DNA from: Prevotella sp.
GTDB lineage: Bacteria; Bacteroidota; Bacteroidia; Bacteroidales; Bacteroidaceae
Direction: 5' to 3'
Assembly: GCA_017541365.1 (NCBI GenBank)
Contig: JAFXZF010000007.1
Span: forward strand, 60,655-124,654
DNA: 64,000 nt
In this document: one piece after another, positions 1-64,000 of the stretch
Numbering within the stretch: the first letter of the stretch is position 1
How the letters are laid out: each line of letters begins with the position of its first letter
Translations under genes and position numbers: made by a program
Notes under the pieces: generated by a model
What the model was told of the DNA's origin: nothing
The model's database searches: none
Seen by the model: only the letters and a program-made list of their open reading frames with translations

Positions 1-171
1 GTTGAAGCAGTATATGCTCGATGCCACAAAGCAGAATGAGAGAAATGCCACTACCGCATTACACAGCAGATGCATATCAAAGAGTTTCTGTCCGAAGAAT
101 ATGGGAAGGAGTACAAAGAGATTCTTCACCCAATGATGCGGACGGGTAAGTTTTATCAGTTCACAGTTCAT
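1..171 (-). CDS. UbiA-family prenyltransferase, N-terminal fragment (cut by window edge)
   Basis: The first 57 codons of a minus-strand gene that runs off the window. After the ATG at 171 it reads KLTRPHHWVKNLFVLLPIFF and continues into hydrophobic segments. The RPHxWVKNLF signature is typical of UbiA-type membrane prenyltransferases, especially the decaprenyl-phosphate phosphoribosyltransferase-like branch that moves a phosphosugar onto a polyprenyl phosphate. An in-frame TGA directly upstream of the ATG supports this start. It begins 17 bases after the acyltransferase stop, so it is probably the third gene of a minus-strand operon. The substrate cannot be told from this fragment. Confidence 0.6.
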   Translation of the reverse strand, partial: MNCELIKLTRPHHWVKNLFVLLPIFFGQKLFDMHLLCNAVVAFLSFCFVASSIYCFN

Positions 172-187
172 AATTCACAGTAAACAG

Positions 188-1258
188 TTATTTTTCCTGC
201 AGTTTCTTTATTACGAGACGGTATATCATAGAGAGTAGTATCGTGGCAACAATATACATCACCAGACCGTCGAGGATGTCGCCATGGCGTGATATTGGAA
301 TAAAAATCTTTCGTGTCACGGGGTGAGCCACAAATATAGCAGCAGACAATGCGCCTAACCATACAAGAGGACGAATCGCCAATTCAGGCAGTATGCGCAC
401 AAATGCCACGTGTGATGCGATAATGAATACTGGCACGAACAGCCAACCCCAGAAACTAAGCGAGAGGAAGAAAATAAGGAGTATGGATAGAAGTAGCACA
501 ACAAGATGCACAGCATTGGTGCAGGGCTTCATCTTGCCCTCACATCGTGCCAGGAGCAGTCCCATACCGAATGGCAACATGCCTCCTATGCAGTTGTAGC
601 GCAGGCGGTTGAGGACATCTCCTTCGGGATCGCCGAAACACATCGCCTGTAGCATGGTACACACCACCATCAATCCAACTGTCCATCTCCAATGACGACG
701 ATGAAGCAGGAGTATATAAATAAGGTATAGCTGCATCATCAGTCCAAAGAACCAGTATGGTCCAGGCCAGATGATATGGTCAGGATCTGGCAGAAGGTTG
801 ATGATCATGGTGAGTTGGGCTATGATGTCCGTCCATGCCCAGTGGTGCCTGCCTGGCGTCATCCAGTCAACCATAGCAAATACTACAAAACCCAGGAGCA
901 TCATGGGAAACAGTTTCATGAAGTGCTTCCAGAGAAACCGTCTTCTCCCTTGTCGGCACGCCATACCCTCAAGAGTCGGCTCGCCGGGGGTCTCATACTT
1001 CTTCACTAGTCCATATCCTGAAAGGAACAAGAATATGGGCACCCCGTAATGGCCAAAGAAGGAGAACAGTTGAAGGATGAGGGTTGAAGGTTGAAAGTTC
1101 ATGAATTCTGCCAACATACGGTCAGCGTTGCCCTGGGTGAAGGTATATTCATTCTCCTTCACCATAGGTCCCAGCCAATGGAGGTAGTTGTGCATGAAGA
1201 TGCCCACTATAGCCATGCCACGCAGGGCGGAGCACTGTGCCTTACTTAAGAGTATCAT
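188..1258 (-). CDS. Acyltransferase family 3 membrane protein
   Basis: A 356-residue polytopic membrane protein. Near the N-terminus it reads LRGMAIVGIFMHNYLHW, then a GHYGVPIFLFLSGYGL stretch, which is the layout of acyltransferase-3 (OafA/NodX-like) enzymes that O-acylate surface glycans or lipids. The His in the first helix is the usual candidate catalytic residue. About ten hydrophobic segments can be counted. Its start overlaps the end of the upstream sulfatase-fold gene by 17 bases, indicating translational coupling, and the UbiA-like gene follows closely. The role is inferred to be modification of an envelope glycan or lipid; the acyl donor and acceptor are unknown. Confidence 0.8.
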   Translation of the reverse strand: MILLSKAQCSALRGMAIVGIFMHNYLHWLGPMVKENEYTFTQGNADRMLAEFMNFQPSTLILQLFSFFGHYGVPIFLFLSGYGLVKKYETPGEPTLEGMACRQGRRRFLWKHFMKLFPMMLLGFVVFAMVDWMTPGRHHWAWTDIIAQLTMIINLLPDPDHIIWPGPYWFFGLMMQLYLIYILLLHRRHWRWTVGLMVVCTMLQAMCFGDPEGDVLNRLRYNCIGGMLPFGMGLLLARCEGKMKPCTNAVHLVVLLLSILLIFFLSLSFWGWLFVPVFIIASHVAFVRILPELAIRPLVWLGALSAAIFVAHPVTRKIFIPISRHGDILDGLVMYIVATILLSMIYRLVIKKLQEK

Positions 1259-3137
1259 AATCCACCTTATTCTTTATGATGCGTTTTCTATTTTCGTCGT
1301 ACTGCGGCGACAGGAGGTCGTACTTTGGGTTGTAGTACGGCGTATGTATGCCCGCCAGCCCCAGCAGCATGTGCGACAGGGCATCAGTCATATAGCGCTT
1401 ACTTTTCGCTCCCCTTATAGCATTATATACATCCCTATGGCGCGCCCTGTACTTGGGAGAGCAGTATATCCACATCGGTATGCGAAACTCCTCATCAGCC
1501 AGTCTCTTATCGATAACGGCATCATGCATCCTGCCACAGAAGTGCCGTGCACCAGGACCAAACACTTCCTCGCCATGATCAGATATGTATATCACTATGG
1601 CGTCCTTATCCTTGAAGCGATCTATAATCTGGTTTACTACCGAGTCATTATACCACACGGCATTATCATAGTCTGCCATCATCTTTCGCCTCTTCGCTGG
1701 CATGTCCATATCATTAGGGTAACAGTCGGCACCCCATCGTTTCTTGGAATTAGGACAGCGTGTGCGATAGTTCACATGCTGACCCATCAGGTGGAAGATG
1801 GTGAGAGCACCCACCTGACCTCCTCCTACAGGGTAGGAATTAAGGCCTTCGTAGCCCATAGGGCGTTTCGTAGGAGCCGCAGGCTCCGTTTCGTTTTCGT
1901 TAAGATTGTCCCAATCTTGCAACAACCCTTCGTCAAAGACATGGAGCTTGTCGTTGCGCACATCAAACTGCTCGGCTGAGAGCTTCTCGTTGTTTATAAA
2001 GAAACCGCCAGAGAAATCATACACCGCCTCCTTGGCTTGTGGCAGAAACTGGTTGGTGAGGAATGTCACCCTGTAGCCTGCCTTACGAAACAGTTGGCAG
2101 AACAACGGATAGTCGCACCAGTCACCACTGTCACCCACGCAGTAGGTCGTCATCAGGTGTTTGAATACGAAGCTCGTAAGATTCCAAGGCGCTATAGCAT
2201 CATCCATCTTGGTGAGCAGTCGCGATTTCTCCAGTTTCACCTGCTTTGGCATGTTCTTCTTGTCATAGCCATATAGCTGTGCATGGCGTTTGTTGAAACT
2301 CTCACCTATTATGAGCACTATGTTCTGGCTCTTGAAGTCGCACGAATCGACCTTAGCCTTCGTGTCAGCAGTACGTATCAGTATGTCAAGCTGTTTTGCT
2401 ATCAGCTGGTTGCTTCGTATGGCAAACACCAATCGCATCGGCGGCTGGTACATCTCCGTATGAGGGTGGTAGGCAAGCGAGTGCTCCACCTCGCCTATCG
2501 TCTTCATCGACATCGTCTTCTGGTACAGCGCCTTATTCTCGTATGACTGAGGATAAAAAGCATAAGCAAGGAGGGCGAGGATGACGGCATCAACAATCAA
2601 GCGAACCCCCAGACTAACCCGTAACCCCTGCATTTTGCTCCCCACATATTGTCCCCCTCTCTTCAAGAAAGGGGCTAGGGGTGAGTCTATGATTGCATGC
2701 ACCAACGGCACCAGCATTATTATACCCACCTCCGTCAGCAGTATTTCAGGCGAGAGATAGCTTTGGAAAAACTCTGAAGCCTCACCAGAGTTGGTCTCGC
2801 CCACAAGCAGTAGCATGGAGGGATTGATCGTGGTACCAAACTTAACAAAGCAGAAAGTATCAATGATGTAAAGCGGGTATATAACGCAGTATATCAGAGC
2901 TTTAACGACAGTGCGCAAAGGAAAACTTTTAACCCTTGCAGGCACCAAACATACAATGGCTGATAGAAGATACACATCCACAAACAACTCCCATGGAGCA
3001 TTCTCATACATGTGTGCCCCCTTCCAATTAGGCACCGTCACTATGCTGCTCACTATACCCAGCAGGTACATGAACAGGAAAAATCTTGTTGCTATAGGAC
3101 GTAGTAACAACGGCATAGTGGTTGCAAAATTAGGCAT
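1242..3137 (-). CDS. Phosphoethanolamine transferase-like sulfatase-fold membrane enzyme
   Basis: A 631-residue protein with about five N-terminal membrane segments (residues 10-210) followed by an extracytoplasmic alkaline-phosphatase/sulfatase domain. NIVLIIGESFNKRHAQLYGY and SDHGEEVFGPGARHFCGR match the metal-binding motifs of EptA/CptA-type transferases, which add phosphoethanolamine to lipid A or core sugar. A Thr in the APWNLTSFVF segment is the likely nucleophile. Two inserted palindromic repeats lie in frame: the hairpin repeat at 1865-1918 and a C/G-rich palindrome near 2650-2690 that encodes SPLAPFLKRGGQ. First gene of a three-gene operon; no canonical promoter was seen upstream. 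Confidence 0.78.
   Translation of the reverse strand: MPNFATTMPLLLRPIATRFFLFMYLLGIVSSIVTVPNWKGAHMYENAPWELFVDVYLLSAIVCLVPARVKSFPLRTVVKALIYCVIYPLYIIDTFCFVKFGTTINPSMLLLVGETNSGEASEFFQSYLSPEILLTEVGIIMLVPLVHAIIDSPLAPFLKRGGQYVGSKMQGLRVSLGVRLIVDAVILALLAYAFYPQSYENKALYQKTMSMKTIGEVEHSLAYHPHTEMYQPPMRLVFAIRSNQLIAKQLDILIRTADTKAKVDSCDFKSQNIVLIIGESFNKRHAQLYGYDKKNMPKQVKLEKSRLLTKMDDAIAPWNLTSFVFKHLMTTYCVGDSGDWCDYPLFCQLFRKAGYRVTFLTNQFLPQAKEAVYDFSGGFFINNEKLSAEQFDVRNDKLHVFDEGLLQDWDNLNENETEPAAPTKRPMGYEGLNSYPVGGGQVGALTIFHLMGQHVNYRTRCPNSKKRWGADCYPNDMDMPAKRRKMMADYDNAVWYNDSVVNQIIDRFKDKDAIVIYISDHGEEVFGPGARHFCGRMHDAVIDKRLADEEFRIPMWIYCSPKYRARHRDVYNAIRGAKSKRYMTDALSHMLLGLAGIHTPYYNPKYDLLSPQYDENRKRIIKNKVDYDTLK
1865..1918 (-). 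repeat. Variable-stem hairpin repeat inside a coding gene
   Basis: On the coding (minus) strand two hairpins occur in tandem. AAGATTG-GGA-CAATCTT is followed by the linker AACGAAAACGAAAC, then GGAGCC-TGC-GGCTCC, then TACGAAAC. Linker and layout match the intergenic arrays at 46912, 53009, 58441 and 59156. The element is in frame and encodes a low-complexity Asn/Glu/Pro-rich segment between the two catalytic halves of the enzyme. Confidence 0.75.
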
Positions 3138-3195
3138 TTTTTTTTAATTTATGAAATTAAAATATCAAAAGATTAGGAAATTGAAAAAAAATAAT

Positions 3196-3203
3196 TACTT
3201 TTG
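3196..3203 (+). promoter_or_regulatory. -7 box for the acyltransferase/ispF unit
   Basis: TACTTTTG matches the Bacteroidetes TAnnTTTG element. No good -33 TTTG is seen. The ATG at 3209 lies only five bases after the box, so the transcript is predicted to have almost no leader. Confidence 0.55.
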
Positions 3204-3208
3204 CAAAC

Positions 3209-4264
3209 ATGAAGTTACCTGATATACAACTGAATGACATATCGAAGTATCGTGGAGAGCTGATGGGCTTCGCCATCATCATAGTGATGCTCTTCCACGT
3301 GAGTTTGTCACAACGTAGTCCGTGGTTCGGCTTGAGGAGGATGGGCAATCTGGGTGTTGACATATTCTTCTTCCTGTCGGGCATAGGACTGTGGTATTCG
3401 TGGAGCAAGCAGCAACTGTACGGGAGGTTTTACCTGAACCGTGCCTTGCGCATATACCCTGCGTGGCTCATAATAGCGGGATATTTCTACCTGAGTCGCT
3501 TCACTACGGCGCACCCATCCTATCGCCTACCCTTTGGGGGCACAGGGAGTGCTACAGCAGACAGCTGGATAGACCTTGCTGGCGATGTGCTGTTCAACTG
3601 GGACTTCTGGCTGTACGACGAGCTGACATTCTGGTATGTGCCTGCTACGATGATGATGTATCTCTTTGCCCCACTCTTCATGCAACTGCTGAGGAAGGAC
3701 AGGGTGTTTCAGTGGTTGGTGGCGCTACCGCTGATATGGTGCATCATAATGATGTACGTGGTGCCTGTGCACAAGGCGGTGGGACATATTGAGATATTCT
3801 GGAGCAGGATACCTATATTCATGCTGGGCATAGTGTGCGCAGAGGCGGTAAAACAGAGGCAGACCGTGAGCAAACACGCCTGGTGGATGATAGTGGGCGG
3901 CTTTGCACTGAGTCTGTGGGCGTGCGTATGGTTGGAGCAGTTCAGGCACGGCAGGTTCCCTCTCTACACGGAGAGGATGCTGTACATCATTCTCGCTATT
4001 ACGACGATAATGATCATGTCGAGGGTGTTTGACCTTATGGCTGATGGCAAACTGAAGTTTGTCAACAAGTTCTTCAGCTGGGTGGGTGGATTCTCACTTG
4101 AACTTTACTTGGTACACGTGGAGTTCGTAATGAAACCTTTGGAGCGTCAGCACATGGGCTACTGGCCTACGTTCTGGCTAACGCTCGCCATCTCACTGCC
4201 TATAGCATGGCTGATACACAAGATTTGTACTATAATAATAGATAAGGTAAAGGTATATATATGA
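3209..4264 (+). CDS. Acyltransferase family 3 membrane protein
   Basis: A 351-residue polytopic protein. YRGELMGFAIIIVMLFHVSL and the GNLGVDIFFFLSGIGLWYSW segment mark it as an acyltransferase-3 family member. The His of the first helix and an Arg-rich YLNRALRIYPAW loop are also typical. It diverges from the phosphoethanolamine-transferase operon and overlaps ispF by four bases (ATGA). It is only distantly similar to the acyltransferase at 188-1258. Function is inferred as surface glycan or lipid O-acylation; the pairing with ispF looks positional rather than functional. M20 is an alternative start if the leaderless start is not used. Confidence 0.8.
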   Translation: MKLPDIQLNDISKYRGELMGFAIIIVMLFHVSLSQRSPWFGLRRMGNLGVDIFFFLSGIGLWYSWSKQQLYGRFYLNRALRIYPAWLIIAGYFYLSRFTTAHPSYRLPFGGTGSATADSWIDLAGDVLFNWDFWLYDELTFWYVPATMMMYLFAPLFMQLLRKDRVFQWLVALPLIWCIIMMYVVPVHKAVGHIEIFWSRIPIFMLGIVCAEAVKQRQTVSKHAWWMIVGGFALSLWACVWLEQFRHGRFPLYTERMLYIILAITTIMIMSRVFDLMADGKLKFVNKFFSWVGGFSLELYLVHVEFVMKPLERQHMGYWPTFWLTLAISLPIAWLIHKICTIIIDKVKVYI

Positions 4265-4737
4265 TAAGAATAGGAATGGGATATGACGTCCATCAGTTGG
4301 TTGAGGGACGTGACCTCTGGCTTGGAGGTATAAAGATAGAGCATACGCACGGACTACTGGGGCACAGCGATGCGGATGTGTTGATTCACGCCATCTGCGA
4401 TGCCTTGCTTGGGGCAGCCAACATGCGTGATATAGGCTACCACTTTCCTGATACTGCGGAGGAAACTGACGGCATAGACTCCAAGATACTGCTCAAAAAA
4501 ACAATAGAGCTTATAGCCACAAAGGGCTATAAGCTCGGAAATATCGATTGCACGGTGTGTGCCGAACAGCCTAAGCTGAATCCTCACATAGAGGAGATGA
4601 AACTATGCCTCGCCAAGGTAATGAACACTGATACAGACAACATCAGCATCAAGGCCACGACCACAGAGAAACTGGGCTTCACAGGCAGGAAAGAGGGTAT
4701 CAGCGCATACGCTGTAGCGCTTATAATTGACAATTGA
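4261..4737 (+). CDS. ispF: 2-C-methyl-D-erythritol 2,4-cyclodiphosphate synthase
   Basis: A 158-residue protein, full family length. It converts CDP-methylerythritol 2-phosphate to the cyclic diphosphate in the non-mevalonate isoprenoid pathway. Visible motifs are GMGYDVHQL with the metal-binding Asp and His, GLLGHSDADVLIHAICDALLG, and the C-terminal KATTTEKLGFTGRKEGI active-site loop. The start overlaps the acyltransferase stop, so it is translated from the same message. Its stop lies 15 bases from the convergent SLBB gene. Confidence 0.97.
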   Translation: MIRIGMGYDVHQLVEGRDLWLGGIKIEHTHGLLGHSDADVLIHAICDALLGAANMRDIGYHFPDTAEETDGIDSKILLKKTIELIATKGYKLGNIDCTVCAEQPKLNPHIEEMKLCLAKVMNTDTDNISIKATTTEKLGFTGRKEGISAYAVALIIDN

Positions 4738-4752
4738 CAATTATTGCTACTA

Positions 4753-7344
4753 TTATTTTATCGCTGTAACGACTACTGCAGCCATCGTGGCGATGGTAGA
4801 ACCTATGCTAACCCACATGGATGCTGACTGGGTGTTAGGAGTGGTATGACGCTCAGGAAGCACTATCTCACAACCTGGTTCTATCTTGGCACCATCCTTT
4901 ATCATCTGCGCACTTCCGTTCTGATATACCACGTAAGCCCACTTACGGTTGGTCCTACCTCGTGCACCGCCCTGCTGCATGTAGTACTTTATACCCTTAC
5001 CCTTGACGTAAGGTACGGTATTAGTGTAGGGTACTGCTCCTGAAATCTTAACTGTATTGTTGAATGGCTCTACTATAAGACGGTCATTGTCGCGCAGTAT
5101 TACATCATCGGCACAACCAGGGTTCTTCAGCGAGTTCTGTAGATTGACAGCCACACGGTATTCATCTTCGTTGAGATACTGCTCGCGGGTGAGAGAGTCG
5201 GCAAAGAGATACCTGTCATCAGCACCCGTTGTAGTTGCTGTGGCATAGGCATTGGCACGGTTGGCACGTACTGCCAAAAGCATATTTTCTCTGCGACGTC
5301 GCTCCTCATCGTTCATCTTACGCATGATATAAGCACCGTTGGTTGCAGCACGAGGGGTAATACCTCCTGCCATCTTGAGAACATCGCTCACGCGTACATT
5401 ATCACCATTGAGTCCGTAGAAACCAGAAGAAAGCACCTCGCCTTCGACACTGACGCTGCTCTGCTCGGTGTAGCCCGACGTCTTGGTGACAAACACTTCA
5501 TCGAAAGGCTGCAATTTGAAGCCTGGCTGTCCATCAACTACGAAGCCATCAACGAGCGTCATTTCATAATCTTCCAGACGCGCCGCCTGATCTCCTCCTG
5601 CCTGAGCAGAGGGATTTAGCACACGGCGGCTTACCTTAACCTTATTGGAAGCACCATCCTTCATGCCACCAGCCTGCAGGATGAAGTCCTCCACCGTCAT
5701 GCCATCAGCATACTGGTAGGTGCCAGGATAATACACCTCGCCATATATCTTGAGTTTGCGCTCGTCATTAAGATCTTTCTTAGATGGTATGAAGAGCACG
5801 TCCTCATTACGCAGAGGAATGTCAGCCACTGTACCATTGAGTATGCCCTGTATGTCAAGAGACATAACCTCTAGAGTACGATCTGCCTTCATACGATGCA
5901 TCACGGCATGCTGCGAGAAAGCATCTTCGCTCAGACCGTCGGCAGTCTCGATAAGCCCCTTCACCGTGGTGACGTCACCACCAAGCTGATACAAGCCTGG
6001 ACGGAACACGGCACCTTTCAGTTCTACAGTATTGGACAAGCGAGGCAGGATAGCATCAACACTCACTGAATCCTCATCACTGACGCGGAACGATGCCATA
6101 TCAAACTCCGTCACGTTATACACGCCAAACTCTTTGCCGTTCTTACGGAGCAGACGCACACTCTTAGTGTATGCATCGCCAGTGAAACCACCTGCATACT
6201 TGAGGAGAGTCTGCACGCTCTCGGACTTTTTCATCTCATAGTACATAGGACGCTTTACCTTACCCGTTACACTAACGAGGCAGTCATAAGGACCCACGAC
6301 AATAACGTCATTGTCGGCAAGGCGCACATTGCCCGTCAGTTTGCCATTGAGTATGTAATCATAGATATCGACATTTGAAACAAGACGCCCTGCGCGATAG
6401 ACCTTAATATTACGCAAAGTACCTATCTCGCTCGTGCCTCCTGCCATATAAAGGGCATGAAACACGCTGGCAAAGGCTGACAGTGTATAGGTGCCAGGAG
6501 CTTTTACCTCACCCATCACATTGACCATTATAGTACGTGTCTGACCTAATGTCAACTTGATATTGGACGATGAGTAACGGGCACCAAGGGTAGAACGCAG
6601 ACGTGCATTTGCCTGACTTACGGTGAGCCCACTGACCTGTACGGGGCCGAAGCCATCGATATTAATATAACCATCAGGACTTACGGTGGACTGTACACTC
6701 TTCTGCGAAGCGCCATAAACATCTATATACACGGCATCGCCAGGCCCCAAGACATAGTTCTGAGGTGTGGCGATGTTCATATTAGGTTCGAATGAAAGAT
6801 TTTGGTTGTTGAAGATATCACGACCAAAGACTTTCTTGCGATTCTTCTCCTTCTGTGCTATCTGAAGATCTGTATTAGTAGAAGAATCAGGCATAAAATC
6901 ATTGAGGACAGACAGCATCTGTGACTCATCGTCGGCATTAGCATCGGCATTATCACCCTTGCTGCCAAGTCTGGAAGAAGGAATGCCATATGACTCATTC
7001 ATACCCATAACATTAGTGCTCTTGATAGCGCTACTGCCACCCTCACCCATTCGCTGTGAGGTTCCATTAGCACTGCGCTGACGGCTATCTTCACTTGCAG
7101 TCTCGACACCCCGCTGGCTACCCATAGTGGCACTTCCTGCACTTTGGTATTGCTTGCGTAACTTTTGGAGCCGAGTAACAGAGACACCACGCTGCATCAG
7201 TTTGGTGACAATCTGAGCTTGTGACGTGCCTTTTTTCTGCTCCTTCTGTATGAAAGTAACGATTTGCGAATCAGACATTGACTGAGCTAACGCACTAGTG
7301 AGACTCGTCAGTGCCATAATTGTAATTATAAGGAAACGTTTCAT
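4753..7344 (-). CDS. SLBB-domain polysaccharide export (Wza-like) protein
   Basis: An 863-residue secreted protein. A signal peptide ends near ALAQ at residue 20, with no lipobox Cys. Then come a charged, Ser/Gly-rich region (30-140), a Poly_export domain starting at NYVLGPGDAVYIDVYG (about residue 196), and repeated SLBB folds (IMVNVMGEVKAPGTYTL, LVSVTGKVKRPMYYEM, LKIYGEVYYPGTYQY, VSVEGEVLSSGFYGL, VKISGAVPYTNTVPY). A hydrophobic segment lies at the C-terminus. Such proteins form outer-membrane export channels for capsule or exopolysaccharide. No polysaccharide locus lies nearby, so the exported glycan is unknown. Confidence 0.88.
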   Translation of the reverse strand: MKRFLIITIMALTSLTSALAQSMSDSQIVTFIQKEQKKGTSQAQIVTKLMQRGVSVTRLQKLRKQYQSAGSATMGSQRGVETASEDSRQRSANGTSQRMGEGGSSAIKSTNVMGMNESYGIPSSRLGSKGDNADANADDESQMLSVLNDFMPDSSTNTDLQIAQKEKNRKKVFGRDIFNNQNLSFEPNMNIATPQNYVLGPGDAVYIDVYGASQKSVQSTVSPDGYINIDGFGPVQVSGLTVSQANARLRSTLGARYSSSNIKLTLGQTRTIMVNVMGEVKAPGTYTLSAFASVFHALYMAGGTSEIGTLRNIKVYRAGRLVSNVDIYDYILNGKLTGNVRLADNDVIVVGPYDCLVSVTGKVKRPMYYEMKKSESVQTLLKYAGGFTGDAYTKSVRLLRKNGKEFGVYNVTEFDMASFRVSDEDSVSVDAILPRLSNTVELKGAVFRPGLYQLGGDVTTVKGLIETADGLSEDAFSQHAVMHRMKADRTLEVMSLDIQGILNGTVADIPLRNEDVLFIPSKKDLNDERKLKIYGEVYYPGTYQYADGMTVEDFILQAGGMKDGASNKVKVSRRVLNPSAQAGGDQAARLEDYEMTLVDGFVVDGQPGFKLQPFDEVFVTKTSGYTEQSSVSVEGEVLSSGFYGLNGDNVRVSDVLKMAGGITPRAATNGAYIMRKMNDEERRRRENMLLAVRANRANAYATATTTGADDRYLFADSLTREQYLNEDEYRVAVNLQNSLKNPGCADDVILRDNDRLIVEPFNNTVKISGAVPYTNTVPYVKGKGIKYYMQQGGARGRTNRKWAYVVYQNGSAQMIKDGAKIEPGCEIVLPERHTTPNTQSASMWVSIGSTIATMAAVVVTAIK

Positions 7345-7406
7345 CGTGTAAAATTTTATTTACAATAATAACGGCGTATACACATAATTTATTGCATAAA
7401 CGGCAA

Positions 7407-7414
7407 CAAAGGTA
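7407..7414 (-). promoter_or_regulatory. -7 box for the SLBB export gene
   Basis: The minus strand reads TACCTTTG, a match to TAnnTTTG, about 63 bases upstream of the start at 7344. No clear -33 element: that position falls within the heptamer array. Confidence 0.55.
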
Positions 7415-7424
7415 CGAAAAAAAG

Positions 7425-7473
7425 TTGAAAGATGAAAGTTGAAAGATGAAAATTAAAAGTTGAAAGTTGAAAG
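7425..7473. repeat. Seven tandem heptamers
   Basis: Exactly seven 7-bp units in a row: TTGAAAG, ATGAAAG, TTGAAAG, ATGAAAA, TTAAAAG, TTGAAAG, TTGAAAG. The array lies between two divergent promoters. Confidence 0.85.
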
Positions 7474-7475
7474 TT

Positions 7476-7506
7476 TTTGTCGTTTCGTTATTTTATTGTA
7501 ACTTTG
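7476..7506 (+). promoter_or_regulatory. Promoter of the lolD-cvfB unit
   Basis: TTTG at 7476-7479 and TAACTTTG at 7499-7506, spaced 19 bases. The ATG at 7528 follows with a short leader. Confidence 0.7.
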
Positions 7507-7527
7507 CAGTTCAAACACGTCACAACA

Positions 7528-8196
7528 ATGATTGAGGTAAAAAATATATACAAGTCATTCGGCAACCTGCAGGTACTCAAAGGTATAGACCTGAATATCG
7601 ACAAGGGAGAGGTGGTGAGCATAGTCGGACCGAGCGGTGCAGGCAAGACCACCTTACTGCAGATTATGGGCACGCTCGACAGTGCCGACAGCGGAGAGGT
7701 TTACATCGACAATGTCAACGTAGGAAGCATGTCATCAAACAAGCTGGCAGATTTCCGCAATCGTAACATCGGCTTTATATTTCAGTTTCACCAACTGTTG
7801 CCTGAGTTTACCGCAGAAGAAAATATAATAATACCCGCCCTCATAGCGGGCACTAAAAAGAACGAGGCGAGGAAACGTGCGCAGGAGTTACTCGCATTTC
7901 TGAACCTCGTAGACCGAGCCAAACACAAGCCCTCAGAACTATCAGGAGGCGAAAAGCAGCGCATAGCCGTAGCGAGGGCACTGATAAATAACCCATCGGT
8001 GGTTTTTGCCGATGAACCATCAGGTTCGCTTGACTCACAGAACAAGAAGGAACTACATCAGCTATTCTTTGACCTAAGAGAGAAGTACGGACAAACATTC
8101 GTAATCGTCACCCACGACGAGGAGCTCTCAAAACTCACAGACAGGACGATACACATCACCGACGGCATCATCAGCCAAAACGACATCAACGAATAG
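7528..8196 (+). CDS. lolD: LolD-type ABC transporter ATP-binding protein
   Basis: A 222-residue ATPase. The ATG at 7528 is chosen because the longer open frame starts inside the promoter. Walker A is [10 protein letters not shown], the Q-loop is [18 protein letters not shown], the signature is [16 protein letters not shown], Walker B is [14 protein letters not shown], and the switch His is in VIVTHDEEL. Length and the [12 protein letters not shown] segment match the LolD family, which powers lipoprotein release from the inner membrane with LolC/E. No permease partner is in the window, so a related MacB/FtsE-like role is possible. It is followed after 10 bases by cvfB. Confidence 0.85.
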
Positions 8197-8206
8197 ACAC
8201 CACACT

Positions 8207-9046
8207 ATGGCACAACTAAAACTCGGACAGATGAATACGCTGAAGGCTGCGTGGAAAGTGGACTTCGGCATGTACCTGGAGGGAGGCGGATATGATGGCA
8301 AGATACTGCTACCAGAACGCTACGTACCTGAAGACTTGCAGGTGGGCGATGACATAGAGGTATTTCTCTATCTTGACAACGAGGAGCGCATGGTAGCTAC
8401 AACACTGGAACCCAAAGCAATGGTGGGTGACTTTGCATACCTCGAGGTAGCATGGGTGAATGAATACGGGGCATTTCTCGACTGGGGACTGATGAAAGAC
8501 CTCTTCTGTCCATTCCGCGAGCAGAAGCGCAGAATGCAAAAGGGGCAGGCGTATATAGTACACGTACACATAGACGAGGAGAGCTACCGCATCATGGCAT
8601 CTGCCAAAATAGAAAGGTACCTGCAACCCCTGCCAAAGGAATATACGGAAGGACAGGAAGTGGAACTACTTATATGGCAGAAAACAGATCTCGGATTTAA
8701 GGTCATAATAGACAATGCCTATGCTGGACTGATATATGACTCACAGGTATTCCAGCCACTGCATACAGGCGACAGAGTAAAGGGATTCATATCCAACATA
8801 CGTCATGATGGCAAAGTGGACTGTGCACTGCAGAAAACAGGACGTGAACACACCACCGACTTCTCCGCCAAACTATTGAAATACCTTGAATCACGAGGAG
8901 GAAGATGCTGGCTCGGTGACAAAAGTTCGGCAGAAGACATCAAGGCACAGTTTGGCGTCAGCAAACGCACCTACAAACAGGCTGTGGGAGACCTCTACAA
9001 ACGACACTTAATAGACATTACCGACAGCGGAATAGTGCTATTGTAA
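8207..9046 (+). CDS. cvfB: CvfB/YitL-type S1 RNA-binding protein
   Basis: A 279-residue protein with tandem S1-like domains: the N-terminal one (LKLGQMNTLKAAWKVDFGMYL), a second (AYLEVAWVNEYGAFLDWGLMKDLFCPF), and a third (LIWQKTDLGFKVIIDNAYAGL then GDRVKGFISNIRHDGKVDC). A C-terminal winged-helix segment (GDKSSAEDIKAQFGVSKRTYKQAVGDL) follows. This order is that of CvfB, an RNA-binding regulator known in Gram-positive bacteria and common in Bacteroidetes. Its target here is unknown. Co-transcribed with the ATPase gene. Confidence 0.85.
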   Translation: MAQLKLGQMNTLKAAWKVDFGMYLEGGGYDGKILLPERYVPEDLQVGDDIEVFLYLDNEERMVATTLEPKAMVGDFAYLEVAWVNEYGAFLDWGLMKDLFCPFREQKRRMQKGQAYIVHVHIDEESYRIMASAKIERYLQPLPKEYTEGQEVELLIWQKTDLGFKVIIDNAYAGLIYDSQVFQPLHTGDRVKGFISNIRHDGKVDCALQKTGREHTTDFSAKLLKYLESRGGRCWLGDKSSAEDIKAQFGVSKRTYKQAVGDLYKRHLIDITDSGIVLL

Positions 9047-9096
9047 TGTCAAATTATTAAAAAAGTTTAAAATCGGATTGCACAAATAGCAATTGC

Positions 9097-9127
9097 TTTG
9101 CCATTTCAGAAAAAAGTAGTACCTTTG
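9097..9127 (+). promoter_or_regulatory. Promoter of the rpmB-rpmG-DUF4295 operon
   Basis: TTTG at 9097-9100 and TACCTTTG at 9120-9127, spaced 19 bases. Confidence 0.75.
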
Positions 9128-9181
9128 CACACTGTTTGGAATAAGTATCACTTAACGATCTTTAAAAATTAACAGATAGCA

Positions 9182-9445
9182 ATGTCTAAAATTTGTCAAA
9201 TTACCGGCAAGAAGGCAATGATCGGTAACAACGTATCTCACTCAAAGCATCGCACAAAGCGCACCTTTGACGTGAACCTCTTCTCAAAGAAGTTCTACTA
9301 TGTAGAGGAGGACTGCTGGATCAGCCTCAAGATTTCTGCTGCAGGCCTGCGTATGATCAACAAGGTTGGTCTCGATGCAGCCCTTAAGCAAGCTGTAGCA
9401 AAAGGCTACGTAGATTGGAAAGATATTAAAGTAATAGGAGAATAA
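9182..9445 (+). CDS. rpmB: 50S ribosomal protein L28
   Basis: An 87-residue basic protein beginning [20 protein letters not shown], the standard L28 start, with [14 protein letters not shown] and the C-terminal [14 protein letters not shown]. It is a structural component of the large ribosomal subunit. First gene of a three-gene operon, separated from rpmG by five bases. Confidence 0.97.
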
Positions 9446-9450
9446 GCACC

Positions 9451-9639
9451 ATGGCAAAGAAAGCAAAAGGCAATCGTGTACAGGTAATACTGGAGTGCAC
9501 AGAGATCAAGAACAGCGGTTTGCCAGGTACAAGCCGTTACATCACAACAAAGAACCGTAAGAACACTCCCGAGCGTCTTGAGTTGATGAAGTACAACCCA
9601 ATTCTCAAGAAGATGACTCTCCACAAGGAGATAAAGTAA
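9451..9639 (+). CDS. rpmG: 50S ribosomal protein L33
   Basis: A 62-residue protein, [20 protein letters not shown] then [21 protein letters not shown] and [17 protein letters not shown]. This is the Cys-poor type of L33 without the zinc-binding CxxC pairs. It follows rpmB after five bases. Confidence 0.97.
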
Positions 9640-9689
9640 TCACGGCTCAGCGTTTTTTTCATAACAAACAATAAAAAACAGATTAAACT

Positions 9690-9848
9690 ATGGCTAAGAA
9701 AGCGGTCGCTACCCTCCATGAAGGTTCATCGGATGGTCGCGCTTATACAAAGGTTATAAAGATGGTAAAGAGCCCTAAGACTGGCGCATACATCTTTGAC
9801 GAGCACATGGTTCGTAACGAGGAAGTTGACGCATTCTTCAAGGGATAA
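9690..9848 (+). CDS. DUF4295 small protein of the L28/L33 operon
   Basis: A 52-residue basic protein beginning MAKKAVATLHEGSSDGRAYT and ending EEVDAFFKG. DUF4295 proteins are a Bacteroidetes family found directly after rpmG; their function is not established, though the context suggests a ribosome-associated role. It starts 50 bases after rpmG and is followed by a strong terminator. Confidence 0.88.
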   Translation: MAKKAVATLHEGSSDGRAYTKVIKMVKSPKTGAYIFDEHMVRNEEVDAFFKG

Positions 9849-9880
9849 TATCCTTATCAAGAATCGTTATTATAAATAAC

Positions 9881-9925
9881 AAGAGGTTGCATCCGTTGAA
9901 AAGGCGTATGTAACCTCTTTTTGTG
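9881..9925 (+). terminator. Rho-independent terminator of the rpmB operon
   Basis: AAGAGGTTGCAT pairs with ATGTAACCTCTT around a 15-base loop and is followed by a T-run. Confidence 0.85.
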
Positions 9926-9963
9926 TTATTTACATAGCCGTCTAAGCTTAAATTTTTCAATAG

Positions 9964-9971
9964 TAAATTTG
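9964..9971 (+). promoter_or_regulatory. -7 box for the response regulator
   Basis: TAAATTTG fits TAnnTTTG eight bases before the ATG at 9980. No convincing -33 element. Confidence 0.4.
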
Positions 9972-9979
9972 AACAGACT

Positions 9980-10702
9980 ATGGATAGTTTCAAAGTCATC
10001 ATAGTGGAGGATGTACCTCTTGAGATGAAGGGTACCGAGGGACTGCTAAAATCGGAAGTTCCTGAAGCTGAGATAATTGGCACAGCACAAACTGAAGGCG
10101 AATACCTCAAACTAATGCGCACGACAGAACCTGATCTCGTACTTCTCGACCTGGGACTACAGGGAAGCACCACTATAGGAGTAGAACTGTGCAGAAACAC
10201 CAAGGCAGAGCACAAGGATGTGAAGGTTTTGGTATTTACAGGCGAGATACTCAACGAAAAACTATGGGTTGATGTACTTGACGCTGGTGCCGATGGCATA
10301 ATACTCAAGGCAGGAGAGATGCTTACACGTATAGATGTAATGAATGTCATGGGAGGCAAAAAATACGTATTCAATCAGCCTATCATGGAAACTATAGTAA
10401 ACAATTTCCGCAGCAACGTGACAAGTGAAATACTCAAGCAAGAGGCAAGCATAGGCTACAGCATAGACGAGTATGACGAACGTTTCCTGCGACATCTTGC
10501 ACTGGGCTACACCAAGGAACAGATAACGACGCTGAGAGGCATGCCATTCGGAGTGAAGAGTTTAGAGAAGAGACAGGCCGATCTCATACAGAAACTATTT
10601 CCCAATGGTCACAAGCAGAGCGTCAATGCACTGCGCCTAGTGACACGTGCATTTCAACTGCATATACTCGACCCACAGAATCTTGAACCTGATGAGGAGT
10701 AA
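9980..10702 (+). CDS. Response regulator, LuxR/NarL-like
   Basis: A 240-residue protein. The receiver domain spans residues 1-125: KVIIVEDVPLEMKG holds the acidic pocket, DLVLLDLGLQG the phospho-acceptor Asp, VLVFTGE the switch Thr and IILKAGE the conserved Lys. The C-terminal third (YDERFLRHLALGYTKEQITT onward) resembles a divergent helix-turn-helix of the LuxR type. It stands alone between two operons, with no histidine kinase in the window, so its signal and targets are unknown. Confidence 0.8.
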   Translation: MDSFKVIIVEDVPLEMKGTEGLLKSEVPEAEIIGTAQTEGEYLKLMRTTEPDLVLLDLGLQGSTTIGVELCRNTKAEHKDVKVLVFTGEILNEKLWVDVLDAGADGIILKAGEMLTRIDVMNVMGGKKYVFNQPIMETIVNNFRSNVTSEILKQEASIGYSIDEYDERFLRHLALGYTKEQITTLRGMPFGVKSLEKRQADLIQKLFPNGHKQSVNALRLVTRAFQLHILDPQNLEPDEE

Positions 10703-10720
10703 AAATAATCACTCTTTTTC

Positions 10721-10751
10721 TTGGTTGTTTACCATAAAATGAGTAACTTTG
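10721..10751 (+). promoter_or_regulatory. Promoter of the ilv operon
   Basis: TAACTTTG at 10744-10751 with TTG at 10721-10723, spaced 20 bases. The leader to ilvD is about 45 bases and shows no obvious attenuator or leader peptide rich in Ile/Leu/Val. Confidence 0.65.
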
Positions 10752-10800
10752 CATCCAATTCGCACGCACACACGTACATTATAATAAAAACAAATACATT

Positions 10801-12642
10801 ATGAAGAATAAACTCCGCAGCAGTGTCTGCACTGAAGGTCGCCGTATGGCAGGAGCAAGAGCACTCTGGGTAGCCAACGGTATGAAGCGCGAACAGTTTG
10901 GCAAACCAATCATAGCTATCGTAAACTCATTCACACAGTTCGTCCCAGGACATACACACCTACACGAGATAGGACAGATAGTGAAAAAGGAAATCGAAGC
11001 ACTGGGATGCTACGCTGCAGAGTTTAATACAATAGCAGTGGACGACGGCATCGCCATGGGTCACGACGGTATGCTCTACTCTCTCCCATCACGCGACGTC
11101 ATAGCTGACTCCGTAGAGTATATGGTAAATGCTCATAAGGCTGATGCCATGGTCTGCATATCCAACTGCGACAAGGTAACACCTGGTATGCTCATGGCTG
11201 CCATGCGTCTCAATATACCTGCAGTCTTTGTCAGCGGAGGACCTATGGAGGCAGGACAGTATAAGGGCGAGAATGCCGATCTTATCACAGCGATGATAAA
11301 AGGTGGCGACCCAACAGTATCAGACGAGGAATTGGCAGAAGTAGAGCAGTGTGCTTGTCCTGGATGTGGCGCTTGCTCAGGAATGTTTACTGCCAATTCC
11401 ATGAACTCTCTCACAGAGGCTATCGGACTCTCACTGCCAGGAAACGGTTCTATACTTGCAACTCACAAGAACCGCATAAAGCTATTCAAGGATGCAGCAA
11501 AACTCATCGTAAAAAATGCCCTCGCATACTACGAGGACGGCGACGACTCTGTACTGCCACGTAGCATAGCCACTCGTCAGGCATTCCTCAACGCTATGAC
11601 ACTCGACATCGCCATGGGAGCATCAACTAATACGGTACTACACCTGTTGGCTGTGGCTCAGGAGGCAGAAGTTGATTTCAGAATGACTGACATCGACACA
11701 CTCTCACGCAAAGTACCATTCCTCTGTAAACTCGCTCCAAACTGGCAGAAGTACTCTATACAAGAAGAAAACCGTGCCGGTGGCATACTGGGCATACTCG
11801 GTGAACTTGCCAAGGGTGACCTGCTTGACCTCTCATGTAAGCGTGTCAACGGTGCAACATTGGGGGAGGACATACAGAAGTACTCCATCACTGGTCTGCA
11901 GTACAAGGACGGCAAGTGGACCAACGACCCCACACTCGCTGTAAGCGCCGAGGTAGGCAACATATATGGTTGTGCACCAGGGCGAAAATTCTCCAACGTA
12001 ATGGGTTCACAGGAGAACTATTGGGATGAACTCGATACTGACCGTGAGAACGGTTGTATACGTGACATTGAACATGCATACACCAAGGATGGTGGCATGG
12101 CAGTCCTCTTCGGCAACATAGCACAGGACGGTTGCGTAGTTAAAACTGCCGGTGTGGCTCCTGAGTTGTGGCACTTCGAAGGTCCTGCTGTGGTCTTCGA
12201 TTCACAGGAGGATGCCTGCGAAGGAATTCTTGGAGGCAAAGTGAAGAAGGGCGACTGCGTGGTCATCACCCACGAAGGTCCTAAGGGCGGTCCTGGTATG
12301 CAGGAGATGCTCTACCCCACCTCATACATCAAGTCTATGCATATGGGCAAGGAATGTGCCCTTATCACAGACGGACGTTTCTCTGGCGGCACATCAGGAC
12401 TGTCTATCGGTCACATATCACCAGAGGCTGCAAGCGGTGGTAACATCGGCAAAATCAAGGACGGCGACATAATCGTTATCGATATTCCTTCACGCTCTAT
12501 CAACGTGAAGCTCTCTGACGAGGAACTCGCTGCACGTCCACAGCAGCCACTGAAGCGCAACCGCATAGTCAGCAAGGCACTGCGTGCATACGCTCAGTCT
12601 GTATCTTCAGCTGACAAGGGCGGCGTAAGAATAATAGATTAA
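10801..12642 (+). CDS. ilvD: Dihydroxy-acid dehydratase
   Basis: A 613-residue enzyme of valine/isoleucine synthesis that dehydrates dihydroxy acids to 2-oxo acids. Iron-sulfur ligands are visible in [12 protein letters not shown] and [19 protein letters not shown]. The C-terminal [13 protein letters not shown] and [13 protein letters not shown] motifs are also typical. Length is normal. It opens the operon ilvD-ilvB-ilvN-thioesterase-ilvC; the 61-base gap to ilvB holds a 9-bp tandem repeat. Confidence 0.98.
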
Positions 12643-12645
12643 AAA

Positions 12646-12681
12646 ACTATAGGCACTATAGATACTATAGACACTATAGGA
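12646..12681 (+). repeat. Four tandem 9-bp units between ilvD and ilvB
   Basis: ACTATAGGC, ACTATAGAT, ACTATAGAC and ACTATAGGA occur without gaps. They begin three bases after the ilvD stop. Confidence 0.9.
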
Positions 12682-12703
12682 AATATAATAAAAACAAAAG
12701 ACA

Positions 12704-14413
12704 ATGGAAAAAATAACTGGTGGAGAAGCATTGATGCTGGCACTCAAGGCTGAAGGCGTAAAGACTATCTTCGGCTATCCCGGTGGTGCCATCATGCCTA
12801 CCTACGATTCTCTGTACGACTATACCCGTGGCGAAAAGAAAGCTTTCGACCACATACTGGTGCGCCACGAACAGGCAGCAGCACACGCAGCTGAAGGTTA
12901 TGCCCGCGTGAGCGGTAAGGTTGGCGTGACACTCGTGACATCCGGTCCTGGTGTGACAAACACCCTTACTGGTGTAGCTGATGCCATGATGGACTCTACG
13001 CCTATCGTGGTCATAGCAGGTCAGGTAGCAACAAGCGTGCTTGGCAGTGATGCTTTTCAGGAGGTTGACCTCGTTGACGTGGCACAGCCTATCACCAAGT
13101 GGGCTTACCAGATACGCTCTGCAAAAGACGTAGCATGGGCTGTAAGCCGTGCCTTCTTCATCGCACGCTCAGGCCGTCCGGGTCCTGTAGTGCTCGACTT
13201 CACCAAGAATGCGCAGACAGAACTCATCGACTATGAGCCTGCAAAGGTAGATTTCATCCGCAGCTATGTGCCTTATCCCGAACCAAAGGAGGAAGACCTA
13301 AAGGCTGCTGCAGAGCTTATCAACAACGCCAAGAAGCCTATGGCTCTCGTGGGTCAGGGCGTAGAACTTGGTAATGCACAGGAGGAGCTTCGCGCCTTCC
13401 TTGAGAAAGCTGACATTCCTGCCGGTCGCACACTGATGGGACTCTCTGCCCTGCCTTCCAATCACAAGCTCAATATGGGTATGCTCGGTATGCATGGTTC
13501 ATACTCCGTAAACCTCAAGGAGCAGGAGGCTGACGTACTGATAGCCATCGGCATGCGTTTCTCCGACCGTGTTACAGGTAACCTTGAACGCTATGCCAAG
13601 CAGGCAAAGATTATACATCTTGACATCGACCCATCGGAGATTGACAAATGCGTAAAGACAACAGTTTCTGTTGTAGCCGACTGCAAGGTATCGCTCCCAG
13701 CCCTCACAGCACTGATCAATAAGGCTGACCACACAGAGTGGAAAGAGTCTTTCCAACCTCTTCGCCAAAAGGAGATAGAGAACGTTATCACCCCTGCAAC
13801 CAAGCCAACGGATGGACCTCTGCTCATGGGTGAGGTGGCACATGCAGTTGCCAAGGCAACGAACTCTGAGTCCGTACTCGTTACCGACGTTGGTCAGAAC
13901 CAACTCATGTCGGCACGTTACTTCAAGTACCACAAGAGTCGTAGCATCATAACATCAGGTGGTATGGGCACCATGGGCTACGGCCTGCCAGCTGCTATGG
14001 GTGCTACATTCGGTGCTCCCGAACGCACTATCTGCTGCTTCATGGGTGACGGTGGCTTGCAGATGATGATTCAGGAGTTCGGCACCATCATGGAGCACAG
14101 AATCCCTGTGAAGATGATTCTGCTCAACAACAACTACCTTGGCAATGTGCGCCAGTGGCAGGATATGTTCTTCCACCACAAACAGTCGTTCACGCCTATG
14201 GTCAACCCTAACTTCGGCAAGGTGGCAGAGGCTTACGGCATAGCATACCGCTGTATTTCTGACCGTGCTGAACTACAGGATGCCATCAAGGAAATGCTCG
14301 ATACCGACGGTCCGTTCCTCCTTGAGACCATCATCAAACCCGATGCCAACGTAGAGCCTATGACAGCACCTGGCAAGGCTGTTGACGAAATGATTCTTAA
14401 CATTGACTGTTAA
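12704..14413 (+). CDS. ilvB: Acetolactate synthase large (catalytic) subunit
   Basis: A 569-residue ThDP enzyme that condenses pyruvate units to acetolactate or acetohydroxybutyrate. VRHEQAAAHAAEGYARVSG holds the catalytic Glu. VTSGPGVTNTLTGVADA and the ThDP-binding GDGGLQMMIQEFGT...NNNYLGNVRQWQ motifs are present, and a FAD/central domain lies in the middle third. It is followed seven bases downstream by its regulatory subunit gene. Confidence 0.97.
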   Translation: MEKITGGEALMLALKAEGVKTIFGYPGGAIMPTYDSLYDYTRGEKKAFDHILVRHEQAAAHAAEGYARVSGKVGVTLVTSGPGVTNTLTGVADAMMDSTPIVVIAGQVATSVLGSDAFQEVDLVDVAQPITKWAYQIRSAKDVAWAVSRAFFIARSGRPGPVVLDFTKNAQTELIDYEPAKVDFIRSYVPYPEPKEEDLKAAAELINNAKKPMALVGQGVELGNAQEELRAFLEKADIPAGRTLMGLSALPSNHKLNMGMLGMHGSYSVNLKEQEADVLIAIGMRFSDRVTGNLERYAKQAKIIHLDIDPSEIDKCVKTTVSVVADCKVSLPALTALINKADHTEWKESFQPLRQKEIENVITPATKPTDGPLLMGEVAHAVAKATNSESVLVTDVGQNQLMSARYFKYHKSRSIITSGGMGTMGYGLPAAMGATFGAPERTICCFMGDGGLQMMIQEFGTIMEHRIPVKMILLNNNYLGNVRQWQDMFFHHKQSFTPMVNPNFGKVAEAYGIAYRCISDRAELQDAIKEMLDTDGPFLLETIIKPDANVEPMTAPGKAVDEMILNIDC

Positions 14414-14420
14414 TAACAAA

Positions 14421-14969
14421 ATGAGCGAAAATAACAATACACTATTTACCTTACAGGTATATACAGAGAACATGGCAGGTATGCTGAACCAGATTACCGG
14501 CGTGTTCACCCGTAGGCAGATAAACATCGAGTCACTTAACGTGTCTCCCTCTTCCATAAAGGGTATCCACAAATACACCATCACCGCCTACAGCGACGAG
14601 GAAACTATCAAGAAAGTAGTGAAACAGATAGAGCGCAAGATTGACGTCGTCAAGGCACACTATTATACCGACACTGAGATTTTCCACGTGGAGGTTGCAC
14701 TTTTCAAATTGTCAACCGACAAGGTGATGGAGAATCCTAACATCACTCGCGCCATCCGCCATTCACAGGGCAGGATAACGGAGGTGAACTCCACTTTCTG
14801 CACAGTGGTGTGTGAGGGGACGACTGAAGACATTGTTTCACTCTTCCACGAACTGCGCAAGACTCCTGACTGCGTGCTGCAGTTCACACGTTCCGGTCGC
14901 ATAGCAGTAACACGCTCTTGTCAGGAAGAGGTGAGCAAATTTCTGCATGAAAGAGGAGAGGAAATCTAA
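14421..14969 (+). CDS. ilvN: Acetolactate synthase small (regulatory) subunit
   Basis: A 182-residue protein starting MSENNNTLFTLQVYTENMAG; an upstream in-frame TTG at 14403 overlaps ilvB and is less likely. The N-terminal ACT domain carries MLNQITGVFTRRQINIESL, the usual site of valine feedback. The C-terminal half (FHVEVALFKLST onward) matches the ALS_ss_C domain. It activates and regulates IlvB. The stop overlaps the next start (TAATG). Confidence 0.95.
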   Translation: MSENNNTLFTLQVYTENMAGMLNQITGVFTRRQINIESLNVSPSSIKGIHKYTITAYSDEETIKKVVKQIERKIDVVKAHYYTDTEIFHVEVALFKLSTDKVMENPNITRAIRHSQGRITEVNSTFCTVVCEGTTEDIVSLFHELRKTPDCVLQFTRSGRIAVTRSCQEEVSKFLHERGEEI

Positions 14970-15733
14970 TGGACAAGACTTCACCAATATATCACACCAT
15001 CGCTGATGCTTTCCACTGCGACTTCAGGCATCGCATGTGCTTAGGCCATCTGTGCAACGACCTGCTCAACGCCAGCGATATGCACTCCACACAGCGCAAC
15101 TTCGGCATGACCTACCTCAACACTATCAACAAGACGTGGGTTCTGTCACGACTTGCCATAGAACTGGAGGACATACCGATGGAGCATGACAAGTTCTATA
15201 TTGAGACATGGGTGGAGAATGCCATGAAGTATTTCACCAAGCGTAACTGGGTTATCATGTCTGAAGACGGAAGCAAAGTGTATGGCTACAGCAAGAGCAT
15301 CTGGGCGATGATTGACACCACCACCCGTGAGCCGCAGGACATCCTTGCCATCCACGATGGAAAAATACTCGAATATCTCTACCCAGAGAAAGAATGTCCC
15401 ATCAAAGACGTGTCACGAGTGAAGACTCCTGAGATGACCGAATACACGGAGTTTCAGGTGCAGTATGGCGACATAGACGTGAACTGCCACCTCAACTCCA
15501 TGCGCTACATCGACCACGTTATGGACACCTTCCCCCTTGACTACCTGCGCACTCACATGGTGAAGCGAGTTGAGATAGCTTACGTTGCTGAGGGACACTG
15601 GCACGATGTGATTCGCATCTATCACCTCGCAAATGACAATCAGCACTACTTCCGTCTTGCTCGCAAGGAGGCTGACGGCAGCGAGACTGAACTCAGCCGT
15701 GTGCTGATGAGCTTTCGCGAAGCGAATAATTAA
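14969..15733 (+). CDS. Acyl-ACP thioesterase
   Basis: A 254-residue protein of the FatA/acyl-ACP thioesterase family with two hot-dog halves. The N-terminal half contains LGHLCNDLLNASDMHSTQRN, and the C-terminal half contains EFQVQYGDIDVNCHLNSMRY, where the Asp/Asn/His set is the likely catalytic site. It releases fatty acids from acyl carrier protein. Its ATG overlaps the ilvN stop and ilvC follows, so it is embedded in the branched-chain amino-acid operon. A link to branched-chain fatty acid metabolism is an inference. Confidence 0.88.
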   Translation: MDKTSPIYHTIADAFHCDFRHRMCLGHLCNDLLNASDMHSTQRNFGMTYLNTINKTWVLSRLAIELEDIPMEHDKFYIETWVENAMKYFTKRNWVIMSEDGSKVYGYSKSIWAMIDTTTREPQDILAIHDGKILEYLYPEKECPIKDVSRVKTPEMTEYTEFQVQYGDIDVNCHLNSMRYIDHVMDTFPLDYLRTHMVKRVEIAYVAEGHWHDVIRIYHLANDNQHYFRLARKEADGSETELSRVLMSFREANN

Positions 15734-15785
15734 GAATTCGACATAACGAAATATCGACATATCGAAATAACGAAAATAACAAACT
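15734..15785 (+). repeat. Degenerate CGAAATAA-type repeats before ilvC
   Basis: The 80-base thioesterase-ilvC gap contains staggered copies of TCGACATAACGAAATA and TCGACATATCGAAATA. It resembles the short-period arrays at 7425 and 47017. Confidence 0.55.
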
Positions 15786-15813
15786 TTCATTAACAACAAA
15801 AAACTTAAACAAA

Positions 15814-16857
15814 ATGGCAAAAATGAATTTTGGTGGCGTTATCGAAGAGGTAATGACACGTGAAGAATTCCCACTGGAGAAGGCTCGTGAAATCCTTAAG
15901 GACGAGACCATCGCAGTTATCGGTTACGGCGTACAGGGACCTGGTCAGGCTTGCAACCTCCGCGACAACGGTTTCAACGTAATCGTTGGTCAGCGTCAGG
16001 GCAAGACTTTCGAGAAGGCTAAGAACGATGGTTGGGTACCAGGCGAGACTCTCTTCTCTATCGAGGAGGCTGCTGATAAGGGTACTATCATTATGTGTCT
16101 GCTCTCTGATGCAGCTGTAATGTCAGTATGGCCAACACTCCAGAAGTACCTCACTCCTGGCAAGGCTCTCTACTTCTCTCATGGTTTCGCTATCACATGG
16201 TCTGACCGTACAGGTTGTGTTCCTTCAAAGGACATCGACGTTATCATGGTAGCTCCAAAGGGTTCTGGTACTTCACTCCGTACTATGTTCCTCGAGGGTC
16301 GTGGTCTTAACTCTTCATACGCAGTTTATAACGATGCTACAGGCAAGGCACTCGACCGTACTCTTGCTCTCGGTATCGGTATCGGTTCTGGTTACCTCTT
16401 CGAGACAACATTCCAGCGCGAGGCTACATCTGACCTCACTGGCGAGCGTGGTTCGCTGATGGGTGCCATCCAGGGTCTGCTCCTCGCTCAGTACGAGGTA
16501 CTCCGTGAGAATGGTCACACACCTTCTGAGGCATTCAACGAGACAGTTGAGGAGCTCACTCAGTCACTCATGCCTCTCTTCGCAGAGAAGGGTATGGACT
16601 GGATGTACGCTAACTGCTCTACAACAGCACAGCGCGGTGCGCTTGACTGGATGGGTCCATTCCACGATGCATGTAAGCCTGTAGTTGAGAAGCTCTATGC
16701 TTCTGTTAAGTCTGGTAACGAGGCTCAGATCTCTATCGACGCAAACTCAAAGCCAGATTACCGCGTAGGTCTTGAGAAGGAACTGAAGGCTCTCCACGAC
16801 TCTGAGATGTGGCGCACAGCTGAGACTGTTCGTCAACTCCGTCCTGAGAACAACTAA
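15814..16857 (+). CDS. ilvC: Ketol-acid reductoisomerase
   Basis: A 347-residue enzyme that isomerises and reduces acetolactate. The Rossmann motif is AVIGYGVQGPGQACNLRDNG, and VIMVAPKGSGTSLR and the Mg-binding GERGSLMGAIQG segment are present. Codon use is noticeably optimised (many CTC, GGT, AAG), consistent with high expression. Last gene of the ilv operon; a terminator follows 20 bases downstream. Confidence 0.97.
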   Translation: MAKMNFGGVIEEVMTREEFPLEKAREILKDETIAVIGYGVQGPGQACNLRDNGFNVIVGQRQGKTFEKAKNDGWVPGETLFSIEEAADKGTIIMCLLSDAAVMSVWPTLQKYLTPGKALYFSHGFAITWSDRTGCVPSKDIDVIMVAPKGSGTSLRTMFLEGRGLNSSYAVYNDATGKALDRTLALGIGIGSGYLFETTFQREATSDLTGERGSLMGAIQGLLLAQYEVLRENGHTPSEAFNETVEELTQSLMPLFAEKGMDWMYANCSTTAQRGALDWMGPFHDACKPVVEKLYASVKSGNEAQISIDANSKPDYRVGLEKELKALHDSEMWRTAETVRQLRPENN

Positions 16858-16876
16858 TCATCAGATTACATATTAT

Positions 16877-16912
16877 AAAGCGCAACGGCTATTTTCAGTC
16901 GCTGCGCTTTTG
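16877..16912 (+). terminator. Terminator of the ilv operon
   Basis: AAAGCGCA pairs with TGCGCTTT across a loop with further partial pairing, followed by TTGTTTG. Confidence 0.75.
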
Positions 16913-16975
16913 TTTGCAGAAGCATTGCCTCCGCATATGGAAGCATAGCTTCCGCATCTGGGTGCTTAGCTACCA
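16913..16975 (-). repeat. 21-bp degenerate tandem repeats (three units)
   Basis: On the minus strand the units read roughly GGTAGCTAAGCACCCAGATG, GGAAGCTATGCTTCCATATG and GGAGGCAATGCTTCTGCAAA, each one base longer than shown. The period is 21. They resemble the units at 50622-50720. The rest of the gap to 17199 holds an imperfect inverted repeat (GTCCGCT / AGCGGAC, about 17008-17047) and TTGAAAG-like heptamers near 17111; no gene was seen. Confidence 0.75.
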
Positions 16976-17198
16976 CAAAAAGGATGGAAAAGAAAAAAGT
17001 CCGCTCAATATCAATCCAGCCGAAGCTTTCATAAATACTGAAGCGGACCACCCACCTTAAAAATATTCTTTCTTGAATTTTGCGAGTGCAAAGGTAATAA
17101 GAAAAATTGGATGTTGAAAGTGGAATGTTGAAAGATAAGGAGAAAACGTTACTTTCTTGACTACAATCAAAACGAAACTTAATTCATATCAACCATTT

Positions 17199-17229
17199 TT
17201 TGGATATCCATTTTTTTTTCGTACCTTTG
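17199..17229 (+). promoter_or_regulatory. Promoter of slyD-aroC
   Basis: TTTG at 17199-17202 and TACCTTTG at 17222-17229, spaced 19 bases. The ATG at 17238 leaves a leader of only a few bases. Confidence 0.7.
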
Positions 17230-17237
17230 CATCTGTT

Positions 17238-17855
17238 ATGAACAAATATTACGCTATAACATATAAACTTCATACTGTCAAAGATGGTGTGAGAGAACTG
17301 AGAGAAGAAATCGGTGCTGACGATCCTTTTGTATTTATCTCAGGGTTCAGCACCACCATACCAGGTTTCGAAAAAGAAATTGAGAAACTCAGCACAGGCG
17401 AGGAGTTTGACTTTACCGTACCTTGCGAGGAAGCATATGGAGAATATGTGGCAGAAAGAGTGGTGACACTCGATAAGGCCATATTCAGCATAGACGGAGT
17501 GTTTAACGCTGACATGATATATATTGGTGCAATAATACCTCTGCAAAACGAGGACGGCATGCGCTTCATGGGTATAGTTAAAAAGGTAAGAGATAAAGAC
17601 GTGGTTGTTGACCTCAATCACCCTCTTGCTGGCTGCGCACTCAATTTCACGGGTACTGTAGAAGAATGCCATGAAGCTACCAACGCTGAAATTACCGACG
17701 TCATCAACCGTCTATCAGGAGGCGGATGTCATGGAGGTTGTGGAAGCTGTGGAGGAGGTTGCAACTCTGGCGAGGGCAAATGCGATGGAGATGGCTGTGG
17801 CAAATGCGATGATGGAGGCTGTGGCAAATGCGATGATGGAGGCTGTGGCAAATGA
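17238..17855 (+). CDS. slyD: SlyD-like FKBP peptidyl-prolyl isomerase with Cys/Gly-rich tail
   Basis: A 205-residue protein; the ATG at 17238 is chosen because upstream codons overlap the promoter. The FKBP core has [18 protein letters not shown] and [12 protein letters not shown], with the insert-in-flap domain between, as in SlyD chaperone-isomerases. The last 40 residues are a metal-ligand-rich tail, [15 protein letters not shown] followed by repeated GCGKCDDG units. The tail is built mainly from Cys, Gly and Asp rather than the His-rich tail of E. coli SlyD. Two exact 24-bp repeats encode it. A nickel/zinc-handling role is inferred. The stop overlaps aroC. Confidence 0.85.
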
Positions 17856-18922
17856 ATACATTTGGTAAAATATACACGATAACAAGCTTCGGCGAAAGCC
17901 ACGGAGCAGGCATCGGTGGAGTCATCGACGGTATGCCCGCTGGCATATCTGTTGACATGAACTTCATACAGGCAGAACTTAGCCGTCGTCGCCCTGGACA
18001 GAGTACCATCACAACGGGTCGCAATGAGGCAGACGAGGTGGAAATCTTATCTGGTGTATTTGAAGGCAAGACAACGGGGTGTCCTATCGGTTTTCTTGTA
18101 AGAAACACTAACCAACACTCACAAGACTATGAAAACATGCGTTGCCTGTTTCGTCCTTCACATGCAGACTTCACATATCAGCAAAAGTACGGTACACGTG
18201 ACCATCGCGGAGGAGGCAGGAGCAGTGCACGCATTACAATAAGTCGTTGTGTAGCAGGAGCTTTCGCCAAATTGGCCTTACGTCAGTTAGGCATTACCAT
18301 ACACGCTTATACATCACAGGTAGGCAATATATCCATCGACCGTGACTACAAGAAATATGACCTATCGCAGGTAGATACCAACGCAGTACGTTGCCCCGAT
18401 GCAGAGAAAGCTACGGAGATGGAAAACCTAATAAAAGAGGTGAAAGCTGATGGTGACACTATCGGTGGTACCATAACATGTGTCATCAAGGGATGTCCTG
18501 TAGGACTTGGCGAACCCGAGTTTGGCAAACTGCATCAGTCACTCGGAGCTGCTATGCTCTCTATAAACGCCGTAAAAGGTTTTGAATATGGAGAAGGCTT
18601 CAATGGCTTAGACATGAGAGGCAGTGAGCAAAATGACCTGTTCAACGAAGGATTGGGCAACGGCATGAAGACCAACCACTCTGGTGGCATACAGGGTGGT
18701 ATAAGCAATGGCGAGGACATATATTTCCGCGTGGCATTTAAACCCGTTGCCACACAGTTGCGTGAACAGGAGGCAATCGATCTCGAAGGCAACCCTACCC
18801 TGCTGAAGGCAAAAGGAAGACATGACCCCTGCGTACTCCCGCGTGCTGTGCCCATCGTAGAAGCTATGGCTGCGATAGTCATTCTCGACCATTACCTCAT
18901 TGGGAAAACCACGAAATTGTAA
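17852..18922 (+). CDS. aroC: Chorismate synthase
   Basis: A 356-residue enzyme making chorismate from EPSP, the last step of the shikimate pathway. Motifs: [18 protein letters not shown] at the N-terminus, [31 protein letters not shown] and [13 protein letters not shown]. It overlaps slyD by four bases (ATGA), so the two are translationally coupled. A terminator lies 21 bases after the stop. Confidence 0.97.
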
Positions 18923-18943
18923 AAAAACACTGAAAGGAAAACA

Positions 18944-18979
18944 ATCATTGCGCACAGTAGTGGGCAATGATATTTTTTT
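18944..18979 (+). terminator. Terminator after aroC
   Basis: ATCATTGC pairs with GCAATGAT around a 12-base loop, followed by seven T residues. Confidence 0.85.
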
Positions 18980-19015
18980 AATAACAACAACACATTAGTA
19001 ACAAATAACAAAACT

Positions 19016-20221
19016 ATGAAGAAAACTATTATCGGCCTTACAGCCTATGTGCTGTATGGTCTCAGTGTGAGTGCGCAGAGCACTCTGGGTGGATTGTATC
19101 AGGTAATCACATCAACAAGCGACTTCGCTGCCGGAGACTCCATTATCTTGGTTTCATATGACGCAGAGAAAAACATGTACGCCATGGGAACATATGATAG
19201 CGACACAGGCAACGCCTTTCATGCTATCAACATCGGCACAACAACAGCTGATTATCTTCCCTCCACTATCTCGCTTGATGCTGCCAATACGAGTGGGAAT
19301 GCGTATGAATATAGAGCGAGGATTTTTAGAGATAATGAGGATAACATTGAGTCAATAGCCTTACAGGACGTAAACTTAGATTATGTATATGGAACAACAG
19401 ACAATACAAATATAACATTGTCAACATCATGCAGATGGACTCCATCTAAATACACAAGTGAAAGATATGGTTTTGATGGAGTCAGCTTAAACAAAGGTTC
19501 TTTAAGATATATCAGTTATTCTGAAGACTATGGCTTTAAAAACTATCAGATTGGTGTTAACTATACCCTCGCCTATTGTTACAAAAAAATTGCGACCAAC
19601 CAATTATTTAGAATCGGTAGCACTGGCTATGCAACAATGTATTACAGCAGTAACGATGTAGAGCTGCCCGATGGACTTACGGCATATACCATAAACGTAA
19701 CAAAGGAAGGTGGTAACTACAAGTTGCACATAAATAATATCGGCACATCGGTGCCACATGGTACCGCAGTACTGATTAGCGGTGAGGCGAATACAGACTA
19801 TTACCCTACCATATATTCTGCTACCGCCACAATAGCAAACGATTGGTCATCTGTGGAAGGAAACATGCTACACGGCACTGACACCGATGCCTTGCAGAGC
19901 AATGGCAGCGGCAACTACTTCAAACTTGCCGACCATGCCACCAAGGGTGTGGGCTTTTACTGGGGAGCCGCTGATGGCGCAGCCTTTACCAACAAAGCAC
20001 ACAAGGCATATCTCTTCCTGCCTGAGGAATTGGTATCTGCCTCATTGAGTGACATCCCGTTTTCACTAATAGAAGATGGTGCTACATTAGTGCAGATTAC
20101 TAAGGCCGTTAATAATAATAAAACGACTTTACCATTATATGATGCAGCTGGTAAAAGGATGACGGACAGACGCATAGATGCTGTGCGCATCACTGGTGGC
20201 AAGAAAATCATAGGAAAGTAA
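19016..20221 (+). CDS. Secreted protein of unknown function
   Basis: A 401-residue protein with a signal peptide (MKKTIIGLTAYVLYGLSVSA, cleavage near AQS). I do not recognise a family. The N-terminal part contains YQVITSTSDFAAGDSIILVS, and the middle is Tyr/Asn/Ser-rich. The C-terminal part (GSTGYATMYYSSNDVELPDG, then VPHGTAVLISG) looks like a beta-sandwich of the kind seen in Bacteroidetes surface proteins. The last 30 residues, PLYDAAGKRMTDRRIDAVRI and on, faintly resemble a type IX sorting tail. DNA at about 19290-19620 is clearly more A/T-rich than the flanks. No promoter was recognised. Confidence 0.75.
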   Translation: MKKTIIGLTAYVLYGLSVSAQSTLGGLYQVITSTSDFAAGDSIILVSYDAEKNMYAMGTYDSDTGNAFHAINIGTTTADYLPSTISLDAANTSGNAYEYRARIFRDNEDNIESIALQDVNLDYVYGTTDNTNITLSTSCRWTPSKYTSERYGFDGVSLNKGSLRYISYSEDYGFKNYQIGVNYTLAYCYKKIATNQLFRIGSTGYATMYYSSNDVELPDGLTAYTINVTKEGGNYKLHINNIGTSVPHGTAVLISGEANTDYYPTIYSATATIANDWSSVEGNMLHGTDTDALQSNGSGNYFKLADHATKGVGFYWGAADGAAFTNKAHKAYLFLPEELVSASLSDIPFSLIEDGATLVQITKAVNNNKTTLPLYDAAGKRMTDRRIDAVRITGGKKIIGK

Positions 20222-20230
20222 GAAAATAGA

Positions 20231-20267
20231 AAAGGCTTAAATGTCAAGGGTGACATTTAAGCCTTTT
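20231..20267. terminator. Bidirectional terminator
   Basis: AAAGGCTTAAATGTCA pairs perfectly with TGACATTTAAGCCTTT around a short loop, with T-runs on both sides. It serves the plus-strand secreted protein and the minus-strand kdsD. Confidence 0.9.
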
Positions 20268-20291
20268 CTTCTTGTTTATCATATACCTTTT

Positions 20292-21248
20292 TTATATATC
20301 ACAAGCGTAGCGGTCAACAACGCCTATTATACGTTTTTTCTCATCAACGACCAGCACGTTGTGTATCTTATTGTCGTTCATCACTCGCTGTATATCTGAT
20401 ATTCGGGCATCGCCTGTCACCGTCTTCGGTGTGCGTGTCATTATATCGCTTACGGTGTGATCAAAGAATGCTGCCTGCCAACGCTCCATAGCACGACGTA
20501 TGTCACCATCGGTAAACACACCTGCCACCGTGCCGTCTTCATTCAGCGAGATACCAAGTCCGAGTTTTCCTGCGCTAACCTTTATTATGGCTTCGCCAAG
20601 ATGCATAGTGGCAGGAATGAATGGCAGATTTTCACTCAGCATAACATCAGCAGCAGTCGTGAGCAATCGTTTTCCAAGTTCTCCTCCTGGATGAAACTGT
20701 GCAAAATCTTGAGGCTTGAAGTTCCTTAGTTCCATAAGGCATATAGCCAATGCATCGCCCATAGCCAATGCAGCCGTGGTACTGCTTGTCGGTGCGAGAT
20801 TCAAAGGACATGCCTCTTTCTCTACTTTTACATTGATGTGGTATGTAGAGTACTTCGCAAGTAACGACTTAGGATTGCCACTCATACCTATTATGGGCAC
20901 CTCCATGTGTATTATTATAGGTACGAACCGCAATAATTCGTCGGTCTGACCGCTATTGCTCAATGCGAGTACCACGTCATCCTTGGTTATCACTCCTAAG
21001 TCTCCATGATATGCATCGAGAGGATTAACGAAGACAGCTGGTGTACCAGTAGAACTCAAAGTAGCTGCTATCTTGGCACCTACATGTCCACTCTTTCCCA
21101 CTCCTGTAACTATCACTTTTCCACCACAGTGGAGCATCAGGTCAACAGCTTTGTCAAATTGTTCGTCGAGAAGCGGTATGAGGTCTGTCAGTGCCTGTGC
21201 CTCATCCTGCAATGCCTGAGTTGCTATTTCACGTATTGACTTCATCAT
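20292..21248 (-). CDS. kdsD: Arabinose-5-phosphate isomerase (KpsF/GutQ family)
   Basis: A 318-residue protein with an N-terminal SIS domain (VIVTGVGKSGHVGAKIAATL, STGTPAVFVNPLDAYHGDLG, LSNSGQTDEL) and two C-terminal CBS domains. It converts ribulose 5-phosphate to arabinose 5-phosphate, the first step of Kdo synthesis for lipopolysaccharide. It starts 7 bases after the kdsA stop, matching the next step of the same pathway. Confidence 0.94.
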   Translation of the reverse strand: MMKSIREIATQALQDEAQALTDLIPLLDEQFDKAVDLMLHCGGKVIVTGVGKSGHVGAKIAATLSSTGTPAVFVNPLDAYHGDLGVITKDDVVLALSNSGQTDELLRFVPIIIHMEVPIIGMSGNPKSLLAKYSTYHINVKVEKEACPLNLAPTSSTTAALAMGDALAICLMELRNFKPQDFAQFHPGGELGKRLLTTAADVMLSENLPFIPATMHLGEAIIKVSAGKLGLGISLNEDGTVAGVFTDGDIRRAMERWQAAFFDHTVSDIMTRTPKTVTGDARISDIQRVMNDNKIHNVLVVDEKKRIIGVVDRYACDI

Positions 21249-21255
21249 TCAAAGT

Positions 21256-22011
21256 TCAATCTATTAATTTCTCTATAAGAGGTCTGAGATCCTCAAGTTT
21301 CAACATGTTTGGTCCGTCACTGAGTCCCTCATCAGGATTGGGGTGTACCTCAAAAAAGTAACCGTTAGCCCCAAAAGCTTTTGCCGCCAATGCCATGGAG
21401 GGTACAAACTTGCGGTCGCCCGCCGTTGTGCCATTGCCACCACCAGGACGCTGTACGCTGTGTGTACAGTCCATTATGACACGTGGTACGATATTGAGCA
21501 TGTCAGGTATATTACGAAAATCCACCACAAGATTATTGTAGCCGAAAGAGTTGCCACGTTCAGTAAGCCAGACTTCCTTGCCACCACTCTGCTGTACTTT
21601 GTCAACAGGATATTTCATATCAGCTCCGCTTAGGAACTGTGCTTTCTTTATATTAACTATCTTTCCTGTCTTAGCAGCTGCTACAAGCAAATCTGTTTGA
21701 CGACACAGAAAAGCTGGTATCTGAATAACGTCAACAACTTCGCCTACAGGCTGTGCCTGATATGCCTCATGGATGTCCGTCAGCAATTTCAAACCATATT
21801 TTTCCTTTACATCGGCAAGCATTTGCAAGCCACGATTCATGCCTGGCCCACGGAAGGATTTCAGCGATGTACGGTTTGCCTTATCAAATGATGCTTTGAA
21901 TATTATCTCTGTGCCGAGGGCATTGTTGATAGCAACAAATTCCCGCGCCACTATATCGAGCAGTTCAGCACTCTCGATGACACATGGTCCTGCTATGAAA
22001 ATCGGTCTCAT
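21256..22011 (-). CDS. kdsA: 3-deoxy-8-phosphooctulonate synthase
   Basis: A 251-residue enzyme that condenses arabinose 5-phosphate with phosphoenolpyruvate to Kdo 8-phosphate. Motifs: IAGPCVIESAELL, KASFDKANRTSLKSFRGPG, and VIMDCTHSVQRPGGG. The ATG at 22011 is preferred over the TTG nine bases upstream because it overlaps the nrdG stop as ATGA. It lies between nrdG and kdsD on one message. Confidence 0.96.
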   Translation of the reverse strand: MRPIFIAGPCVIESAELLDIVAREFVAINNALGTEIIFKASFDKANRTSLKSFRGPGMNRGLQMLADVKEKYGLKLLTDIHEAYQAQPVGEVVDVIQIPAFLCRQTDLLVAAAKTGKIVNIKKAQFLSGADMKYPVDKVQQSGGKEVWLTERGNSFGYNNLVVDFRNIPDMLNIVPRVIMDCTHSVQRPGGGNGTTAGDRKFVPSMALAAKAFGANGYFFEVHPNPDEGLSDGPNMLKLEDLRPLIEKLID

Positions 22012-22472
22012 TTCTTCCAAAATTTCTTTGTTATATCAGTCAGTGACAGATCTTTCCCAACCTTGTACAGACGTTGATTAGTGGTAGGTTTATTTAGGGC
22101 CCCCTTTGCCTCAACATACGGCCCAAGTTTTATGAAATCAAAGTTTTTAAGATGTATCACACTGCTTCGTTCTCTCCTACCGCTATACCATGCCACTTTT
22201 AGTTCTGGGTAGTTCTTTTTAGTCCATGCTGCCAAAGCATCTACCTCCTCTGGTGTAGCGTCTCCACCCATAAATGCTATGCATGTTATATCATCACCAT
22301 ACTCTTTAAGCATCATACTGAGCGAGATGACATTTAGGGGGGCGCCTATATCCTCCCATAGGTATTCACTGTGGCATCCTAAACAATGACAAGGACAGTT
22401 CGATATATTTATAGAGAGCGTGACCTCATCAGGTATTTCCTGAAAGACCACGCCCGTATTTACATACTTCAT
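22008..22472 (-). CDS. nrdG: Anaerobic ribonucleotide reductase activating protein
   Basis: A 154-residue radical-SAM enzyme. NISNCPCHCLGCHSEYLW holds the CxxxCxxC cluster ligands, and FMGGDATPEEV is the SAM-binding glycine motif. It installs the glycyl radical on NrdD. It starts 11 bases after the nrdD stop. The protein is short, as is usual for NrdG. Confidence 0.95.
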   Translation of the reverse strand: MKYVNTGVVFQEIPDEVTLSINISNCPCHCLGCHSEYLWEDIGAPLNVISLSMMLKEYGDDITCIAFMGGDATPEEVDALAAWTKKNYPELKVAWYSGRRERSSVIHLKNFDFIKLGPYVEAKGALNKPTTNQRLYKVGKDLSLTDITKKFWKK

Positions 22473-22483
22473 AAAAGTCAGTA

Positions 22484-24634
22484 TTAACCTACCTTCTGTA
22501 CCTGCTGCTGTGGTGTAGTACCATCCTCTCTACCCATTTTGTCAGAACCAGCATAATAGCGACGTGCTGCTTCTTTCTGACGTGCGGCAGAGAAATTGCT
22601 CACCCTCTTCAGATATCCAATGATACGTGTCATGTAGTCCACATTGCTTGAGTGGCATGACGGACATTCATGCAGGTATCGCTTATCTATATGTCCGCAG
22701 TTATTGCAGATAGTGTTAGGTATGTTGAATGTAAAGTAGTTACATCCTTCCTTTGCGGCAACTTTCAACAGTTGTTTGTACTGCATCTTAGAGAGGTGCT
22801 CCTCAAGGTTCATGTGCAGAGCAGAGCCACCTGTGAGATGCTCAATATATGGCGCTCCGTGCATCTTAAACTTGTCGATGATATTGAGCGACTGATCTTC
22901 CACTACGTAGAAGTAAGAATTGTAACAGTCACGTGGTACGAAGTAGCCATCCTCACGATCCCACTTAGCATGCTTCACACCAACATTCTCAGCAGGTATC
23001 ATTTCACAGTTGAAGAGAACCTCCTTGGTGCGATACTGCTTGTTGAGTTTCTCTACAATAGATAGCACACCCTGTACAAACTCTTTATACTTGTCGTTGG
23101 CTGTAATCTTCAATCCCATGAACTCTGCAGCCTCCACCAGTCCGTTAACGCCAATGGTGAGATACTGTCGTGACATGTTGATATAGCCAGCATCGAAGAG
23201 AGGCAACATACCGTGAGCCTGCAGGTTCTTCAGGTTCTCGTTGTAGGCAAGCTGCACCTTGTGACACAGTTCGATAACCTCCTCCAGATACTCCTTATAG
23301 TCACGGCCATTGTTTACGGCATACTGAATGCAACGATTGAGATTTACAGTCAGTACAGACTTAGAACCTGTAGATACACCACCAGCACCCAATGTATAGG
23401 AGAATCCATTGTCCTGTATCTCGTTACGCAAACGGCAACAAGACGACAGTGAGTCAGCATTATCACTCATATAAGTAAAGAAACTATGGCCCTCAGAATA
23501 CATCTCCGCTGTGAAGTCACCCCACTCCTTGTCACGGCACTCTCCGTTGTCTGCCAGTAGCGCCATTGTTTCAACAGGGAATGTGAGAACTGTCTTTTCA
23601 CGCTCCTTGTTGAACCACTTCATGAATCTCTTCTGCAACCATGACAGGCCATTCCAGTCGGGTTGGCTGCCATCTGGGAAGTAGAAATTTCCGAAGAGTG
23701 ACTCGAAGTAATACTTGTCGTAGTAAGCTATATTCCAGAAAACTGCCTGGAAGTTACGTGCACCTGTTGGCTGATTTATAGAATATACAATCTGCTCGAA
23801 GCAGTCCGTTATGACCTTATCGATGGAGCGCTGACGTATAGAGAGGTCAACAATCTTTGCTGGGTCCTTCCAGTAGTCTGTACCATACTCCTTACCTATG
23901 AAGTAATTGAGATACATGAGGAATTCAGGTGTAGCGCATGCGCCTGAGAGCATAGAACTCACGATAAACACCATGTTAACAAATCCTCCACAGAAGCTTT
24001 TAAGATTTGTTGGAGCTGTAGAGTTGCCGCCTATAGCTGTCGTACCATTAATAAGCCATGGGTACATCGTTATAGATGCACAATAAGGAGCTATAGATGT
24101 CTCATCGTTCTTATATATAAAATGGTGTGTGAGCAAATCAATGTACTTGTCAGCAGTCTGCTTGTCATACATCTTCTTTATACGATCCGTGAGCAGACGA
24201 CGGTTCAGACGTATGAAATTTGACTTTGGCAATTCGCCTATCAAAGTAGCAATGTTCTTATGTTCTACATTTGCATTGGCATCAAACTTAGAACCAGTAG
24301 CTGCATTTGTGGCCTCCATATAGTCTGTCAAAAAAGACAACTTCTCAAGAGTCTCACGATCCTCTGTGTGTGACTGTCTGTAGAGCATATAGCACTTAGC
24401 CACCTTGTAGTGACCCTCCTTCATGAGTGCCATCTCCACCTGGTTCTGTATATCCTCCACCGTAATATTATTTTTAATATCCAAGTGGCTGATAATCTTA
24501 GAGATATTAGCTACATCAAATGGTTCTTCTACTGCCTCGAATGCCCTTACTATGGCACTCATAATCTTGTCAAGAGAGAAGTCATCTTTTGAGCCATCAC
24601 GCTTGGTGATGGTAAACTTTCTAATTTCCATCAT
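22484..24634 (-). CDS. nrdD: Anaerobic ribonucleoside-triphosphate reductase
   Basis: A 716-residue class III reductase that makes deoxynucleotides without oxygen. The N-terminal ATP-cone (FTITKRDGSKDDFSLDKIMS) is followed by the ten-stranded barrel. CNNCGHIDKRYLHECPSCHS is the C-terminal zinc site. RIIGYLKRVSNFSAARQKE contains the glycyl-radical Gly. The tail after the radical loop is long, ending PQQQVQKVG. Start MM is ambiguous by one codon. The leader contains three copies of GGAAAACTTT. Confidence 0.96.
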   Translation of the reverse strand: MMEIRKFTITKRDGSKDDFSLDKIMSAIVRAFEAVEEPFDVANISKIISHLDIKNNITVEDIQNQVEMALMKEGHYKVAKCYMLYRQSHTEDRETLEKLSFLTDYMEATNAATGSKFDANANVEHKNIATLIGELPKSNFIRLNRRLLTDRIKKMYDKQTADKYIDLLTHHFIYKNDETSIAPYCASITMYPWLINGTTAIGGNSTAPTNLKSFCGGFVNMVFIVSSMLSGACATPEFLMYLNYFIGKEYGTDYWKDPAKIVDLSIRQRSIDKVITDCFEQIVYSINQPTGARNFQAVFWNIAYYDKYYFESLFGNFYFPDGSQPDWNGLSWLQKRFMKWFNKEREKTVLTFPVETMALLADNGECRDKEWGDFTAEMYSEGHSFFTYMSDNADSLSSCCRLRNEIQDNGFSYTLGAGGVSTGSKSVLTVNLNRCIQYAVNNGRDYKEYLEEVIELCHKVQLAYNENLKNLQAHGMLPLFDAGYINMSRQYLTIGVNGLVEAAEFMGLKITANDKYKEFVQGVLSIVEKLNKQYRTKEVLFNCEMIPAENVGVKHAKWDREDGYFVPRDCYNSYFYVVEDQSLNIIDKFKMHGAPYIEHLTGGSALHMNLEEHLSKMQYKQLLKVAAKEGCNYFTFNIPNTICNNCGHIDKRYLHECPSCHSSNVDYMTRIIGYLKRVSNFSAARQKEAARRYYAGSDKMGREDGTTPQQQVQKVG

Positions 24635-24645
24635 AGGTCAAAATT

Positions 24646-24698
24646 GGAAAACTTTTTTATTTTTTCTTTTTAAAAAGTTTTCCGTTTTGGAAAACTTT
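24646..24698 (-). promoter_or_regulatory. Inverted and direct GGAAAACTTT repeats in the nrdD leader
   Basis: AAAGTTTTCC (24674-24683) and GGAAAACTTT (24689-24698) form a perfect 10-bp inverted repeat with a 5-base loop. A third copy, GGAAAACTTT, lies at 24646-24655. All are between the predicted transcription start and the nrdD ATG, so they could act as an operator or an RNA structure. Confidence 0.5.
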
Positions 24699-24740
24699 CG
24701 CAAAGAATAGTGGTTAGTGAATTGTTTAAATTTGTGAATA

Positions 24741-24772
24741 CAAAGGTAGCAACTTTTCTACTTTCTTACAAA
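24741..24772 (-). promoter_or_regulatory. Promoter of nrdD-nrdG-kdsA-kdsD
   Basis: On the minus strand TTTG (24772-24769) and TACCTTTG (24748-24741) are spaced 20 bases. Confidence 0.7.
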
Positions 24773-24795
24773 ATTTTACTTAGAAAAAAATCAAA

Positions 24796-24842
24796 AAAAA
24801 TAAGCATGCCATATTACTCATGTAATGTAGCATGCCTATTTT
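24796..24842 (-). terminator. Terminator of htrA
   Basis: On the minus strand a hairpin built from GGCATGCTACATTAC and GTAATATGGCATGC is followed by TTATTTTTTTT. It lies about 100 bases beyond the htrA stop. Confidence 0.75.
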
Positions 24843-24943
24843 CAGCATATTACAATCTTATAGTAAAGTAAATACTTTTTTCTTCCTATTCAGTTTTTAC
24901 CCAAATTGCTATTTTAGAGTTTACAATATGCAATCCAGCCACC

Positions 24944-26401
24944 TTATTTATTGTCCTCCAATGGCACCGTAAAGTACTCCCTCTTGCCTGAAGGGTACAA
25001 TCCCTTGATGATGAGTACAGGATCTTTGCTCTTATTAGCAGCCTTCACAACATCAGCGAGATCTGAGAGTGACTTCATGGCGCTTTCGTTGACCGTCTGT
25101 ATCACAAAGCCAGCAGGTATGCCACGCTCACGGAACTTGCCCGCATTCACCTTTGTCACCTTAAGGCCGTACTTTATCTCGAGGTCTGCTTTCTCCTTTT
25201 CATTAACCTCACGTATTACTGCGCCTAAGATGTCAAGATCGGCATCCTTCACTACCTTCGTATTGCCCTGTTCATTCTTCAATGTCACAGTAGCAGTCTT
25301 CTTTGACTTCTTGTGTAGATAGCTCAGCGTCACTTTGTCACCAGGTCGTTTTGTGGCAAGTATCTCCTGTAATTCTGCCATTTTTGTCACCTTCTGTCCA
25401 TCTACAGCCGTCACTACGTCACCTTCCTCTATGCCCGCATCAGCAGCTGCGCCATCGTCAACTACCTTTGCCACATACACACCCTCATTGGTACCAAGAT
25501 CTATCTCTTTGCCTTGCTCCTTTTGAGAGTCGATATAGTTACGCGCATCTTGTCCTTGTATGCCGATGAGTCCACGCTGCACGCTACCATACTGCTTGAG
25601 ATCTTCCACCACCTTATTCATAATAGTGGTAGGAATGGCGAAACCGTAGCCTATATTACTACCTGTTGGCGATGTCAGCATGGCATTGATACCAATAAGC
25701 TCGCCTCTTGCATTAACGAGTGCGCCACCCGAGTTTCCCTGATTAATTGCGGCATCAGTCTGTATGAAAGCCTCCACACCGTTAGCACCCAGAGAGCGTG
25801 CCTTGGCCGATACTATGCCAGCAGTCACCGTAGCACGCAGGTTCAGCGGATGTCCTATTGCGAGTACCCACTCTCCTACTTTTATATCATCACTCGAAAT
25901 CACTTTTATGGCAGGCAGCCCAGTAGCATTTACCTTTATCAGCGCAAGGTCGGTATTTTTGTCCGTACCTATGATGCGTGCAGAAAACTCACGGTTGTCG
26001 TTCAGCGTAATTGTCAATTCATCAGCACCTTCCACCACGTGATTATTTGTCACGATATAGCCATCTTGTGATATTATCACACCAGAACCTGTACCTTCCT
26101 TCTTAGGAGTCTGTACCTTGCGTTTCTGCCCCTGTCCTCGTTGTCCAAAGAAACCAAATGGATCGAACATATCCCCAAACGGGTCGTTCTGTACCTCCAC
26201 CTCCTGCACCTTGGAGTTCTGTAGGAACTTGATATGTACTACACATGGCAAAGCCTTTTCTGCCGCCACAGTGAGATCCACGGCGCCAGCCGCCGATACA
26301 GGAGCCGCCGTGCAAGTATTGTTATATACATGTGTAGCAGCAAGCGAAAAAGACACTGCGAGGAGTGTCGTCAGAATTGTTTGTTTCATTGATATCTTCA
26401 T
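24944..26401 (-). CDS. htrA: Do/DegP-like periplasmic serine protease
   Basis: A 485-residue envelope protease-chaperone with an N-terminal signal segment (TILTTLLAVSFSLAATHVY). The catalytic triad is His in VTNNHVVEG, Asp in DKNTDLALIKV and Ser in NQGNSGGALVN. Two PDZ domains follow (EGVYVAKVVDDGAAADAGIE, and LKVTKVNAGKFRERGIPAGF). A charged Gln/Gly/Lys-rich insert (QRGQGQKRKV) lies in the LA-loop region before the His. It degrades misfolded periplasmic and outer-membrane proteins. MKQTILTT (residue 5) is an alternative start. Confidence 0.94.
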   Translation of the reverse strand: MKISMKQTILTTLLAVSFSLAATHVYNNTCTAAPVSAAGAVDLTVAAEKALPCVVHIKFLQNSKVQEVEVQNDPFGDMFDPFGFFGQRGQGQKRKVQTPKKEGTGSGVIISQDGYIVTNNHVVEGADELTITLNDNREFSARIIGTDKNTDLALIKVNATGLPAIKVISSDDIKVGEWVLAIGHPLNLRATVTAGIVSAKARSLGANGVEAFIQTDAAINQGNSGGALVNARGELIGINAMLTSPTGSNIGYGFAIPTTIMNKVVEDLKQYGSVQRGLIGIQGQDARNYIDSQKEQGKEIDLGTNEGVYVAKVVDDGAAADAGIEEGDVVTAVDGQKVTKMAELQEILATKRPGDKVTLSYLHKKSKKTATVTLKNEQGNTKVVKDADLDILGAVIREVNEKEKADLEIKYGLKVTKVNAGKFRERGIPAGFVIQTVNESAMKSLSDLADVVKAANKSKDPVLIIKGLYPSGKREYFTVPLEDNK

Positions 26402-26461
26402 TTTTACTTACAAGTCTTCAAGTCTTGAACTATTAGATTCTTTTCCAACTTAATCTACGTG

Positions 26462-26469
26462 CAAAGTTA
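26462..26469 (-). promoter_or_regulatory. -7 box for htrA
   Basis: The minus strand reads TAACTTTG, 60 bases upstream of the start. Confidence 0.6.
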
Positions 26470-26768
26470 AAGGCATTTTTTGTTAATCCTGCATTTTACA
26501 TTAACACTTTTGTTTTTTTTAATTTTTCCGAGCATTTTCTTAACGAGAGTTTAATCTTGACGTTTTCACTTTTTCACTTTTTCACTAAAAATGCGATGGC
26601 GACTATACATAAAGTATCCATCACCGCTAATTAACATTATATAATATAAGATTATCTTGAAACTATCTCATCAGGTTCTATAGCCAACATTTCATCAACA
26701 AAATAAGGAAAAATGACGAGGGAACAAAAAAAAAGAGGAAATTTCTTGCGCAGAAAGAAAAAAAGTAG
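26470..26768. other. Intergenic stretch without a recognised gene
   Basis: A/T-rich. It contains three direct copies of TTTTTCAC near 26565-26585 and an imperfect hairpin (GCGATGG ... CCATCACCGC, about 26591-26626). No open frame with family features was seen on either strand. Confidence 0.5.
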
Positions 26769-26776
26769 TACCTTTG
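26769..26776 (+). promoter_or_regulatory. -7 box for tRNA-Arg
   Basis: TACCTTTG, about 34 bases upstream of the mature tRNA. Confidence 0.65.
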
Positions 26777-26809
26777 CACTCGCAATTCGCAAAAGCACCA
26801 CAAAGCAAT

Positions 26810-26883
26810 GGCTCCTTAGCTCAACTGAATAGAGCATTTGACTACGGATCAAAAGGTTGCAGGTTTGAATCCTGCAGGAGTCA
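26810..26883 (+). tRNA. tRNA-Arg (anticodon ACG)
   Basis: A 74-base cloverleaf. Acceptor GGCTCCT pairs with AGGAGTC, the D stem is GCTC/GAGC, the anticodon stem TTTGA/TCAAA encloses CTACGGA, and the T stem is GCAGG/CCTGC. The anticodon ACG reads CGN arginine codons when A34 is deaminated. CCA is not encoded. Confidence 0.95.
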
Positions 26884-26894
26884 CAAGGAAACAT

Positions 26895-26930
26895 CGCAGT
26901 CACTTAGCAATCAAGTGGCTGCGTTTTTTT
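26895..26930 (+). terminator. Terminator after tRNA-Arg
   Basis: CGCAGTCACTT pairs with AAGTGGCTGCG (one wobble), followed by eight T residues. Confidence 0.85.
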
Positions 26931-26955
26931 TGTCAGTAAGCGTATCAATAAGTTT

Positions 26956-28464
26956 ATATTTATCAAAGACAGACAATACATAGCGATAGACCTCAAGTCA
27001 TTCTACGCATCGGTGGAGTGTGTAGAACGCAGATTGGACCCACTGAACACCAACTTGGTGGTGGCTGACGAGAGCAGGACTGACAAGACAATATGTCTGG
27101 CCGTGTCACCATCATTAAAAAAATACGGCATCAGCGGAAGGGCACGACTCTTTGAGGTGATACGGCGACTGAAGGAAGTAAACTATGACAGGTTGCGCAA
27201 CATACCAAATCATCAGTTTGCCGGCAAATCGGTACTGGAGACGGAACTTACTGAGTACAGCGACTGGGAGGTGGACTACATAACAGCGCCACCACGCATG
27301 CAACTCTACATAGAAGTAAGTACAAAGATATACGGTATATACTTGAAATACGTTGCACCAGAGGATATACATGTATATAGTATCGACGAAGTATTTATCG
27401 ACGCAACGCCATACCTGCAATCATATAAGATGACGGCTCACGAACTGGCGATGAAGATGATACACGACGTACTGAAACAGACTGGCATAACGGCTACCGC
27501 CGGCATAGGAACAAACATATACCTGTGCAAAGTGGCAATGGACATAGTGGCCAAGAAAATGCCTGCCGACAAGGACGGCGTAAGAATAGCCGAGCTTGAT
27601 GAAATGACATACCGTAAAGAGCTGTGGGACTACCAACCCATAACGAAATTCTGGCGCGTCGGACATGGTATAGCGCAGAGTCTCGCAACATACGGCATCG
27701 ACACCATGGGCAAAATAGCACGATGCAGTGTGGAGAATGAGGAACTGCTATATCGTCTCTTCGGAGTGAATGCCGAACTACTGATAGACCATGCATGGGG
27801 ATGGGAACCATGCACAATAGACTGGGTAAAGAAATATCGTCCAGAGACCAACTCACTGAGCAGCGGACAGGTACTACAGAGTCCCTACGATTGGAAGAAA
27901 GCACGAGTGGTGGCCTTGGAAATGGCCGACCAGATATCTCTTGACCTGCTTTCGAAACGACTGGTGACTGACCAAATAGTGCTGACTGTTGGATATGACA
28001 GGGAGAACCTCACTCGCCCAGAGATACGCAACAGGTTTCACGGCGAGGTACACACCGACCACTATGGCAGACTGGTACCCAAGCATGCACATGGAACGAC
28101 AAACCTGAAGACACACACCTCATCATCTCGCATGATAACAGAAGCAGTGAAGGAACTCTTTGATCGCATAACAAACACAGGACTACTCGTACGTCGCCTC
28201 AACTTGACGGTAAACCATGTAGTGAGAGAGGACAGCATAAAGAATATCGCACCCAAGCAATTGGATCTCTTTACAAACTACGACCTAATAGAGAAAGAAA
28301 AAAAGAAGGAGACTGCTGCCTTAGAAAAAGAACGCCGCATACAGGAAGCAAGGCTGAATATCAAAAACCTCTACGGCAAGAATGCCCTACTTAAAGGACT
28401 AAACTTTGAAGATGGAGCAACGGCAAGAGAACGCAACAACCAAATAGGAGGACACAAGGCGTAA
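26956..28464 (+). CDS. Y-family DNA polymerase (DinB/UmuC-like), start codon unclear
   Basis: About 502 residues if it begins at the ATA at 26956. The frame reads IAIDLKSFYASVECVERRLD, which is Y-family motif I with the catalytic Asp, followed by YSIDEVFIDAT with the second acidic pair, then a helix-hairpin-helix region and little-finger domain. The first conventional in-frame start is a GTG at 27013, which would delete the catalytic Asp. Between the TAG at 26905 and motif I there is no ATG, GTG or TTG in frame. ATA-TTT-ATC-AAA at 26956 looks like a changed ATG. It is either expressed from a rare start or crippled. A YolD-like gene follows. Confidence 0.75.
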   Translation: MFIKDRQYIAIDLKSFYASVECVERRLDPLNTNLVVADESRTDKTICLAVSPSLKKYGISGRARLFEVIRRLKEVNYDRLRNIPNHQFAGKSVLETELTEYSDWEVDYITAPPRMQLYIEVSTKIYGIYLKYVAPEDIHVYSIDEVFIDATPYLQSYKMTAHELAMKMIHDVLKQTGITATAGIGTNIYLCKVAMDIVAKKMPADKDGVRIAELDEMTYRKELWDYQPITKFWRVGHGIAQSLATYGIDTMGKIARCSVENEELLYRLFGVNAELLIDHAWGWEPCTIDWVKKYRPETNSLSSGQVLQSPYDWKKARVVALEMADQISLDLLSKRLVTDQIVLTVGYDRENLTRPEIRNRFHGEVHTDHYGRLVPKHAHGTTNLKTHTSSSRMITEAVKELFDRITNTGLLVRRLNLTVNHVVREDSIKNIAPKQLDLFTNYDLIEKEKKKETAALEKERRIQEARLNIKNLYGKNALLKGLNFEDGATARERNNQIGGHKA

Positions 28465-28489
28465 CAAAGATAAGAATTTACTGAGAATT

Positions 28490-28654
28490 ATGGGAAACTA
28501 TGATGACATAATAAACCTTCCACACCACGTATCAAGACGTCATGCCCAGATGTCCATGTCCGATCGTGCCGCGCAGTTTTCGCCATTTGCCGCATTGACA
28601 GGACACGAAGAGGCGATACGCAAAGCTACCGACATTATTGACAATACTCCGTAG
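28490..28654 (+). CDS. YolD-like small protein
   Basis: A 54-residue protein: MGNYDDIINLPHHVSRRHAQ, then MSMSDRAAQFSPFAALTGHE. The DRAAQFSPFAAL core is typical of small proteins found beside Y-family polymerases in Bacteroidetes and Firmicutes. It lies 25 bases after the polymerase gene and overlaps the convergent queC end by 20 bases. The function is not established; the context suggests a polymerase accessory role. Confidence 0.75.
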   Translation: MGNYDDIINLPHHVSRRHAQMSMSDRAAQFSPFAALTGHEEAIRKATDIIDNTP

Positions 28655-29288
28655 GGTCTTCTATTCCAGCATCACGCAAAGCTTCCTTGCGCTCTATACA
28701 TGTGCCACACTTTCCGCAGTGAAGGTTGCCTCCCTTGTAGCATGACCACGTTTCGCTATAGTCTATACCAAGTTTTTTGCCTCGCTTAGCAATCTCGCCC
28801 TTGGTAATATTTGTATACGGAGCAAGGAGAGTAACACCTTCATATGTACCTGCACTGATGGCAGAACTCATAGCATCGACAAACTGCGGACGACAGTCAG
28901 GGTATATGGAGTGATCGCCAGAGTGGTTTGCCATCATAACATACTTCAAACTACGGCCCTCTGCCAGCCCTGCTGCAACCGCAAGCATGATACCATTACG
29001 GAAGGGAACCACCGTCGATTTCATATTTTCATCTGCATAGTGTCCCTCTGGAATATCCTCCCCACCCTTCAGCAATGAAGACTTGAAATACTGCCCCATA
29101 AAGTCCAAAGGAATAATGAGATGCTCTATACCAAGACGCTGACAGTGCAACTTGGCGAAGGATATTTCTTTCGCATTATGTTTACTGCCATAATCAAACG
29201 TCACAGCAAGGGAAATTTTTTCTTGGTAGTCATATAGCATTGTTACAGAATCCATGCCACCGCTTACTATTATAACGCTATCTTTCAT
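28635..29288 (-). CDS. queC: 7-cyano-7-deazaguanine synthase
   Basis: A 217-residue ATP-pyrophosphatase-type enzyme converting 7-carboxy-7-deazaguanine to preQ0 for queuosine synthesis. The P-loop is VIIVSGGMDSVTMLYDY, and the zinc site is CYKGGNLHCGKCGTC. It starts 11 bases after the putative porin stop, so it is the last gene of a minus-strand unit. No other queuosine gene is in the window. Confidence 0.96.
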   Translation of the reverse strand: MKDSVIIVSGGMDSVTMLYDYQEKISLAVTFDYGSKHNAKEISFAKLHCQRLGIEHLIIPLDFMGQYFKSSLLKGGEDIPEGHYADENMKSTVVPFRNGIMLAVAAGLAEGRSLKYVMMANHSGDHSIYPDCRPQFVDAMSSAISAGTYEGVTLLAPYTNITKGEIAKRGKKLGIDYSETWSCYKGGNLHCGKCGTCIERKEALRDAGIEDPTEYCQ

Positions 29289-29299
29289 TTAAGGATATA

Positions 29300-31513
29300 T
29301 TAGTTATTGAAGTCCCACGATAGCCCTAAGCGCAGTATGCGCTCATTGAGTGGATGGTGGGGTGTAAAGAAGTAGTCTCTGTTGCCCATACCAGCATTAA
29401 CGTGACTCATCATGACAAAAAAGCGACACTTCTTTAGATGAAAATTGGCATAGACATTGACGATGGGATAGTTGCCCACTTCTGTACGAAGAGCAGAATT
29501 CTGCTGGACACCATACTGCCCTACCTGTGAACAGTATTCGGGAGCTGCATAGGACGTAAACCAACGCATATCGGCACCAAAGTGCACACGAAGCACCCTT
29601 GCAATACTAAAATCAAGATAGAGATTGGTCCAATAGTTTAGAGCAGGTACTGCGAGAATATCTTCGTGGCTACTCTTCTGATATGTGAGTCTATTCTCCC
29701 AGTTTAGTATGCCTAATCGGAAATTTTGCTCTAATGCAAGGGTAAGAAGACTGATATTTGCCGATGACTGCATCATGTCGGCAGTATATCCCGTGATGAC
29801 AGGCTCATCATCGACGATGGCACGCTGGTAGTTTATGCCAAGATAAGTATAGTTTTGCAGGTTGTCATAACATGCACGGAGAGTAGTGCGCGTCTTACGC
29901 AGGAAAAATTCTGCTTCAAGATGGGTCTGCATCTGCTTATTGAAGTCGTTGTGACTCCAAGAAAGGAACTTGCCATGATAATGACGCTGCAGAAAATTGG
30001 GGTTAACAAGATGGTAGAATGCTTTGAGACGTACTGCTGCTGTATCACCAAGTATTCTCATATTAAGACTTCCCGTACCATCGAGACGTATATCACCCAC
30101 ATCCTCACCAACGAGCCAAAATTCGCCCTGAGCCTTGTAGTGAAGACGACGTCCGAGTGTCTTGATGAGCTGTCCTCCAAGTGATATGTTTGTCTCATTG
30201 TAGGAAGTGTAGCCCATATCGGCATTAGGCATAGTATAGTGCCGGTTCTCATGGGTTAGGAACACTTTCATTCCCATGGGCACATACTTATTAAATCCCT
30301 CAAGCAGACCTATGGCAAAGGTATTCTTTAATATATAATAGGTAGTCTTATCGAATATCGAATCGCCTGGATTTTCCTCAAACGGCACTACATAGCGATT
30401 GAGATAGAAATTATCACCTGCTGAAGAATTAGCTATATAGCGACGGTTATTGGTATTGAGTGAGAGAGTGTGTATAAAACTGGTAACAGGTACATATTCC
30501 TCCTTCAGCCATGTTGTGGTATCTGGCAGTTGAGAGTTGCTGTTATCATTTTCTTTTATATCCTTATTTTTTGCCATCTCTTCAGCCTTAGCCCTGATGG
30601 CAAATCGTCTTGCCTCCTTCTCCATCTCCGTCATCTCTACATCACGGTAAAATCCTATATTATAGCGGTGACTAAAATGCAAGCGGAAAGCATCCTGCTT
30701 ATTCCAGTTATCGGAAAGCACAACAGGTATTTCCTGCCCAGTATAGGAGTTGGTGTATGCCTCTGGATGGGTGATATAATTGTCATCGGTGATGCCACCA
30801 TTCTCGGATACCTTCATGTGGTCAAAACTCATGGCAAGATGTGCTTGATAGCGTTCTCCTATATAGGAGCCCCACATGGTGTAGTCAAAAAGTGCAGTAC
30901 TTTGGTCATCGTAATAGCCACGACCATACAGGTAGTTAAACTTAAACCCAAAGCCAAATCGCTTGTTGACGTTATTGGCAAATAACACACGTAGATGATC
31001 CTCTCCATCTGTCTTGTCGCCACAAGAAGAATAGAACAGATTGGTGAGTGGCGACAGAGTATTGGTGAAACGCAAATCTGAGGGCTGCGTTATGAAATAA
31101 CCATACGGTTCAAGGAAAGGATTGCGCGATGACAAATCACGATCTGTAGCAATACGTGCTATGCGTGGAGCGCCAAGGTTGCCCGTAGTATTGTATTCAC
31201 CATACTTACCAGTGGTGAATATTGTATTCATAAAGAGGTGCTGTGCGGTATCACGCTCTGCTGGTTCTATATCACCAAATTTCTCATCAATAGTCCACAC
31301 GCGAATACCCTTGGGCACTTCCTTATGAGATGCTTTAAGGGAGTCTAATGCTGCATTAGGATTGAAGGTGTTATCCCTGACAGTGAAACCATCATCGTAA
31401 TTAGCATCACTGACCTGTGCAACAACAAGGGCTGGCAACATGGTGCATGCTGCCAAAAGTATGTTTCGAAGATGGGTGAGTTTACTCAACAGCTTCATCA
31501 TCTTCTTCGTCAT
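29300..31513 (-). CDS. Putative outer-membrane porin (Bacteroidetes Porin_10 type)
   Basis: A 737-residue protein with a basic N-terminus and signal peptide ending near VVAQ (residue 33). A soluble N-terminal region contains GIRVWTIDEKFGDIEPAERD. A long series of alternating beta strands rich in Tyr, Phe and Asn follows, ending in LGLSWDFNN, a barrel-closing strand. This matches the Bacteroidetes putative porin family. Substrate is unknown. The start overlaps the small membrane protein gene upstream by 32 bases. Confidence 0.85.
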   Translation of the reverse strand: MTKKMMKLLSKLTHLRNILLAACTMLPALVVAQVSDANYDDGFTVRDNTFNPNAALDSLKASHKEVPKGIRVWTIDEKFGDIEPAERDTAQHLFMNTIFTTGKYGEYNTTGNLGAPRIARIATDRDLSSRNPFLEPYGYFITQPSDLRFTNTLSPLTNLFYSSCGDKTDGEDHLRVLFANNVNKRFGFGFKFNYLYGRGYYDDQSTALFDYTMWGSYIGERYQAHLAMSFDHMKVSENGGITDDNYITHPEAYTNSYTGQEIPVVLSDNWNKQDAFRLHFSHRYNIGFYRDVEMTEMEKEARRFAIRAKAEEMAKNKDIKENDNSNSQLPDTTTWLKEEYVPVTSFIHTLSLNTNNRRYIANSSAGDNFYLNRYVVPFEENPGDSIFDKTTYYILKNTFAIGLLEGFNKYVPMGMKVFLTHENRHYTMPNADMGYTSYNETNISLGGQLIKTLGRRLHYKAQGEFWLVGEDVGDIRLDGTGSLNMRILGDTAAVRLKAFYHLVNPNFLQRHYHGKFLSWSHNDFNKQMQTHLEAEFFLRKTRTTLRACYDNLQNYTYLGINYQRAIVDDEPVITGYTADMMQSSANISLLTLALEQNFRLGILNWENRLTYQKSSHEDILAVPALNYWTNLYLDFSIARVLRVHFGADMRWFTSYAAPEYCSQVGQYGVQQNSALRTEVGNYPIVNVYANFHLKKCRFFVMMSHVNAGMGNRDYFFTPHHPLNERILRLGLSWDFNN

Positions 31514-31736
31514 TGTTCCTCTTGAGCAATCGTATCATGCACTCTGCCATCTTGATGAGCACAGCGATGATGACTACTATAGCACCCTTCATCTCACCAT
31601 TATCCGTCTGGATAACGCCTGTATATATGAGGCACCCTACTACAGCTACAATCATGAAGAGAATGTTGAGTACTTGACGTATCTTGAAGTTTATGTCATG
31701 TATTTTTTCTGGATGACGATGTGAATGAGGTCGCAT
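31482..31736 (-). CDS. Small two-helix membrane protein
   Basis: An 84-residue protein: a His-rich N-terminus (MRPHSHRHPEKIHD), two hydrophobic helices (VLNILFMIVAVVGCLIYTGV and IVVIIAVLIKMAECMIRLL), and an acidic tail (NNDEEDDEAVE). The overlap with the porin start and the same strand suggest co-translation. I do not recognise a family. Confidence 0.65.
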   Translation of the reverse strand: MRPHSHRHPEKIHDINFKIRQVLNILFMIVAVVGCLIYTGVIQTDNGEMKGAIVVIIAVLIKMAECMIRLLKRNNDEEDDEAVE

Positions 31737-31777
31737 ATGAATTATATATATTAAAAGTTCTAATTAAATCAGATTTA

Positions 31778-31924
31778 TCAGCCCATCTGCATTTTATAAT
31801 AGATGAGAGCAAGGATTGCAATCAATATCAGCGTGATGATGATACGGAATATACAGCCTACAAACCTTTTTATGAGAATGAAAGCTACTATGATTGCTAC
31901 TATGGCTAAAATGTAATTTTCCAA
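31778..31924 (-). CDS. Very small membrane protein
   Basis: A 48-residue frame from a TTG at 31924. NYILAIVAIIVAFILIKRFV is followed by GCIFRIIITLILIAILALIY and a short MQMG tail. This gives two helices with a basic turn. It fills the gap between the RluD-type gene (30 bases before) and the 84-residue protein (41 bases after) on the same strand. The TTG start and lack of a named family make it tentative, but similar small proteins of this design occur in Bacteroidales. Confidence 0.55.
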   Translation of the reverse strand: MENYILAIVAIIVAFILIKRFVGCIFRIIITLILIAILALIYYKMQMG

Positions 31925-31954
31925 TATTATTAAGTATTTTTGAAATTCTTTAGA

Positions 31955-32854
31955 CTAATGCTTTAAATCCTTACTAATCACCTCTTTAAACTGCGAAGGA
32001 ATGGGTGTCGAAAACTCCATAGGGCGATGTGTCACGGGGTGATAAAAGCAGAGTACATAGGCATGGAGGCACAGCCGATGCAAAGGACTGTCACCATTAC
32101 CATACTTCACATCACCACATACTGGATGTCCCATATCCGCAGTGTGCACACGTATCTGATTTTTGCGTCCAGTCTCGAGTTTAAACTCCACAAGTGAGTG
32201 ATAGGGTGAACGATCAAGCACATAGAAGTGGGTGACAGAATACTTGCCGCCATTGTCGGTAGGCGATGAATAAGTGACGTATGCCTTGTTATCCTTAAGC
32301 CAATTGGCAATGGTACCCGTCTGTTCTTCATATTCACCCGAGCAGAGAGCCACGTAACGACGATCATAGACTATGTCATGCCACTCATGTTCGAGTATCT
32401 GCTCCGTCTCCATATCCTTAGCATATATCATCAGTCCTGACGTGTCGCGATCAAGACGATGTACCACATGAGCCCGACACCCCTGACGCGTCTTTTGGAA
32501 ATAGTCATCGAGAACACTCTTCACGTTGAGCGAGGAATGACCTGCCGCCATGCTGAGTATTCCCGGTTTCTTCTCTATTACCACAAGATGCTGGTCTTCA
32601 TAGACAAGGTTGACATAACGACTCTTAAACGTGTCATTCTTTTTGGAGTTGGACACACTGACTTTCATGCCAGGCATGAGTGGGTAGTCATACTGTGTGA
32701 CTATTTTGCCATTGACCTTAATACCACGTCCTTGCAAGGTATCCTTAATCTTGTTCTTACTGCCAGGAAGCGTAGCAAGGAGATACTCCAAGAGGGGCAT
32801 CTCCTTCTTGACGTCATAGTGTTTATATTCTCTTAATCGGGGGTTGTAAGGCAT
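31955..32854 (-). CDS. RluD/RluA-type pseudouridine synthase
   Basis: A 299-residue protein starting MPYNPRLREYKHYDVKKEMP; a longer frame would overlap pyruvate kinase and is rejected. The N-terminal S4 domain (LLEYLLATLPGSKNKIKDTL) is followed by the catalytic core with HRLDRDTSGLMIYAKD, where the Asp is catalytic. GRKNQIRVHTADMGHPVCGD is also typical. It modifies uridines in rRNA or tRNA; the exact target site is not determinable. It follows pyk by 46 bases. Confidence 0.88.
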   Translation of the reverse strand: MPYNPRLREYKHYDVKKEMPLLEYLLATLPGSKNKIKDTLQGRGIKVNGKIVTQYDYPLMPGMKVSVSNSKKNDTFKSRYVNLVYEDQHLVVIEKKPGILSMAAGHSSLNVKSVLDDYFQKTRQGCRAHVVHRLDRDTSGLMIYAKDMETEQILEHEWHDIVYDRRYVALCSGEYEEQTGTIANWLKDNKAYVTYSSPTDNGGKYSVTHFYVLDRSPYHSLVEFKLETGRKNQIRVHTADMGHPVCGDVKYGNGDSPLHRLCLHAYVLCFYHPVTHRPMEFSTPIPSQFKEVISKDLKH

Positions 32855-32900
32855 CTTCTCTGATTGAGAATTGGAAACTGAAAATATAATAAAAAAGAGA

Positions 32901-34334
32901 TCACTCCTCGTAGTTGGCAAAGACCTCGCTGACAGTATTAACCTCCAGCATAGAAACACCGGCAGACTTGTCAGCGATACCGATACTCATGTGACCGGAG
33001 AGGTATGTCACTTTATCGTCAAGTGCCACCATCTTGTGATCGAAAAGTTGTTTTACTGCATAGTAGAACATCTTGTCAAGTTCGTCCTGCTTAGGGTAAA
33101 TAGCCAGCACGCCGTAAGACAATGCAAGCCAGCGCTGCAGTTTCTCATGCTTGCATATAGCAACAATAGGACTCGGACCACGATAGGCAGCCAAAGTACG
33201 AGCATCATCACCTGTACCCGAATCGGTAAGGATAGACTTTACACCAAGTTTTGAAGTGGTCTCGATGGCAGCTTTGCAGAGGAAGTCGCGCAGGTTTGTA
33301 TCAGCGCCATCTACATCCACCTGTGGGGAGTGTAGGTTGCGGTCTGCCTCTGCCTGCTCAGCAATTTTCACCATTGTCTTAACCGCTTCAATAGGATATG
33401 CACCGCTCGCCGTCTCACCTGACAGCATCAAGGCATCGGTATTTTGAAATACAGCATTGGCGATATCACTTACCTCGGCACGTGTAGGACGAGGATTCTT
33501 TATCATCGTGTGAAGCATCTGGGTGGCAACAATAACTGGTTTCTTTCGGAATACGCATTTTTTTATAATCATACGCTGTATGCCAGGTATTTTCTCTGCC
33601 GGTATTTCGATACCGAGATCACCGCGTGCCACCATGATGCCGTAGCAGTTGTCAAGTATCTCGTCGATGTTATCGACACCCTCCTGATTCTCTATCTTTG
33701 AGATAATCTTTATATCGGAATTGTGCTCGTCGAGAATTTTCTGCACCTCATGCAGATCTTCCTTTGAGCGAACAAATGAGTGGGCTATAAAATCGATGTC
33801 TTCCTCAATGGCGAGAAGTATGTTGCGACGGTCTTTCTCTGTGAGGGCTGGAAGGTCTATATGTACGCCAGGGACATTGACTGACTTATGAGAACCTAAT
33901 TTTCCGTCATTCATAACGATGACTGTGAGTTTTTCTCCATTGTTTTCAACGACTTGCATGCACAGTTCACCATCGTCAAAAAGAATTTGGTCACCAACCT
34001 TCACATCGTTACAAATATCACTGTAAGACAAACAGATAATGTCATGACTGGTATCCTGATGGGGAGACCCCATTATAGCCACCTTTTCACCTGACTTATA
34101 CTCTATGGGTGCATCTGTACCCGTAGTTCGAATCTCTGGTCCTTTCGTATCAATGAGTATTCCGAGATGTTTGGACACTTCACGCACATTTCGTATGATG
34201 GTACGCAATCCCTCTGGTGTGGCATGAGCAGTATTCATGCGAATAACATTCACTCCTGCTTTGTATAACTGCCTGATAAAATCCACATCGCAACGCAGGT
34301 CACTCACTGAGGCGACTATCTTTGTCTGTTTCAT
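32901..34334 (-). CDS. pyk: Pyruvate kinase
   Basis: A 477-residue glycolytic enzyme making pyruvate and ATP. Motifs: NVIRMNTAHATPEG, DTKGPEIRTTGTDA, IISKIENQEGVDNIDEIL with the catalytic Lys, and MVARGDLGIEIPAEKIPGIQ. The C-terminal alpha/beta domain is complete. First gene of the minus-strand unit pyk-rluD-like-small proteins-porin-queC. The window also holds ppdK, which catalyses the opposing pyruvate-PEP interconversion. Confidence 0.97.
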   Translation of the reverse strand: MKQTKIVASVSDLRCDVDFIRQLYKAGVNVIRMNTAHATPEGLRTIIRNVREVSKHLGILIDTKGPEIRTTGTDAPIEYKSGEKVAIMGSPHQDTSHDIICLSYSDICNDVKVGDQILFDDGELCMQVVENNGEKLTVIVMNDGKLGSHKSVNVPGVHIDLPALTEKDRRNILLAIEEDIDFIAHSFVRSKEDLHEVQKILDEHNSDIKIISKIENQEGVDNIDEILDNCYGIMVARGDLGIEIPAEKIPGIQRMIIKKCVFRKKPVIVATQMLHTMIKNPRPTRAEVSDIANAVFQNTDALMLSGETASGAYPIEAVKTMVKIAEQAEADRNLHSPQVDVDGADTNLRDFLCKAAIETTSKLGVKSILTDSGTGDDARTLAAYRGPSPIVAICKHEKLQRWLALSYGVLAIYPKQDELDKMFYYAVKQLFDHKMVALDDKVTYLSGHMSIGIADKSAGVSMLEVNTVSEVFANYEE

Positions 34335-34374
34335 TATGATTTATGCTATGATATTTTAGAGAATAAATTATTCG

Positions 34375-34382
34375 CAAAATTA
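34375..34382 (-). promoter_or_regulatory. -7 box for pyk
   Basis: The minus strand reads TAATTTTG, 40 bases upstream of the start. Confidence 0.55.
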
Positions 34383-34463
34383 GCATTTTTTTCTCACATC
34401 TCAAACAAAACAATAAAAATAAGGTGATATTTTAATAATTATACCACATTTTTTGATAAATAT

Positions 34464-34494
34464 TTTGTTTTTTCAAAATAAACTTGTACTTTTG
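34464..34494 (+). promoter_or_regulatory. Promoter of the rnf operon
   Basis: TTTG at 34464-34467 and TACTTTTG at 34487-34494, spaced 19 bases. The RseC-like gene starts at 34542. Confidence 0.7.
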
Positions 34495-34541
34495 CATCTG
34501 CAGAGTTGACGATAAACTGTTGACTTCTCCATGCGGATACT

Positions 34542-34961
34542 ATGAGTAAAAATCATAATCAGATATCCCACGAGGGCATAATAGACAGCATATCTGAGGG
34601 GGTGGTGCACGTGCGTATCGTCCAAAGTAGTGCGTGTAGCAGTTGCAAGGTAGCAGACTACTGCAACTCTGCAGAACATAAGGAAAAGATCATTGACATC
34701 AGATGTACCAACACCTCAAAGTACTCCGTAGGACAAGAGGTCATGGTGATGGCAGCGCCAGACGTGGGAGTCAAGGCTGTGACAATGGCATTTGTTATTC
34801 CGACTGTGATACTGCTTGTCGCTATAGCTATCTGTATAGGATACGGCACATCGGAGGCTGTTGCTGCGATGGTAGGACTGCTCGCAATGGTACCATACTA
34901 CATCGGGCTTTATCTCAACAGGAGCAAACTGGAGAGAGTACTAACCTTCTACATAGCATAA
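34542..34961 (+). CDS. RseC/MucC-family membrane protein
   Basis: A 139-residue protein. The N-terminal soluble part contains a Cys cluster (SSACSSCKVADYCNS), followed by two membrane helices (VKAVTMAFVIPTVILLVAIA and AVAAMVGLLAMVPYYIGLYL). This is the SoxR-reducing system/RseC family, often found with Rnf (Rsx) genes. It heads the rnf operon, 60 bases before rnfB. A redox-linked accessory role is inferred. Confidence 0.85.
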   Translation: MSKNHNQISHEGIIDSISEGVVHVRIVQSSACSSCKVADYCNSAEHKEKIIDIRCTNTSKYSVGQEVMVMAAPDVGVKAVTMAFVIPTVILLVAIAICIGYGTSEAVAAMVGLLAMVPYYIGLYLNRSKLERVLTFYIA

Positions 34962-35021
34962 AAATCGCTAAAATCACACAAAAACAATATAACACAATAT
35001 TAACAACTTAAGAAACACATT

Positions 35022-35537
35022 ATGAGCTTAATTCTATCATCAGTGTTGACACTGGGTATCATTGCAGTTATCGCTGCGGTGATTTTGTTCATTTGTGCTA
35101 AGAAGTTTGCTGTTGACGAAGACCCCCGTTTGGGACAGGTTGCCGCAATTCTTCCACAAGCCAATTGTGGTGGATGCGGATTTCCTGGTTGTTCGGGCTT
35201 CGCTGCTGCATGCTTCAAGGCTATGACAGAGCAAGGTTCCATCGGAGCTCTCTCATGTCCTGTCGGTGGCGCAGAAGTAATGGATCAGGTTGTGGCTATC
35301 CTCAGCTCTTCAGATGGAGCAGACGATGCGACATCTACCACATCGGCACCTACTGACAGTCCCAAGAAAGCCGCTGGCCCGCTGAAGCCAATGTCCACTG
35401 ACCTCAAACCATTCGTGGAGCCTACAGGACTTGATTTCTCTGGTCCTAAGGCCAATCCTGTTCCATTCATCAAGTGCGGTCCAAAACCTGCCACTTTGCC
35501 AAAGGGTTGGCCAGCAACAGTAGAAAACAAACAATAA
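35022..35537 (+). CDS. rnfB: RnfB subunit lacking the ferredoxin domain
   Basis: A 171-residue protein, much shorter than ferredoxin-bearing RnfB proteins. A membrane helix (VLTLGIIAVIAAVILFICA) precedes the conserved Fe-S domain LPQANCGGCGFPGCSGFAAA with the later Cys in GALSCPVGG. The tandem CxxCxxCxxxCP ferredoxin clusters normally found in the C-terminal part are absent. Instead there is a Ser/Thr/Pro-rich linker and a tail (TGLDFSGPKANPVP ... KPATLPKGWPA) that is also found at the RnfC C-terminus. There is no room for a lost domain: rnfC begins 15 bases later. Confidence 0.88.
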   Translation: MSLILSSVLTLGIIAVIAAVILFICAKKFAVDEDPRLGQVAAILPQANCGGCGFPGCSGFAAACFKAMTEQGSIGALSCPVGGAEVMDQVVAILSSSDGADDATSTTSAPTDSPKKAAGPLKPMSTDLKPFVEPTGLDFSGPKANPVPFIKCGPKPATLPKGWPATVENKQ

Positions 35538-35552
35538 ACCTGTTATAATGCA

Positions 35553-37094
35553 ATGAAAGTAAAGACTTTTAGAATTGGGGGCGTTCATCCTGCAGAGAAC
35601 AAACTGAGCAATGACGCCGTTACGCAGCCTGCACCATTGCCACAGCAGGCAGTTTTCTCCCTCAGCCAGCACATTGGCGCACCTGCCAAAGCCATCGTAA
35701 AAGAAGGCGACAAGGTGAAGGTGGGCACTATGATTGCAGAGGCTGGAGGTTTCGTTTCAGCAAACATCTTCTCTTCTGTTTCTGGCACTGTGGTGAAGGT
35801 TGGCGACAGCCTCGACGTATCAGGAGCCATGAAACCAGCCATCACCATCAAGGTGGAGGGTGATGAATGGGAAGAGACAATCGACCGTTCAGACAAGTTA
35901 GAGAAACTTGCAGACCATCCCGAACTGACACCAGAGGAAATCGTGAACCGAGTAAAATATGCTGGTATAGTTGGTATGGGCGGCGCCTGCTTCCCAACAC
36001 ATGTAAAGCTTATGCCTCCTCCTGGAGCAAAAGCTGAATGCGTCATTATAAATGGTGTGGAGTGCGAGCCTTACATCACATCTGACTTCCGTCTGATGCT
36101 TGAAAAGGCAGACCAACTTGTAGAAGGTCTTCGCATACTCATGGCTGCCGTTAAGGTTAGCAAAGGCTACATAGGTATTGAGGACAACAAGCCTGAGGCT
36201 ATCAAACTTCTTGCAGAAAAAGTAAAGGATGATGCCAACATTGAGGTAGTGCCTCTAAAGAAAAAATATCCACAAGGAGGTGAGAAGCAGCTTATTGACG
36301 CTGTGATACGCCGTCAGGTACCAGCACCACCCGCAATACCTATCAGTGTAGGCGCTGTAGTACAGAACGCTGGCACTGCAGTTGCCGTTTATGAGGCTGT
36401 AATGAAAAAGAAACCTCTCTTTGAGCGCTACACTACCGTCACTGGTTTGCAGGTAAAGAAACCGAGCAACTTCCTCGTTCGCATGGGAACATCATTTGCA
36501 GACCTCATCAACCTATGTGGCGGTATGCCTGAAGGAGAAAACAAAGTCCTGGCAGGTGGTCCTATGATGGGACGTGCAGTACCTTCAATCGAAGTTCCTG
36601 TAGGCAAGGGACAGAACTCTATCACCATCCTTACCGGCAAGGATGCAACGATGCCTGATGAGCAACCATGTATCCGCTGTGCTAAGTGTGTGAGTGCATG
36701 CCCTATGGGACTTGAGCCATTCCTGCTCGCAAAGGCAGCAAAAATGGAGAAATGGGATCTGCTCGAGGCGGAGGATGTTACCTCATGTATTGAGTGTGGT
36801 TCATGTCAATTTACTTGTCCTGCTTATCGTCGTCTGCTCGATGATATACGCAAAGGTAAGGGAACCGTTATGGGTATTATACGTAGCCGTAATGCTCCTG
36901 CTCCTGCACCAGCAGCTAAGGCAGAGGCTCCTAAGGCAAAAACCAAAGACGGCAAGGAGTTTGTAATGCACACAGCAGAGAAGCCATTCGTCACTCCTAC
37001 AGACCTCGACTTCTCTGGCAAGAAAGCAAATCCTGTTCCTACTATGCCAAAGGGACTTAAACCCGCAATTCTTCCAAAGAATTGGCCAGCATAA
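35553..37094 (+). CDS. rnfC: RnfC, electron transport complex subunit
   Basis: A 513-residue cytoplasmic-face subunit of the Rnf ferredoxin:NAD oxidoreductase. After an N-terminal region (GGVHPAENKLSNDAVTQ) the NADH/FMN-binding core has VGMGGACFPTHVKL. Two 4Fe-4S clusters are visible, CIRCAKCVSACPMGLEP and CIECGSCQFTCPAYRRL. An Ala/Pro/Lys linker and the tail TDLDFSGKKANPVP ... LKPAILPKNWPA close the protein, matching the RnfB tail. Confidence 0.95.
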   Translation: MKVKTFRIGGVHPAENKLSNDAVTQPAPLPQQAVFSLSQHIGAPAKAIVKEGDKVKVGTMIAEAGGFVSANIFSSVSGTVVKVGDSLDVSGAMKPAITIKVEGDEWEETIDRSDKLEKLADHPELTPEEIVNRVKYAGIVGMGGACFPTHVKLMPPPGAKAECVIINGVECEPYITSDFRLMLEKADQLVEGLRILMAAVKVSKGYIGIEDNKPEAIKLLAEKVKDDANIEVVPLKKKYPQGGEKQLIDAVIRRQVPAPPAIPISVGAVVQNAGTAVAVYEAVMKKKPLFERYTTVTGLQVKKPSNFLVRMGTSFADLINLCGGMPEGENKVLAGGPMMGRAVPSIEVPVGKGQNSITILTGKDATMPDEQPCIRCAKCVSACPMGLEPFLLAKAAKMEKWDLLEAEDVTSCIECGSCQFTCPAYRRLLDDIRKGKGTVMGIIRSRNAPAPAPAAKAEAPKAKTKDGKEFVMHTAEKPFVTPTDLDFSGKKANPVPTMPKGLKPAILPKNWPA

Positions 37095-37133
37095 CAAAAA
37101 ATATTAAGTAAATAAGTATAAAGAAAAAAGAAT

Positions 37134-38129
37134 ATGGGCAACTTAATTGTTTCTCTTTCACCTCACGCACACTCCAACGACTCGGTGAAGAAGAATATGT
37201 ATGGTGTAGTGATAGCACTGCTTCCTGCTCTCCTTACATCATTCTACTTCTTTGGTCTTGGTTCACTCATAGTGTGTCTTGTGAGTGTTGCGGCCTGCGT
37301 CTTCTTTGAGTGGGCTATCTGCAAAGGACTACTAAAGAAAGAGCCATCTCTGCTCGACGGCTCCGCTATCGTAACAGGTCTTCTGCTGGGCATGAACCTT
37401 CCATCCAATTTCCCAATATGGATGATTATCGTTGGCGCATTGGTAGCCATCGGCGTTGGTAAGATGACATTCGGCGGACTGGGCAACAACCCCTTCAATC
37501 CTGCACTTGTAGGACGTTGTTTTCTGCTTGTCAGCTTCCCTACAGCAATGACCACATGGCCAAAGGCTGGTCAGCTCATGGAATATGCCGATGCTGAAAC
37601 AGGCGCTACACCACTTTCACTCATGAAGCGCGCCATCAAGGGTGAAGACGTGCTCGGCCAACTACCTTCTTCATGGGACATGTTCCTTGGCAACACAGCA
37701 GATGGTGCTGGTGCCATCGGTGAGATTTGTGCCTTGGCACTGCTTCTCGGTCTATGCTACATGCTGTGGAAGAAGATTATCACATGGCACATCCCTGTAT
37801 CTATCATTGGTACGGTATTCGTAATCGCCGGTCTGCTCTATCTTGCAGACTGCAAGACCTATGCTGATCCGTTCCAGGTAATCTTCTCTGGTGGTCTTAT
37901 GCTTGGTGCCATCTTCATGGCAACAGACTATGTGACATCGCCAATGACCCACAAGGGACAGATTATCTACGGTATTTCTATTGGTGCTCTCACCATTATC
38001 ATCCGTAACTGGGGTGCATATCCTGAAGGTATGTCATTCGCTATTCTCATCATGAATGCGTTTACACCGCTTATCAATATGTATATCAAGCCAAATCGTT
38101 TCGGCGAGGTTCCGGCTAATAATAAATAA
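37134..38129 (+). CDS. rnfD: RnfD, membrane subunit
   Basis: A 331-residue polytopic subunit. LSPHAHSNDSVKKNMYGVVI at the N-terminus and GGLGNNPFNPALVGRCFLL are typical. The ETGATPLSLM segment carries the Thr to which FMN is covalently bound in RnfD/NqrB proteins. Ten or so helices. Starts 39 bases after rnfC. Confidence 0.95.
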   Translation: MGNLIVSLSPHAHSNDSVKKNMYGVVIALLPALLTSFYFFGLGSLIVCLVSVAACVFFEWAICKGLLKKEPSLLDGSAIVTGLLLGMNLPSNFPIWMIIVGALVAIGVGKMTFGGLGNNPFNPALVGRCFLLVSFPTAMTTWPKAGQLMEYADAETGATPLSLMKRAIKGEDVLGQLPSSWDMFLGNTADGAGAIGEICALALLLGLCYMLWKKIITWHIPVSIIGTVFVIAGLLYLADCKTYADPFQVIFSGGLMLGAIFMATDYVTSPMTHKGQIIYGISIGALTIIIRNWGAYPEGMSFAILIMNAFTPLINMYIKPNRFGEVPANNK

Positions 38130-38143
38130 GGAGGGGCATAAAA

Positions 38144-38743
38144 ATGACAAAATTAAAATCAAATCTCACTAACATGTTGTGTGTCCTCACGGGCATATCA
38201 GTTATCTGTGGTGGTCTCCTCGCTTATATATATGATCTTACCAAGACACCTATAGACGAAGCTAACAGCAAGGCTCTGTCTGACGGCATAACAGCCGTTA
38301 TGGGTGGAGGAAGCGTAAAAGTGGAGGCACCTGACACTATAAAAAGAACTATCGACGGTAAGGAACTTACCTATATCGTGTACAAGACGGACAAGGGCAC
38401 AGCAGTGCAGTCAACTGACCCTAACGGTTTCGGAGGCAACCTTACCATACTTGTTGGCTTCAACGAGGGTGGCGAAATCCTTGGCTACACCGTACTGGAG
38501 AACAATGAGACACCAGGACTTGGTGCAAAGTGTCCTGACTGGTTCCAGAAGGGAGCTAAGGGCGATATTATCGGCAAGGATCCTAAGAACGAACTTAAGG
38601 TAAAGCAAGATGGCGGAGAGGTGGATGCTATCACAGCTTCAACCATTACCTCACGCTCATTCCTGCGTGCCGTCAATCAGGCTTACTGTACTTTGCAGGA
38701 GATGTCTGACGGAAACACTGGTGCTACAAAACAGAACAAATAA
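38144..38743 (+). CDS. rnfG: RnfG, flavoprotein subunit
   Basis: A 199-residue protein with one N-terminal helix (NMLCVLTGISVICGGLLAYI) and a periplasmic FMN-binding domain. GYTVLENNETPGLGAKC is conserved, and VDAITASTITSRS holds the Thr expected to carry covalent FMN. Starts 14 bases after rnfD. Confidence 0.95.
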   Translation: MTKLKSNLTNMLCVLTGISVICGGLLAYIYDLTKTPIDEANSKALSDGITAVMGGGSVKVEAPDTIKRTIDGKELTYIVYKTDKGTAVQSTDPNGFGGNLTILVGFNEGGEILGYTVLENNETPGLGAKCPDWFQKGAKGDIIGKDPKNELKVKQDGGEVDAITASTITSRSFLRAVNQAYCTLQEMSDGNTGATKQNK

Positions 38744-38763
38744 ACAAAAGGAGGATTAAAACT

Positions 38764-39348
38764 ATGACAAAATTCGGTATAATAATGAATGGCATCATCA
38801 AGGAGAATCCTACCTTTGTATTGATGCTCGGCATGTGTCCTACACTTGCCACAACAACAAGTGCTATGAATGGCTTGATGATGGGTCTTGCTACTATGGC
38901 GGTACTTATATTTTCCAATATAATCATCTCTGCGATCAAGAACCTCACGCCTGATATGGTACATATTCCAGTGTACATCGTTGTTATTGCTACCTTGGTA
39001 ACCATCGTACAACTTGTTATCAAAGCGTATGCACCTGAAGTCGATAAGTCTCTTGGTCTGTTCATCCCTCTTATTGTGGTGAACTGTATTATCCTTGGTC
39101 GCGCAGAGTCATTTGCCGGCAAGAACAATCCGCTTGACTCCGCTCTCGATGGCATCGGCATCGGACTTGGCTTCACTATCGGTCTTACTATCCTCGGCAT
39201 ATTCCGTGAGTTCCTCGGCAACGGCACCATCTTTGACATGCGCCTTATCCCTGAAGACTTCGGTATGCTGATCTTCATTCTCCCTCCAGGTGCTTTCCTA
39301 ACCCTGGGATACATTATTGCAGTTATCAACCGTTTTAAGAAGGCTTAA
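38764..39348 (+). CDS. rnfE: RnfE, membrane subunit
   Basis: A 194-residue hydrophobic subunit: GIIKENPTFVLMLGMCPTLA opens it and NCIILGRAESFAGKN lies mid-protein, both standard for RnfE/NqrD. Preceded by a purine-rich AAAGGAGG sequence, unusual here because most genes in the window lack a clear Shine-Dalgarno motif. Confidence 0.95.
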   Translation: MTKFGIIMNGIIKENPTFVLMLGMCPTLATTTSAMNGLMMGLATMAVLIFSNIIISAIKNLTPDMVHIPVYIVVIATLVTIVQLVIKAYAPEVDKSLGLFIPLIVVNCIILGRAESFAGKNNPLDSALDGIGIGLGFTIGLTILGIFREFLGNGTIFDMRLIPEDFGMLIFILPPGAFLTLGYIIAVINRFKKA

Positions 39349-39354
39349 AGAATT

Positions 39355-39954
39355 ATGGAGTATCTATTGATTTTTATCGCTGCGATATTTGTTAATAATA
39401 TCGTACTCAGCCAATTCCTTGGTATATGTCCTTTCCTCGGCGTCAGCCAGAAAGTCAGCACATCACTCGGTATGTCGGCTGCAGTAGCCTTCGTAATGCT
39501 GTTGGCTACACTTGTGACTTGGCTTCTGCAGATTTATGTTCTCAACCCTCTTGGATTAGGATTCCTGCAGACATTAGCATTCATTCTCGTCATAGCATCA
39601 TTGGTACAGATGGTGGAGATTATTCTCAAGAAGGTCTCTCCCCCACTCTATCAGGCTCTTGGCGTGTTCCTGCCCCTTATCACCACCAACTGTGCCGTAC
39701 TCGGCGTTGCCATACTGTGCGTACAGAAGGATTACAGCCTTTTGATGTCACTCGACTACGCAGTAGCATCAGCTCTCGGTTTTGGTTTGGCACTGATACT
39801 CTTCGCTGGTCTACGCGAACAGTTGGAGTACGCTTCCGTACCAAAGGGCATGAAAGGTGTATCCATCACTTTGGTTACAGCCTCTCTGCTCGCTCTTGCC
39901 TTTATGGGCTTCAGCGGTGTTGATGGTGGTTTGAAGACTCTCTTCGGACTATAG
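39355..39954 (+). CDS. rnfA: RnfA, membrane subunit
   Basis: A 199-residue hydrophobic subunit homologous to NqrE. NNIVLSQFLGICPFLGVSQK and LITTNCAVLGVAI are characteristic; the paired NNxVLxQ and TTNCAVLG half-motifs supply the iron site shared with RnfE. Last gene of the operon, followed by a strong hairpin. Confidence 0.95.
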   Translation: MEYLLIFIAAIFVNNIVLSQFLGICPFLGVSQKVSTSLGMSAAVAFVMLLATLVTWLLQIYVLNPLGLGFLQTLAFILVIASLVQMVEIILKKVSPPLYQALGVFLPLITTNCAVLGVAILCVQKDYSLLMSLDYAVASALGFGLALILFAGLREQLEYASVPKGMKGVSITLVTASLLALAFMGFSGVDGGLKTLFGL

Positions 39955-40040
39955 AATATTCAATAATATCTATCAAGAGACATACAAAAAAAGCCTGTGT
40001 CTCTTCCATGAGCACAGGATTATTTGTGTTTGTGTTGTTG

Positions 40041-40077
40041 TCTCCTTCCGCCGTGAGGCGGGAGGAGATTTTTTTAT
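40041..40077. terminator. Terminator between rnfA and uvrB
   Basis: TCTCCTTCCGCC pairs with GGCGGGAGGAGA (one mismatch) around GTGA, followed by a seven-T run. A weaker hairpin (CCTGTG ... CACAGG) lies at 39990-40020. The T-run reaches the uvrB stop. Confidence 0.88.
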
Positions 40078-42104
40078 TTACTCATACTTTTCAGTCTGTC
40101 TTGCAGTGCTACCACTTCGTCACGATACTGTGCAGCAAGCAGGAAGTCCATTTTCTGTGCAGCCTCCTTCATCTTTTCTGTAGCACTTTCTATAGCCTTA
40201 CGTATCTGTTCCTCTGACATTACCTTTACTATCGGATCTGCCGCTATGGCGAAGTCCTTGTTTTCTGGCTCCATGTATGGTACAGATTTTACGATTGTTT
40301 CTCTTTTAAGTTCCTTCTTAATCTGTTGTGGCACTATACCGTGCGTCTCATTATATGCTATCTGCTTTGTACGGCGACGATTCGTTTCGTCAATGGTATA
40401 TTGCATAGATCCCGTAATGGTGTCAGCATACATTATCACCTTGCCATTCACATTACGTGCAGCACGTCCAGCAGTCTGTGTTAATGAGGTCTTGTCACGC
40501 AAAAATCCTTCTTTGTCTGCATCGAGAATGGCAACAAGCGACACTTCCGGCAAGTCCAGTCCCTCACGTAGCAGGTTGATGCCGACCAGCACATCATACT
40601 TGCCTGCCCTCAGGTCATTCAGTATCTGCACACGGTCAAGGGTGGTTACATCCGAGTGTATGTAGTTGGTCTTTATATTATGGTTGAGTAAAAACTCTGT
40701 CAATTCCTCTGCCATACGCTTTGTCAGCGTAGTCACCAGTACCCTCTCATGTTTTTCGCTACGCATCCGTATTTCTTCCAGGAGATCATCTATTTGATTT
40801 TCTGATGGTCTCACCTCAATGATTGGATCGAGCAGCCCTGTCGGACGTATCACCTGCTCCACCACAACACCCTCGGCAGCATTAAGTTCATACTCTGCCG
40901 GTGTTGCCGACACATATATCACTTGGTTTACCAATTGCTCAAACTCCTCAAAGCGCAGTGGACGATTGTCATATGCTGCCGGCAGTCTAAATCCATATTC
41001 CACAAGATTTTGCTTCCTGCTACGATCACCGCCATACATCGCTCTTATCTGAGGTACCGACACATGGCTCTCATCTATCATCATAAGGAAATCGGCAGGG
41101 AAGAAGTCAAACAAGCAATAGGGGCGCTCACCAGGATGCCTGCCATCAAAATATCGCGAGTAGTTTTCTATACCAGAACAGTGTCCCAGTTCCTTTATCA
41201 TCTCAAGGTCATACTCCACTCGCTCTTTAATGCGCTGCGCCTTCTCATCATCGCCTACTTCTTTGAAGTACTCTATCTGTTTCAGCAGGTCATCCTGTAT
41301 CATACTGACAGCAATTGCCTGCTGTTCTTTTGTCGTCACAAAAAGGTTGGCAGGATATATCTTATACTCGTCAAACGATTCCATTGGTTGATATGATACT
41401 CCATCAAGTTCCTCTATCGTATCTATCTCATCGTCCCAGAATGTTATCCTAAGTATCTCTTCGCTATATGCCATAGCGATGTCCACCGTATCACCTTTTA
41501 CTCGAAACTCTCCGCGGTTCAGTGCCACATCGTTATGCACGTACTGTATTTCTACCAGTTTTCTTAATAGATCATCACGCTCTATTTGCTGTCCCTTGAG
41601 TATCTCTATCACACCATCCTGTAGCGATGACGGCCCTCCCATACCATATATGCACGACACCGAACTGACGACTATCACATCCCTTCTACCTGAGAGCAAG
41701 GCTGTTACTGCCGACAATCTCAAGCGGTCTATCTCCTCATTTATGGCAAGGTCTTTCTCTATATACGTATCCGTAGAAGGCAGATACGACTCAGGCTGGT
41801 AGTAGTCATAGTATGACACGTAGTACTCCACGGCATTATCTGGAAAGAAAGCTTTCATCTCCTCGTACAACTGTGCTGCGAGGGTCTTGTTGTGCGACAG
41901 TATCAGTGTAGGTCTCCCTATCTGCTGTATCACGTTCGCCATGGTAAATGTCTTGCCAGAGCCTGTCACACCCAGAAGCACCTGAGCTGGCAGTCCACTG
42001 CGTACCCCCTCAACCAGTTGTTCTATTGCTTCTGGCTGATCACCCGTAGGACGATATTTCGATGTCAGATTAAACTCGCGCATAATATCTGCAAAAGTAC
42101 TCAT
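40074..42104 (-). CDS. uvrB: Excinuclease ABC subunit B
   Basis: A 676-residue helicase-like DNA repair subunit; M at 42104 gives the normal start MSTFADIMREFNLTSKYRPT. Walker A is LLGVTGSGKTFTMANV, the beta-hairpin region is YYVSYYDYYQPESYLP, Walker B is FLMMIDESHVS, and the C-terminal UVR motif is in KMDFLLAAQYRDEVVALQ. It loads at damage verified by UvrA and recruits UvrC. No -7 box was recognised. Confidence 0.97.
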   Translation of the reverse strand: MSTFADIMREFNLTSKYRPTGDQPEAIEQLVEGVRSGLPAQVLLGVTGSGKTFTMANVIQQIGRPTLILSHNKTLAAQLYEEMKAFFPDNAVEYYVSYYDYYQPESYLPSTDTYIEKDLAINEEIDRLRLSAVTALLSGRRDVIVVSSVSCIYGMGGPSSLQDGVIEILKGQQIERDDLLRKLVEIQYVHNDVALNRGEFRVKGDTVDIAMAYSEEILRITFWDDEIDTIEELDGVSYQPMESFDEYKIYPANLFVTTKEQQAIAVSMIQDDLLKQIEYFKEVGDDEKAQRIKERVEYDLEMIKELGHCSGIENYSRYFDGRHPGERPYCLFDFFPADFLMMIDESHVSVPQIRAMYGGDRSRKQNLVEYGFRLPAAYDNRPLRFEEFEQLVNQVIYVSATPAEYELNAAEGVVVEQVIRPTGLLDPIIEVRPSENQIDDLLEEIRMRSEKHERVLVTTLTKRMAEELTEFLLNHNIKTNYIHSDVTTLDRVQILNDLRAGKYDVLVGINLLREGLDLPEVSLVAILDADKEGFLRDKTSLTQTAGRAARNVNGKVIMYADTITGSMQYTIDETNRRRTKQIAYNETHGIVPQQIKKELKRETIVKSVPYMEPENKDFAIAADPIVKVMSEEQIRKAIESATEKMKEAAQKMDFLLAAQYRDEVVALQDRLKSMSK

Positions 42105-42162
42105 TTTCTTTCTAATAAATGTTATATTTATCTTCTTTTTTACTAAAAAGTTACAAACTATT

Positions 42163-42193
42163 TTTGTCATAATAAGAAAAATTTGTACCTTTG
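42163..42193 (+). promoter_or_regulatory. Promoter of bamD-rpoZ-DUF4293
   Basis: TTTG at 42163-42166 and TACCTTTG at 42186-42193, spaced 19 bases. Confidence 0.7.
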
Positions 42194-42214
42194 CATCCGA
42201 ATTTTCGAAAATTA

Positions 42215-43060
42215 ATGAGTAAGTACGCGTTTTTTGCTGTCATTTCCACTCTTATGCTCCTTAGCAGCTGTGCCAAGGAGTTTAATGCCGTATATAAGTC
42301 CGACGACTACATATACCGCTATGAGTATGCCAAGGAGATGTATGCCAAAGGCAAATTTGACAGAGCATCCCTCCTCTTTGGCGATATGGTGACACTCTTC
42401 AAGGGCACCGACAATGCCGAGGAGTGCCTCTTCATGTATGGCATGTCGTGTTACAACAGCGGCGACTACGAGTCAGCAGCAGAGATATTTAAAAAGTACT
42501 ACTCATCATACTCCAAAGGCAAGTATGCCGAGATGGCAAACTTCTTTATCGGCGAGAGTCTTTACCAGACAGTTCCAGAACCACGTCTCGACCAGACTCC
42601 CACCCTACAGGCCATGAAGGCTTACCAAAACTTCATTGACCTATATCCCTACAGTCAGTACAAAAATGACGCACAAGGCAAGTTGTATAAGTTGCAAGAC
42701 AATTTGGTAGAGAAGGAGTTTCTCAATGCCAAGCTCTATTACAACCTCGGTACGTATTTCGGCAACTGCACTAACGGTGGCAACAACTACGAGGCATGCA
42801 TCATAACCTCACAGAATGCGCTCAAGGAATATCCTTACACTACCCTGCGCGAGGATTTTGCCTCACTCATCATGAAGAGCAAGTATGCTTTAGCCGTACA
42901 CAGCGTCAAAGATAAGCAGTCCGACCGCTTTCAAGATGCCGAGGACGAGTGCTACGGATTTATCAATGAGTATCCCAGTTCCAAAGACCGTGCCATCGCT
43001 GAGAAGTACATAGAGAAGTGCAAGCGATACACAAATACCGGAGAAGTAGATAAAAATTAA
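42215..43060 (+). CDS. bamD: Outer membrane protein assembly factor BamD
   Basis: A 281-residue lipoprotein. The ATG at 42215 is chosen because the upstream TTG lies in the promoter. The signal peptide ends at a lipobox, LLSSC. TPR-like helices follow (YEYAKEMYAKGKFDRASLLF, MYGMSCYNSGDYESAAEIF, and AMKAYQNFIDLYPYSQYKND). It assists BamA in inserting beta-barrels. The operon continues with rpoZ. Confidence 0.92.
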   Translation: MSKYAFFAVISTLMLLSSCAKEFNAVYKSDDYIYRYEYAKEMYAKGKFDRASLLFGDMVTLFKGTDNAEECLFMYGMSCYNSGDYESAAEIFKKYYSSYSKGKYAEMANFFIGESLYQTVPEPRLDQTPTLQAMKAYQNFIDLYPYSQYKNDAQGKLYKLQDNLVEKEFLNAKLYYNLGTYFGNCTNGGNNYEACIITSQNALKEYPYTTLREDFASLIMKSKYALAVHSVKDKQSDRFQDAEDECYGFINEYPSSKDRAIAEKYIEKCKRYTNTGEVDKN

Positions 43061-43091
43061 GGAATAACAATAACAACATACATAAGAGACA

Positions 43092-43439
43092 ATGGATTAC
43101 AAGAAATCAAAAGCTCCTACAAACACCGTTACACGCAACATCATGGACTTCTGTGAGGGCACAGACAATATCTATGAAAGCGTAGCTATCCTCGGCAAAC
43201 GTGCCAACCAGATTTCTCAGGACATCAAGCAAGAGCTCAGCAAGAAACTCGCCGAGTTCGCCAACTACAATGACACCCTTGAGGAAGTTTTTGAAAATCG
43301 TGAGCAGATAGAGATCAGCCGCTATTACGAGAAACTCCCCAAGCCTACCCTTATTGCTGCAGAGGAATTTCTCAACAATGAGATCTACTGGCACGACCCT
43401 GCTAATGACGTAAACAACGACGAGGACGAAGACTATTAA
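43092..43439 (+). CDS. rpoZ: RNA polymerase omega subunit (Bacteroidetes type)
   Basis: A 115-residue protein. VTRNIMDFCEGTDNIYESVA, ILGKRANQIS and FENREQIEISRYYEKLPKPT are the hallmarks of the Bacteroidetes omega/Rpb6-like subunit, which assists RNA polymerase assembly. An acidic tail (NNDEDEDY) closes it. It lies between bamD and DUF4293, a common Bacteroidetes order. Confidence 0.9.
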   Translation: MDYKKSKAPTNTVTRNIMDFCEGTDNIYESVAILGKRANQISQDIKQELSKKLAEFANYNDTLEEVFENREQIEISRYYEKLPKPTLIAAEEFLNNEIYWHDPANDVNNDEDEDY

Positions 43440-43459
43440 GAAGTTGATAGTTGACAATT

Positions 43460-43822
43460 ATGTGGCAACGTAAACAAACAATATATCTTGCGCTGGTAAC
43501 CATACTTATGGTGGTTGCCAGCGTTTGTGCTATTTCCGTAGTATTACAGATTTTGGGCGGAATAGTAGCAGGACTGGGAGGAGCTAACATCTTTCAGTAC
43601 AAAACACGTAAGCGACAGATGCTCTTCTGCACTTTCGGCATCCTTATGCTCGTTGCATGGGTAGCACTCTTCTGCTACGACCATTTCTACATCAGTGGCG
43701 GTGCTGTTCGCTATCCTCTCTATGCCCTTCTCCCTGTTGTAAGCATCATTCTCTTTTGGATGGCTAAGAAGGGCATAAAGCATGACGATGACCTCGTCCG
43801 CTCAGCCGACAGGCTTAGATAA
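43460..43822 (+). CDS. DUF4293 membrane protein
   Basis: A 120-residue protein with four helices: MWQRKQTIYLALVTILMVVA, then VLQILGGIVAGLGGANIF, LFCTFGILMLVAWVALFCY, and YALLPVVSIILFWMAKKGI. The ATG at 43460 is preferred over the in-frame TTG at 43451. DUF4293 proteins usually sit next to the omega subunit gene in Bacteroidetes; the function is unknown. Confidence 0.82.
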   Translation: MWQRKQTIYLALVTILMVVASVCAISVVLQILGGIVAGLGGANIFQYKTRKRQMLFCTFGILMLVAWVALFCYDHFYISGGAVRYPLYALLPVVSIILFWMAKKGIKHDDDLVRSADRLR

Positions 43823-43843
43823 TCATCACAACAAAACAATAAC

Positions 43844-43877
43844 AAAGGGCAATAAGTTTCTCACTTATTGCCCTTTA
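43844..43877. terminator. Bidirectional terminator
   Basis: AAAGGGCAATAAGT pairs perfectly with ACTTATTGCCCTTT around five bases. It serves DUF4293 on plus and mltG on minus. Confidence 0.9.
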
Positions 43878-43888
43878 TACTTTACACT

Positions 43889-44908
43889 CTAATTTATCCC
43901 CCTCTCATTCAGCGCCTTGGTGTATTTTGCCGCATTCTTCAGGTGTTCCTGATACGTCTTGGCAAAGTTATGAGTACCCGAGAAGTCCTCTCTTGCACAC
44001 ATATACAGGTACTCATGATGCACCATGTCAAGCACTGCATCGATACCTGCCACGGTAGGTATCCTTATAGGTCCAGGGGGCAGGCCTACATTCTTATAAG
44101 TATTATAAGGTGATGCCACACTGAGCATCTTGTTGTATATTCTCTTTATCTCAAAGTCCTTCAAGGCAAACTTTATCGTTGGGTCTGCCTGTAGTGGCAT
44201 CCCTTGCTTATACCGGTTATAGTACATACCTGCTATCATAGGCTTCTCGCCATTGTTGGCAGTCTCCTCATCCACTATGCTTGCGAGCGTTATCACCTCA
44301 TCGGCAGTCAGTCCCAGCGCCTTGGCCTTGCCACTGCGATTTTCATTCCAAAACGCTTCCGACTCTTTCTGCATGCGCTTCATCAGTTTATCGGCGCTTA
44401 CATCCCAGTACACCTCATAAGTGTTTGGTATAAAGATACATAGTATCGTCGCAGTATCCTTGCCATACTTGGCGCACGAGTCATTGTTTTCCAGTATCTT
44501 TTGCAAGTCCCCCTTGCTCATCATCAGTTTCGTTGACAGTTCCTCCGCCAGACGCTCCGCAGTTCGCACCGACGGTATTGTGAGCTTCACAGGTGTCTGC
44601 TGTCCGCTACTCAGCCTTCTGTACAACATCAAGGCATTAGTAGCAGTACCCACCTCATAGCGTCCAGTGTGTATATTACTGCCATATCCAGTGCAAGCGG
44701 CCATCACCTTTACAGCACCCACACCATATCCACGGCTCACCTCTTCCAGCTTTGTCATCACCGAGTCTTTCGTATCGTCGCCGTCTATATTCAGATAAGC
44801 CACCTTTCCCGTGCTGTTTATCGGAGCGAGTAGGCAAAACGCCATGACAGCCAACAATATAGCACATCCTGCCAAACATCTGAACATCACCTTTTTGTTA
44901 CTTTTCAT
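43889..44908 (-). CDS. mltG: Endolytic murein transglycosylase MltG
   Basis: A 339-residue protein with one N-terminal helix (CLAGCAILLAVMAFCLLAPI) and a periplasmic YceG/MltG domain. LASIVDEETANNGEKPMIAG contains the expected catalytic Glu, and NRYKQGMPLQADPTIKFAL and PYNTYKNVGLPPGPIRIP are conserved. It cleaves nascent glycan strands and sets their length. Confidence 0.93.
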   Translation of the reverse strand: MKSNKKVMFRCLAGCAILLAVMAFCLLAPINSTGKVAYLNIDGDDTKDSVMTKLEEVSRGYGVGAVKVMAACTGYGSNIHTGRYEVGTATNALMLYRRLSSGQQTPVKLTIPSVRTAERLAEELSTKLMMSKGDLQKILENNDSCAKYGKDTATILCIFIPNTYEVYWDVSADKLMKRMQKESEAFWNENRSGKAKALGLTADEVITLASIVDEETANNGEKPMIAGMYYNRYKQGMPLQADPTIKFALKDFEIKRIYNKMLSVASPYNTYKNVGLPPGPIRIPTVAGIDAVLDMVHHEYLYMCAREDFSGTHNFAKTYQEHLKNAAKYTKALNERGIN

Positions 44909-44934
44909 AATATTCTCACATTTATTTTCAGTTG

Positions 44935-44942
44935 CAAAGATA
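44935..44942 (-). promoter_or_regulatory. -7 box for mltG
   Basis: The minus strand reads TATCTTTG, 26 bases upstream of the start. Confidence 0.55.
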
Positions 44943-45024
44943 ACAATAAAACAGATAACACACCTCCAAGCCCTTGATATTTAATATCTATTTTCTTAAA
45001 AAATCTTAACACAACTCATAACTG

Positions 45025-45067
45025 TGAACTGTAAACTGCGAACTATGAACTATTTTTAGTACCTTTG
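45025..45067 (+). promoter_or_regulatory. rpsA promoter with heptamer array in the -33 region
   Basis: TACCTTTG at 45060-45067. Upstream are four heptamers, TGAACTG, TAAACTG, CGAACTA and TGAACTA (45025-45052), which occupy the place where a -33 TTTG is expected. No good -33 match is seen. Confidence 0.6.
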
Positions 45068-45115
45068 CATCCGCTTTCTCACTTCAGGGGGAGCATTAAT
45101 TTATTTATTCACATT

Positions 45116-46900
45116 ATGTCTAACTTAAAAAATGTACAGCCACTCGACGACTTCAACTGGGAGGAGTTCGAGAACGGCGGTATCTCAAACGCTAGCAAAG
45201 AGGCTCAGCAGGCTTCTTACGATGCTACACTCAACAAGGTATCAGAAGGCCAGGTAGTCGATGGTACCGTAATTTCAATGGACAAGAAGGAAGTAATCGT
45301 CAACATCGGTTACAAGAGCGACGGTATCATCGCAGCTTCTGAGTTCCGTTACAACCCTGATCTCAAGATCGGCGACAAGGTCGAGGTATATGTAGAGAAT
45401 CAGGAAGACAAGAAAGGTCAGCTCATCCTTTCTCACAAGAAAGCTCGCATGGCTAAGAGCTGGGATCGTGTCAACGAAGCTCTTAACAATGAAGAGATTA
45501 TTCAGGGCTACATCAAGTGTCGCACCAAGGGCGGCATGATTGTTGACGTCTTCGGAATCGAGGCATTCCTGCCAGGTTCACAGATCGACGTTCATCCTAT
45601 CCGCGACTACGACGTATTCGTAGGCAAGACAATGGAGTTCAAGATTGTCAAGATCAATCAGGAGTTCCGCAATGTTGTTGTATCTCACAAGGCTCTTATC
45701 GAGGCTGAACTTGAGGCTCAGAAGAAGGAGATCATGTCTAAGCTCGAGAAGGGTCAGGTTTACGAAGGCACAGTCAAGAACATCACCTCTTACGGTGTAT
45801 TCATCGACCTCGGCGGTGTTGACGGTCTCGTACATATCACCGACCTCTCTTGGGGCCGCGTTAGCGATCCACACGAGGTTGTTGAACTCGACCAGAAGAT
45901 TAAGGTCGTTATCCTTGACTTCGATGACGAGAAGAAGCGCATCGCTCTCGGTCTGAAACAGCTCACTCCTCACCCATGGGATGCTCTGGACGCTAACCTG
46001 AAGGTTGGTGACCGCGTCAAGGGTAAGGTTGTGGTTATTGCTGACTACGGCGCATTCGTAGAGGTTGCACCTGGCGTAGAGGGCCTCATCCACGTGAGCG
46101 AGATGTCTTGGAGCCAGCACCTGCGTTCTGCTCAGGACTTCCTGAAGGTGGGCGACGAGGTAGAGGCTGAAATCCTCACCCTCGACCGCGAGGAGCGCAA
46201 GATGTCACTCGGCATCCGTCAGCTCAAGGAAGACCCATGGGCTAACATAGAGACCAAGTACCCTGTAGGTTCTAAGCACACTGCAAAGGTTCGCAACTTC
46301 ACCAACTTCGGTATCTTCGTAGAGCTCGAGGAGGGTGTTGACGGCCTTATCCACATCTCTGACCTCTCATGGACCAAGAAGGTTAAGCACCCATCAGAGT
46401 TCACCAAGGTAGGTGAGCCTATCGAGGTTGTAGTACTCGAGATAGACAAGGACAACCGTCGTCTCTCTCTCGGTCACAAGCAGCTTGAGGACAATCCTTG
46501 GGACACCTACGAGACCATCTACACAGCAGGTTCCGTACACAAGGGCGTTGTTTCTGAGGTTATGGAGAAGGGCGCTGTAATCACTCTCAACGAGGGTGGT
46601 GAGGGCTTCGCTACTCCTAAGCACCTCGTTAAGGAGGACGGCACTCAGGCACAGAAGGGCGAAGAGCTCGACTTCAAGGTTATCGAGTTCGTTAAGGACT
46701 CTAAGCGCATCATCCTCTCTCACTCACGCACCTTCGAGCCAGAGAAGGAACTCGAGACCGAGAAGAAGCCACGCGGTGGCAAGCGCGCAGCAGCCAAGAA
46801 GGACGATGCAGCACAGATCAACAACGTTGCTGCAGCACAGTCACTCGGCGACTTCGACGCACTCGCTGCCCTCAAGGCTCAGATGGAGAAGGGTGAATAA
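45116..46900 (+). CDS. rpsA: 30S ribosomal protein S1
   Basis: A 594-residue protein from the ATG at 45116 (MSNLKNVQPLDDFNWEEFEN). Six S1 domains are visible, the third to fifth most typical: GTVKNITSYGVFIDLGGVDG, GKVVVIADYGAFVEVAPGVE and AKVRNFTNFGIFVELEEGVD. The first two and the last are more divergent, as in other S1 proteins. A Lys/Ala-rich tail follows. It binds mRNA at the ribosome. Codon use is strongly biased, as in ilvC. Confidence 0.96.
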   Translation: MSNLKNVQPLDDFNWEEFENGGISNASKEAQQASYDATLNKVSEGQVVDGTVISMDKKEVIVNIGYKSDGIIAASEFRYNPDLKIGDKVEVYVENQEDKKGQLILSHKKARMAKSWDRVNEALNNEEIIQGYIKCRTKGGMIVDVFGIEAFLPGSQIDVHPIRDYDVFVGKTMEFKIVKINQEFRNVVVSHKALIEAELEAQKKEIMSKLEKGQVYEGTVKNITSYGVFIDLGGVDGLVHITDLSWGRVSDPHEVVELDQKIKVVILDFDDEKKRIALGLKQLTPHPWDALDANLKVGDRVKGKVVVIADYGAFVEVAPGVEGLIHVSEMSWSQHLRSAQDFLKVGDEVEAEILTLDREERKMSLGIRQLKEDPWANIETKYPVGSKHTAKVRNFTNFGIFVELEEGVDGLIHISDLSWTKKVKHPSEFTKVGEPIEVVVLEIDKDNRRLSLGHKQLEDNPWDTYETIYTAGSVHKGVVSEVMEKGAVITLNEGGEGFATPKHLVKEDGTQAQKGEELDFKVIEFVKDSKRIILSHSRTFEPEKELETEKKPRGGKRAAAKKDDAAQINNVAAAQSLGDFDALAALKAQMEKGE

Positions 46901-46911
46901 ATCATTCTGAT

Positions 46912-46960
46912 TACGAAAACGAAGCGTCACTTCGTGACTACGAAGCGCTTCGCTACGAAT
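46912..46960 (+). repeat. Variable-stem hairpin array, two units
   Basis: Twelve bases after the rpsA stop. TACGAAAACGAAGC is followed by GTCAC-TTC-GTGAC, then TACGA, then AGCG-CTT-CGCT, then TACGAA. Same linker logic as 53009, 58441, 59156 and the in-gene copy at 1865. Confidence 0.8.
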
Positions 46961-46968
46961 ACTAAATT

Positions 46969-47003
46969 GGCTTGCAAGGATAACATTCTTTGCAAGCCTT
47001 TTT
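46969..47003 (+). terminator. Terminator of rpsA
   Basis: GGCTTGCAA pairs with TTGCAAGCC, followed by TTTTTG. Confidence 0.85.
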
Positions 47004-47016
47004 GTAATCCCGCCCT

Positions 47017-47056
47017 TTTGAACTATTGAACTCTTAAACTTTTGAACCTTTGAACC
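47017..47056 (+). repeat. Five tandem octamers overlapping the nth start
   Basis: TTTGAACT, ATTGAACT, CTTAAACT, TTTGAACC, TTTGAACC without gaps. The TTG inside the last unit (47050) is the predicted start of nth. Confidence 0.88.
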
Positions 47057-47712
47057 GAAACGAAGTTTACAACCGCATATTCGCCTACTTCCGTGAACAC
47101 CAGCCAGTGGTAGATACCGAGTTGGAGTATGCCTCCACCTATCAGTTGCTCGTCGCCGTTGTCCTGTCGGCACAGTGTACCGACAAGCGCGTCAACCTCG
47201 TCACGCCAGCCCTCTTTCAGCGTTTCCCCGATGCCCAGGCCATGGCACTATCTGATGAGGCAGAGGTCTTTGAGTACATCAGTAGCATCTCCTACCCCCG
47301 CGCCAAGGCACGTCACCTCGTAGAGCTCTCCCAGATACTCGTCAAGGACTACCATGGCGAGGTGCCCAGCAGCATGGACGACCTGCTGCGCCTCCCTGGC
47401 GTAGGACGCAAGACCGCCAACGTCATGCAGGCCGTCGCCTTCCGCATGAACGCCATGCCCGTCGATACCCACGTCTATCGCGTCAGCCATCGCCTCGGAC
47501 TCGTGCCCAGCAGCTGCAACACTCCCTACAAGGTGGAGCAATACTTACTTAAGCACCTGCCCCAAAACTCTGACACCAACCACGAAGCTGCTGATGCTCA
47601 CCACTGGCTCCTGCTCCACGGACGCTATATCTGCAAGAGCCAGCGCCCCCTGTGCGACAAATGTCCCTTCACCACCTTCTGCCCCAAGAAATTAGAGGGG
47701 AGCAAACTGTAA
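47050..47712 (+). CDS. nth: Endonuclease III
   Basis: A 220-residue DNA glycosylase/AP lyase for oxidised pyrimidines. The frame opens at TTG 47050 inside the octamer array and reads NRNEVYNRIFAYFREHQP. LLVAVVLSAQCTDKRVNLVT, LPGVGRKTANVMQAVAF with the catalytic Lys and PVDTHVYRVSHRLGLV with the catalytic Asp are present. The C-terminal C-x6-C-x2-C-x5-C iron-sulfur site is complete. No alternative ATG is available upstream in frame. Confidence 0.95.
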   Translation: MNRNEVYNRIFAYFREHQPVVDTELEYASTYQLLVAVVLSAQCTDKRVNLVTPALFQRFPDAQAMALSDEAEVFEYISSISYPRAKARHLVELSQILVKDYHGEVPSSMDDLLRLPGVGRKTANVMQAVAFRMNAMPVDTHVYRVSHRLGLVPSSCNTPYKVEQYLLKHLPQNSDTNHEAADAHHWLLLHGRYICKSQRPLCDKCPFTTFCPKKLEGSKL

Positions 47713-47721
47713 GTTACTGAT

Positions 47722-48213
47722 ATGAAAGACTTTGCAGCAATAGACTTTGAGACGGCCAATAATCAGCGGAGCAGCGTCTGTTCCGTAGGAGTGGTCATAG
47801 TAAGAGATGGTGAGATAGTAGATTCTTTCTATTCGCTTATTCAGCCAGAGCCTAATTACTATAACTATTGGTGCTCACAGGTTCACGGCCTATGCTGTGA
47901 CGATACCAACTCTGCCCCACTCTTCCCTGAAGTGTGGGCACAGATAGAGCCCTTGATTGAAGGCCTGCCCCTTGTAGCACATAACAAACCCTTCGACGAG
48001 AGTTGCCTCAAGGCAGCCTTCCGTTGTTATCAGATGGACTATCCAGATTATGAGTTCTACGACACCCTTTGTGTCTCTCGCAGAGTGTTCCGCCACCTGC
48101 CCAATCATCAGCTACACACCGTAGCTGCCGAGTGTGGCTACTGCTTAGAGAACCACCACCACGCCCTCGCCGATGCAGAAGCCTGTGCCTGGATTGCGAG
48201 AGAGATATTGTAG
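47722..48213 (+). CDS. DEDDh-family 3'-5' exonuclease
   Basis: A 163-residue protein. AAIDFETANNQRSSVCSVGV supplies the Asp-x-Glu pair, LVAHNKPFDESCLKAAF the second Asp, and HHHALADAEACAWIA the His and last Asp of the DnaQ-like fold. Small stand-alone exonucleases of this kind act in DNA proofreading or RNA trimming; which is not clear. It follows nth by nine bases, suggesting a shared repair-related message. Confidence 0.85.
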   Translation: MKDFAAIDFETANNQRSSVCSVGVVIVRDGEIVDSFYSLIQPEPNYYNYWCSQVHGLCCDDTNSAPLFPEVWAQIEPLIEGLPLVAHNKPFDESCLKAAFRCYQMDYPDYEFYDTLCVSRRVFRHLPNHQLHTVAAECGYCLENHHHALADAEACAWIAREIL

Positions 48214-48252
48214 AAAAAGGGGCGATAGTTTTTTCTCCACTTTTTTGTTATC
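48211..48252 (+). repeat. Direct repeat flanking the RhuM-like remnant, left copy
   Basis: TAGAAAAAGGGGCGATAG followed by a TTTTCTCCACTTTTTTG segment. A close copy with a few substitutions lies at 48745-48789. It includes the exonuclease stop codon. Confidence 0.6.
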
Positions 48253-48700
48253 ACATGTGCAAAATTTGCACATATGGGTTCCGAAGGTGATCAGCGATAT
48301 GAATACACAGCCTAGAACTTGACGAGTATAGCACATGTTCCATTTTGGAACACATGGGTAATTACGGAAAACAAACCTATAGTACAAAGTATTATAATCT
48401 AGATGCGATTCTTTCTATTGGGTATCGTGTTAATAGTAAGAATGCCACTCGCTTTCGTCAATGGGCTAATAAGGTTTAAAGCAATACCTCGTTAAGGGCT
48501 ATGCCGTAAACGAGCGGCAACCTGTGCAAAAATTGCACAAGTTCAGAAAGAAGGAAAAAGAGTATTTCAACCTGTAAGGAATATTTACAAGTTCAATAGG
48601 AAGGTAATAGAAGCATATTTCGTAAAGTATATATTCCAAGAAGATGAACATGAAAGAGAGAATAACGTGCATTATTTACACGTTAATGGTGTAAAGAAAC
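48253..48700 (+). pseudogene. Decayed RhuM-like (virulence RhuM family) fragments
   Basis: No intact frame, but clear family pieces. One frame from 48315 reads ELDEYSTCSILEHMG then YYNLDAILSIGYRVNS and FRQWANKV, stopping at 48479. YLVKGYAVNER continues in another frame from 48485. Upstream, a second copy of the same region reads TCAKFAHMGSEGDQRYEYTA. Downstream at 48523 and 48573 are two more pieces, CAKIAQVQKEG and CKEYLQVQ-stop-EG. RhuM proteins are of unclear biochemical role. The segment is therefore a set of partial, frameshifted copies. Five 17-bp palindromes mark the repeated blocks. Confidence 0.6.
48256..48682 (+). repeat. Five 17-bp palindromes with different stems
   Basis: TGTGCAAAATTTGCACA (48256), TGTTCCATTTTGGAACA (48336), TGTGCAAAAATTGCACA (48523), TGTAAGGAATATTTACA (48573, imperfect) and CGTGCATTATTTACACG (48666, imperfect). 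Each sits at the start of a RhuM-like block. The third and fourth lie in two tandem copies of a block of about 50 bases. Confidence 0.7.
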
Positions 48701-48744
48701 TGGTTCATTTTTTTGCTTATCAATCTTTCTTTTTATTTCCCTCT

Positions 48745-48789
48745 TAGAAAAAGGTGCGAAAGTTTTTCTCCACTTTTTTTGTCGTTTCA
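48745..48789 (+). repeat. Direct repeat flanking the RhuM-like remnant, right copy
   Basis: TAGAAAAAGGTGCGAAAG followed by TTTTTCTCCACTTTTTTT. Matches the left copy at 48211-48252. Confidence 0.6.
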
Positions 48790-48808
48790 GAAATAATTCT
48801 TAATTTTG
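48778..48808 (+). promoter_or_regulatory. Promoter of the low-GC gene group
   Basis: TTTG at 48778-48781 and TAATTTTG at 48801-48808, spaced 19 bases. A small hairpin (GTGG / CCAC) follows in the leader. Confidence 0.65.
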
Positions 48809-48846
48809 CAAGCGTGGTATAAAATGCCACAGGACTTACGGAAAAA

Positions 48847-49038
48847 ATGAAGCGTTATGCTTTGCTTGCCCATTGGAAACCTGAGAAATTTTTAATTGAG
48901 CGCAAGAGAGTATGGCGGTTCACGTTTATAGCGTGGGCTGTTTATACCATTCGTGCTCTAGGGTTTTCTCAGGACCTCCGATGGAAGAGTGGATATAATC
49001 AGTTCCACGCTTCCATTTATTATAAACGAGAATTGTAA
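48847..49038 (+). CDS. Small protein of unknown function
   Basis: A 63-residue basic, aromatic-rich protein beginning MKRYALLAHWKPEKFLIERK and ending HASIYYKREL. I do not recognise it. It lies 38 bases after a good promoter and ends two bases before the next gene, which supports it as real. It belongs to the low-GC group 48847-50188. Confidence 0.5.
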   Translation: MKRYALLAHWKPEKFLIERKRVWRFTFIAWAVYTIRALGFSQDLRWKSGYNQFHASIYYKREL

Positions 49039-49040
49039 CA

Positions 49041-49481
49041 ATGTATTTTGACAAAGACATATCTATACGGATTGCAAAAGCTGTAGTGGGTGGTACAGCA
49101 TTGATTATTGGAGGTCTTATCTACATCAAATATAGAAGTGAAAGTCTGCTAATGTTTGATTGGTTTAGTGGGTTAGGTCTGACAGAGTACATTGAGTATT
49201 TCAGAAATAATGACAAAACACCTAATGTGTATGGATGGGTCAAGTATAATATGCCTGCTGGGTTATGGTTATTCGCTTATATGTATTTAATAGATTCTAT
49301 ATGGGGAAAAGATAATAATATTATTTATCTGTGCTTCTTATATATACTTCCATTCATAGCCATAATATCAGAATTAATGCAATATGTAGGAATAGTTCCT
49401 GGTACTTATGACTATATGGATTTACTAAGTTATGTATTTTCTATTGTTCTGTTTATAATTATAAAAAAAGGAAAATTATGA
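49041..49481 (+). CDS. Four-helix membrane protein, unknown function
   Basis: A 146-residue protein with helices at AKAVVGGTALIIGGLIYI, GLWLFAYMYLIDSIW, IIYLCFLYILPFIAIISELM and LLSYVFSIVLFIIIKK. The GTYDYMDLLSYVFSI segment recalls VanZ-like proteins, but the match is weak. A/T-rich coding with many ATA and TAT codons, unlike the housekeeping genes. Overlaps the next gene by four bases (ATGA). Confidence 0.65.
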   Translation: MYFDKDISIRIAKAVVGGTALIIGGLIYIKYRSESLLMFDWFSGLGLTEYIEYFRNNDKTPNVYGWVKYNMPAGLWLFAYMYLIDSIWGKDNNIIYLCFLYILPFIAIISELMQYVGIVPGTYDYMDLLSYVFSIVLFIIIKKGKL

Positions 49482-50188
49482 AAACCAAATTTATTTTTTC
49501 GTTGCTAATCTTATTAGCATTTGCAATTCTCGGTGGTGGGTCGATTGATGAACGTGGGAATATTGAAGGTTGGGTCTGGATGATTGTTATTGGCTTCGTT
49601 TTTATCTGCATCATTTCGATTATTCATGCAAGTGCAGAAGAAGAACAAAGGAAAGAAAGAAAAGAGCAAGCTCGTTTAAGAAGAGAAGAAAAGTTAAAAG
49701 CGCAAACAGAGGAATATGAGGCATTAAAGCAACAATTCTTTGCAACAAATGGAACTCCAGACAAAACCATCTTAATTAAAGAACTTGACCTCAATTCAGA
49801 GATACATGTGTATGAAAGTTCAAAGAGAGTTTTTATCCTAGGCAAAGAGTATGCTTTTAAGGATATTATGTCTTGTACTTTTAGTGACAATCCACAAGTC
49901 ATTAAAGGAAATATAACCGCTGTGACAAAATCAAAGAATGGCAGTGTGATAGGGCGAGCTATAGTTGGAGATGTCGTTGCGGGACCTGCTGGTGCCATAA
50001 TTGGAGGAACAACGGCCAAGAAGAATACAGAATTTATTCAAGGAAATGACAGAACTATTCACGACTATACTGTCATTATAAATATGAATAGTATCGTAGA
50101 GCCAATTATACGCATCCACACTGGTGAAGACGGAAGACTTACCAATGAAATTGTTGGTTTAATGAATGTAATCATTTCAAGAAAGTAG
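49478..50188 (+). CDS. Membrane-anchored coiled-coil protein, unknown function
   Basis: A 236-residue protein. Two hydrophobic segments (FIFSLLILLAFAILGGGS and VWMIVIGFVFICIISII) are followed by a charged coiled coil (residues about 50-85, EEEQRKERKEQARLRREEKL). The C-terminal domain contains VIGRAIVGDVVAGPAGAIIG, a glycine-rich stretch seen in many mobile-element hypothetical proteins. No enzymatic motif is seen. Low-GC, coupled to the preceding gene; ends before a hairpin terminator. Confidence 0.65.
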   Translation: MKTKFIFSLLILLAFAILGGGSIDERGNIEGWVWMIVIGFVFICIISIIHASAEEEQRKERKEQARLRREEKLKAQTEEYEALKQQFFATNGTPDKTILIKELDLNSEIHVYESSKRVFILGKEYAFKDIMSCTFSDNPQVIKGNITAVTKSKNGSVIGRAIVGDVVAGPAGAIIGGTTAKKNTEFIQGNDRTIHDYTVIINMNSIVEPIIRIHTGEDGRLTNEIVGLMNVIISRK

Positions 50189-50225
50189 ATAACTTGTGGG
50201 TTAAAATTTATCTCGTACCATTACA

Positions 50226-50273
50226 CCCAATGATGTGCTATAGTACTGATGTTGGCACATCATCGGGTATTTT
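50226..50273 (+). terminator. Terminator of the low-GC gene group
   Basis: CCCAATGATGTGC pairs with GCACATCATCGGG (one mismatch) around a loop, followed by TATTTTTT. Confidence 0.8.
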
Positions 50274-50343
50274 TTATAAAAAGAACAATTTACCCCACAT
50301 ACTCACTTATGGGCTCTCAAGGCGCATGGATACTGGGCTGAGG

Positions 50344-50489
50344 ATAGTGACCTATGTTTGCAGACAGGTCACTATGTAGGTCACTTGAGACCTCACAATA
50401 AATTAATTAGGAATTAGGAATTAGTAATTAAGCTGAAATTCTGATTGTAGTGACCTGTATAGTGACCTTTCTCGAAAAGAGGTCACTAT
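50344..50489. repeat. Two palindromes ATAGTGACCT ... AGGTCACTAT
   Basis: Copies at 50344-50375 and 50459-50489 have identical 10-bp arms and unrelated loops of 12 and 11 bases. A third half-site lies at 50448-50456, and another related GTAGGTCACTT stretch at 50376. AATTAGG-type heptamers (50403-50429) lie between them. Confidence 0.85.
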
Positions 50490-50555
50490 CGGGAAAGCGC
50501 ATAAACACTGGGGAGAGAGGTGCATGAGTGAGGTTAGGAGGTATTAGTGAAGGAA

Positions 50556-50584
50556 CTCAAGGCTGACGCCTTGAGAACGGTGGC
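50556..50584 (+). repeat. REP-like hairpin, left copy
   Basis: CTCAAGGC-TGAC-GCCTTGAG followed by AACGGTGGC. Same orientation as the right copies. Confidence 0.85.
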
Positions 50585-50621
50585 GAAAAACGAGGGCTAA
50601 GCAAAAATGGTGGGTAAAAGC

Positions 50622-50720
50622 ATTACTTTTAGAGATAGAAGTAATGCTTTTGGATGCAGAGGTAGCCCTTTTGGAGACAGAAGGACTGCTTCTGCAGACG
50701 GAGGCATAGCAATGACGAGA
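50622..50720 (+). repeat. 21-bp degenerate tandem repeats, about five units
   Basis: Successive units begin AGAAGTAATGCTTTTGGATG, AGAGGTAGCCCTTTTGGAGA, AGAAGGACTGCTTCTGCAGA and GGAGGCATAGCAATGACGAG (each one base longer). They resemble the minus-strand units at 16913-16975. Confidence 0.8.
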
Positions 50721-50764
50721 GGAGTTTTTTTCTGTATGGATAGTATGATATGAAAAGTTTTTTG

Positions 50765-50772
50765 TACCTTTG
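50765..50772 (+). promoter_or_regulatory. -7 box for the transposase gene
   Basis: TACCTTTG lies six bases before the ATG, predicting a leaderless or nearly leaderless message. No TTTG at the -33 position. Confidence 0.5.
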
Positions 50773-50778
50773 CATAGC

Positions 50779-51792
50779 ATGAGTAGCGAAACGAGGGTAA
50801 ACAACCAGACATACAGAATGCATGGACATGACTATGCCAGACCTGGAACGTATGAGGTAACGATGGTGGTGGCTGGCAGACAGGCTGTGTTTGGTGAACT
50901 GGTGGGTACTACCAAGGTTGGTGGGGATGCTCCGCGACTGGAACCCTCGGAACTGGGGAAGATAGTATTGGAGAGGGAGATACCTAAGATACATCATTAC
51001 TACCCTATGGTGGAGGTGTGGCAGGTGTGCCTTATGCCCGACCATCTGCACATGATAGTACGCATAAACGAGCCTCTGCCCGAGGGAAAGCATCTGGGCA
51101 TAGTGTTGGGCGCTTTCAAGGGAGGCGTAAGCAGGGCTTGGTGGGAATTACATGCCACTGTTTCTGATGCATCAGCATCAGAGAAATGCGCTCCGCTTTT
51201 TGAGCCTAACTATAACGACCACATACTGATGCGCGACGGACAGCTGGAGAACTGGAAGTGCTATCTGAGGGATAACCCTCGCCGACTGATGATAAGACGC
51301 GAGTACCCCCGACTGTTTCAACGGGCGATGTGCATATTGATAAACGGGGTGCGCTATAGTGCTTTTGGTAATATGCTCTTGTTACGCCAGCCTGAGAAGC
51401 ATCAGGTGTTTTTTCACAGACGCACAAATGGGATGCCTACTGAGGAGACGGACTATTGGGAGACAGAACGGAAGAGGCTCGTCTCAGCAGCTGAGAGCGG
51501 CGATGTGTTGGTGACGCCTGGTATTTCTGAATGTGAGAAGCGGATAAAGAACATCGCCTTGGAACAGAGGTTGCGACTGATACACCTGCAGGTGGAGCCT
51601 ATCGGGGCGCTGTGGAAGCCAGAGCGGAGCCGTTTTGAGGCGTGCGCTTCGGGGACGCTGCTTATACTGGCTCCTTGGGCTGAGGATATGCCTGAATTTG
51701 GTAGCGACTATGAGCGGTTTCATTACCTGAACAGGCTGGCTGAGACGGTGTGTGGAGTTAACAGCGAGACACAGGTGGTGATGAGAGGGTGA
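50779..51792 (+). CDS. REP-associated-type tyrosine transposase (Y1_Tnp / HUH family)
   Basis: A 337-residue protein. The N-terminal domain carries VWQVCLMPDHLHMIVRIN, in which His-Leu-His is the HUH metal-binding pair. WKCYLRDNPRRLMIRREYP matches the Y-x4-NPxR motif with the catalytic Tyr of REP-associated transposases. A further 150-residue C-terminal region (ending ETQVVMRG) has no motif I know. Flanking repeats are exactly what such proteins are associated with. Base composition is higher in G than neighbours. It may be domesticated rather than an active mobile gene. Confidence 0.8.
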   Translation: MSSETRVNNQTYRMHGHDYARPGTYEVTMVVAGRQAVFGELVGTTKVGGDAPRLEPSELGKIVLEREIPKIHHYYPMVEVWQVCLMPDHLHMIVRINEPLPEGKHLGIVLGAFKGGVSRAWWELHATVSDASASEKCAPLFEPNYNDHILMRDGQLENWKCYLRDNPRRLMIRREYPRLFQRAMCILINGVRYSAFGNMLLLRQPEKHQVFFHRRTNGMPTEETDYWETERKRLVSAAESGDVLVTPGISECEKRIKNIALEQRLRLIHLQVEPIGALWKPERSRFEACASGTLLILAPWAEDMPEFGSDYERFHYLNRLAETVCGVNSETQVVMRG

Positions 51793-51798
51793 TGGGAG

Positions 51799-51872
51799 CT
51801 CAAGGCTAATGCCTTGAGAACAGTGGCTAAAGAAAGGAAAGAGTTCAAGGCTGATGCCTTGAGAACGGTGGC
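51799..51872 (+). repeat. REP-like hairpins, right copies
   Basis: CTCAAGGC-TAAT-GCCTTGAG (51799-51818) and TTCAAGGC-TGAT-GCCTTGAG (51844-51863), each followed by AACRGTGGCT. A degraded unit lies at 51893-51907. Confidence 0.85.
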
Positions 51873-51946
51873 TGAAGATGGGGGGGCTAAAGAACGGTGG
51901 CTCAAGGACGAGGGCTGAAGACAGGAGCGAGAAAACGGGGGAATTA

Positions 51947-51978
51947 TTTGCTAAATTAAGGAAAAAGCAGTAATTTTG
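51947..51978 (+). promoter_or_regulatory. Promoter of the DUF4421 gene
   Basis: TTTG at 51947-51950 and TAATTTTG at 51971-51978, spaced 20 bases. Confidence 0.65.
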
Positions 51979-52009
51979 CACTTTTGAAGACGAGTTTGGT
52001 TAAAGCAGA

Positions 52010-53008
52010 TTGAACAGGATTGTTTACATACTATTGTCACTGGTCATGGTGATATGCGCTTCTGAGGGCTTTGCTCAGAACAAGGCGAAGCAGAGTATGC
52101 GACGACTGATTCACAAGACGGACAGTCTGCTGACACAGAAGTATGAACGCACAAACTATGACACTAACTACATTCGTCGCCCAGAGACTAAATTGACGTT
52201 GACGGGCAGGCTGAACTTCTCGGGACGGAGAATCCGCACAAAGGGTTTGACGAGCGATGGCATGCACTTCTCGTCGAGAGCGGACGCTGATTATAAGGCT
52301 ACTGTGAGCATAGGTGCAAACTATGCGGGCGTAGGTCTAAACCTGTCACTGAACCCAGGAAAACTGGCTGGCAAATATCGCGACTATGAGCTTAACTTCT
52401 CGAAATATGGCAACACATGGGGTGGCGAGATAAGCTATCAGGACGCAAAGAACTTCAAAGGATGGTATGACAGGGAGGGTGTAGGTAAACAGGATATTCC
52501 GAATGACGTGTTGCACCTGAGAACGCTGAACATCAACTTCTATTATGCCTTCAACCATCGCAAGTTCTCCTACCCTGCCGCCTTCAGTCAGACGTACATA
52601 CAGCGACACTCGGCTGGCAGTGTGCTACTGGCAATGTCATATCAAGGGCAGTGGGGCGATTCTGAGTCGCCAGAGGGACTGCTGAAACTAAGGATAAACA
52701 ACATAGGCATAGGTGGTGGCTACGGCTACAACTGCGTGCCTTCAGAGAAATGGCTGTTGCATATATCTGCCATGCCTACATTCGTAGTGTATAGTCATGC
52801 ATCAGCCACGCTGGATGATAAGCGCACCCCACTCCGCCACCGCTTTCCCGAGGTGATAATAACCAGCAGAGGAGCGGTGGTGAGAAACTTCAGCCGCAGC
52901 TTTATGGGGATGTCGATGGTGTTCAACTTCTCTAACGTGGGAGATAGCGACAACGAGATACGCAACATAAAGTGGCTGATGCGCATATTCTACGGGGTGA
53001 GGTTGTAA
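52010..53008 (+). CDS. DUF4421 outer-membrane beta-barrel protein
   Basis: A 332-residue protein from a TTG start (NRIVYILLSLVMVICASEGF, a signal peptide ending near FAQ). KTDSLLTQKYERTNYDTNYI, RPETKLTLTGRLNFSG and DYELNFSKYGNTWGGEISYQ are characteristic of the DUF4421 family of Bacteroidetes, predicted barrels of unknown function. It ends in a typical aromatic C-terminal strand. The hairpin array begins at its stop codon. Confidence 0.8.
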   Translation: MNRIVYILLSLVMVICASEGFAQNKAKQSMRRLIHKTDSLLTQKYERTNYDTNYIRRPETKLTLTGRLNFSGRRIRTKGLTSDGMHFSSRADADYKATVSIGANYAGVGLNLSLNPGKLAGKYRDYELNFSKYGNTWGGEISYQDAKNFKGWYDREGVGKQDIPNDVLHLRTLNINFYYAFNHRKFSYPAAFSQTYIQRHSAGSVLLAMSYQGQWGDSESPEGLLKLRINNIGIGGGYGYNCVPSEKWLLHISAMPTFVVYSHASATLDDKRTPLRHRFPEVIITSRGAVVRNFSRSFMGMSMVFNFSNVGDSDNEIRNIKWLMRIFYGVRL

Positions 53009-53145
53009 AACACCTGCGGTGTTACGAAACGCAATCAAAGATTGCTACGAAACGGCGCTGAAGCGCCTACGAAACGCGAGCAGAGCCCGCTACGAAACGC
53101 AATCAAAGATTGCTACAAAACGGCGCTGAAGCGCCTACGAAAACG
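53009..53145 (+). repeat. Variable-stem hairpin array, six units
   Basis: Starting at the DUF4421 stop: AACACC-TGC-GGTGTT, GCAATC-AAA-GATTGC, GGCGCT-GA-AGCGCC, GCGAGC-AGA-GCCCGC (one mismatch), then GCAATC-AAA-GATTGC and GGCGCT-GA-AGCGCC again. All are joined by TACGAAAC (once TACAAAAC). The period is 22-23 bases. The linker is constant while stem sequences change and keep pairing. Confidence 0.9.
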
Positions 53146-53152
53146 AAAACCT

Positions 53153-53185
53153 TTTGAACTATTAAACCCTTTGAACCTTTGAACC
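53153..53185 (+). repeat. Octamer array overlapping the phosphatase start
   Basis: TTTGAACT, ATTAAACC, (C), TTTGAACC, TTTGAACC. The TTG in the last unit (53179) is the predicted start codon, the same arrangement as at nth. Confidence 0.85.
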
Positions 53186-53784
53186 AAAAACGAAGCATAG
53201 CGGCATTTGACTTCGACGGCACACTGACGACGAAAGACTCGTTGCTGGCATTTCTGCTGTTTACTCAGGGTAAGGCACGCACCTACCTTGGGCTGCTGTA
53301 CCTCAGCCCCTGCATACTCATGATGCTTCTCCATCTCATCGACAACAATCGCTGCAAGGAAATCCTTCTCTCCCACTTCTTCAAGGGTATGCCCTACGAG
53401 GACTTCAAGGCATTAGGACTGCAGTTCGCCAAATCTGATGTTCAATCTTCAATATTCAATGAAGAAACCCTTGCCACCCTTCGCCAGCACCTCGCCGATG
53501 GTCACAAAGTCTATATCATCAGTGCCAGCGTAGAAGAGTGGGTGCGTCCCATCGCCCAACGTCTCGGCGTTACCAACGTGCTATGCACCCACCTCGCAGT
53601 AGGTCCTGACGGTCTGCTCACAGGCAAGTATGACGGCAAAAACTGTCATGGACAGGAGAAGGTCAACCGCCTCCTCGCCGTAGAGCCACATCGCGAAGAG
53701 TATTACCTCTATGCCTATGGCGACTCCAGCGGCGACAAGCAACTCTTCGCCCTCGCTGATGAATACCAGAAGATAAAGCGCTGA
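53179..53784 (+). CDS. HAD-IB family phosphatase
   Basis: A 201-residue protein. IAAFDFDGTLTTKDSLLAFL is the DxDGT nucleophile motif, KVYIISASVEEWVRP the Ser motif, and LYAYGDSSGDKQLFALAD the acidic motif III/IV. A hydrophobic segment (LGLLYLSPCILMMLLHLI) forms the cap region. This subfamily includes phosphoserine and lipid phosphatases; the substrate is not known. The start is a TTG inside the octamer array; ATT at 53161 is a less likely alternative. Confidence 0.85.
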   Translation: MNQKRSIAAFDFDGTLTTKDSLLAFLLFTQGKARTYLGLLYLSPCILMMLLHLIDNNRCKEILLSHFFKGMPYEDFKALGLQFAKSDVQSSIFNEETLATLRQHLADGHKVYIISASVEEWVRPIAQRLGVTNVLCTHLAVGPDGLLTGKYDGKNCHGQEKVNRLLAVEPHREEYYLYAYGDSSGDKQLFALADEYQKIKR

Positions 53785-53792
53785 AACTATAC

Positions 53793-53834
53793 ATCCCCTT
53801 GCCCAGTCTTTTTTCTGAGCAAGGGGATTCTATT
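53793..53834 (+). terminator. Terminator after the HAD phosphatase
   Basis: ATCCCCTTGC pairs with GCAAGGGGAT around a loop, followed by TCTATTT. Confidence 0.8.
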
Positions 53835-54416
53835 TGCTGTATGAAATATCTAACGTAACAATCACTATCTATGTTCTGCCTACAAATTTAAGCATTATTT
53901 TTCTTTCCTCCAAAAGAAAAGGGGGAAAACTGTAATCTTGGAGAATAGGATGGATTGAACACTATGTAACGTAATCGGGAGAAATGCTTTCACTTTGATT
54001 TTTCGTAACGGCATTTCCTTGCGATTTTTGCAAGCAAGTGACAAACGGGTCGCAAATTCGTAAATCTCACAGATTTTGTAACTACCTGATAATGAACATC
54101 TAAAATATAGAGCGGTGATTTTAGTACCTCAAAAGAGCATAAAAAGCGCCCATAAAGGCATAGCTTTTGCCTTATAAAAGCATAACTTTTGCACCCTAAA
54201 CCCTATGCTTTAAGGTGATAAACCCATAGCTTTAAGGTTGGGAAGGCTATTTTCAACCCATAAAAGGGCAAATCTTTAGCTTCTTCAACTCTATTTCGCT
54301 CTTTTATTACTGCATTTTTGATATGGCACTTTGCTACGTAAAGGGATTAAAAATGTCGCATTGTGTCAAAACACGTAGTATAATCTCTAAGGACAAACAA
54401 AAAAGTGGGGAAAAGT
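53835..54416. other. 580-base stretch without a recognised gene
   Basis: A/T-rich with no coding frame that shows family features. It contains the 22-bp repeats described at 54131-54262. The segment at 54040-54110 (GTCGCAAATTCGTAAATCTC, then TTTTGTAACTACCTGATAAT) has the look of a dispersed intergenic repeat but has no second copy in this window. Confidence 0.5.
54131..54262 (+). repeat. 21-22-bp degenerate tandem repeats, about five units
   Basis: Units contain GGCATAGCTTTTGCC, AGCATAACTTTTGCACC, CTATGCTTTAAGG and CATAGCTTTAAGG cores spaced 21-22 bases. The AAGCATAGCTTT-like core resembles the repeats at 16913 and 50622, though this array is more A/T-rich. Confidence 0.65.
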
Positions 54417-54448
54417 TTTGGTGGTTTCAAAAAAAAGTTGTACCTTTG
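54417..54448 (+). promoter_or_regulatory. Promoter of tRNA-Pro
   Basis: TTTG at 54417-54420 and TACCTTTG at 54441-54448, spaced 20 bases. Confidence 0.7.
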
Positions 54449-54477
54449 CACCCGCATTTGAAAAAGACAAGTGTATC

Positions 54478-54550
54478 CGGGGTGTAGCGCAGTTGGTAGC
54501 GTTCCTGGTTTGGGACCAGGCTGTCGCAGGTTCGAGTCCTGTCACCCCGA
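54478..54550 (+). tRNA. tRNA-Pro (anticodon TGG)
   Basis: Acceptor CGGGGTG pairs with CACCCCG. The anticodon stem CCTGG/CCAGG encloses TTTGGGA, giving anticodon TGG. The T arm is GCAGG-TTCGAGT-CCTGT. CCA is not encoded. Confidence 0.95.
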
Positions 54551-54555
54551 CTTCA

Positions 54556-54590
54556 AAAAGGAGCATCTCGCAGAGAGGAGCTCCTTTTTT
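54556..54590 (+). terminator. Terminator after tRNA-Pro
   Basis: AAAAGGAG pairs with CTCCTTTT around an inner ATCTC/GAGAG hairpin, followed by T residues. Confidence 0.8.
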
Positions 54591-54592
54591 AG

Positions 54593-54627
54593 TTCATAAT
54601 TCACAATTCATAATTCATAATTGATAT
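54593..54627 (+). repeat. Heptamer array before leuB
   Basis: TTCATAA, TTCACAA, TTCATAA, TTCATAA, TTGATAT directly before and into the leuB ATG. No TAnnTTTG promoter was seen between the tRNA terminator and leuB. Confidence 0.8.
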
Positions 54628-55705
54628 GAAACTAAAGATTGCAGTACTGGCTGGTGACGGCATCGGACCAGAAATCATGGAACAGGGTGTGGCTGTAATG
54701 TCTGCCGTAGCAGAGAAGTTCGGCCACGAGGTAAGTTACAAGGAGGCTCTTTGCGGCGCTCACGCCATCGACGAGGTGGGCGACCCATTCCCAGAGGAGA
54801 CCTTCCAGATATGCGAGGAGGCTGATGCAGTGCTCTTCGCATCGGTGGGCGACCCAAAGTTTGACAACAACCCTTCGGCTAAGGTACGCCCTGAGCAGGG
54901 CTTGCTCGCCATGCGCAAGAAGCTGGGACTGTTTGCCAACATACGTCCTGTGACTACCTTTGACTGCCTGGTGCACAAGTCACCTCTCAAGGACGAGATA
55001 GTGAAGGGTGCTGACTTCATCTGCATACGTGAGTTGACTGGCGGCATGTACTTCGGCAAGAAGCAGGAGCCATCAGTAAACGCTGACGGCGTGGAGGACG
55101 CTCTCGACACAAACTACTACTCACGCCCTGAAGTGGAGCGCATTCTGAAGGTGGCTTACCAGTATGCCCGTCAGCGCAGGAAGCACCTCACCGTTGTCGA
55201 TAAGGCAAACGTGCTTGCCTCATCACGCCTGTGGCGTAAGGTGGCACAGGAGCTGGCTCCTCAGTATCCTGACGTGGAGACTGACTTCATGTATGTAGAT
55301 AATGCTGCGATGCGCATGATACAGGAGCCTAAGTTCTTTGACGTGATGGTGACGGAGAACACCTTCGGCGACATACTTACCGACGAGGGCTCTTGCATCA
55401 CGGGTTCTATGGGTTTGCTGCCATCAGCTTCTACGGGCAGCTCTACGCCAGTGTTCGAGCCTATCCACGGTTCATGGCCTCAGGGCAAGGGACTGAACAT
55501 TGCCAACCCTCTGGCGCAGATACTCTCTGTGGCAATGCTCTATGAGTACTTCGACCTGAAGGAGGAGGGCGCGCTCATCCGCAAGGCTGTGGACGCTTCG
55601 CTCGACCAGAACGTGCGCACACCTGAGATTCAGGTAGAGGGCGGCGCAAAGTACGGCACAAAGGAAGTAGGTGCCTGGATTGTTGACTACATCAAGAAGG
55701 CATAG
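54626..55705 (+). CDS. leuB: 3-isopropylmalate dehydrogenase
   Basis: A 359-residue enzyme of leucine synthesis. [18 protein letters not shown] at the N-terminus, [31 protein letters not shown] and the C-terminal [20 protein letters not shown] are typical. It oxidatively decarboxylates isopropylmalate using NAD. It stands apart from the ilv operon and from other leu genes, none of which is in the window. A TPR gene follows closely. Confidence 0.97.
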
Positions 55706-55716
55706 GCATCCCCTTT

Positions 55717-56429
55717 ATGCAAAGACTCATTATCTTATCACGCAACTCGTGTTTGCCGTGGGCTTGCAGGCTCAGACGCAACGTGAGTTGCGTGATTCTC
55801 TTTCCATGATTGAGGGGCTCATTACGGAGCACCCCAAGGCTGTCAGGCTCTATATGCGTAAGGCAGCCCTGCATATCGACCTCGGAGAGTGGGGCAAGGC
55901 ACTCGACTCCTACGACGCAGCCCTCGCCATCATGCCTTATAACCTTACCGCCCTCTACTATCGCGGTTACGTAAACCACCATCTCAAGCGCTACGCCTTT
56001 GCCCGTCAGGACTATGAGCGCGTGCTCGCCATAGAGCCCACTCACCGTCATGCCCTCATGGGAATGATATACACCAATCCCGACGACAACCACCTTACCG
56101 ATGCCTTCGACCAGGCAAACCGCTTCGTAGAGGTCTGTCCGGATGTTTCAGAGCCCTATGCCGTGCGTAGCGAGGTGGAGACCCGCTTGCAGATGATTCC
56201 TGCCGCCACTGACGACATAGAGAAGGCAATAGCCATTGAGAAACCCCAGGCAGAGAAGAAATACCCCTTCTCCGACGATGACGAAATAGTCAGCTACCAG
56301 CTCTCCGCCTTCTCCCTCTATCTCAGGCAGGACAAGCTGCGCCCAGCCCGTGAGTCGCTTGACTATCTCGTCAGGAATGGCATCTCCCAAGCCTCCCTTG
56401 CTGATTATTATGCCAAGCTTAAGAGGTAG
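55717..56429 (+). pseudogene. TPR-repeat exported protein, signal peptide apparently frameshifted
   Basis: The main frame encodes TPR helices: AVRLYMRKAALHIDLGEWGK, LDSYDAALAIMPYNLTALYY and YAFARQDYERVLAIEPTHRH, ending LADYYAKLKR. A plausible start, ATG at 55717 (MQRLIIL), lies 11 bases after leuB but in another frame. The main frame picks up with TQLVFAVGLQAQTQRELRDS, which reads as the second half of a signal peptide. One missing base near 55735-55740 would join them. Otherwise translation must start at GTG 55671 inside leuB or GTG 55749. It ends two bases from the convergent pectinesterase gene. Confidence 0.65.
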
Positions 56430-56431
56430 GG

Positions 56432-57931
56432 CTACCAGCCTAATACGTAGTTAGCATCAGCATACCGTCCTATCAGCGAGGCATCCTTTACGGCATCCAG
56501 TTGCCTTGAATACTTATTGCGCTTTGAGGTGTCGATGGGCTTGCCGTCCACCCCAACGCTGTTAAACTCCCACAGGTGGGCAGTCTTCAGAGCCTCCTCC
56601 TCGTGGCTCCATCCAGCCGCTGGCACGTTCTCCAGCGTGCAGTTCAGCAATACCGCCTCCTGATGCGGGTAGCTCTTGTTTTTGTTGCTCGATGTCTTAG
56701 CCAGAAACGCGGCATCCTTATTCGTGCCCCTGAAGGTACAGCTCACAAACACGTTGCCGTGATTCTCGCTGCCGTTCCTTATCCACATAAATGTGCTTGG
56801 GCTCACCAGCGTACAGTGGTTGAAGAATGATGGTCCGCGTCCCAGCACCGTGTCGCCATGACCAGAGATGTAGCAGTTCATCCAGTATGTGCTGCCATTC
56901 ACCTGCAGGGCATCTCCTGAACCTATTACCCCCACGTTCTCGGCGTAGTTATGCTCTCCGTTCAGCAGGAATCCCTCAGCCTGTCCCGTGCAGTCAGTCT
57001 TGAATGTGATATCCCTGAATATCATGTGCTGGCAGTTGTCAGCAGCCACGGCAGCCCTCCTTGATGGGAAGGTGCCCCTCACCTCGTTTGTCTTTATGTC
57101 GGCAGGATGCGGGTTAAACACCTCGTTGTTAGGGTAGTGCACCAGTGTCTGTTCTCTGCCCTCGCCCTCTATCGTCACGTAGTTTTTATTGCGGAAGTAC
57201 ACCAGTTCCTGATAGTCGCCAGCCTTCACCCTCACCGTTCTGCGCTCACTCTCGCTGCCCAGGCGGTCGGGTATGAAGTCCATTGCTCCCTGCAGTGTCG
57301 AGAAATCTCCTGAGCCGTCACTCGCCACCGTCAGCACCCTCTGTCCGCTGTCGGGAGCCTTCTCTTTCGTCTTGAAGGTCCATGCCTTCTTGCCCTTCAC
57401 GCCGTCGAAGCCGGCAATCACCCCCTTGTCTATCGTCACGTAATACTCCCTGCCATACTCCAGCATGTTGTTATGCAAGTATATCGTAGCCTTGTTTCCG
57501 TTCGCTATGATGGGGTAGAAGTGGAATCCGTCTGAAAATCCCCCTATTATGGTCAGCTGGTAGTTTCTCTTGTCAGGCTTGTTATAGGCAGAAGGCGTGC
57601 CCGAGCGTGTGTTTCTGTTGGTTATGTTGCCGGTATTGTAGTTGTATGGCGTCTTTATGTAGTCAGCCCCCGGTGCGTCGGGAGTCCTTTCCGTCGGACC
57701 GGCAGGTATGCTCATGTCCAGTTTGTCCACCAGCTTCCCAGTCTTGCTGTCATACACCCTTATGCATCCCTTTTTGCCCACCTTCACCTCGCTGTCCAGC
57801 GTAACGGTAAGGTGCGTGTCAGGATTCACCCCCACGCTTCCGTTCTCAGGAAAAAGTTTTACCTCGCCCATTGCCATTACGGGCATCAGCCCTGCCATGC
57901 AGCATAATAGTTTCTTGATGCTCTTTTTCAT
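56432..57931 (-). CDS. Pectinesterase-like exported protein
   Basis: A 499-residue protein with a signal peptide (MKKSIKKLLCCMAGLMPVMA). An N-terminal Ig-like domain (residues about 25-190, LFPENGSVGVNPDTHLTVTL) precedes a right-handed beta-helix of the pectin methylesterase type (LTVASDGSGDFSTLQGAMDF). GDYQELV, GQAEGFLL, GSGDALQV and GHGDTVLG correspond to the first four family motifs and keep both Asp positions. The usual LGRPW motif is not recognisable (FRGTNKDAAF). It probably acts on plant pectin or a related glycan, but the altered motifs leave activity uncertain. Confidence 0.8.
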   Translation of the reverse strand: MKKSIKKLLCCMAGLMPVMAMGEVKLFPENGSVGVNPDTHLTVTLDSEVKVGKKGCIRVYDSKTGKLVDKLDMSIPAGPTERTPDAPGADYIKTPYNYNTGNITNRNTRSGTPSAYNKPDKRNYQLTIIGGFSDGFHFYPIIANGNKATIYLHNNMLEYGREYYVTIDKGVIAGFDGVKGKKAWTFKTKEKAPDSGQRVLTVASDGSGDFSTLQGAMDFIPDRLGSESERRTVRVKAGDYQELVYFRNKNYVTIEGEGREQTLVHYPNNEVFNPHPADIKTNEVRGTFPSRRAAVAADNCQHMIFRDITFKTDCTGQAEGFLLNGEHNYAENVGVIGSGDALQVNGSTYWMNCYISGHGDTVLGRGPSFFNHCTLVSPSTFMWIRNGSENHGNVFVSCTFRGTNKDAAFLAKTSSNKNKSYPHQEAVLLNCTLENVPAAGWSHEEEALKTAHLWEFNSVGVDGKPIDTSKRNKYSRQLDAVKDASLIGRYADANYVLGW

Positions 57932-57996
57932 ATTTGTGTCGTTTTTTTTAGGTTGGTTTTATTTGTAGTGCCTTTAGGTATCCTTATACCATGCTG

Positions 57997-58004
57997 CAAA
58001 GGTA
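57997..58004 (-). promoter_or_regulatory. -7 box for the pectinesterase-like gene
   Basis: The minus strand reads TACCTTTG, 66 bases upstream of the start. Confidence 0.55.
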
Positions 58005-58118
58005 AACATTATTTCCTCCACCTCCAAATTTTGCTTAGGATTATTCTTGCTAAGTGATGGCGCACTGCTGCAAAGCGATGGCATACTTTTGTGCAATTCC
58101 TTTTTTTTACGCTTTTTA

Positions 58119-58150
58119 TTTGCATAATCGGAAAAGTTTTGCTAATTTTG
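58119..58150 (+). promoter_or_regulatory. Promoter of the tRNA-Thr/tRNA-Gly pair
   Basis: TTTG at 58119-58122 and TAATTTTG at 58143-58150, spaced 20 bases. Confidence 0.7.
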
Positions 58151-58170
58151 CATCCGCAATAAGCAAGAGT

Positions 58171-58243
<73 letters not shown>

Positions 58244-58277
58244 CCTCAAAGGGGATCAACTTGGTCCCCTTTCTTAT

Positions 58278-58350
58278 GCGGTAATAGCTCAGTTGGTAGA
58301 GCAGCGGCTTCCCAAGCCGCAGGTCGCGGGTTCGAGCCCCGTTTACCGCT
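58278..58350 (+). tRNA. tRNA-Gly (anticodon CCC)
   Basis: Acceptor GCGGTAA pairs with TTACCGC. The anticodon stem GCGGC/GCCGC encloses TTCCCAA, giving anticodon CCC for GGG codons. T arm GCGGG-TTCGAGC-CCCGT. It follows tRNA-Thr by 34 bases and is likely co-transcribed. Confidence 0.95.
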
Positions 58351-58378
58351 CAGCAAAAAACTCTCACCCACAACCTGC

Positions 58379-58437
58379 GGTCGCGGGCTATTCGGCTAAA
58401 GCCTCATCATGTGCATGTCGAGCCCCGTTTACCGCTC
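58379..58437 (+). repeat. Partial duplicate of the tRNA-Gly 3' end
   Basis: GGTCGCGGG (58379-58387) and a 20-bp exact copy of the tRNA 3' end plus one following base (58418-58437, original at 58332-58351) flank a 30-base unrelated insert that replaces one T of the original. The arrangement could be an attachment-site scar. Confidence 0.8.
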
Positions 58438-58440
58438 TAA

Positions 58441-58516
58441 AAGTCGCAAAGCGACTACGAAACGCAACCTTGTTGCTACGAAACGGCGCAAGCGCCTACG
58501 AAAACGAAGACGAAAA
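58441..58516 (+). repeat. Variable-stem hairpin array, three units
   Basis: GTCGC-AAA-GCGAC, GCAAC-CTT-GTTGC and GGCGC-AA-GCGCC joined by TACGAAAC and ending in a degenerate ACGAAAACGAAGACG run. It begins right after the tRNA-Gly duplicate. Confidence 0.9.
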
Positions 58517-58624
58517 CGAAAAGCACTACCCTACCCTTGACGTTAAACAATACAACCTCTAAACAAATGTGAAAAATGCGTTAATAATTACTTGTTGTAT
58601 TGATTTGCGTCAATAATATTACAT

Positions 58625-58638
58625 TGTGTGCGCACACA
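58625..58638. promoter_or_regulatory. 14-bp perfect palindrome upstream of the micro-ORF promoter
   Basis: TGTGTGCGCACACA lies 14 bases upstream of the -33 element. It has the form of a dimeric regulator site; the regulator is unknown. The rest of 58520-58650 shows no gene. Confidence 0.45.
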
Positions 58639-58651
58639 GTTTGAATTTTTC

Positions 58652-58682
58652 TTGCACAATATCATAATTCGACGTAACTTTG
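58652..58682 (+). promoter_or_regulatory. Promoter of the micro-ORF transcript
   Basis: TTG at 58652-58654 and TAACTTTG at 58675-58682, spaced 20 bases. The predicted leader to the first micro-ORF is about 140 bases. It can fold into a GTGAG/CTCAC hairpin (about 58708-58734) and a GAACTC/GAGTTC hairpin (about 58748-58784). Confidence 0.65.
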
Positions 58683-58828
58683 CACTCGTGATTTGCAAGA
58701 GCACCGTGAGCCTGCTTGCAGCAGACACTCACTAATCACCACGTGCGAACTCGTTTATCATCGTCAAAAGAAACAAAGAGTTCTTCGACGTAAAAGAGTA
58801 TTAATTAAAAAAAAGAAAGGATTGCATT

Positions 58829-58897
58829 ATGATTAAGAATGTATTGGTTTGGATGGTACAGCATACCCCAATCACTGAGTTCTATGCTGAGGCTTAA
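58829..58897 (+). CDS. Micro-ORF 1, 22-residue peptide
   Basis: Twenty-two codons, ATG to TAA. The peptide begins MIKNVLVWMVQ and ends HTPITEFYAEA. A purine-rich AAAGGA lies 8 bases upstream. It is paired with micro-ORF 2 (59006-59074): 19 of 22 residues are identical, with no insertions or deletions. Six codons differ only at a silent third base, and the stop codon also differs (TAA against TAG). That pattern is what selection on an encoded peptide leaves behind. The hydrophobic first half and polar second half suggest an amphipathic or membrane-associated peptide. I do not recognise a family. Confidence 0.75.
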   Translation: MIKNVLVWMVQHTPITEFYAEA

Positions 58898-58947
58898 GCA
58901 TAAATGCACAGCATATATAGAACGAAAAGGAATATAGAGACGAGAGT

Positions 58948-58974
58948 TTAGTTAGTTTAGTTAGTTTGATTAGT
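58948..58974 (+). repeat. Three tandem 9-bp units between the micro-ORFs
   Basis: TTAGTTAGT, TTAGTTAGT and TTGATTAGT in a row, followed by TAG. Confidence 0.85.
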
Positions 58975-59005
58975 TAGAAATTAGTATTAGGAAAGGGATA
59001 GTATT

Positions 59006-59074
59006 ATGATTAAGAAAGTTTTGATTTGGATGGTAGAACATACCCCCATCACTGAGTTTTATGCGGAAGCATAG
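59006..59074 (+). CDS. Micro-ORF 2, 22-residue peptide
   Basis: Twenty-two codons, ATG to TAG. The peptide begins MIKKVLIWMVE and again ends HTPITEFYAEA. Compared with micro-ORF 1 the amino-acid changes are N4K, V7I and Q11E. A GGAAAGGG sequence lies about 10 bases upstream. It is followed within 32 bases by a strong terminator, so the two peptides appear to be the only products of this transcript. Confidence 0.75.
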   Translation: MIKKVLIWMVEHTPITEFYAEA

Positions 59075-59105
59075 ACTGCAAAACAATGCAAAGTAATCCA
59101 ACCTT

Positions 59106-59151
59106 AAAAAAGGAGTCCTCCCCACAACTGAAGTGGAGAGGACTTTTCTTT
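59106..59151 (+). terminator. Terminator of the micro-ORF transcript
   Basis: AGTCCTCCCCAC pairs with GTGGAGAGGACT (one mismatch) around seven bases, flanked by A-run and TTTTCTTTT. Confidence 0.9.
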
Positions 59152-59155
59152 TAAA

Positions 59156-59226
59156 CTCGCTGCGCGGGTACGAAAACGAAACGCTGCGCTACGAAACGCA
59201 ACTTCGTTGCTACGAAGACGAAAGCG
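59156..59226 (+). repeat. Variable-stem hairpin array, about three units
   Basis: CTCGC-TGC-GCGGG (one mismatch), a weak ACGCTGCGCT unit, and GCAAC-TTC-GTTGC, joined by TACGAAAACGAAAC and TACGAAAC. It ends seven bases before the stop of the convergent rRNA methyltransferase gene. Confidence 0.8.
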
Positions 59227-59233
59227 ATTACTG

Positions 59234-60769
59234 CTATGATATTCTCGCCTCGAGCAGGACAACATTCTCCACATGGGGGGTGTGGGGGAACATATCGACT
59301 GGCTGCACTCGCTTAACCTTGTAGTCGGAGTCAAGGAGTTGCAGATCGCGTGCCTGGGTGGCAGGATTGCAACTGACATAGACGATACGCTGGGGGTGGG
59401 CATTCATTATCACCTTCACTACGTCGGGATGCATGCCTGCACGGGGCGGGTCGGTAATGATGACATCTGGCTGACCATGCTCTGCAATAAACTCGTCTTT
59501 GAGAATGTCCTTCATGTCGCCAGCATAGAAAAGGGTGTTGCTTATGCCATTGACCTCCGAGTTTATCTTAGCATCCTCTATGGCATCCTCAACATACTCT
59601 ATACCAACGACTTGCTTAGCACGACGGGCTACGAAATTAGCTATGGTGCCTGTACCGGTGTAGAGGTCATAGACGAGTTCGGAACCCGTGAGTCCGGCAA
59701 AGTCGCGTGCCACCTCATATAGATGCTGCGCCTGCTCGGTGTTGGTCTGGTAGAACGACTTGGGACGTACCTTGAAGCGCAGGTCCTCCATGTGAAGGTA
59801 TATATGATCGTCGCCTTTGAAAAGGCGTACGTCGAGGTCGCCGAAGGTATCGTTGCACTTAGGGTTGTACACCCACATGAGTGAGGTAATCTGTGGGAAC
59901 TTATCGGCAACATACTGTAGGAGAGCCATCGCCGCATCCTTGTCGAAATGCTTCTGCTCGCGTATTTCCCTTTCCAGCGCCTCCTTTCTTAACTGCTTGG
60001 GAGACACCTCTCCCCTCGCCTCTTGGGGAGGGGAAGGGGGTGAGGCCACTGGTCCAAACTGCACCAGCAACATCCACTCACCAGAGTTGCTACACCTTAT
60101 TATAATATCGCGCAGGAGACCTACCTGACCGCGAAGGTCGAAGAACGAAAGACCGTGCTCCAAGGCGTACTGATAGATAGAGTTGCGTATATCATTATGC
60201 AAGTCGTCCATCAGCAAGCATTTCTCTATGGGCAGAATCTTGTCGAAGGCACCAGTAATGTGAAAGCCTATGCCTGGCTCCTTCAGTCCTTCACCCTCTG
60301 GCAGTTGGCTCAGCTGTTCCCTTGTGTACCAACGTTTGTTGCAGCATCCGAAGTCAAGTTTGTTGCGATATTCGAAAGTCTTCACGCTACCCTTGATGGG
60401 CAGGAACTTTGGGAGTTCTATCTTGCCTATACGAGTGAGCTGGTCGAACACCTGTTGCTGCTTGAAAGCGAGTTGGTCTTCGTAGGGCATATTCTGCCAC
60501 TTACAACCTCCGCATACGCCGAAATGCTGACACGGGGGAGTGATACGCCTGGGACTGGGCTTGACGAGGCGAACCACCTCGCCCTCGGCAAAGGAGTGCT
60601 TCTTGCGGGTGATCTGCACATCCACCACATCGCCAGGCACGCAGAAGGGCACGAAAACGACGAGAGAGGGATGTTGCTCGGAAGCTGTAGCCATGTGGAA
60701 GAGACACTTGCCCTCAGCGGCAACTGCCTCTATAACGACATTCTGTAAAAGGGAGAGTTTTTTTTTCAA
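59234..60769 (-). CDS. rlmD: 23S rRNA (uracil-5-)-methyltransferase, RlmD/RumA type
   Basis: A 511-residue SAM-dependent enzyme. The N-terminal TRAM domain is followed by an iron-sulfur site (CQHFGVCGGCKWQNMPYEDQ). The methyltransferase core has DLYTGTGTIANFVARRAKQV, ITDPPRAGMHPDVV and the catalytic Cys in YVSCNPATQARDLQLL. It methylates U in 23S rRNA; RlmD against RlmC cannot be separated with certainty. An in-frame insert, ASPPSPPQEARGEVSP (about residues 247-262), is encoded by a C/G-rich palindromic repeat at about 60001-60047. Confidence 0.9.
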   Translation of the reverse strand: MKKKLSLLQNVVIEAVAAEGKCLFHMATASEQHPSLVVFVPFCVPGDVVDVQITRKKHSFAEGEVVRLVKPSPRRITPPCQHFGVCGGCKWQNMPYEDQLAFKQQQVFDQLTRIGKIELPKFLPIKGSVKTFEYRNKLDFGCCNKRWYTREQLSQLPEGEGLKEPGIGFHITGAFDKILPIEKCLLMDDLHNDIRNSIYQYALEHGLSFFDLRGQVGLLRDIIIRCSNSGEWMLLVQFGPVASPPSPPQEARGEVSPKQLRKEALEREIREQKHFDKDAAMALLQYVADKFPQITSLMWVYNPKCNDTFGDLDVRLFKGDDHIYLHMEDLRFKVRPKSFYQTNTEQAQHLYEVARDFAGLTGSELVYDLYTGTGTIANFVARRAKQVVGIEYVEDAIEDAKINSEVNGISNTLFYAGDMKDILKDEFIAEHGQPDVIITDPPRAGMHPDVVKVIMNAHPQRIVYVSCNPATQARDLQLLDSDYKVKRVQPVDMFPHTPHVENVVLLEARIS

Positions 60770-60851
60770 ATTGAAAATTGAAAATTTTAGGAATTAAGAG
60801 GAGTTAAAGGAGTTAGAGACAATACCATTTATTGGATATTGAAATTTGGTG

Positions 60852-60859
60852 CAAAGTTA
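60852..60859 (-). promoter_or_regulatory. -7 box for rlmD
   Basis: The minus strand reads TAACTTTG, 83 bases upstream of the start. Nearby GAATTAAG-like repeats (60770-60800) lie in the leader. Confidence 0.5.
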
Positions 60860-60937
60860 CGAAAAATAGTTCACAGTTCGCTGTTCACGGTTTACTGTTT
60901 TGCCATAAATCGATATTTTTGCAAAAAAATCTACGTT

Positions 60938-60971
60938 TTTGTTCTCGTTTCCGATATTTTTTGTATCTTTG
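60938..60971 (+). promoter_or_regulatory. Promoter of ppdK
   Basis: TTTG at 60938-60941 and TATCTTTG at 60964-60971, spaced 22 bases. Confidence 0.6.
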
Positions 60972-61050
60972 CAGTTGCAGGTCGTGGAAAACACGGCGAA
61001 GCCCCACCTATTAAACCTAATCAATAATATAAAAACCAACTTAAACAACA

Positions 61051-63771
61051 ATGTCACAGAAAAGAGTTTACACCTTTGGTAACGGACAGGCTGAGGGTAA
61101 TGCACAGATGCGTGAGCAGCTGGGTGGCAAGGGTGCCAACCTTGCAGAGATGAACCTTATTGGAGTACCCGTGCCTCCAGGTTTCACCATCACTACCGAT
61201 ACATGTAATGAATATTATAAGGTAGGACAGGAGAAAATCGTGGAACTGCTGCAGGATGAGGTCAACGCTGCCGTAAAGCATATAGAAGAACTGATGAAGT
61301 GCCAGTTCGGTTCTGTAGAAAACCCACTGCTTGTCAGCGTGCGTTCCGGTGCACGCGCATCAATGCCAGGCATGATGGACACCATCCTCAACCTGGGCCT
61401 CAACGATGCTGTGGCAGAGGGCATGGTAAAGAAGACCGGCAATGCACACTTCGTATATGACTCATACCGCCGCTTCGTGCAGATGTACGGCGACGTGGTG
61501 CTGGGCATGAAACCCGTAAACAAGACCGACATAGACCCATTCGAGAAGATTATAGAAGAGGTGAAGGCTGAGCAGGGTGTAGAGCTCGACAAGGACCTCA
61601 GCGTGGAGTCGCTCAAGAAACTCGTGCAGCTCTTCAAGGATGCCATCAAGAAGCAAACGGGCAGCGACTTCCCCGAAGACCCTATCACACAGCTCTGGGG
61701 CGCTATCTGCGCCGTATTCCGTTCATGGATGAACGAGCGTGCCATACTCTATCGTAAGATGGAAGGCATACCTGACGAATGGGGCACTGCCGTATCGGTA
61801 ATGGCGATGGTATTCGGCAATATGGGCGATACGAGCGCTACAGGCGTTTGCTTCTCTCGCGATGCCGGTAATGGTGAGAACCTCTTCAATGGCGAGTACC
61901 TTATCAACGCACAGGGTGAGGACGTTGTGGCAGGTATCCGTACCCCTCAGCAGATCACCAAGATAGGTTCACAGCGCTGGGCTCAGCGTGCAGGCATCTC
62001 AGAGGAGGAGCGTGCAGCAAAATATCCTTCTATGGAAGAGGCTATGCCTGAGCTGTACGCAGAACTTGACGCCCTGCAGGACAAACTGGAGCACCACTAC
62101 CACGACATGCAGGATATGGAGTTCACCGTCCAGGAGGGCAAGCTGTGGTTCCTGCAGACACGTAACGGCAAGCGCACAGGTACTGCAATGGTAAAGATTG
62201 CCATGGACCTCGTAAAGGAAGGCCTCATCGACGAGAAGACCGCCATCATGCGTTGTGAGCCACAGAAGCTCGACGAACTGCTACACCCCGTATTTGACAA
62301 AGACGCCCTTGCCAAGGCAAAGGTGATAACACAGGGTCTGCCAGCATCTCCTGGTGCTGCCTGCGGACAGATAGTGTTCCATGCCGATGATGCTCAGGAG
62401 TGGGCAGAGAACGGTCACAAGGTAGTGATGGTACGCATCGAGACCTCACCTGAAGACCTTGCTGGCATGGCTTGCGCCGAGGGTATACTGACTGCCCGTG
62501 GAGGCATGACATCGCATGCAGCCGTTGTGGCACGCGGCATGGGCAAATGCTGCGTATCAGGTGCTGGCGCCATCAATGTTGACTACAAGACAAAGACCGT
62601 GGAGATAGAGGGCGTGGTATATAAAGAAGGCGACTACATCTCGCTCAATGGTTCAACTGGTCAGGTGTATGCAGGCGAGATAAAGACCAAGGCAGCAGAA
62701 CTCTCAGGCGACTTCAAGGCGCTCATGGACCTCTGCGACAAATACACCAAGATGCAGGTGCGCACCAATGCCGACACACCGAAGGACGCACAGATAGCAC
62801 GCGAGTTTGGTGCCAAGGGCATTGGCTTAACACGTACTGAGCACATGTTCTTCGAAGACCAGAAAATTATCGCCATGCGTGAGATGATTCTGGCTGACTC
62901 TGTTGAGGGTCGCGAGAAGGCTCTCGCTAAGTTGCTGCCTTACCAGAAGAAGGACTTCTACGGCATCCTCAAGGCTATGGACGGACTGCACGTCAACATC
63001 CGCCTGCTCGATCCCCCACTCCATGAGTTTGTGCCACACGACCTCGCAGGTCAGCAGACAATGGCAGACGAGATGGGTGTAAGCATAGCAGAGATACAGA
63101 AGCGTGTCAACTCACTGGCAGAGAACAACCCAATGCTGGGTCACCGTGGTTGCCGTCTGGGTATCACCTTCCCAGAAATCACTGCCATGCAGACACGCGC
63201 CATCCTTGGTGCTGCCTGCCAGCTGAAGAAGGAAGGCTTTGACCCGCATCCTGAAATCATGGTTCCGCTCATTGGTTCAGTAGCTGAGCTCAAGCAGCAG
63301 AAGGAAATCATCAAGAAGACCGCCGAGGAGGTATTCGCTGAGACAGGCGTATCACTCGAGTTTGAGATTGGCACGATGATTGAGATACCACGTGCAGCAC
63401 TCACAGCAGCCCAGATAGCCGAAGAGGCAGAATACTTCTCATTCGGCACCAACGACCTCACGCAGATGACCTACGGTTACTCTCGTGACGACATCGCAAG
63501 CTTCCTGCCCGCATACCTCGACAAGAAGATTCTCAAGGTTGACCCATTCCAGGTACTCGACCAGGAGGGTGTAGGTCAGCTCATCGAGATGGCTGTGAAG
63601 AATGGCCGTGCCGTACGTCCTACGCTGCGCACAGGCATCTGCGGAGAGCACGGCGGCGAGCCAAGCTCAGTCAAGTTCTGCGCCCGTGTAGGCATGAACT
63701 ACGCTTCCTGCTCTCCATTCCGCGTTCCTATCGCACGCCTTGCCGCCGCGCAGGCAGCGGTCGAGGAATAA
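61051..63771 (+). CDS. ppdK: Pyruvate, phosphate dikinase
   Basis: A 906-residue enzyme interconverting pyruvate, ATP and phosphate with PEP, AMP and pyrophosphate. The N-terminal nucleotide domain has QLGGKGANLAEMNLIGVPVP and VSVRSGARASMPGMMDT. The central phospho-His is in TARGGMTSHAAVVARGMGKC. The C-terminal PEP domain includes LTRTEHMFFE, FEIGTMIEIPRAAL and GICGEHGGEPSSVKFC with the catalytic Cys. Length and order are normal. Strong codon bias suggests high expression. Confidence 0.97.
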   Translation: MSQKRVYTFGNGQAEGNAQMREQLGGKGANLAEMNLIGVPVPPGFTITTDTCNEYYKVGQEKIVELLQDEVNAAVKHIEELMKCQFGSVENPLLVSVRSGARASMPGMMDTILNLGLNDAVAEGMVKKTGNAHFVYDSYRRFVQMYGDVVLGMKPVNKTDIDPFEKIIEEVKAEQGVELDKDLSVESLKKLVQLFKDAIKKQTGSDFPEDPITQLWGAICAVFRSWMNERAILYRKMEGIPDEWGTAVSVMAMVFGNMGDTSATGVCFSRDAGNGENLFNGEYLINAQGEDVVAGIRTPQQITKIGSQRWAQRAGISEEERAAKYPSMEEAMPELYAELDALQDKLEHHYHDMQDMEFTVQEGKLWFLQTRNGKRTGTAMVKIAMDLVKEGLIDEKTAIMRCEPQKLDELLHPVFDKDALAKAKVITQGLPASPGAACGQIVFHADDAQEWAENGHKVVMVRIETSPEDLAGMACAEGILTARGGMTSHAAVVARGMGKCCVSGAGAINVDYKTKTVEIEGVVYKEGDYISLNGSTGQVYAGEIKTKAAELSGDFKALMDLCDKYTKMQVRTNADTPKDAQIAREFGAKGIGLTRTEHMFFEDQKIIAMREMILADSVEGREKALAKLLPYQKKDFYGILKAMDGLHVNIRLLDPPLHEFVPHDLAGQQTMADEMGVSIAEIQKRVNSLAENNPMLGHRGCRLGITFPEITAMQTRAILGAACQLKKEGFDPHPEIMVPLIGSVAELKQQKEIIKKTAEEVFAETGVSLEFEIGTMIEIPRAALTAAQIAEEAEYFSFGTNDLTQMTYGYSRDDIASFLPAYLDKKILKVDPFQVLDQEGVGQLIEMAVKNGRAVRPTLRTGICGEHGGEPSSVKFCARVGMNYASCSPFRVPIARLAAAQAAVEE

Positions 63772-63798
63772 TCGAAAGATGCTGAAAATCAGTTACAT

Positions 63799-63843
63799 AA
63801 AGGGCAAGTATCTGGGAAACAGGTACTTGCCCTTAATTTTTTG
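63799..63843 (+). terminator. Terminator of ppdK
   Basis: TAAGGGCAAGTA pairs with TACTTGCCCTTA around a 13-base loop, followed by ATTTTTTG. Confidence 0.9.
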
Positions 63844-63885
63844 TGCATGTTCTGCACGTTCTAAATGCAGAATAAGATGCCGAAA

Positions 63886-63990
63886 ACGGGGCAAATGTTT
63901 CCCAAAAATCAGGGGTATGTTTCCCAAAAATCAGTGCCTGTTTTCCAAAAACAATCGGGTGCTTGAGTTTTCAAACAAAACTGGAACTCG
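63886..63990 (+). repeat. 22-bp degenerate tandem repeats, about four units
   Basis: ATGTTTCCCAAAAATCAGGG, ATGTTTCCCAAAAATCAGTG and TGTTTTCCAAAAACAATCGG (each two bases longer) follow each other, then a weaker GAGTTTTCAAACAAAACTGG unit. Same period as the other arrays, different core sequence. The window ends here. Confidence 0.8.
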
Positions 63991-64000
63991 TTTTGGGTAG

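Follow-up and report, generated by a model that had tools for sequence, protein, structure and literature searches.

Proteins as short as 22 residues are missed by most genome annotation. Tandem genes for very short peptides are known from enterobacteria in the form of the type I toxin genes Ibs/Sib and Ldr, and sites of the FNR/CRP type in Escherichia coli have the symmetry and size of the Crp/Fnr family. For the Bacteroidetes, a study lists small-ORF candidates in Bacteroides thetaiotaomicron (PMC7366714). The locus described here, a pair of 22-codon ORFs within a 64,000-nucleotide stretch of Prevotella DNA that we analyzed as a whole (the window), resembles bacterial small-ORF genes, including those candidates, in its short conserved frame, its own transcript and its signature of coding selection, but differs from them in having one mRNA with two cistrons of nearly the same sequence, a promoter with two palindromes and no relation to the families that we searched. 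With Ibs/Sib and Ldr it shares tandem copies of very short peptides, whereas it has neither a consensus antisense promoter nor a membrane-spanning segment and occupies one chromosomal site. Its promoter palindromes, TTGAY-n4-RTCAA and TTGTG-n6-CACAA, share the symmetry and size of E. coli FNR/CRP sites, but here two different palindromes stand at fixed spacing in front of a Bacteroidetes promoter, and the shape of the sites points to a putative regulator of that family. Finally, microproteins of 30–33 amino acids in other Prevotella are alike in promoter type, own terminator and similar leader, but have one ORF per transcript instead of two and show no homology to the twin peptides by profile comparison. 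The locus is of a familiar kind, a bacterial small-protein gene; what is new to us is its arrangement as twins, together with the promoter group. The best explanation of our results is probably that it is a real, autonomous two-cistron microprotein gene, with the promoter group and mechanism set out below.

An earlier, sequence-only reading of the window had described two ATG frames of 22 codons lying 108 bases apart, with 19 of 22 residues shared, six codons that differ only silently and different stops, and we found its coordinates, translations and counts to be correct; the 10 nucleotide differences in sense codons include three residue changes (Table 1). The strong terminator that it placed after the second frame is also there, as a hairpin with a U-rich tail, and a similar hairpin lies 3′ of ORF 2 in all five other twin loci. 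Its promoter before the first frame has a Bacteroidetes-type -7 box but is more elaborate than had been noticed, with two palindromes upstream, and the flanking DNA that it called largely unrelated is not wholly so, being alike in the ~15 nucleotides directly 5′ of the two ATGs. The transcript start at 58689 was deduced from the -7 box.

Table 1. Features of the twin locus, in window coordinates.
Feature	Position	Strand	Remarks
tRNA-Thr(CGT) and tRNA-Gly(CCC)	58171..58351	+	Upstream neighbours in 6/6 twin loci
Fnr-like palindrome TTGATTTGCGTCAA	58600..58613	+	Centre 25 bp before centre of second palindrome
Second palindrome TTGTGTGCGCACACAG, core TGTGTGCGCACACA	58624..58639	+	TTGTGTGCGCACACAA type
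Core promoter: TTGCAC (-33-like) and -7 box TAACTTTG (58675-58682)	58652..58682	+	Bacteroidetes type
Predicted transcript, ~465 nt	58689..59153	+	Leader, ORF 1, spacer with TTAGTTAG runs, ORF 2, terminator
ORF 1, MIKNVLVWMVQHTPITEFYAEA	58829..58897	+	ATG frame, 22 codons, stop TAA
ORF 2, MIKKVLIWMVEHTPITEFYAEA	59006..59074	+	ATG frame, 22 codons, stop TAG
Intrinsic terminator: hairpin and U-rich tail	~59105..59153	+	Folding z = -5.0
rlmD-like (uracil-5)-methyltransferase gene	59234..60769	-	Convergent downstream neighbour in 6/6 twin loci

The rlmD-like gene, the Bacteroidetes-type promoter and relatives named Prevotella or Prevotellaceae mark the window as part of a Prevotella-like genome. 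An Rfam scan of the window returned tRNAs and no other RNA family. Neither 22-mer matched a Pfam or NCBIfam family at E <= 10, nor did one 24-residue relative at E <= 1. The peptides have a mean hydrophobicity of 0.2–0.3, a single run of 6–7 hydrophobic residues, an acidic end and weak to modest amphipathicity (best 11-residue moment ~0.4).

The protein database search accepts no query under 40 residues, and relatives were sought in genome contigs. Scanning contigs for the pattern TPITEFYA gave seven stretches, six of them in five Prevotella or Prevotellaceae MAGs and one in Arsenophonus; the latter, having no ATG frame, was rejected as a homologue. A profile search then found two copies in each of the five MAGs (an extra match in genome G001 at E = 1 was treated as chance). 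In a draw of 398 genomes of the genus of G001, six had a match at E <= 0.01, namely four of the five MAGs (the fifth lay outside the draw) and two new genomes, G173 and G361, each with one diverged 24-codon copy (MIKKVLVWMVYHTPVVEPSYYARA and MIKKVLVWMVCHTPVVDPSYYARA, respectively) at a chromosomal place other than the twin locus. Relatives are therefore known from seven other Prevotella-group genomes, five with a tandem pair and two with a single 24-codon copy, and several of these carriers come from ruminants. Whether copies always come in tandem was a check that the sequence-only reading had proposed: they do so in six of the eight loci and are single in the other two. All six tandem pairs, including that of the window, lie between tRNA-Thr/tRNA-Gly and rlmD, at one chromosomal site.

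A second genus draw of 299 genomes, searched with an enlarged profile, gave six genomes with matches at E <= 0.02, five of them known and one weak (G047, E = 0.018), the last with no stand-alone 22–24-codon frame of the twin-peptide kind. At the family level, 27 of 399 genomes matched at E <= 0.1, G001 being the known one; among the 28 weak matches from the other 26 genomes (E at least 0.0036; 8 to 15 residues), 27 likewise had no such frame and one (L046) was misplaced. With matches in six of 398 genus genomes and no true frame among the weak ones, the peptide family is rare as judged by profile searches, an estimate that strongly diverged members could escape. Plasmid and phage collections searched by DNA, and plasmids searched also by protein, returned only rlmD, tRNA and short chance matches; one pattern run against viral contigs gave zero matches, and among the papers listed from the open-licence PMC literature there was nothing on the twin-peptide locus, its peptide strings or its palindrome strings.

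Comparison of these copies indicates that both 22-codon frames are evidently preserved as protein by purifying selection, with the peptides as the likely product. The frame was intact in all 14 copies found at the eight loci, including the 24-codon form, which is exactly two codons longer, in a survey able to reveal stop codons, although a copy with a frameshift might have escaped it. The proposal of the sequence-only reading that the peptides are what the transcript makes is thus supported, with homologues at the protein level and no broken frame among the copies found. Across the twelve 22-codon copies (six loci), 4, 3 and 13 of 22 sites vary at codon positions 1, 2 and 3, respectively. The dN/dS comparison that it had suggested gave values of 0.06 to 0.22 between the twins of the six loci (window and G001, 0.06; G005, 0.13; G002 and G003, 0.15; G004, 0.22). 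When an equal number of random changes was placed on the first ORF, stops excluded, three or fewer residue changes arose in 0.35% of 4000 simulations for the window twins, and the observed conservation was reached in 0.45% of simulations for the twins of G001, 0.38% for those of G002 and of G003, 3.8% for G005 and 22% for G004. Over 16 pairwise simulations, 11 gave P < 0.05 and three did not (the G004 twins, 0.22; window against G002, first copies, 0.28; window against G005, first copies, 0.08), the remaining two being identical and hence uninformative pairs (window and G001). RlmD proteins of the same genomes are 81–91% identical to that of the window.

At residue 4, every first copy has N and every second copy has K (six of each), a split by copy which implies that the duplication predates these species. 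Across loci, 31–144 nucleotides separate the -7 box region from the first ATG and the spacer between the twins measures 82–131 nucleotides, and neither the ORFs (z = 0.70 and -1.06) nor the spacer (z = 1.27) folded notably better than shuffled sequences. Together, the intact frames, the third-position bias and the varying leader and spacer lengths make the peptides rather than the RNA look like the product. For a protein of 22 residues this coding signature, drawn from several species with two old copies each, is unusually clear.

Upstream of the core promoter lie the two palindromes. We call the first Fnr-like on the assumption that the FNR box is TTGAT-N4-ATCAA; over the eight loci it reads approximately TTGAY-n4-RTCAA, two of the eight beginning with CTGA. 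The second is of the TTGTGT[G/A]CGCACACAA type throughout. The Fnr-like palindrome, the second palindrome and TA[A/C]CTTTGCA align ungapped in 8/8 loci, with the centre of the second palindrome always 43 nucleotides before the -7 box (TAnCTTTG), placing a palindromic site of Crp/Fnr-family shape at a fixed promoter distance in every locus. The -7 consensus of Bacteroidetes-type promoters is TAnnTTTG (PMC7366714).

Scanning seven genomes for the second palindrome with one mismatch allowed gave 18 places, two to four per genome, of which seven were the peptide loci; nine of the 11 others were read, two in G002 being left out. The palindrome preceded a 31-amino-acid ORF at two of these places (L057, L059) and a transcript with no visible ORF at two more (L056, L061), and the others lay near what we take to be mtaB-like genes (L049, L058, L060, L064) and a ruvB-like gene (L062). 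At L057 and L059, which belong to G173 and G361, the palindrome stands directly 5′ of TAATTTTGCA, its gap to the -7 box is much shorter than at the peptide loci, and the 31-codon ORF that follows reads MIMFTNVAMMIMVSMVGVSTICGC.SLMHQK. At L056 and L061 (3-kb loci of G004 and G001), palindromes of this type, together with an Fnr-like box and a TACCTTTG box, precede a short transcript that carries a TTTAGGTTAGTAGA-like sequence twice and in which we saw no ORF by eye; it lies near what are presumably genes for an ABC-type ATPase and for an amidotransferase-like protein of purine biosynthesis. This transcript is possibly a noncoding member of the promoter group.

We then searched the genus with R1, a sequence-only model of the 91-nucleotide promoter block. 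At E <= 0.01, R1 matched in 383 of 398 genomes (10 candidates scored per genome) and R2, a control made by reversing the same alignment, in one of 100 (43 candidates scored per genome), the E-values of both models being rough; because R1 also rewards ordinary core-promoter letters, the two-palindrome class itself would be present in at most 383 of the 398. In the seven peptide genomes a full-strength match stood only before the peptide gene and the remaining matches were weak, and with one full-strength match per genome we infer co-regulation across species rather than see it within any one of them.

Reading the 84 top-ranked non-peptide matches (24 loci and 60 stretches; one between them, in G167, was left out) and assigning the genes behind them by sequence search showed that 66 precede a protein of ~120 amino acids, 11 a microprotein of 30–33 amino acids, two a hydrophobic peptide of 34 amino acids and three a protein that we label porin-like. 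The last two were unassigned, one of them on a contig that ends just after codons resembling the ~120-amino-acid class. Thus 82 of the 84 stand before a gene of one of these four kinds, which is short in 79 cases, and because R1 holds no coding sequence, the agreement on downstream genes is independent support. Of the 82 loci whose -7 box was recognised, 80 had the second palindrome (up to three mismatches) 42–46 nucleotides from that box and 77 had an Fnr-like box (up to one mismatch) a further 22–25 nucleotides away, counts that are descriptive rather than proof because R1 had selected these loci.

The ~120-amino-acid family has a signal-peptide-like start and 590 relatives in the protein database at E <= 0.001; among the 120 relatives listed, most are unnamed and none has a Pfam domain. 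Of 150 genus genomes, 109 had a member at E <= 0.001 (G097 and G102 had weak matches only, and G001 and G003 were among the misses), and none of the seven peptide genomes had one in a search that found both positive controls; because these seven genomes are related, the absence may represent one or two losses. What we took to be LTxxQ-like motifs had prompted the idea of a Spy/CpxP-like role, which was unsupported: the predicted structure (mean pLDDT 74) had no PDB match at E <= 0.001, and there was no Pfam match above the cut-off.

The 30–33-amino-acid family, of the KKLINKWLKSEAYTEYCLNMARLYNYRAAN / MKKLINKWLKSEAYTEYCLNMARLYNYRAAN type (L071, L094, L099, L107, L110, L120, L123, L127, L137, L139, L150), consists of single ORFs, each followed by a hairpin that resembles a terminator; in the member for which amphipathicity was computed, an N-terminal stretch is strongly amphipathic. 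A search of 10 genomes found it clearly in G251 and weakly in three (E 0.04–0.09); two of these three, the twin genomes G004 (E = 0.075) and G005 (E = 0.042), were judged to match by chance, leaving no clear match in the seven peptide genomes. Homology of this family to the twin peptides was rejected (hhalign probability 2%). The 34-residue peptides (L121, L124) are of the MIASMITLMKIGALLLAGTLFSAWMAKHDNLEVR type, and their last codons seem to enter the terminator hairpin.

Given the shared promoter, our reading is that the twin gene belongs to this group as a member specific to one lineage. A wider reading, which we put forward tentatively and lean somewhat against, is that of a promoter-defined micro-gene regulon of Prevotella: one promoter type, an Fnr-like box with a TTGTGTGCGCACACAA palindrome, would drive unrelated microprotein families of 22 to 34 residues and a putatively secreted protein of ~120 amino acids, with lineages keeping different members and the twin 22-mers belonging to one lineage, possibly derived from a truncated member. 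If that is true, the regulon would act as a source of new microproteins. The shared promoter in any case suggests a way of finding further Prevotella micro-genes by promoter instead of by ORF, and it offers a handle on function in that it names possible co-regulated partners and indicates which signal to expect (redox or growth state, of the Crp/Fnr type).

One specific origin would make the peptides a truncated, duplicated paralogue of the signal-peptide region of the ~120-amino-acid family that gained a role of its own. The two share their promoter type, and many of the leaders read have AAAGAAAGG 8–9 nucleotides before the ATG, as the window does. Scored ungapped against N-termini of the family (19 of the 56 distinct ones, a few from the porin-like class), MIKKVLIWMVEHTPITEFYAEA beat full shuffles (0/150 did as well) and reached a mean of 25.3 against 20.2 for shuffles of its tail (P = 0.02); tail P values were 0.047, 0.047 and 0.13 for three other twin-type peptides but 0.78 for the diverged 24-residue form, and two unrelated N-termini among 301 exceeded the mean of the family (five more that did so were members missed by the filter). 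Profile comparison, moreover, finds no relation (probability 0.5%). The distribution of the family, in 0/7 peptide genomes against 109/150 of the genus, speaks for such an origin, but may reflect the one or two losses mentioned above. Among 31 loci with the larger family or its promoter (~3 kb each, overlapping in some cases), none contains rlmD, a tRNA or the methyltransferase gene that neighbours the 24-codon copy, and the idea that the peptide gene occupies the site of the ~120-amino-acid gene in other genomes was rejected on this count (0/31). We consider this origin unlikely.

We give still less credence to type I toxin peptides restrained by an antisense RNA, a toxin-like role having been among those suggested by the sequence-only reading. 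Very short, near-identical tandem ORFs on a transcript of their own do recall the enterobacterial toxins. However, in a check for -33/-7 consensus promoters, five of the eight loci had no antisense TAnnTTTG box from -330 to +420 nucleotides around the first ATG, and in the other three the box lay 128–165 nucleotides upstream of that ATG, pointed away from it and had no -33 partner, so that both elements were found together in 0/8 loci and the suggestion gained no support. The hydrophobic run of 6–7 residues is also too short to span a membrane, the end of the peptides is acidic, and the twin locus stays at a single chromosomal site (6/6).

Runs resembling TTAGTTAG bear on a further alternative, a regulatory small RNA with incidental ORFs or a dual-function RNA whose TTAGTTAG-rich spacer is active. 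Such runs occur in twin-locus spacers, downstream of the lone ORF of G173 and of G361, and in the leaders of some genes for 30–33-amino-acid microproteins (L110, L137, L139), so that the element recurs in leaders and spacers of several transcripts of the promoter class, and two genomes have the related transcript with no visible ORF (L056, L061). With one mismatch allowed, TTAGTTAGTTWG matched twice in the window, both times at this locus, against 0.46 matches expected; seven of 100 shuffles reached two. Against an RNA as the product stand the silent-biased substitutions and intact frames, the varying lengths of leader and spacer, the ordinary folding of the ORFs and the absence of any Rfam family but tRNA from the window, and we regard this alternative as very improbable. 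Runs of a TTAGTTAGTTAG-like kind were also seen at 58940-58975 of the window and in spacers or leaders at L001, L003, L005, L007, L011, L110, L137 and L139. That the ORFs, short and placed after a promoter, are leader peptides controlling a downstream gene by attenuation is scarcely credible, given the terminator and then convergent rlmD in 6/6 twin loci, with no same-strand gene to regulate, and peptides with no run of one amino acid.

For the two-cistron microprotein gene that we favor, the following mechanism can be proposed. Transcription would begin at a Bacteroidetes-type promoter whose two palindromes at fixed spacing, one of them Fnr-like, are candidate binding sites by comparison among loci, the genus apparently placing this promoter type before a group of short genes, mostly that of the ~120-amino-acid protein. 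The step beyond this is possible but on the whole unlikely to be right in full. A regulator of the Crp/Fnr type, as the symmetry of such sites suggests, would switch the twin gene on in certain redox or growth states, and both peptides would be made from the single mRNA and kept inside the cell. There the short hydrophobic N-terminal segment VLIWMV might contact the inner membrane, which the weak amphipathicity makes a mere guess, while the conserved HTPITEFYAEA end would be offered to a protein partner; the two copies could serve dosage or form a heteromeric pair.

On both sides of the twin locus, at 58440-58530 and 59150-59230 of the window, are short CTACGAAACG/ACGAAAACGAAA-type repeats. 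They are present also at L001, L005 and L011 and resemble dispersed intergenic repeats.
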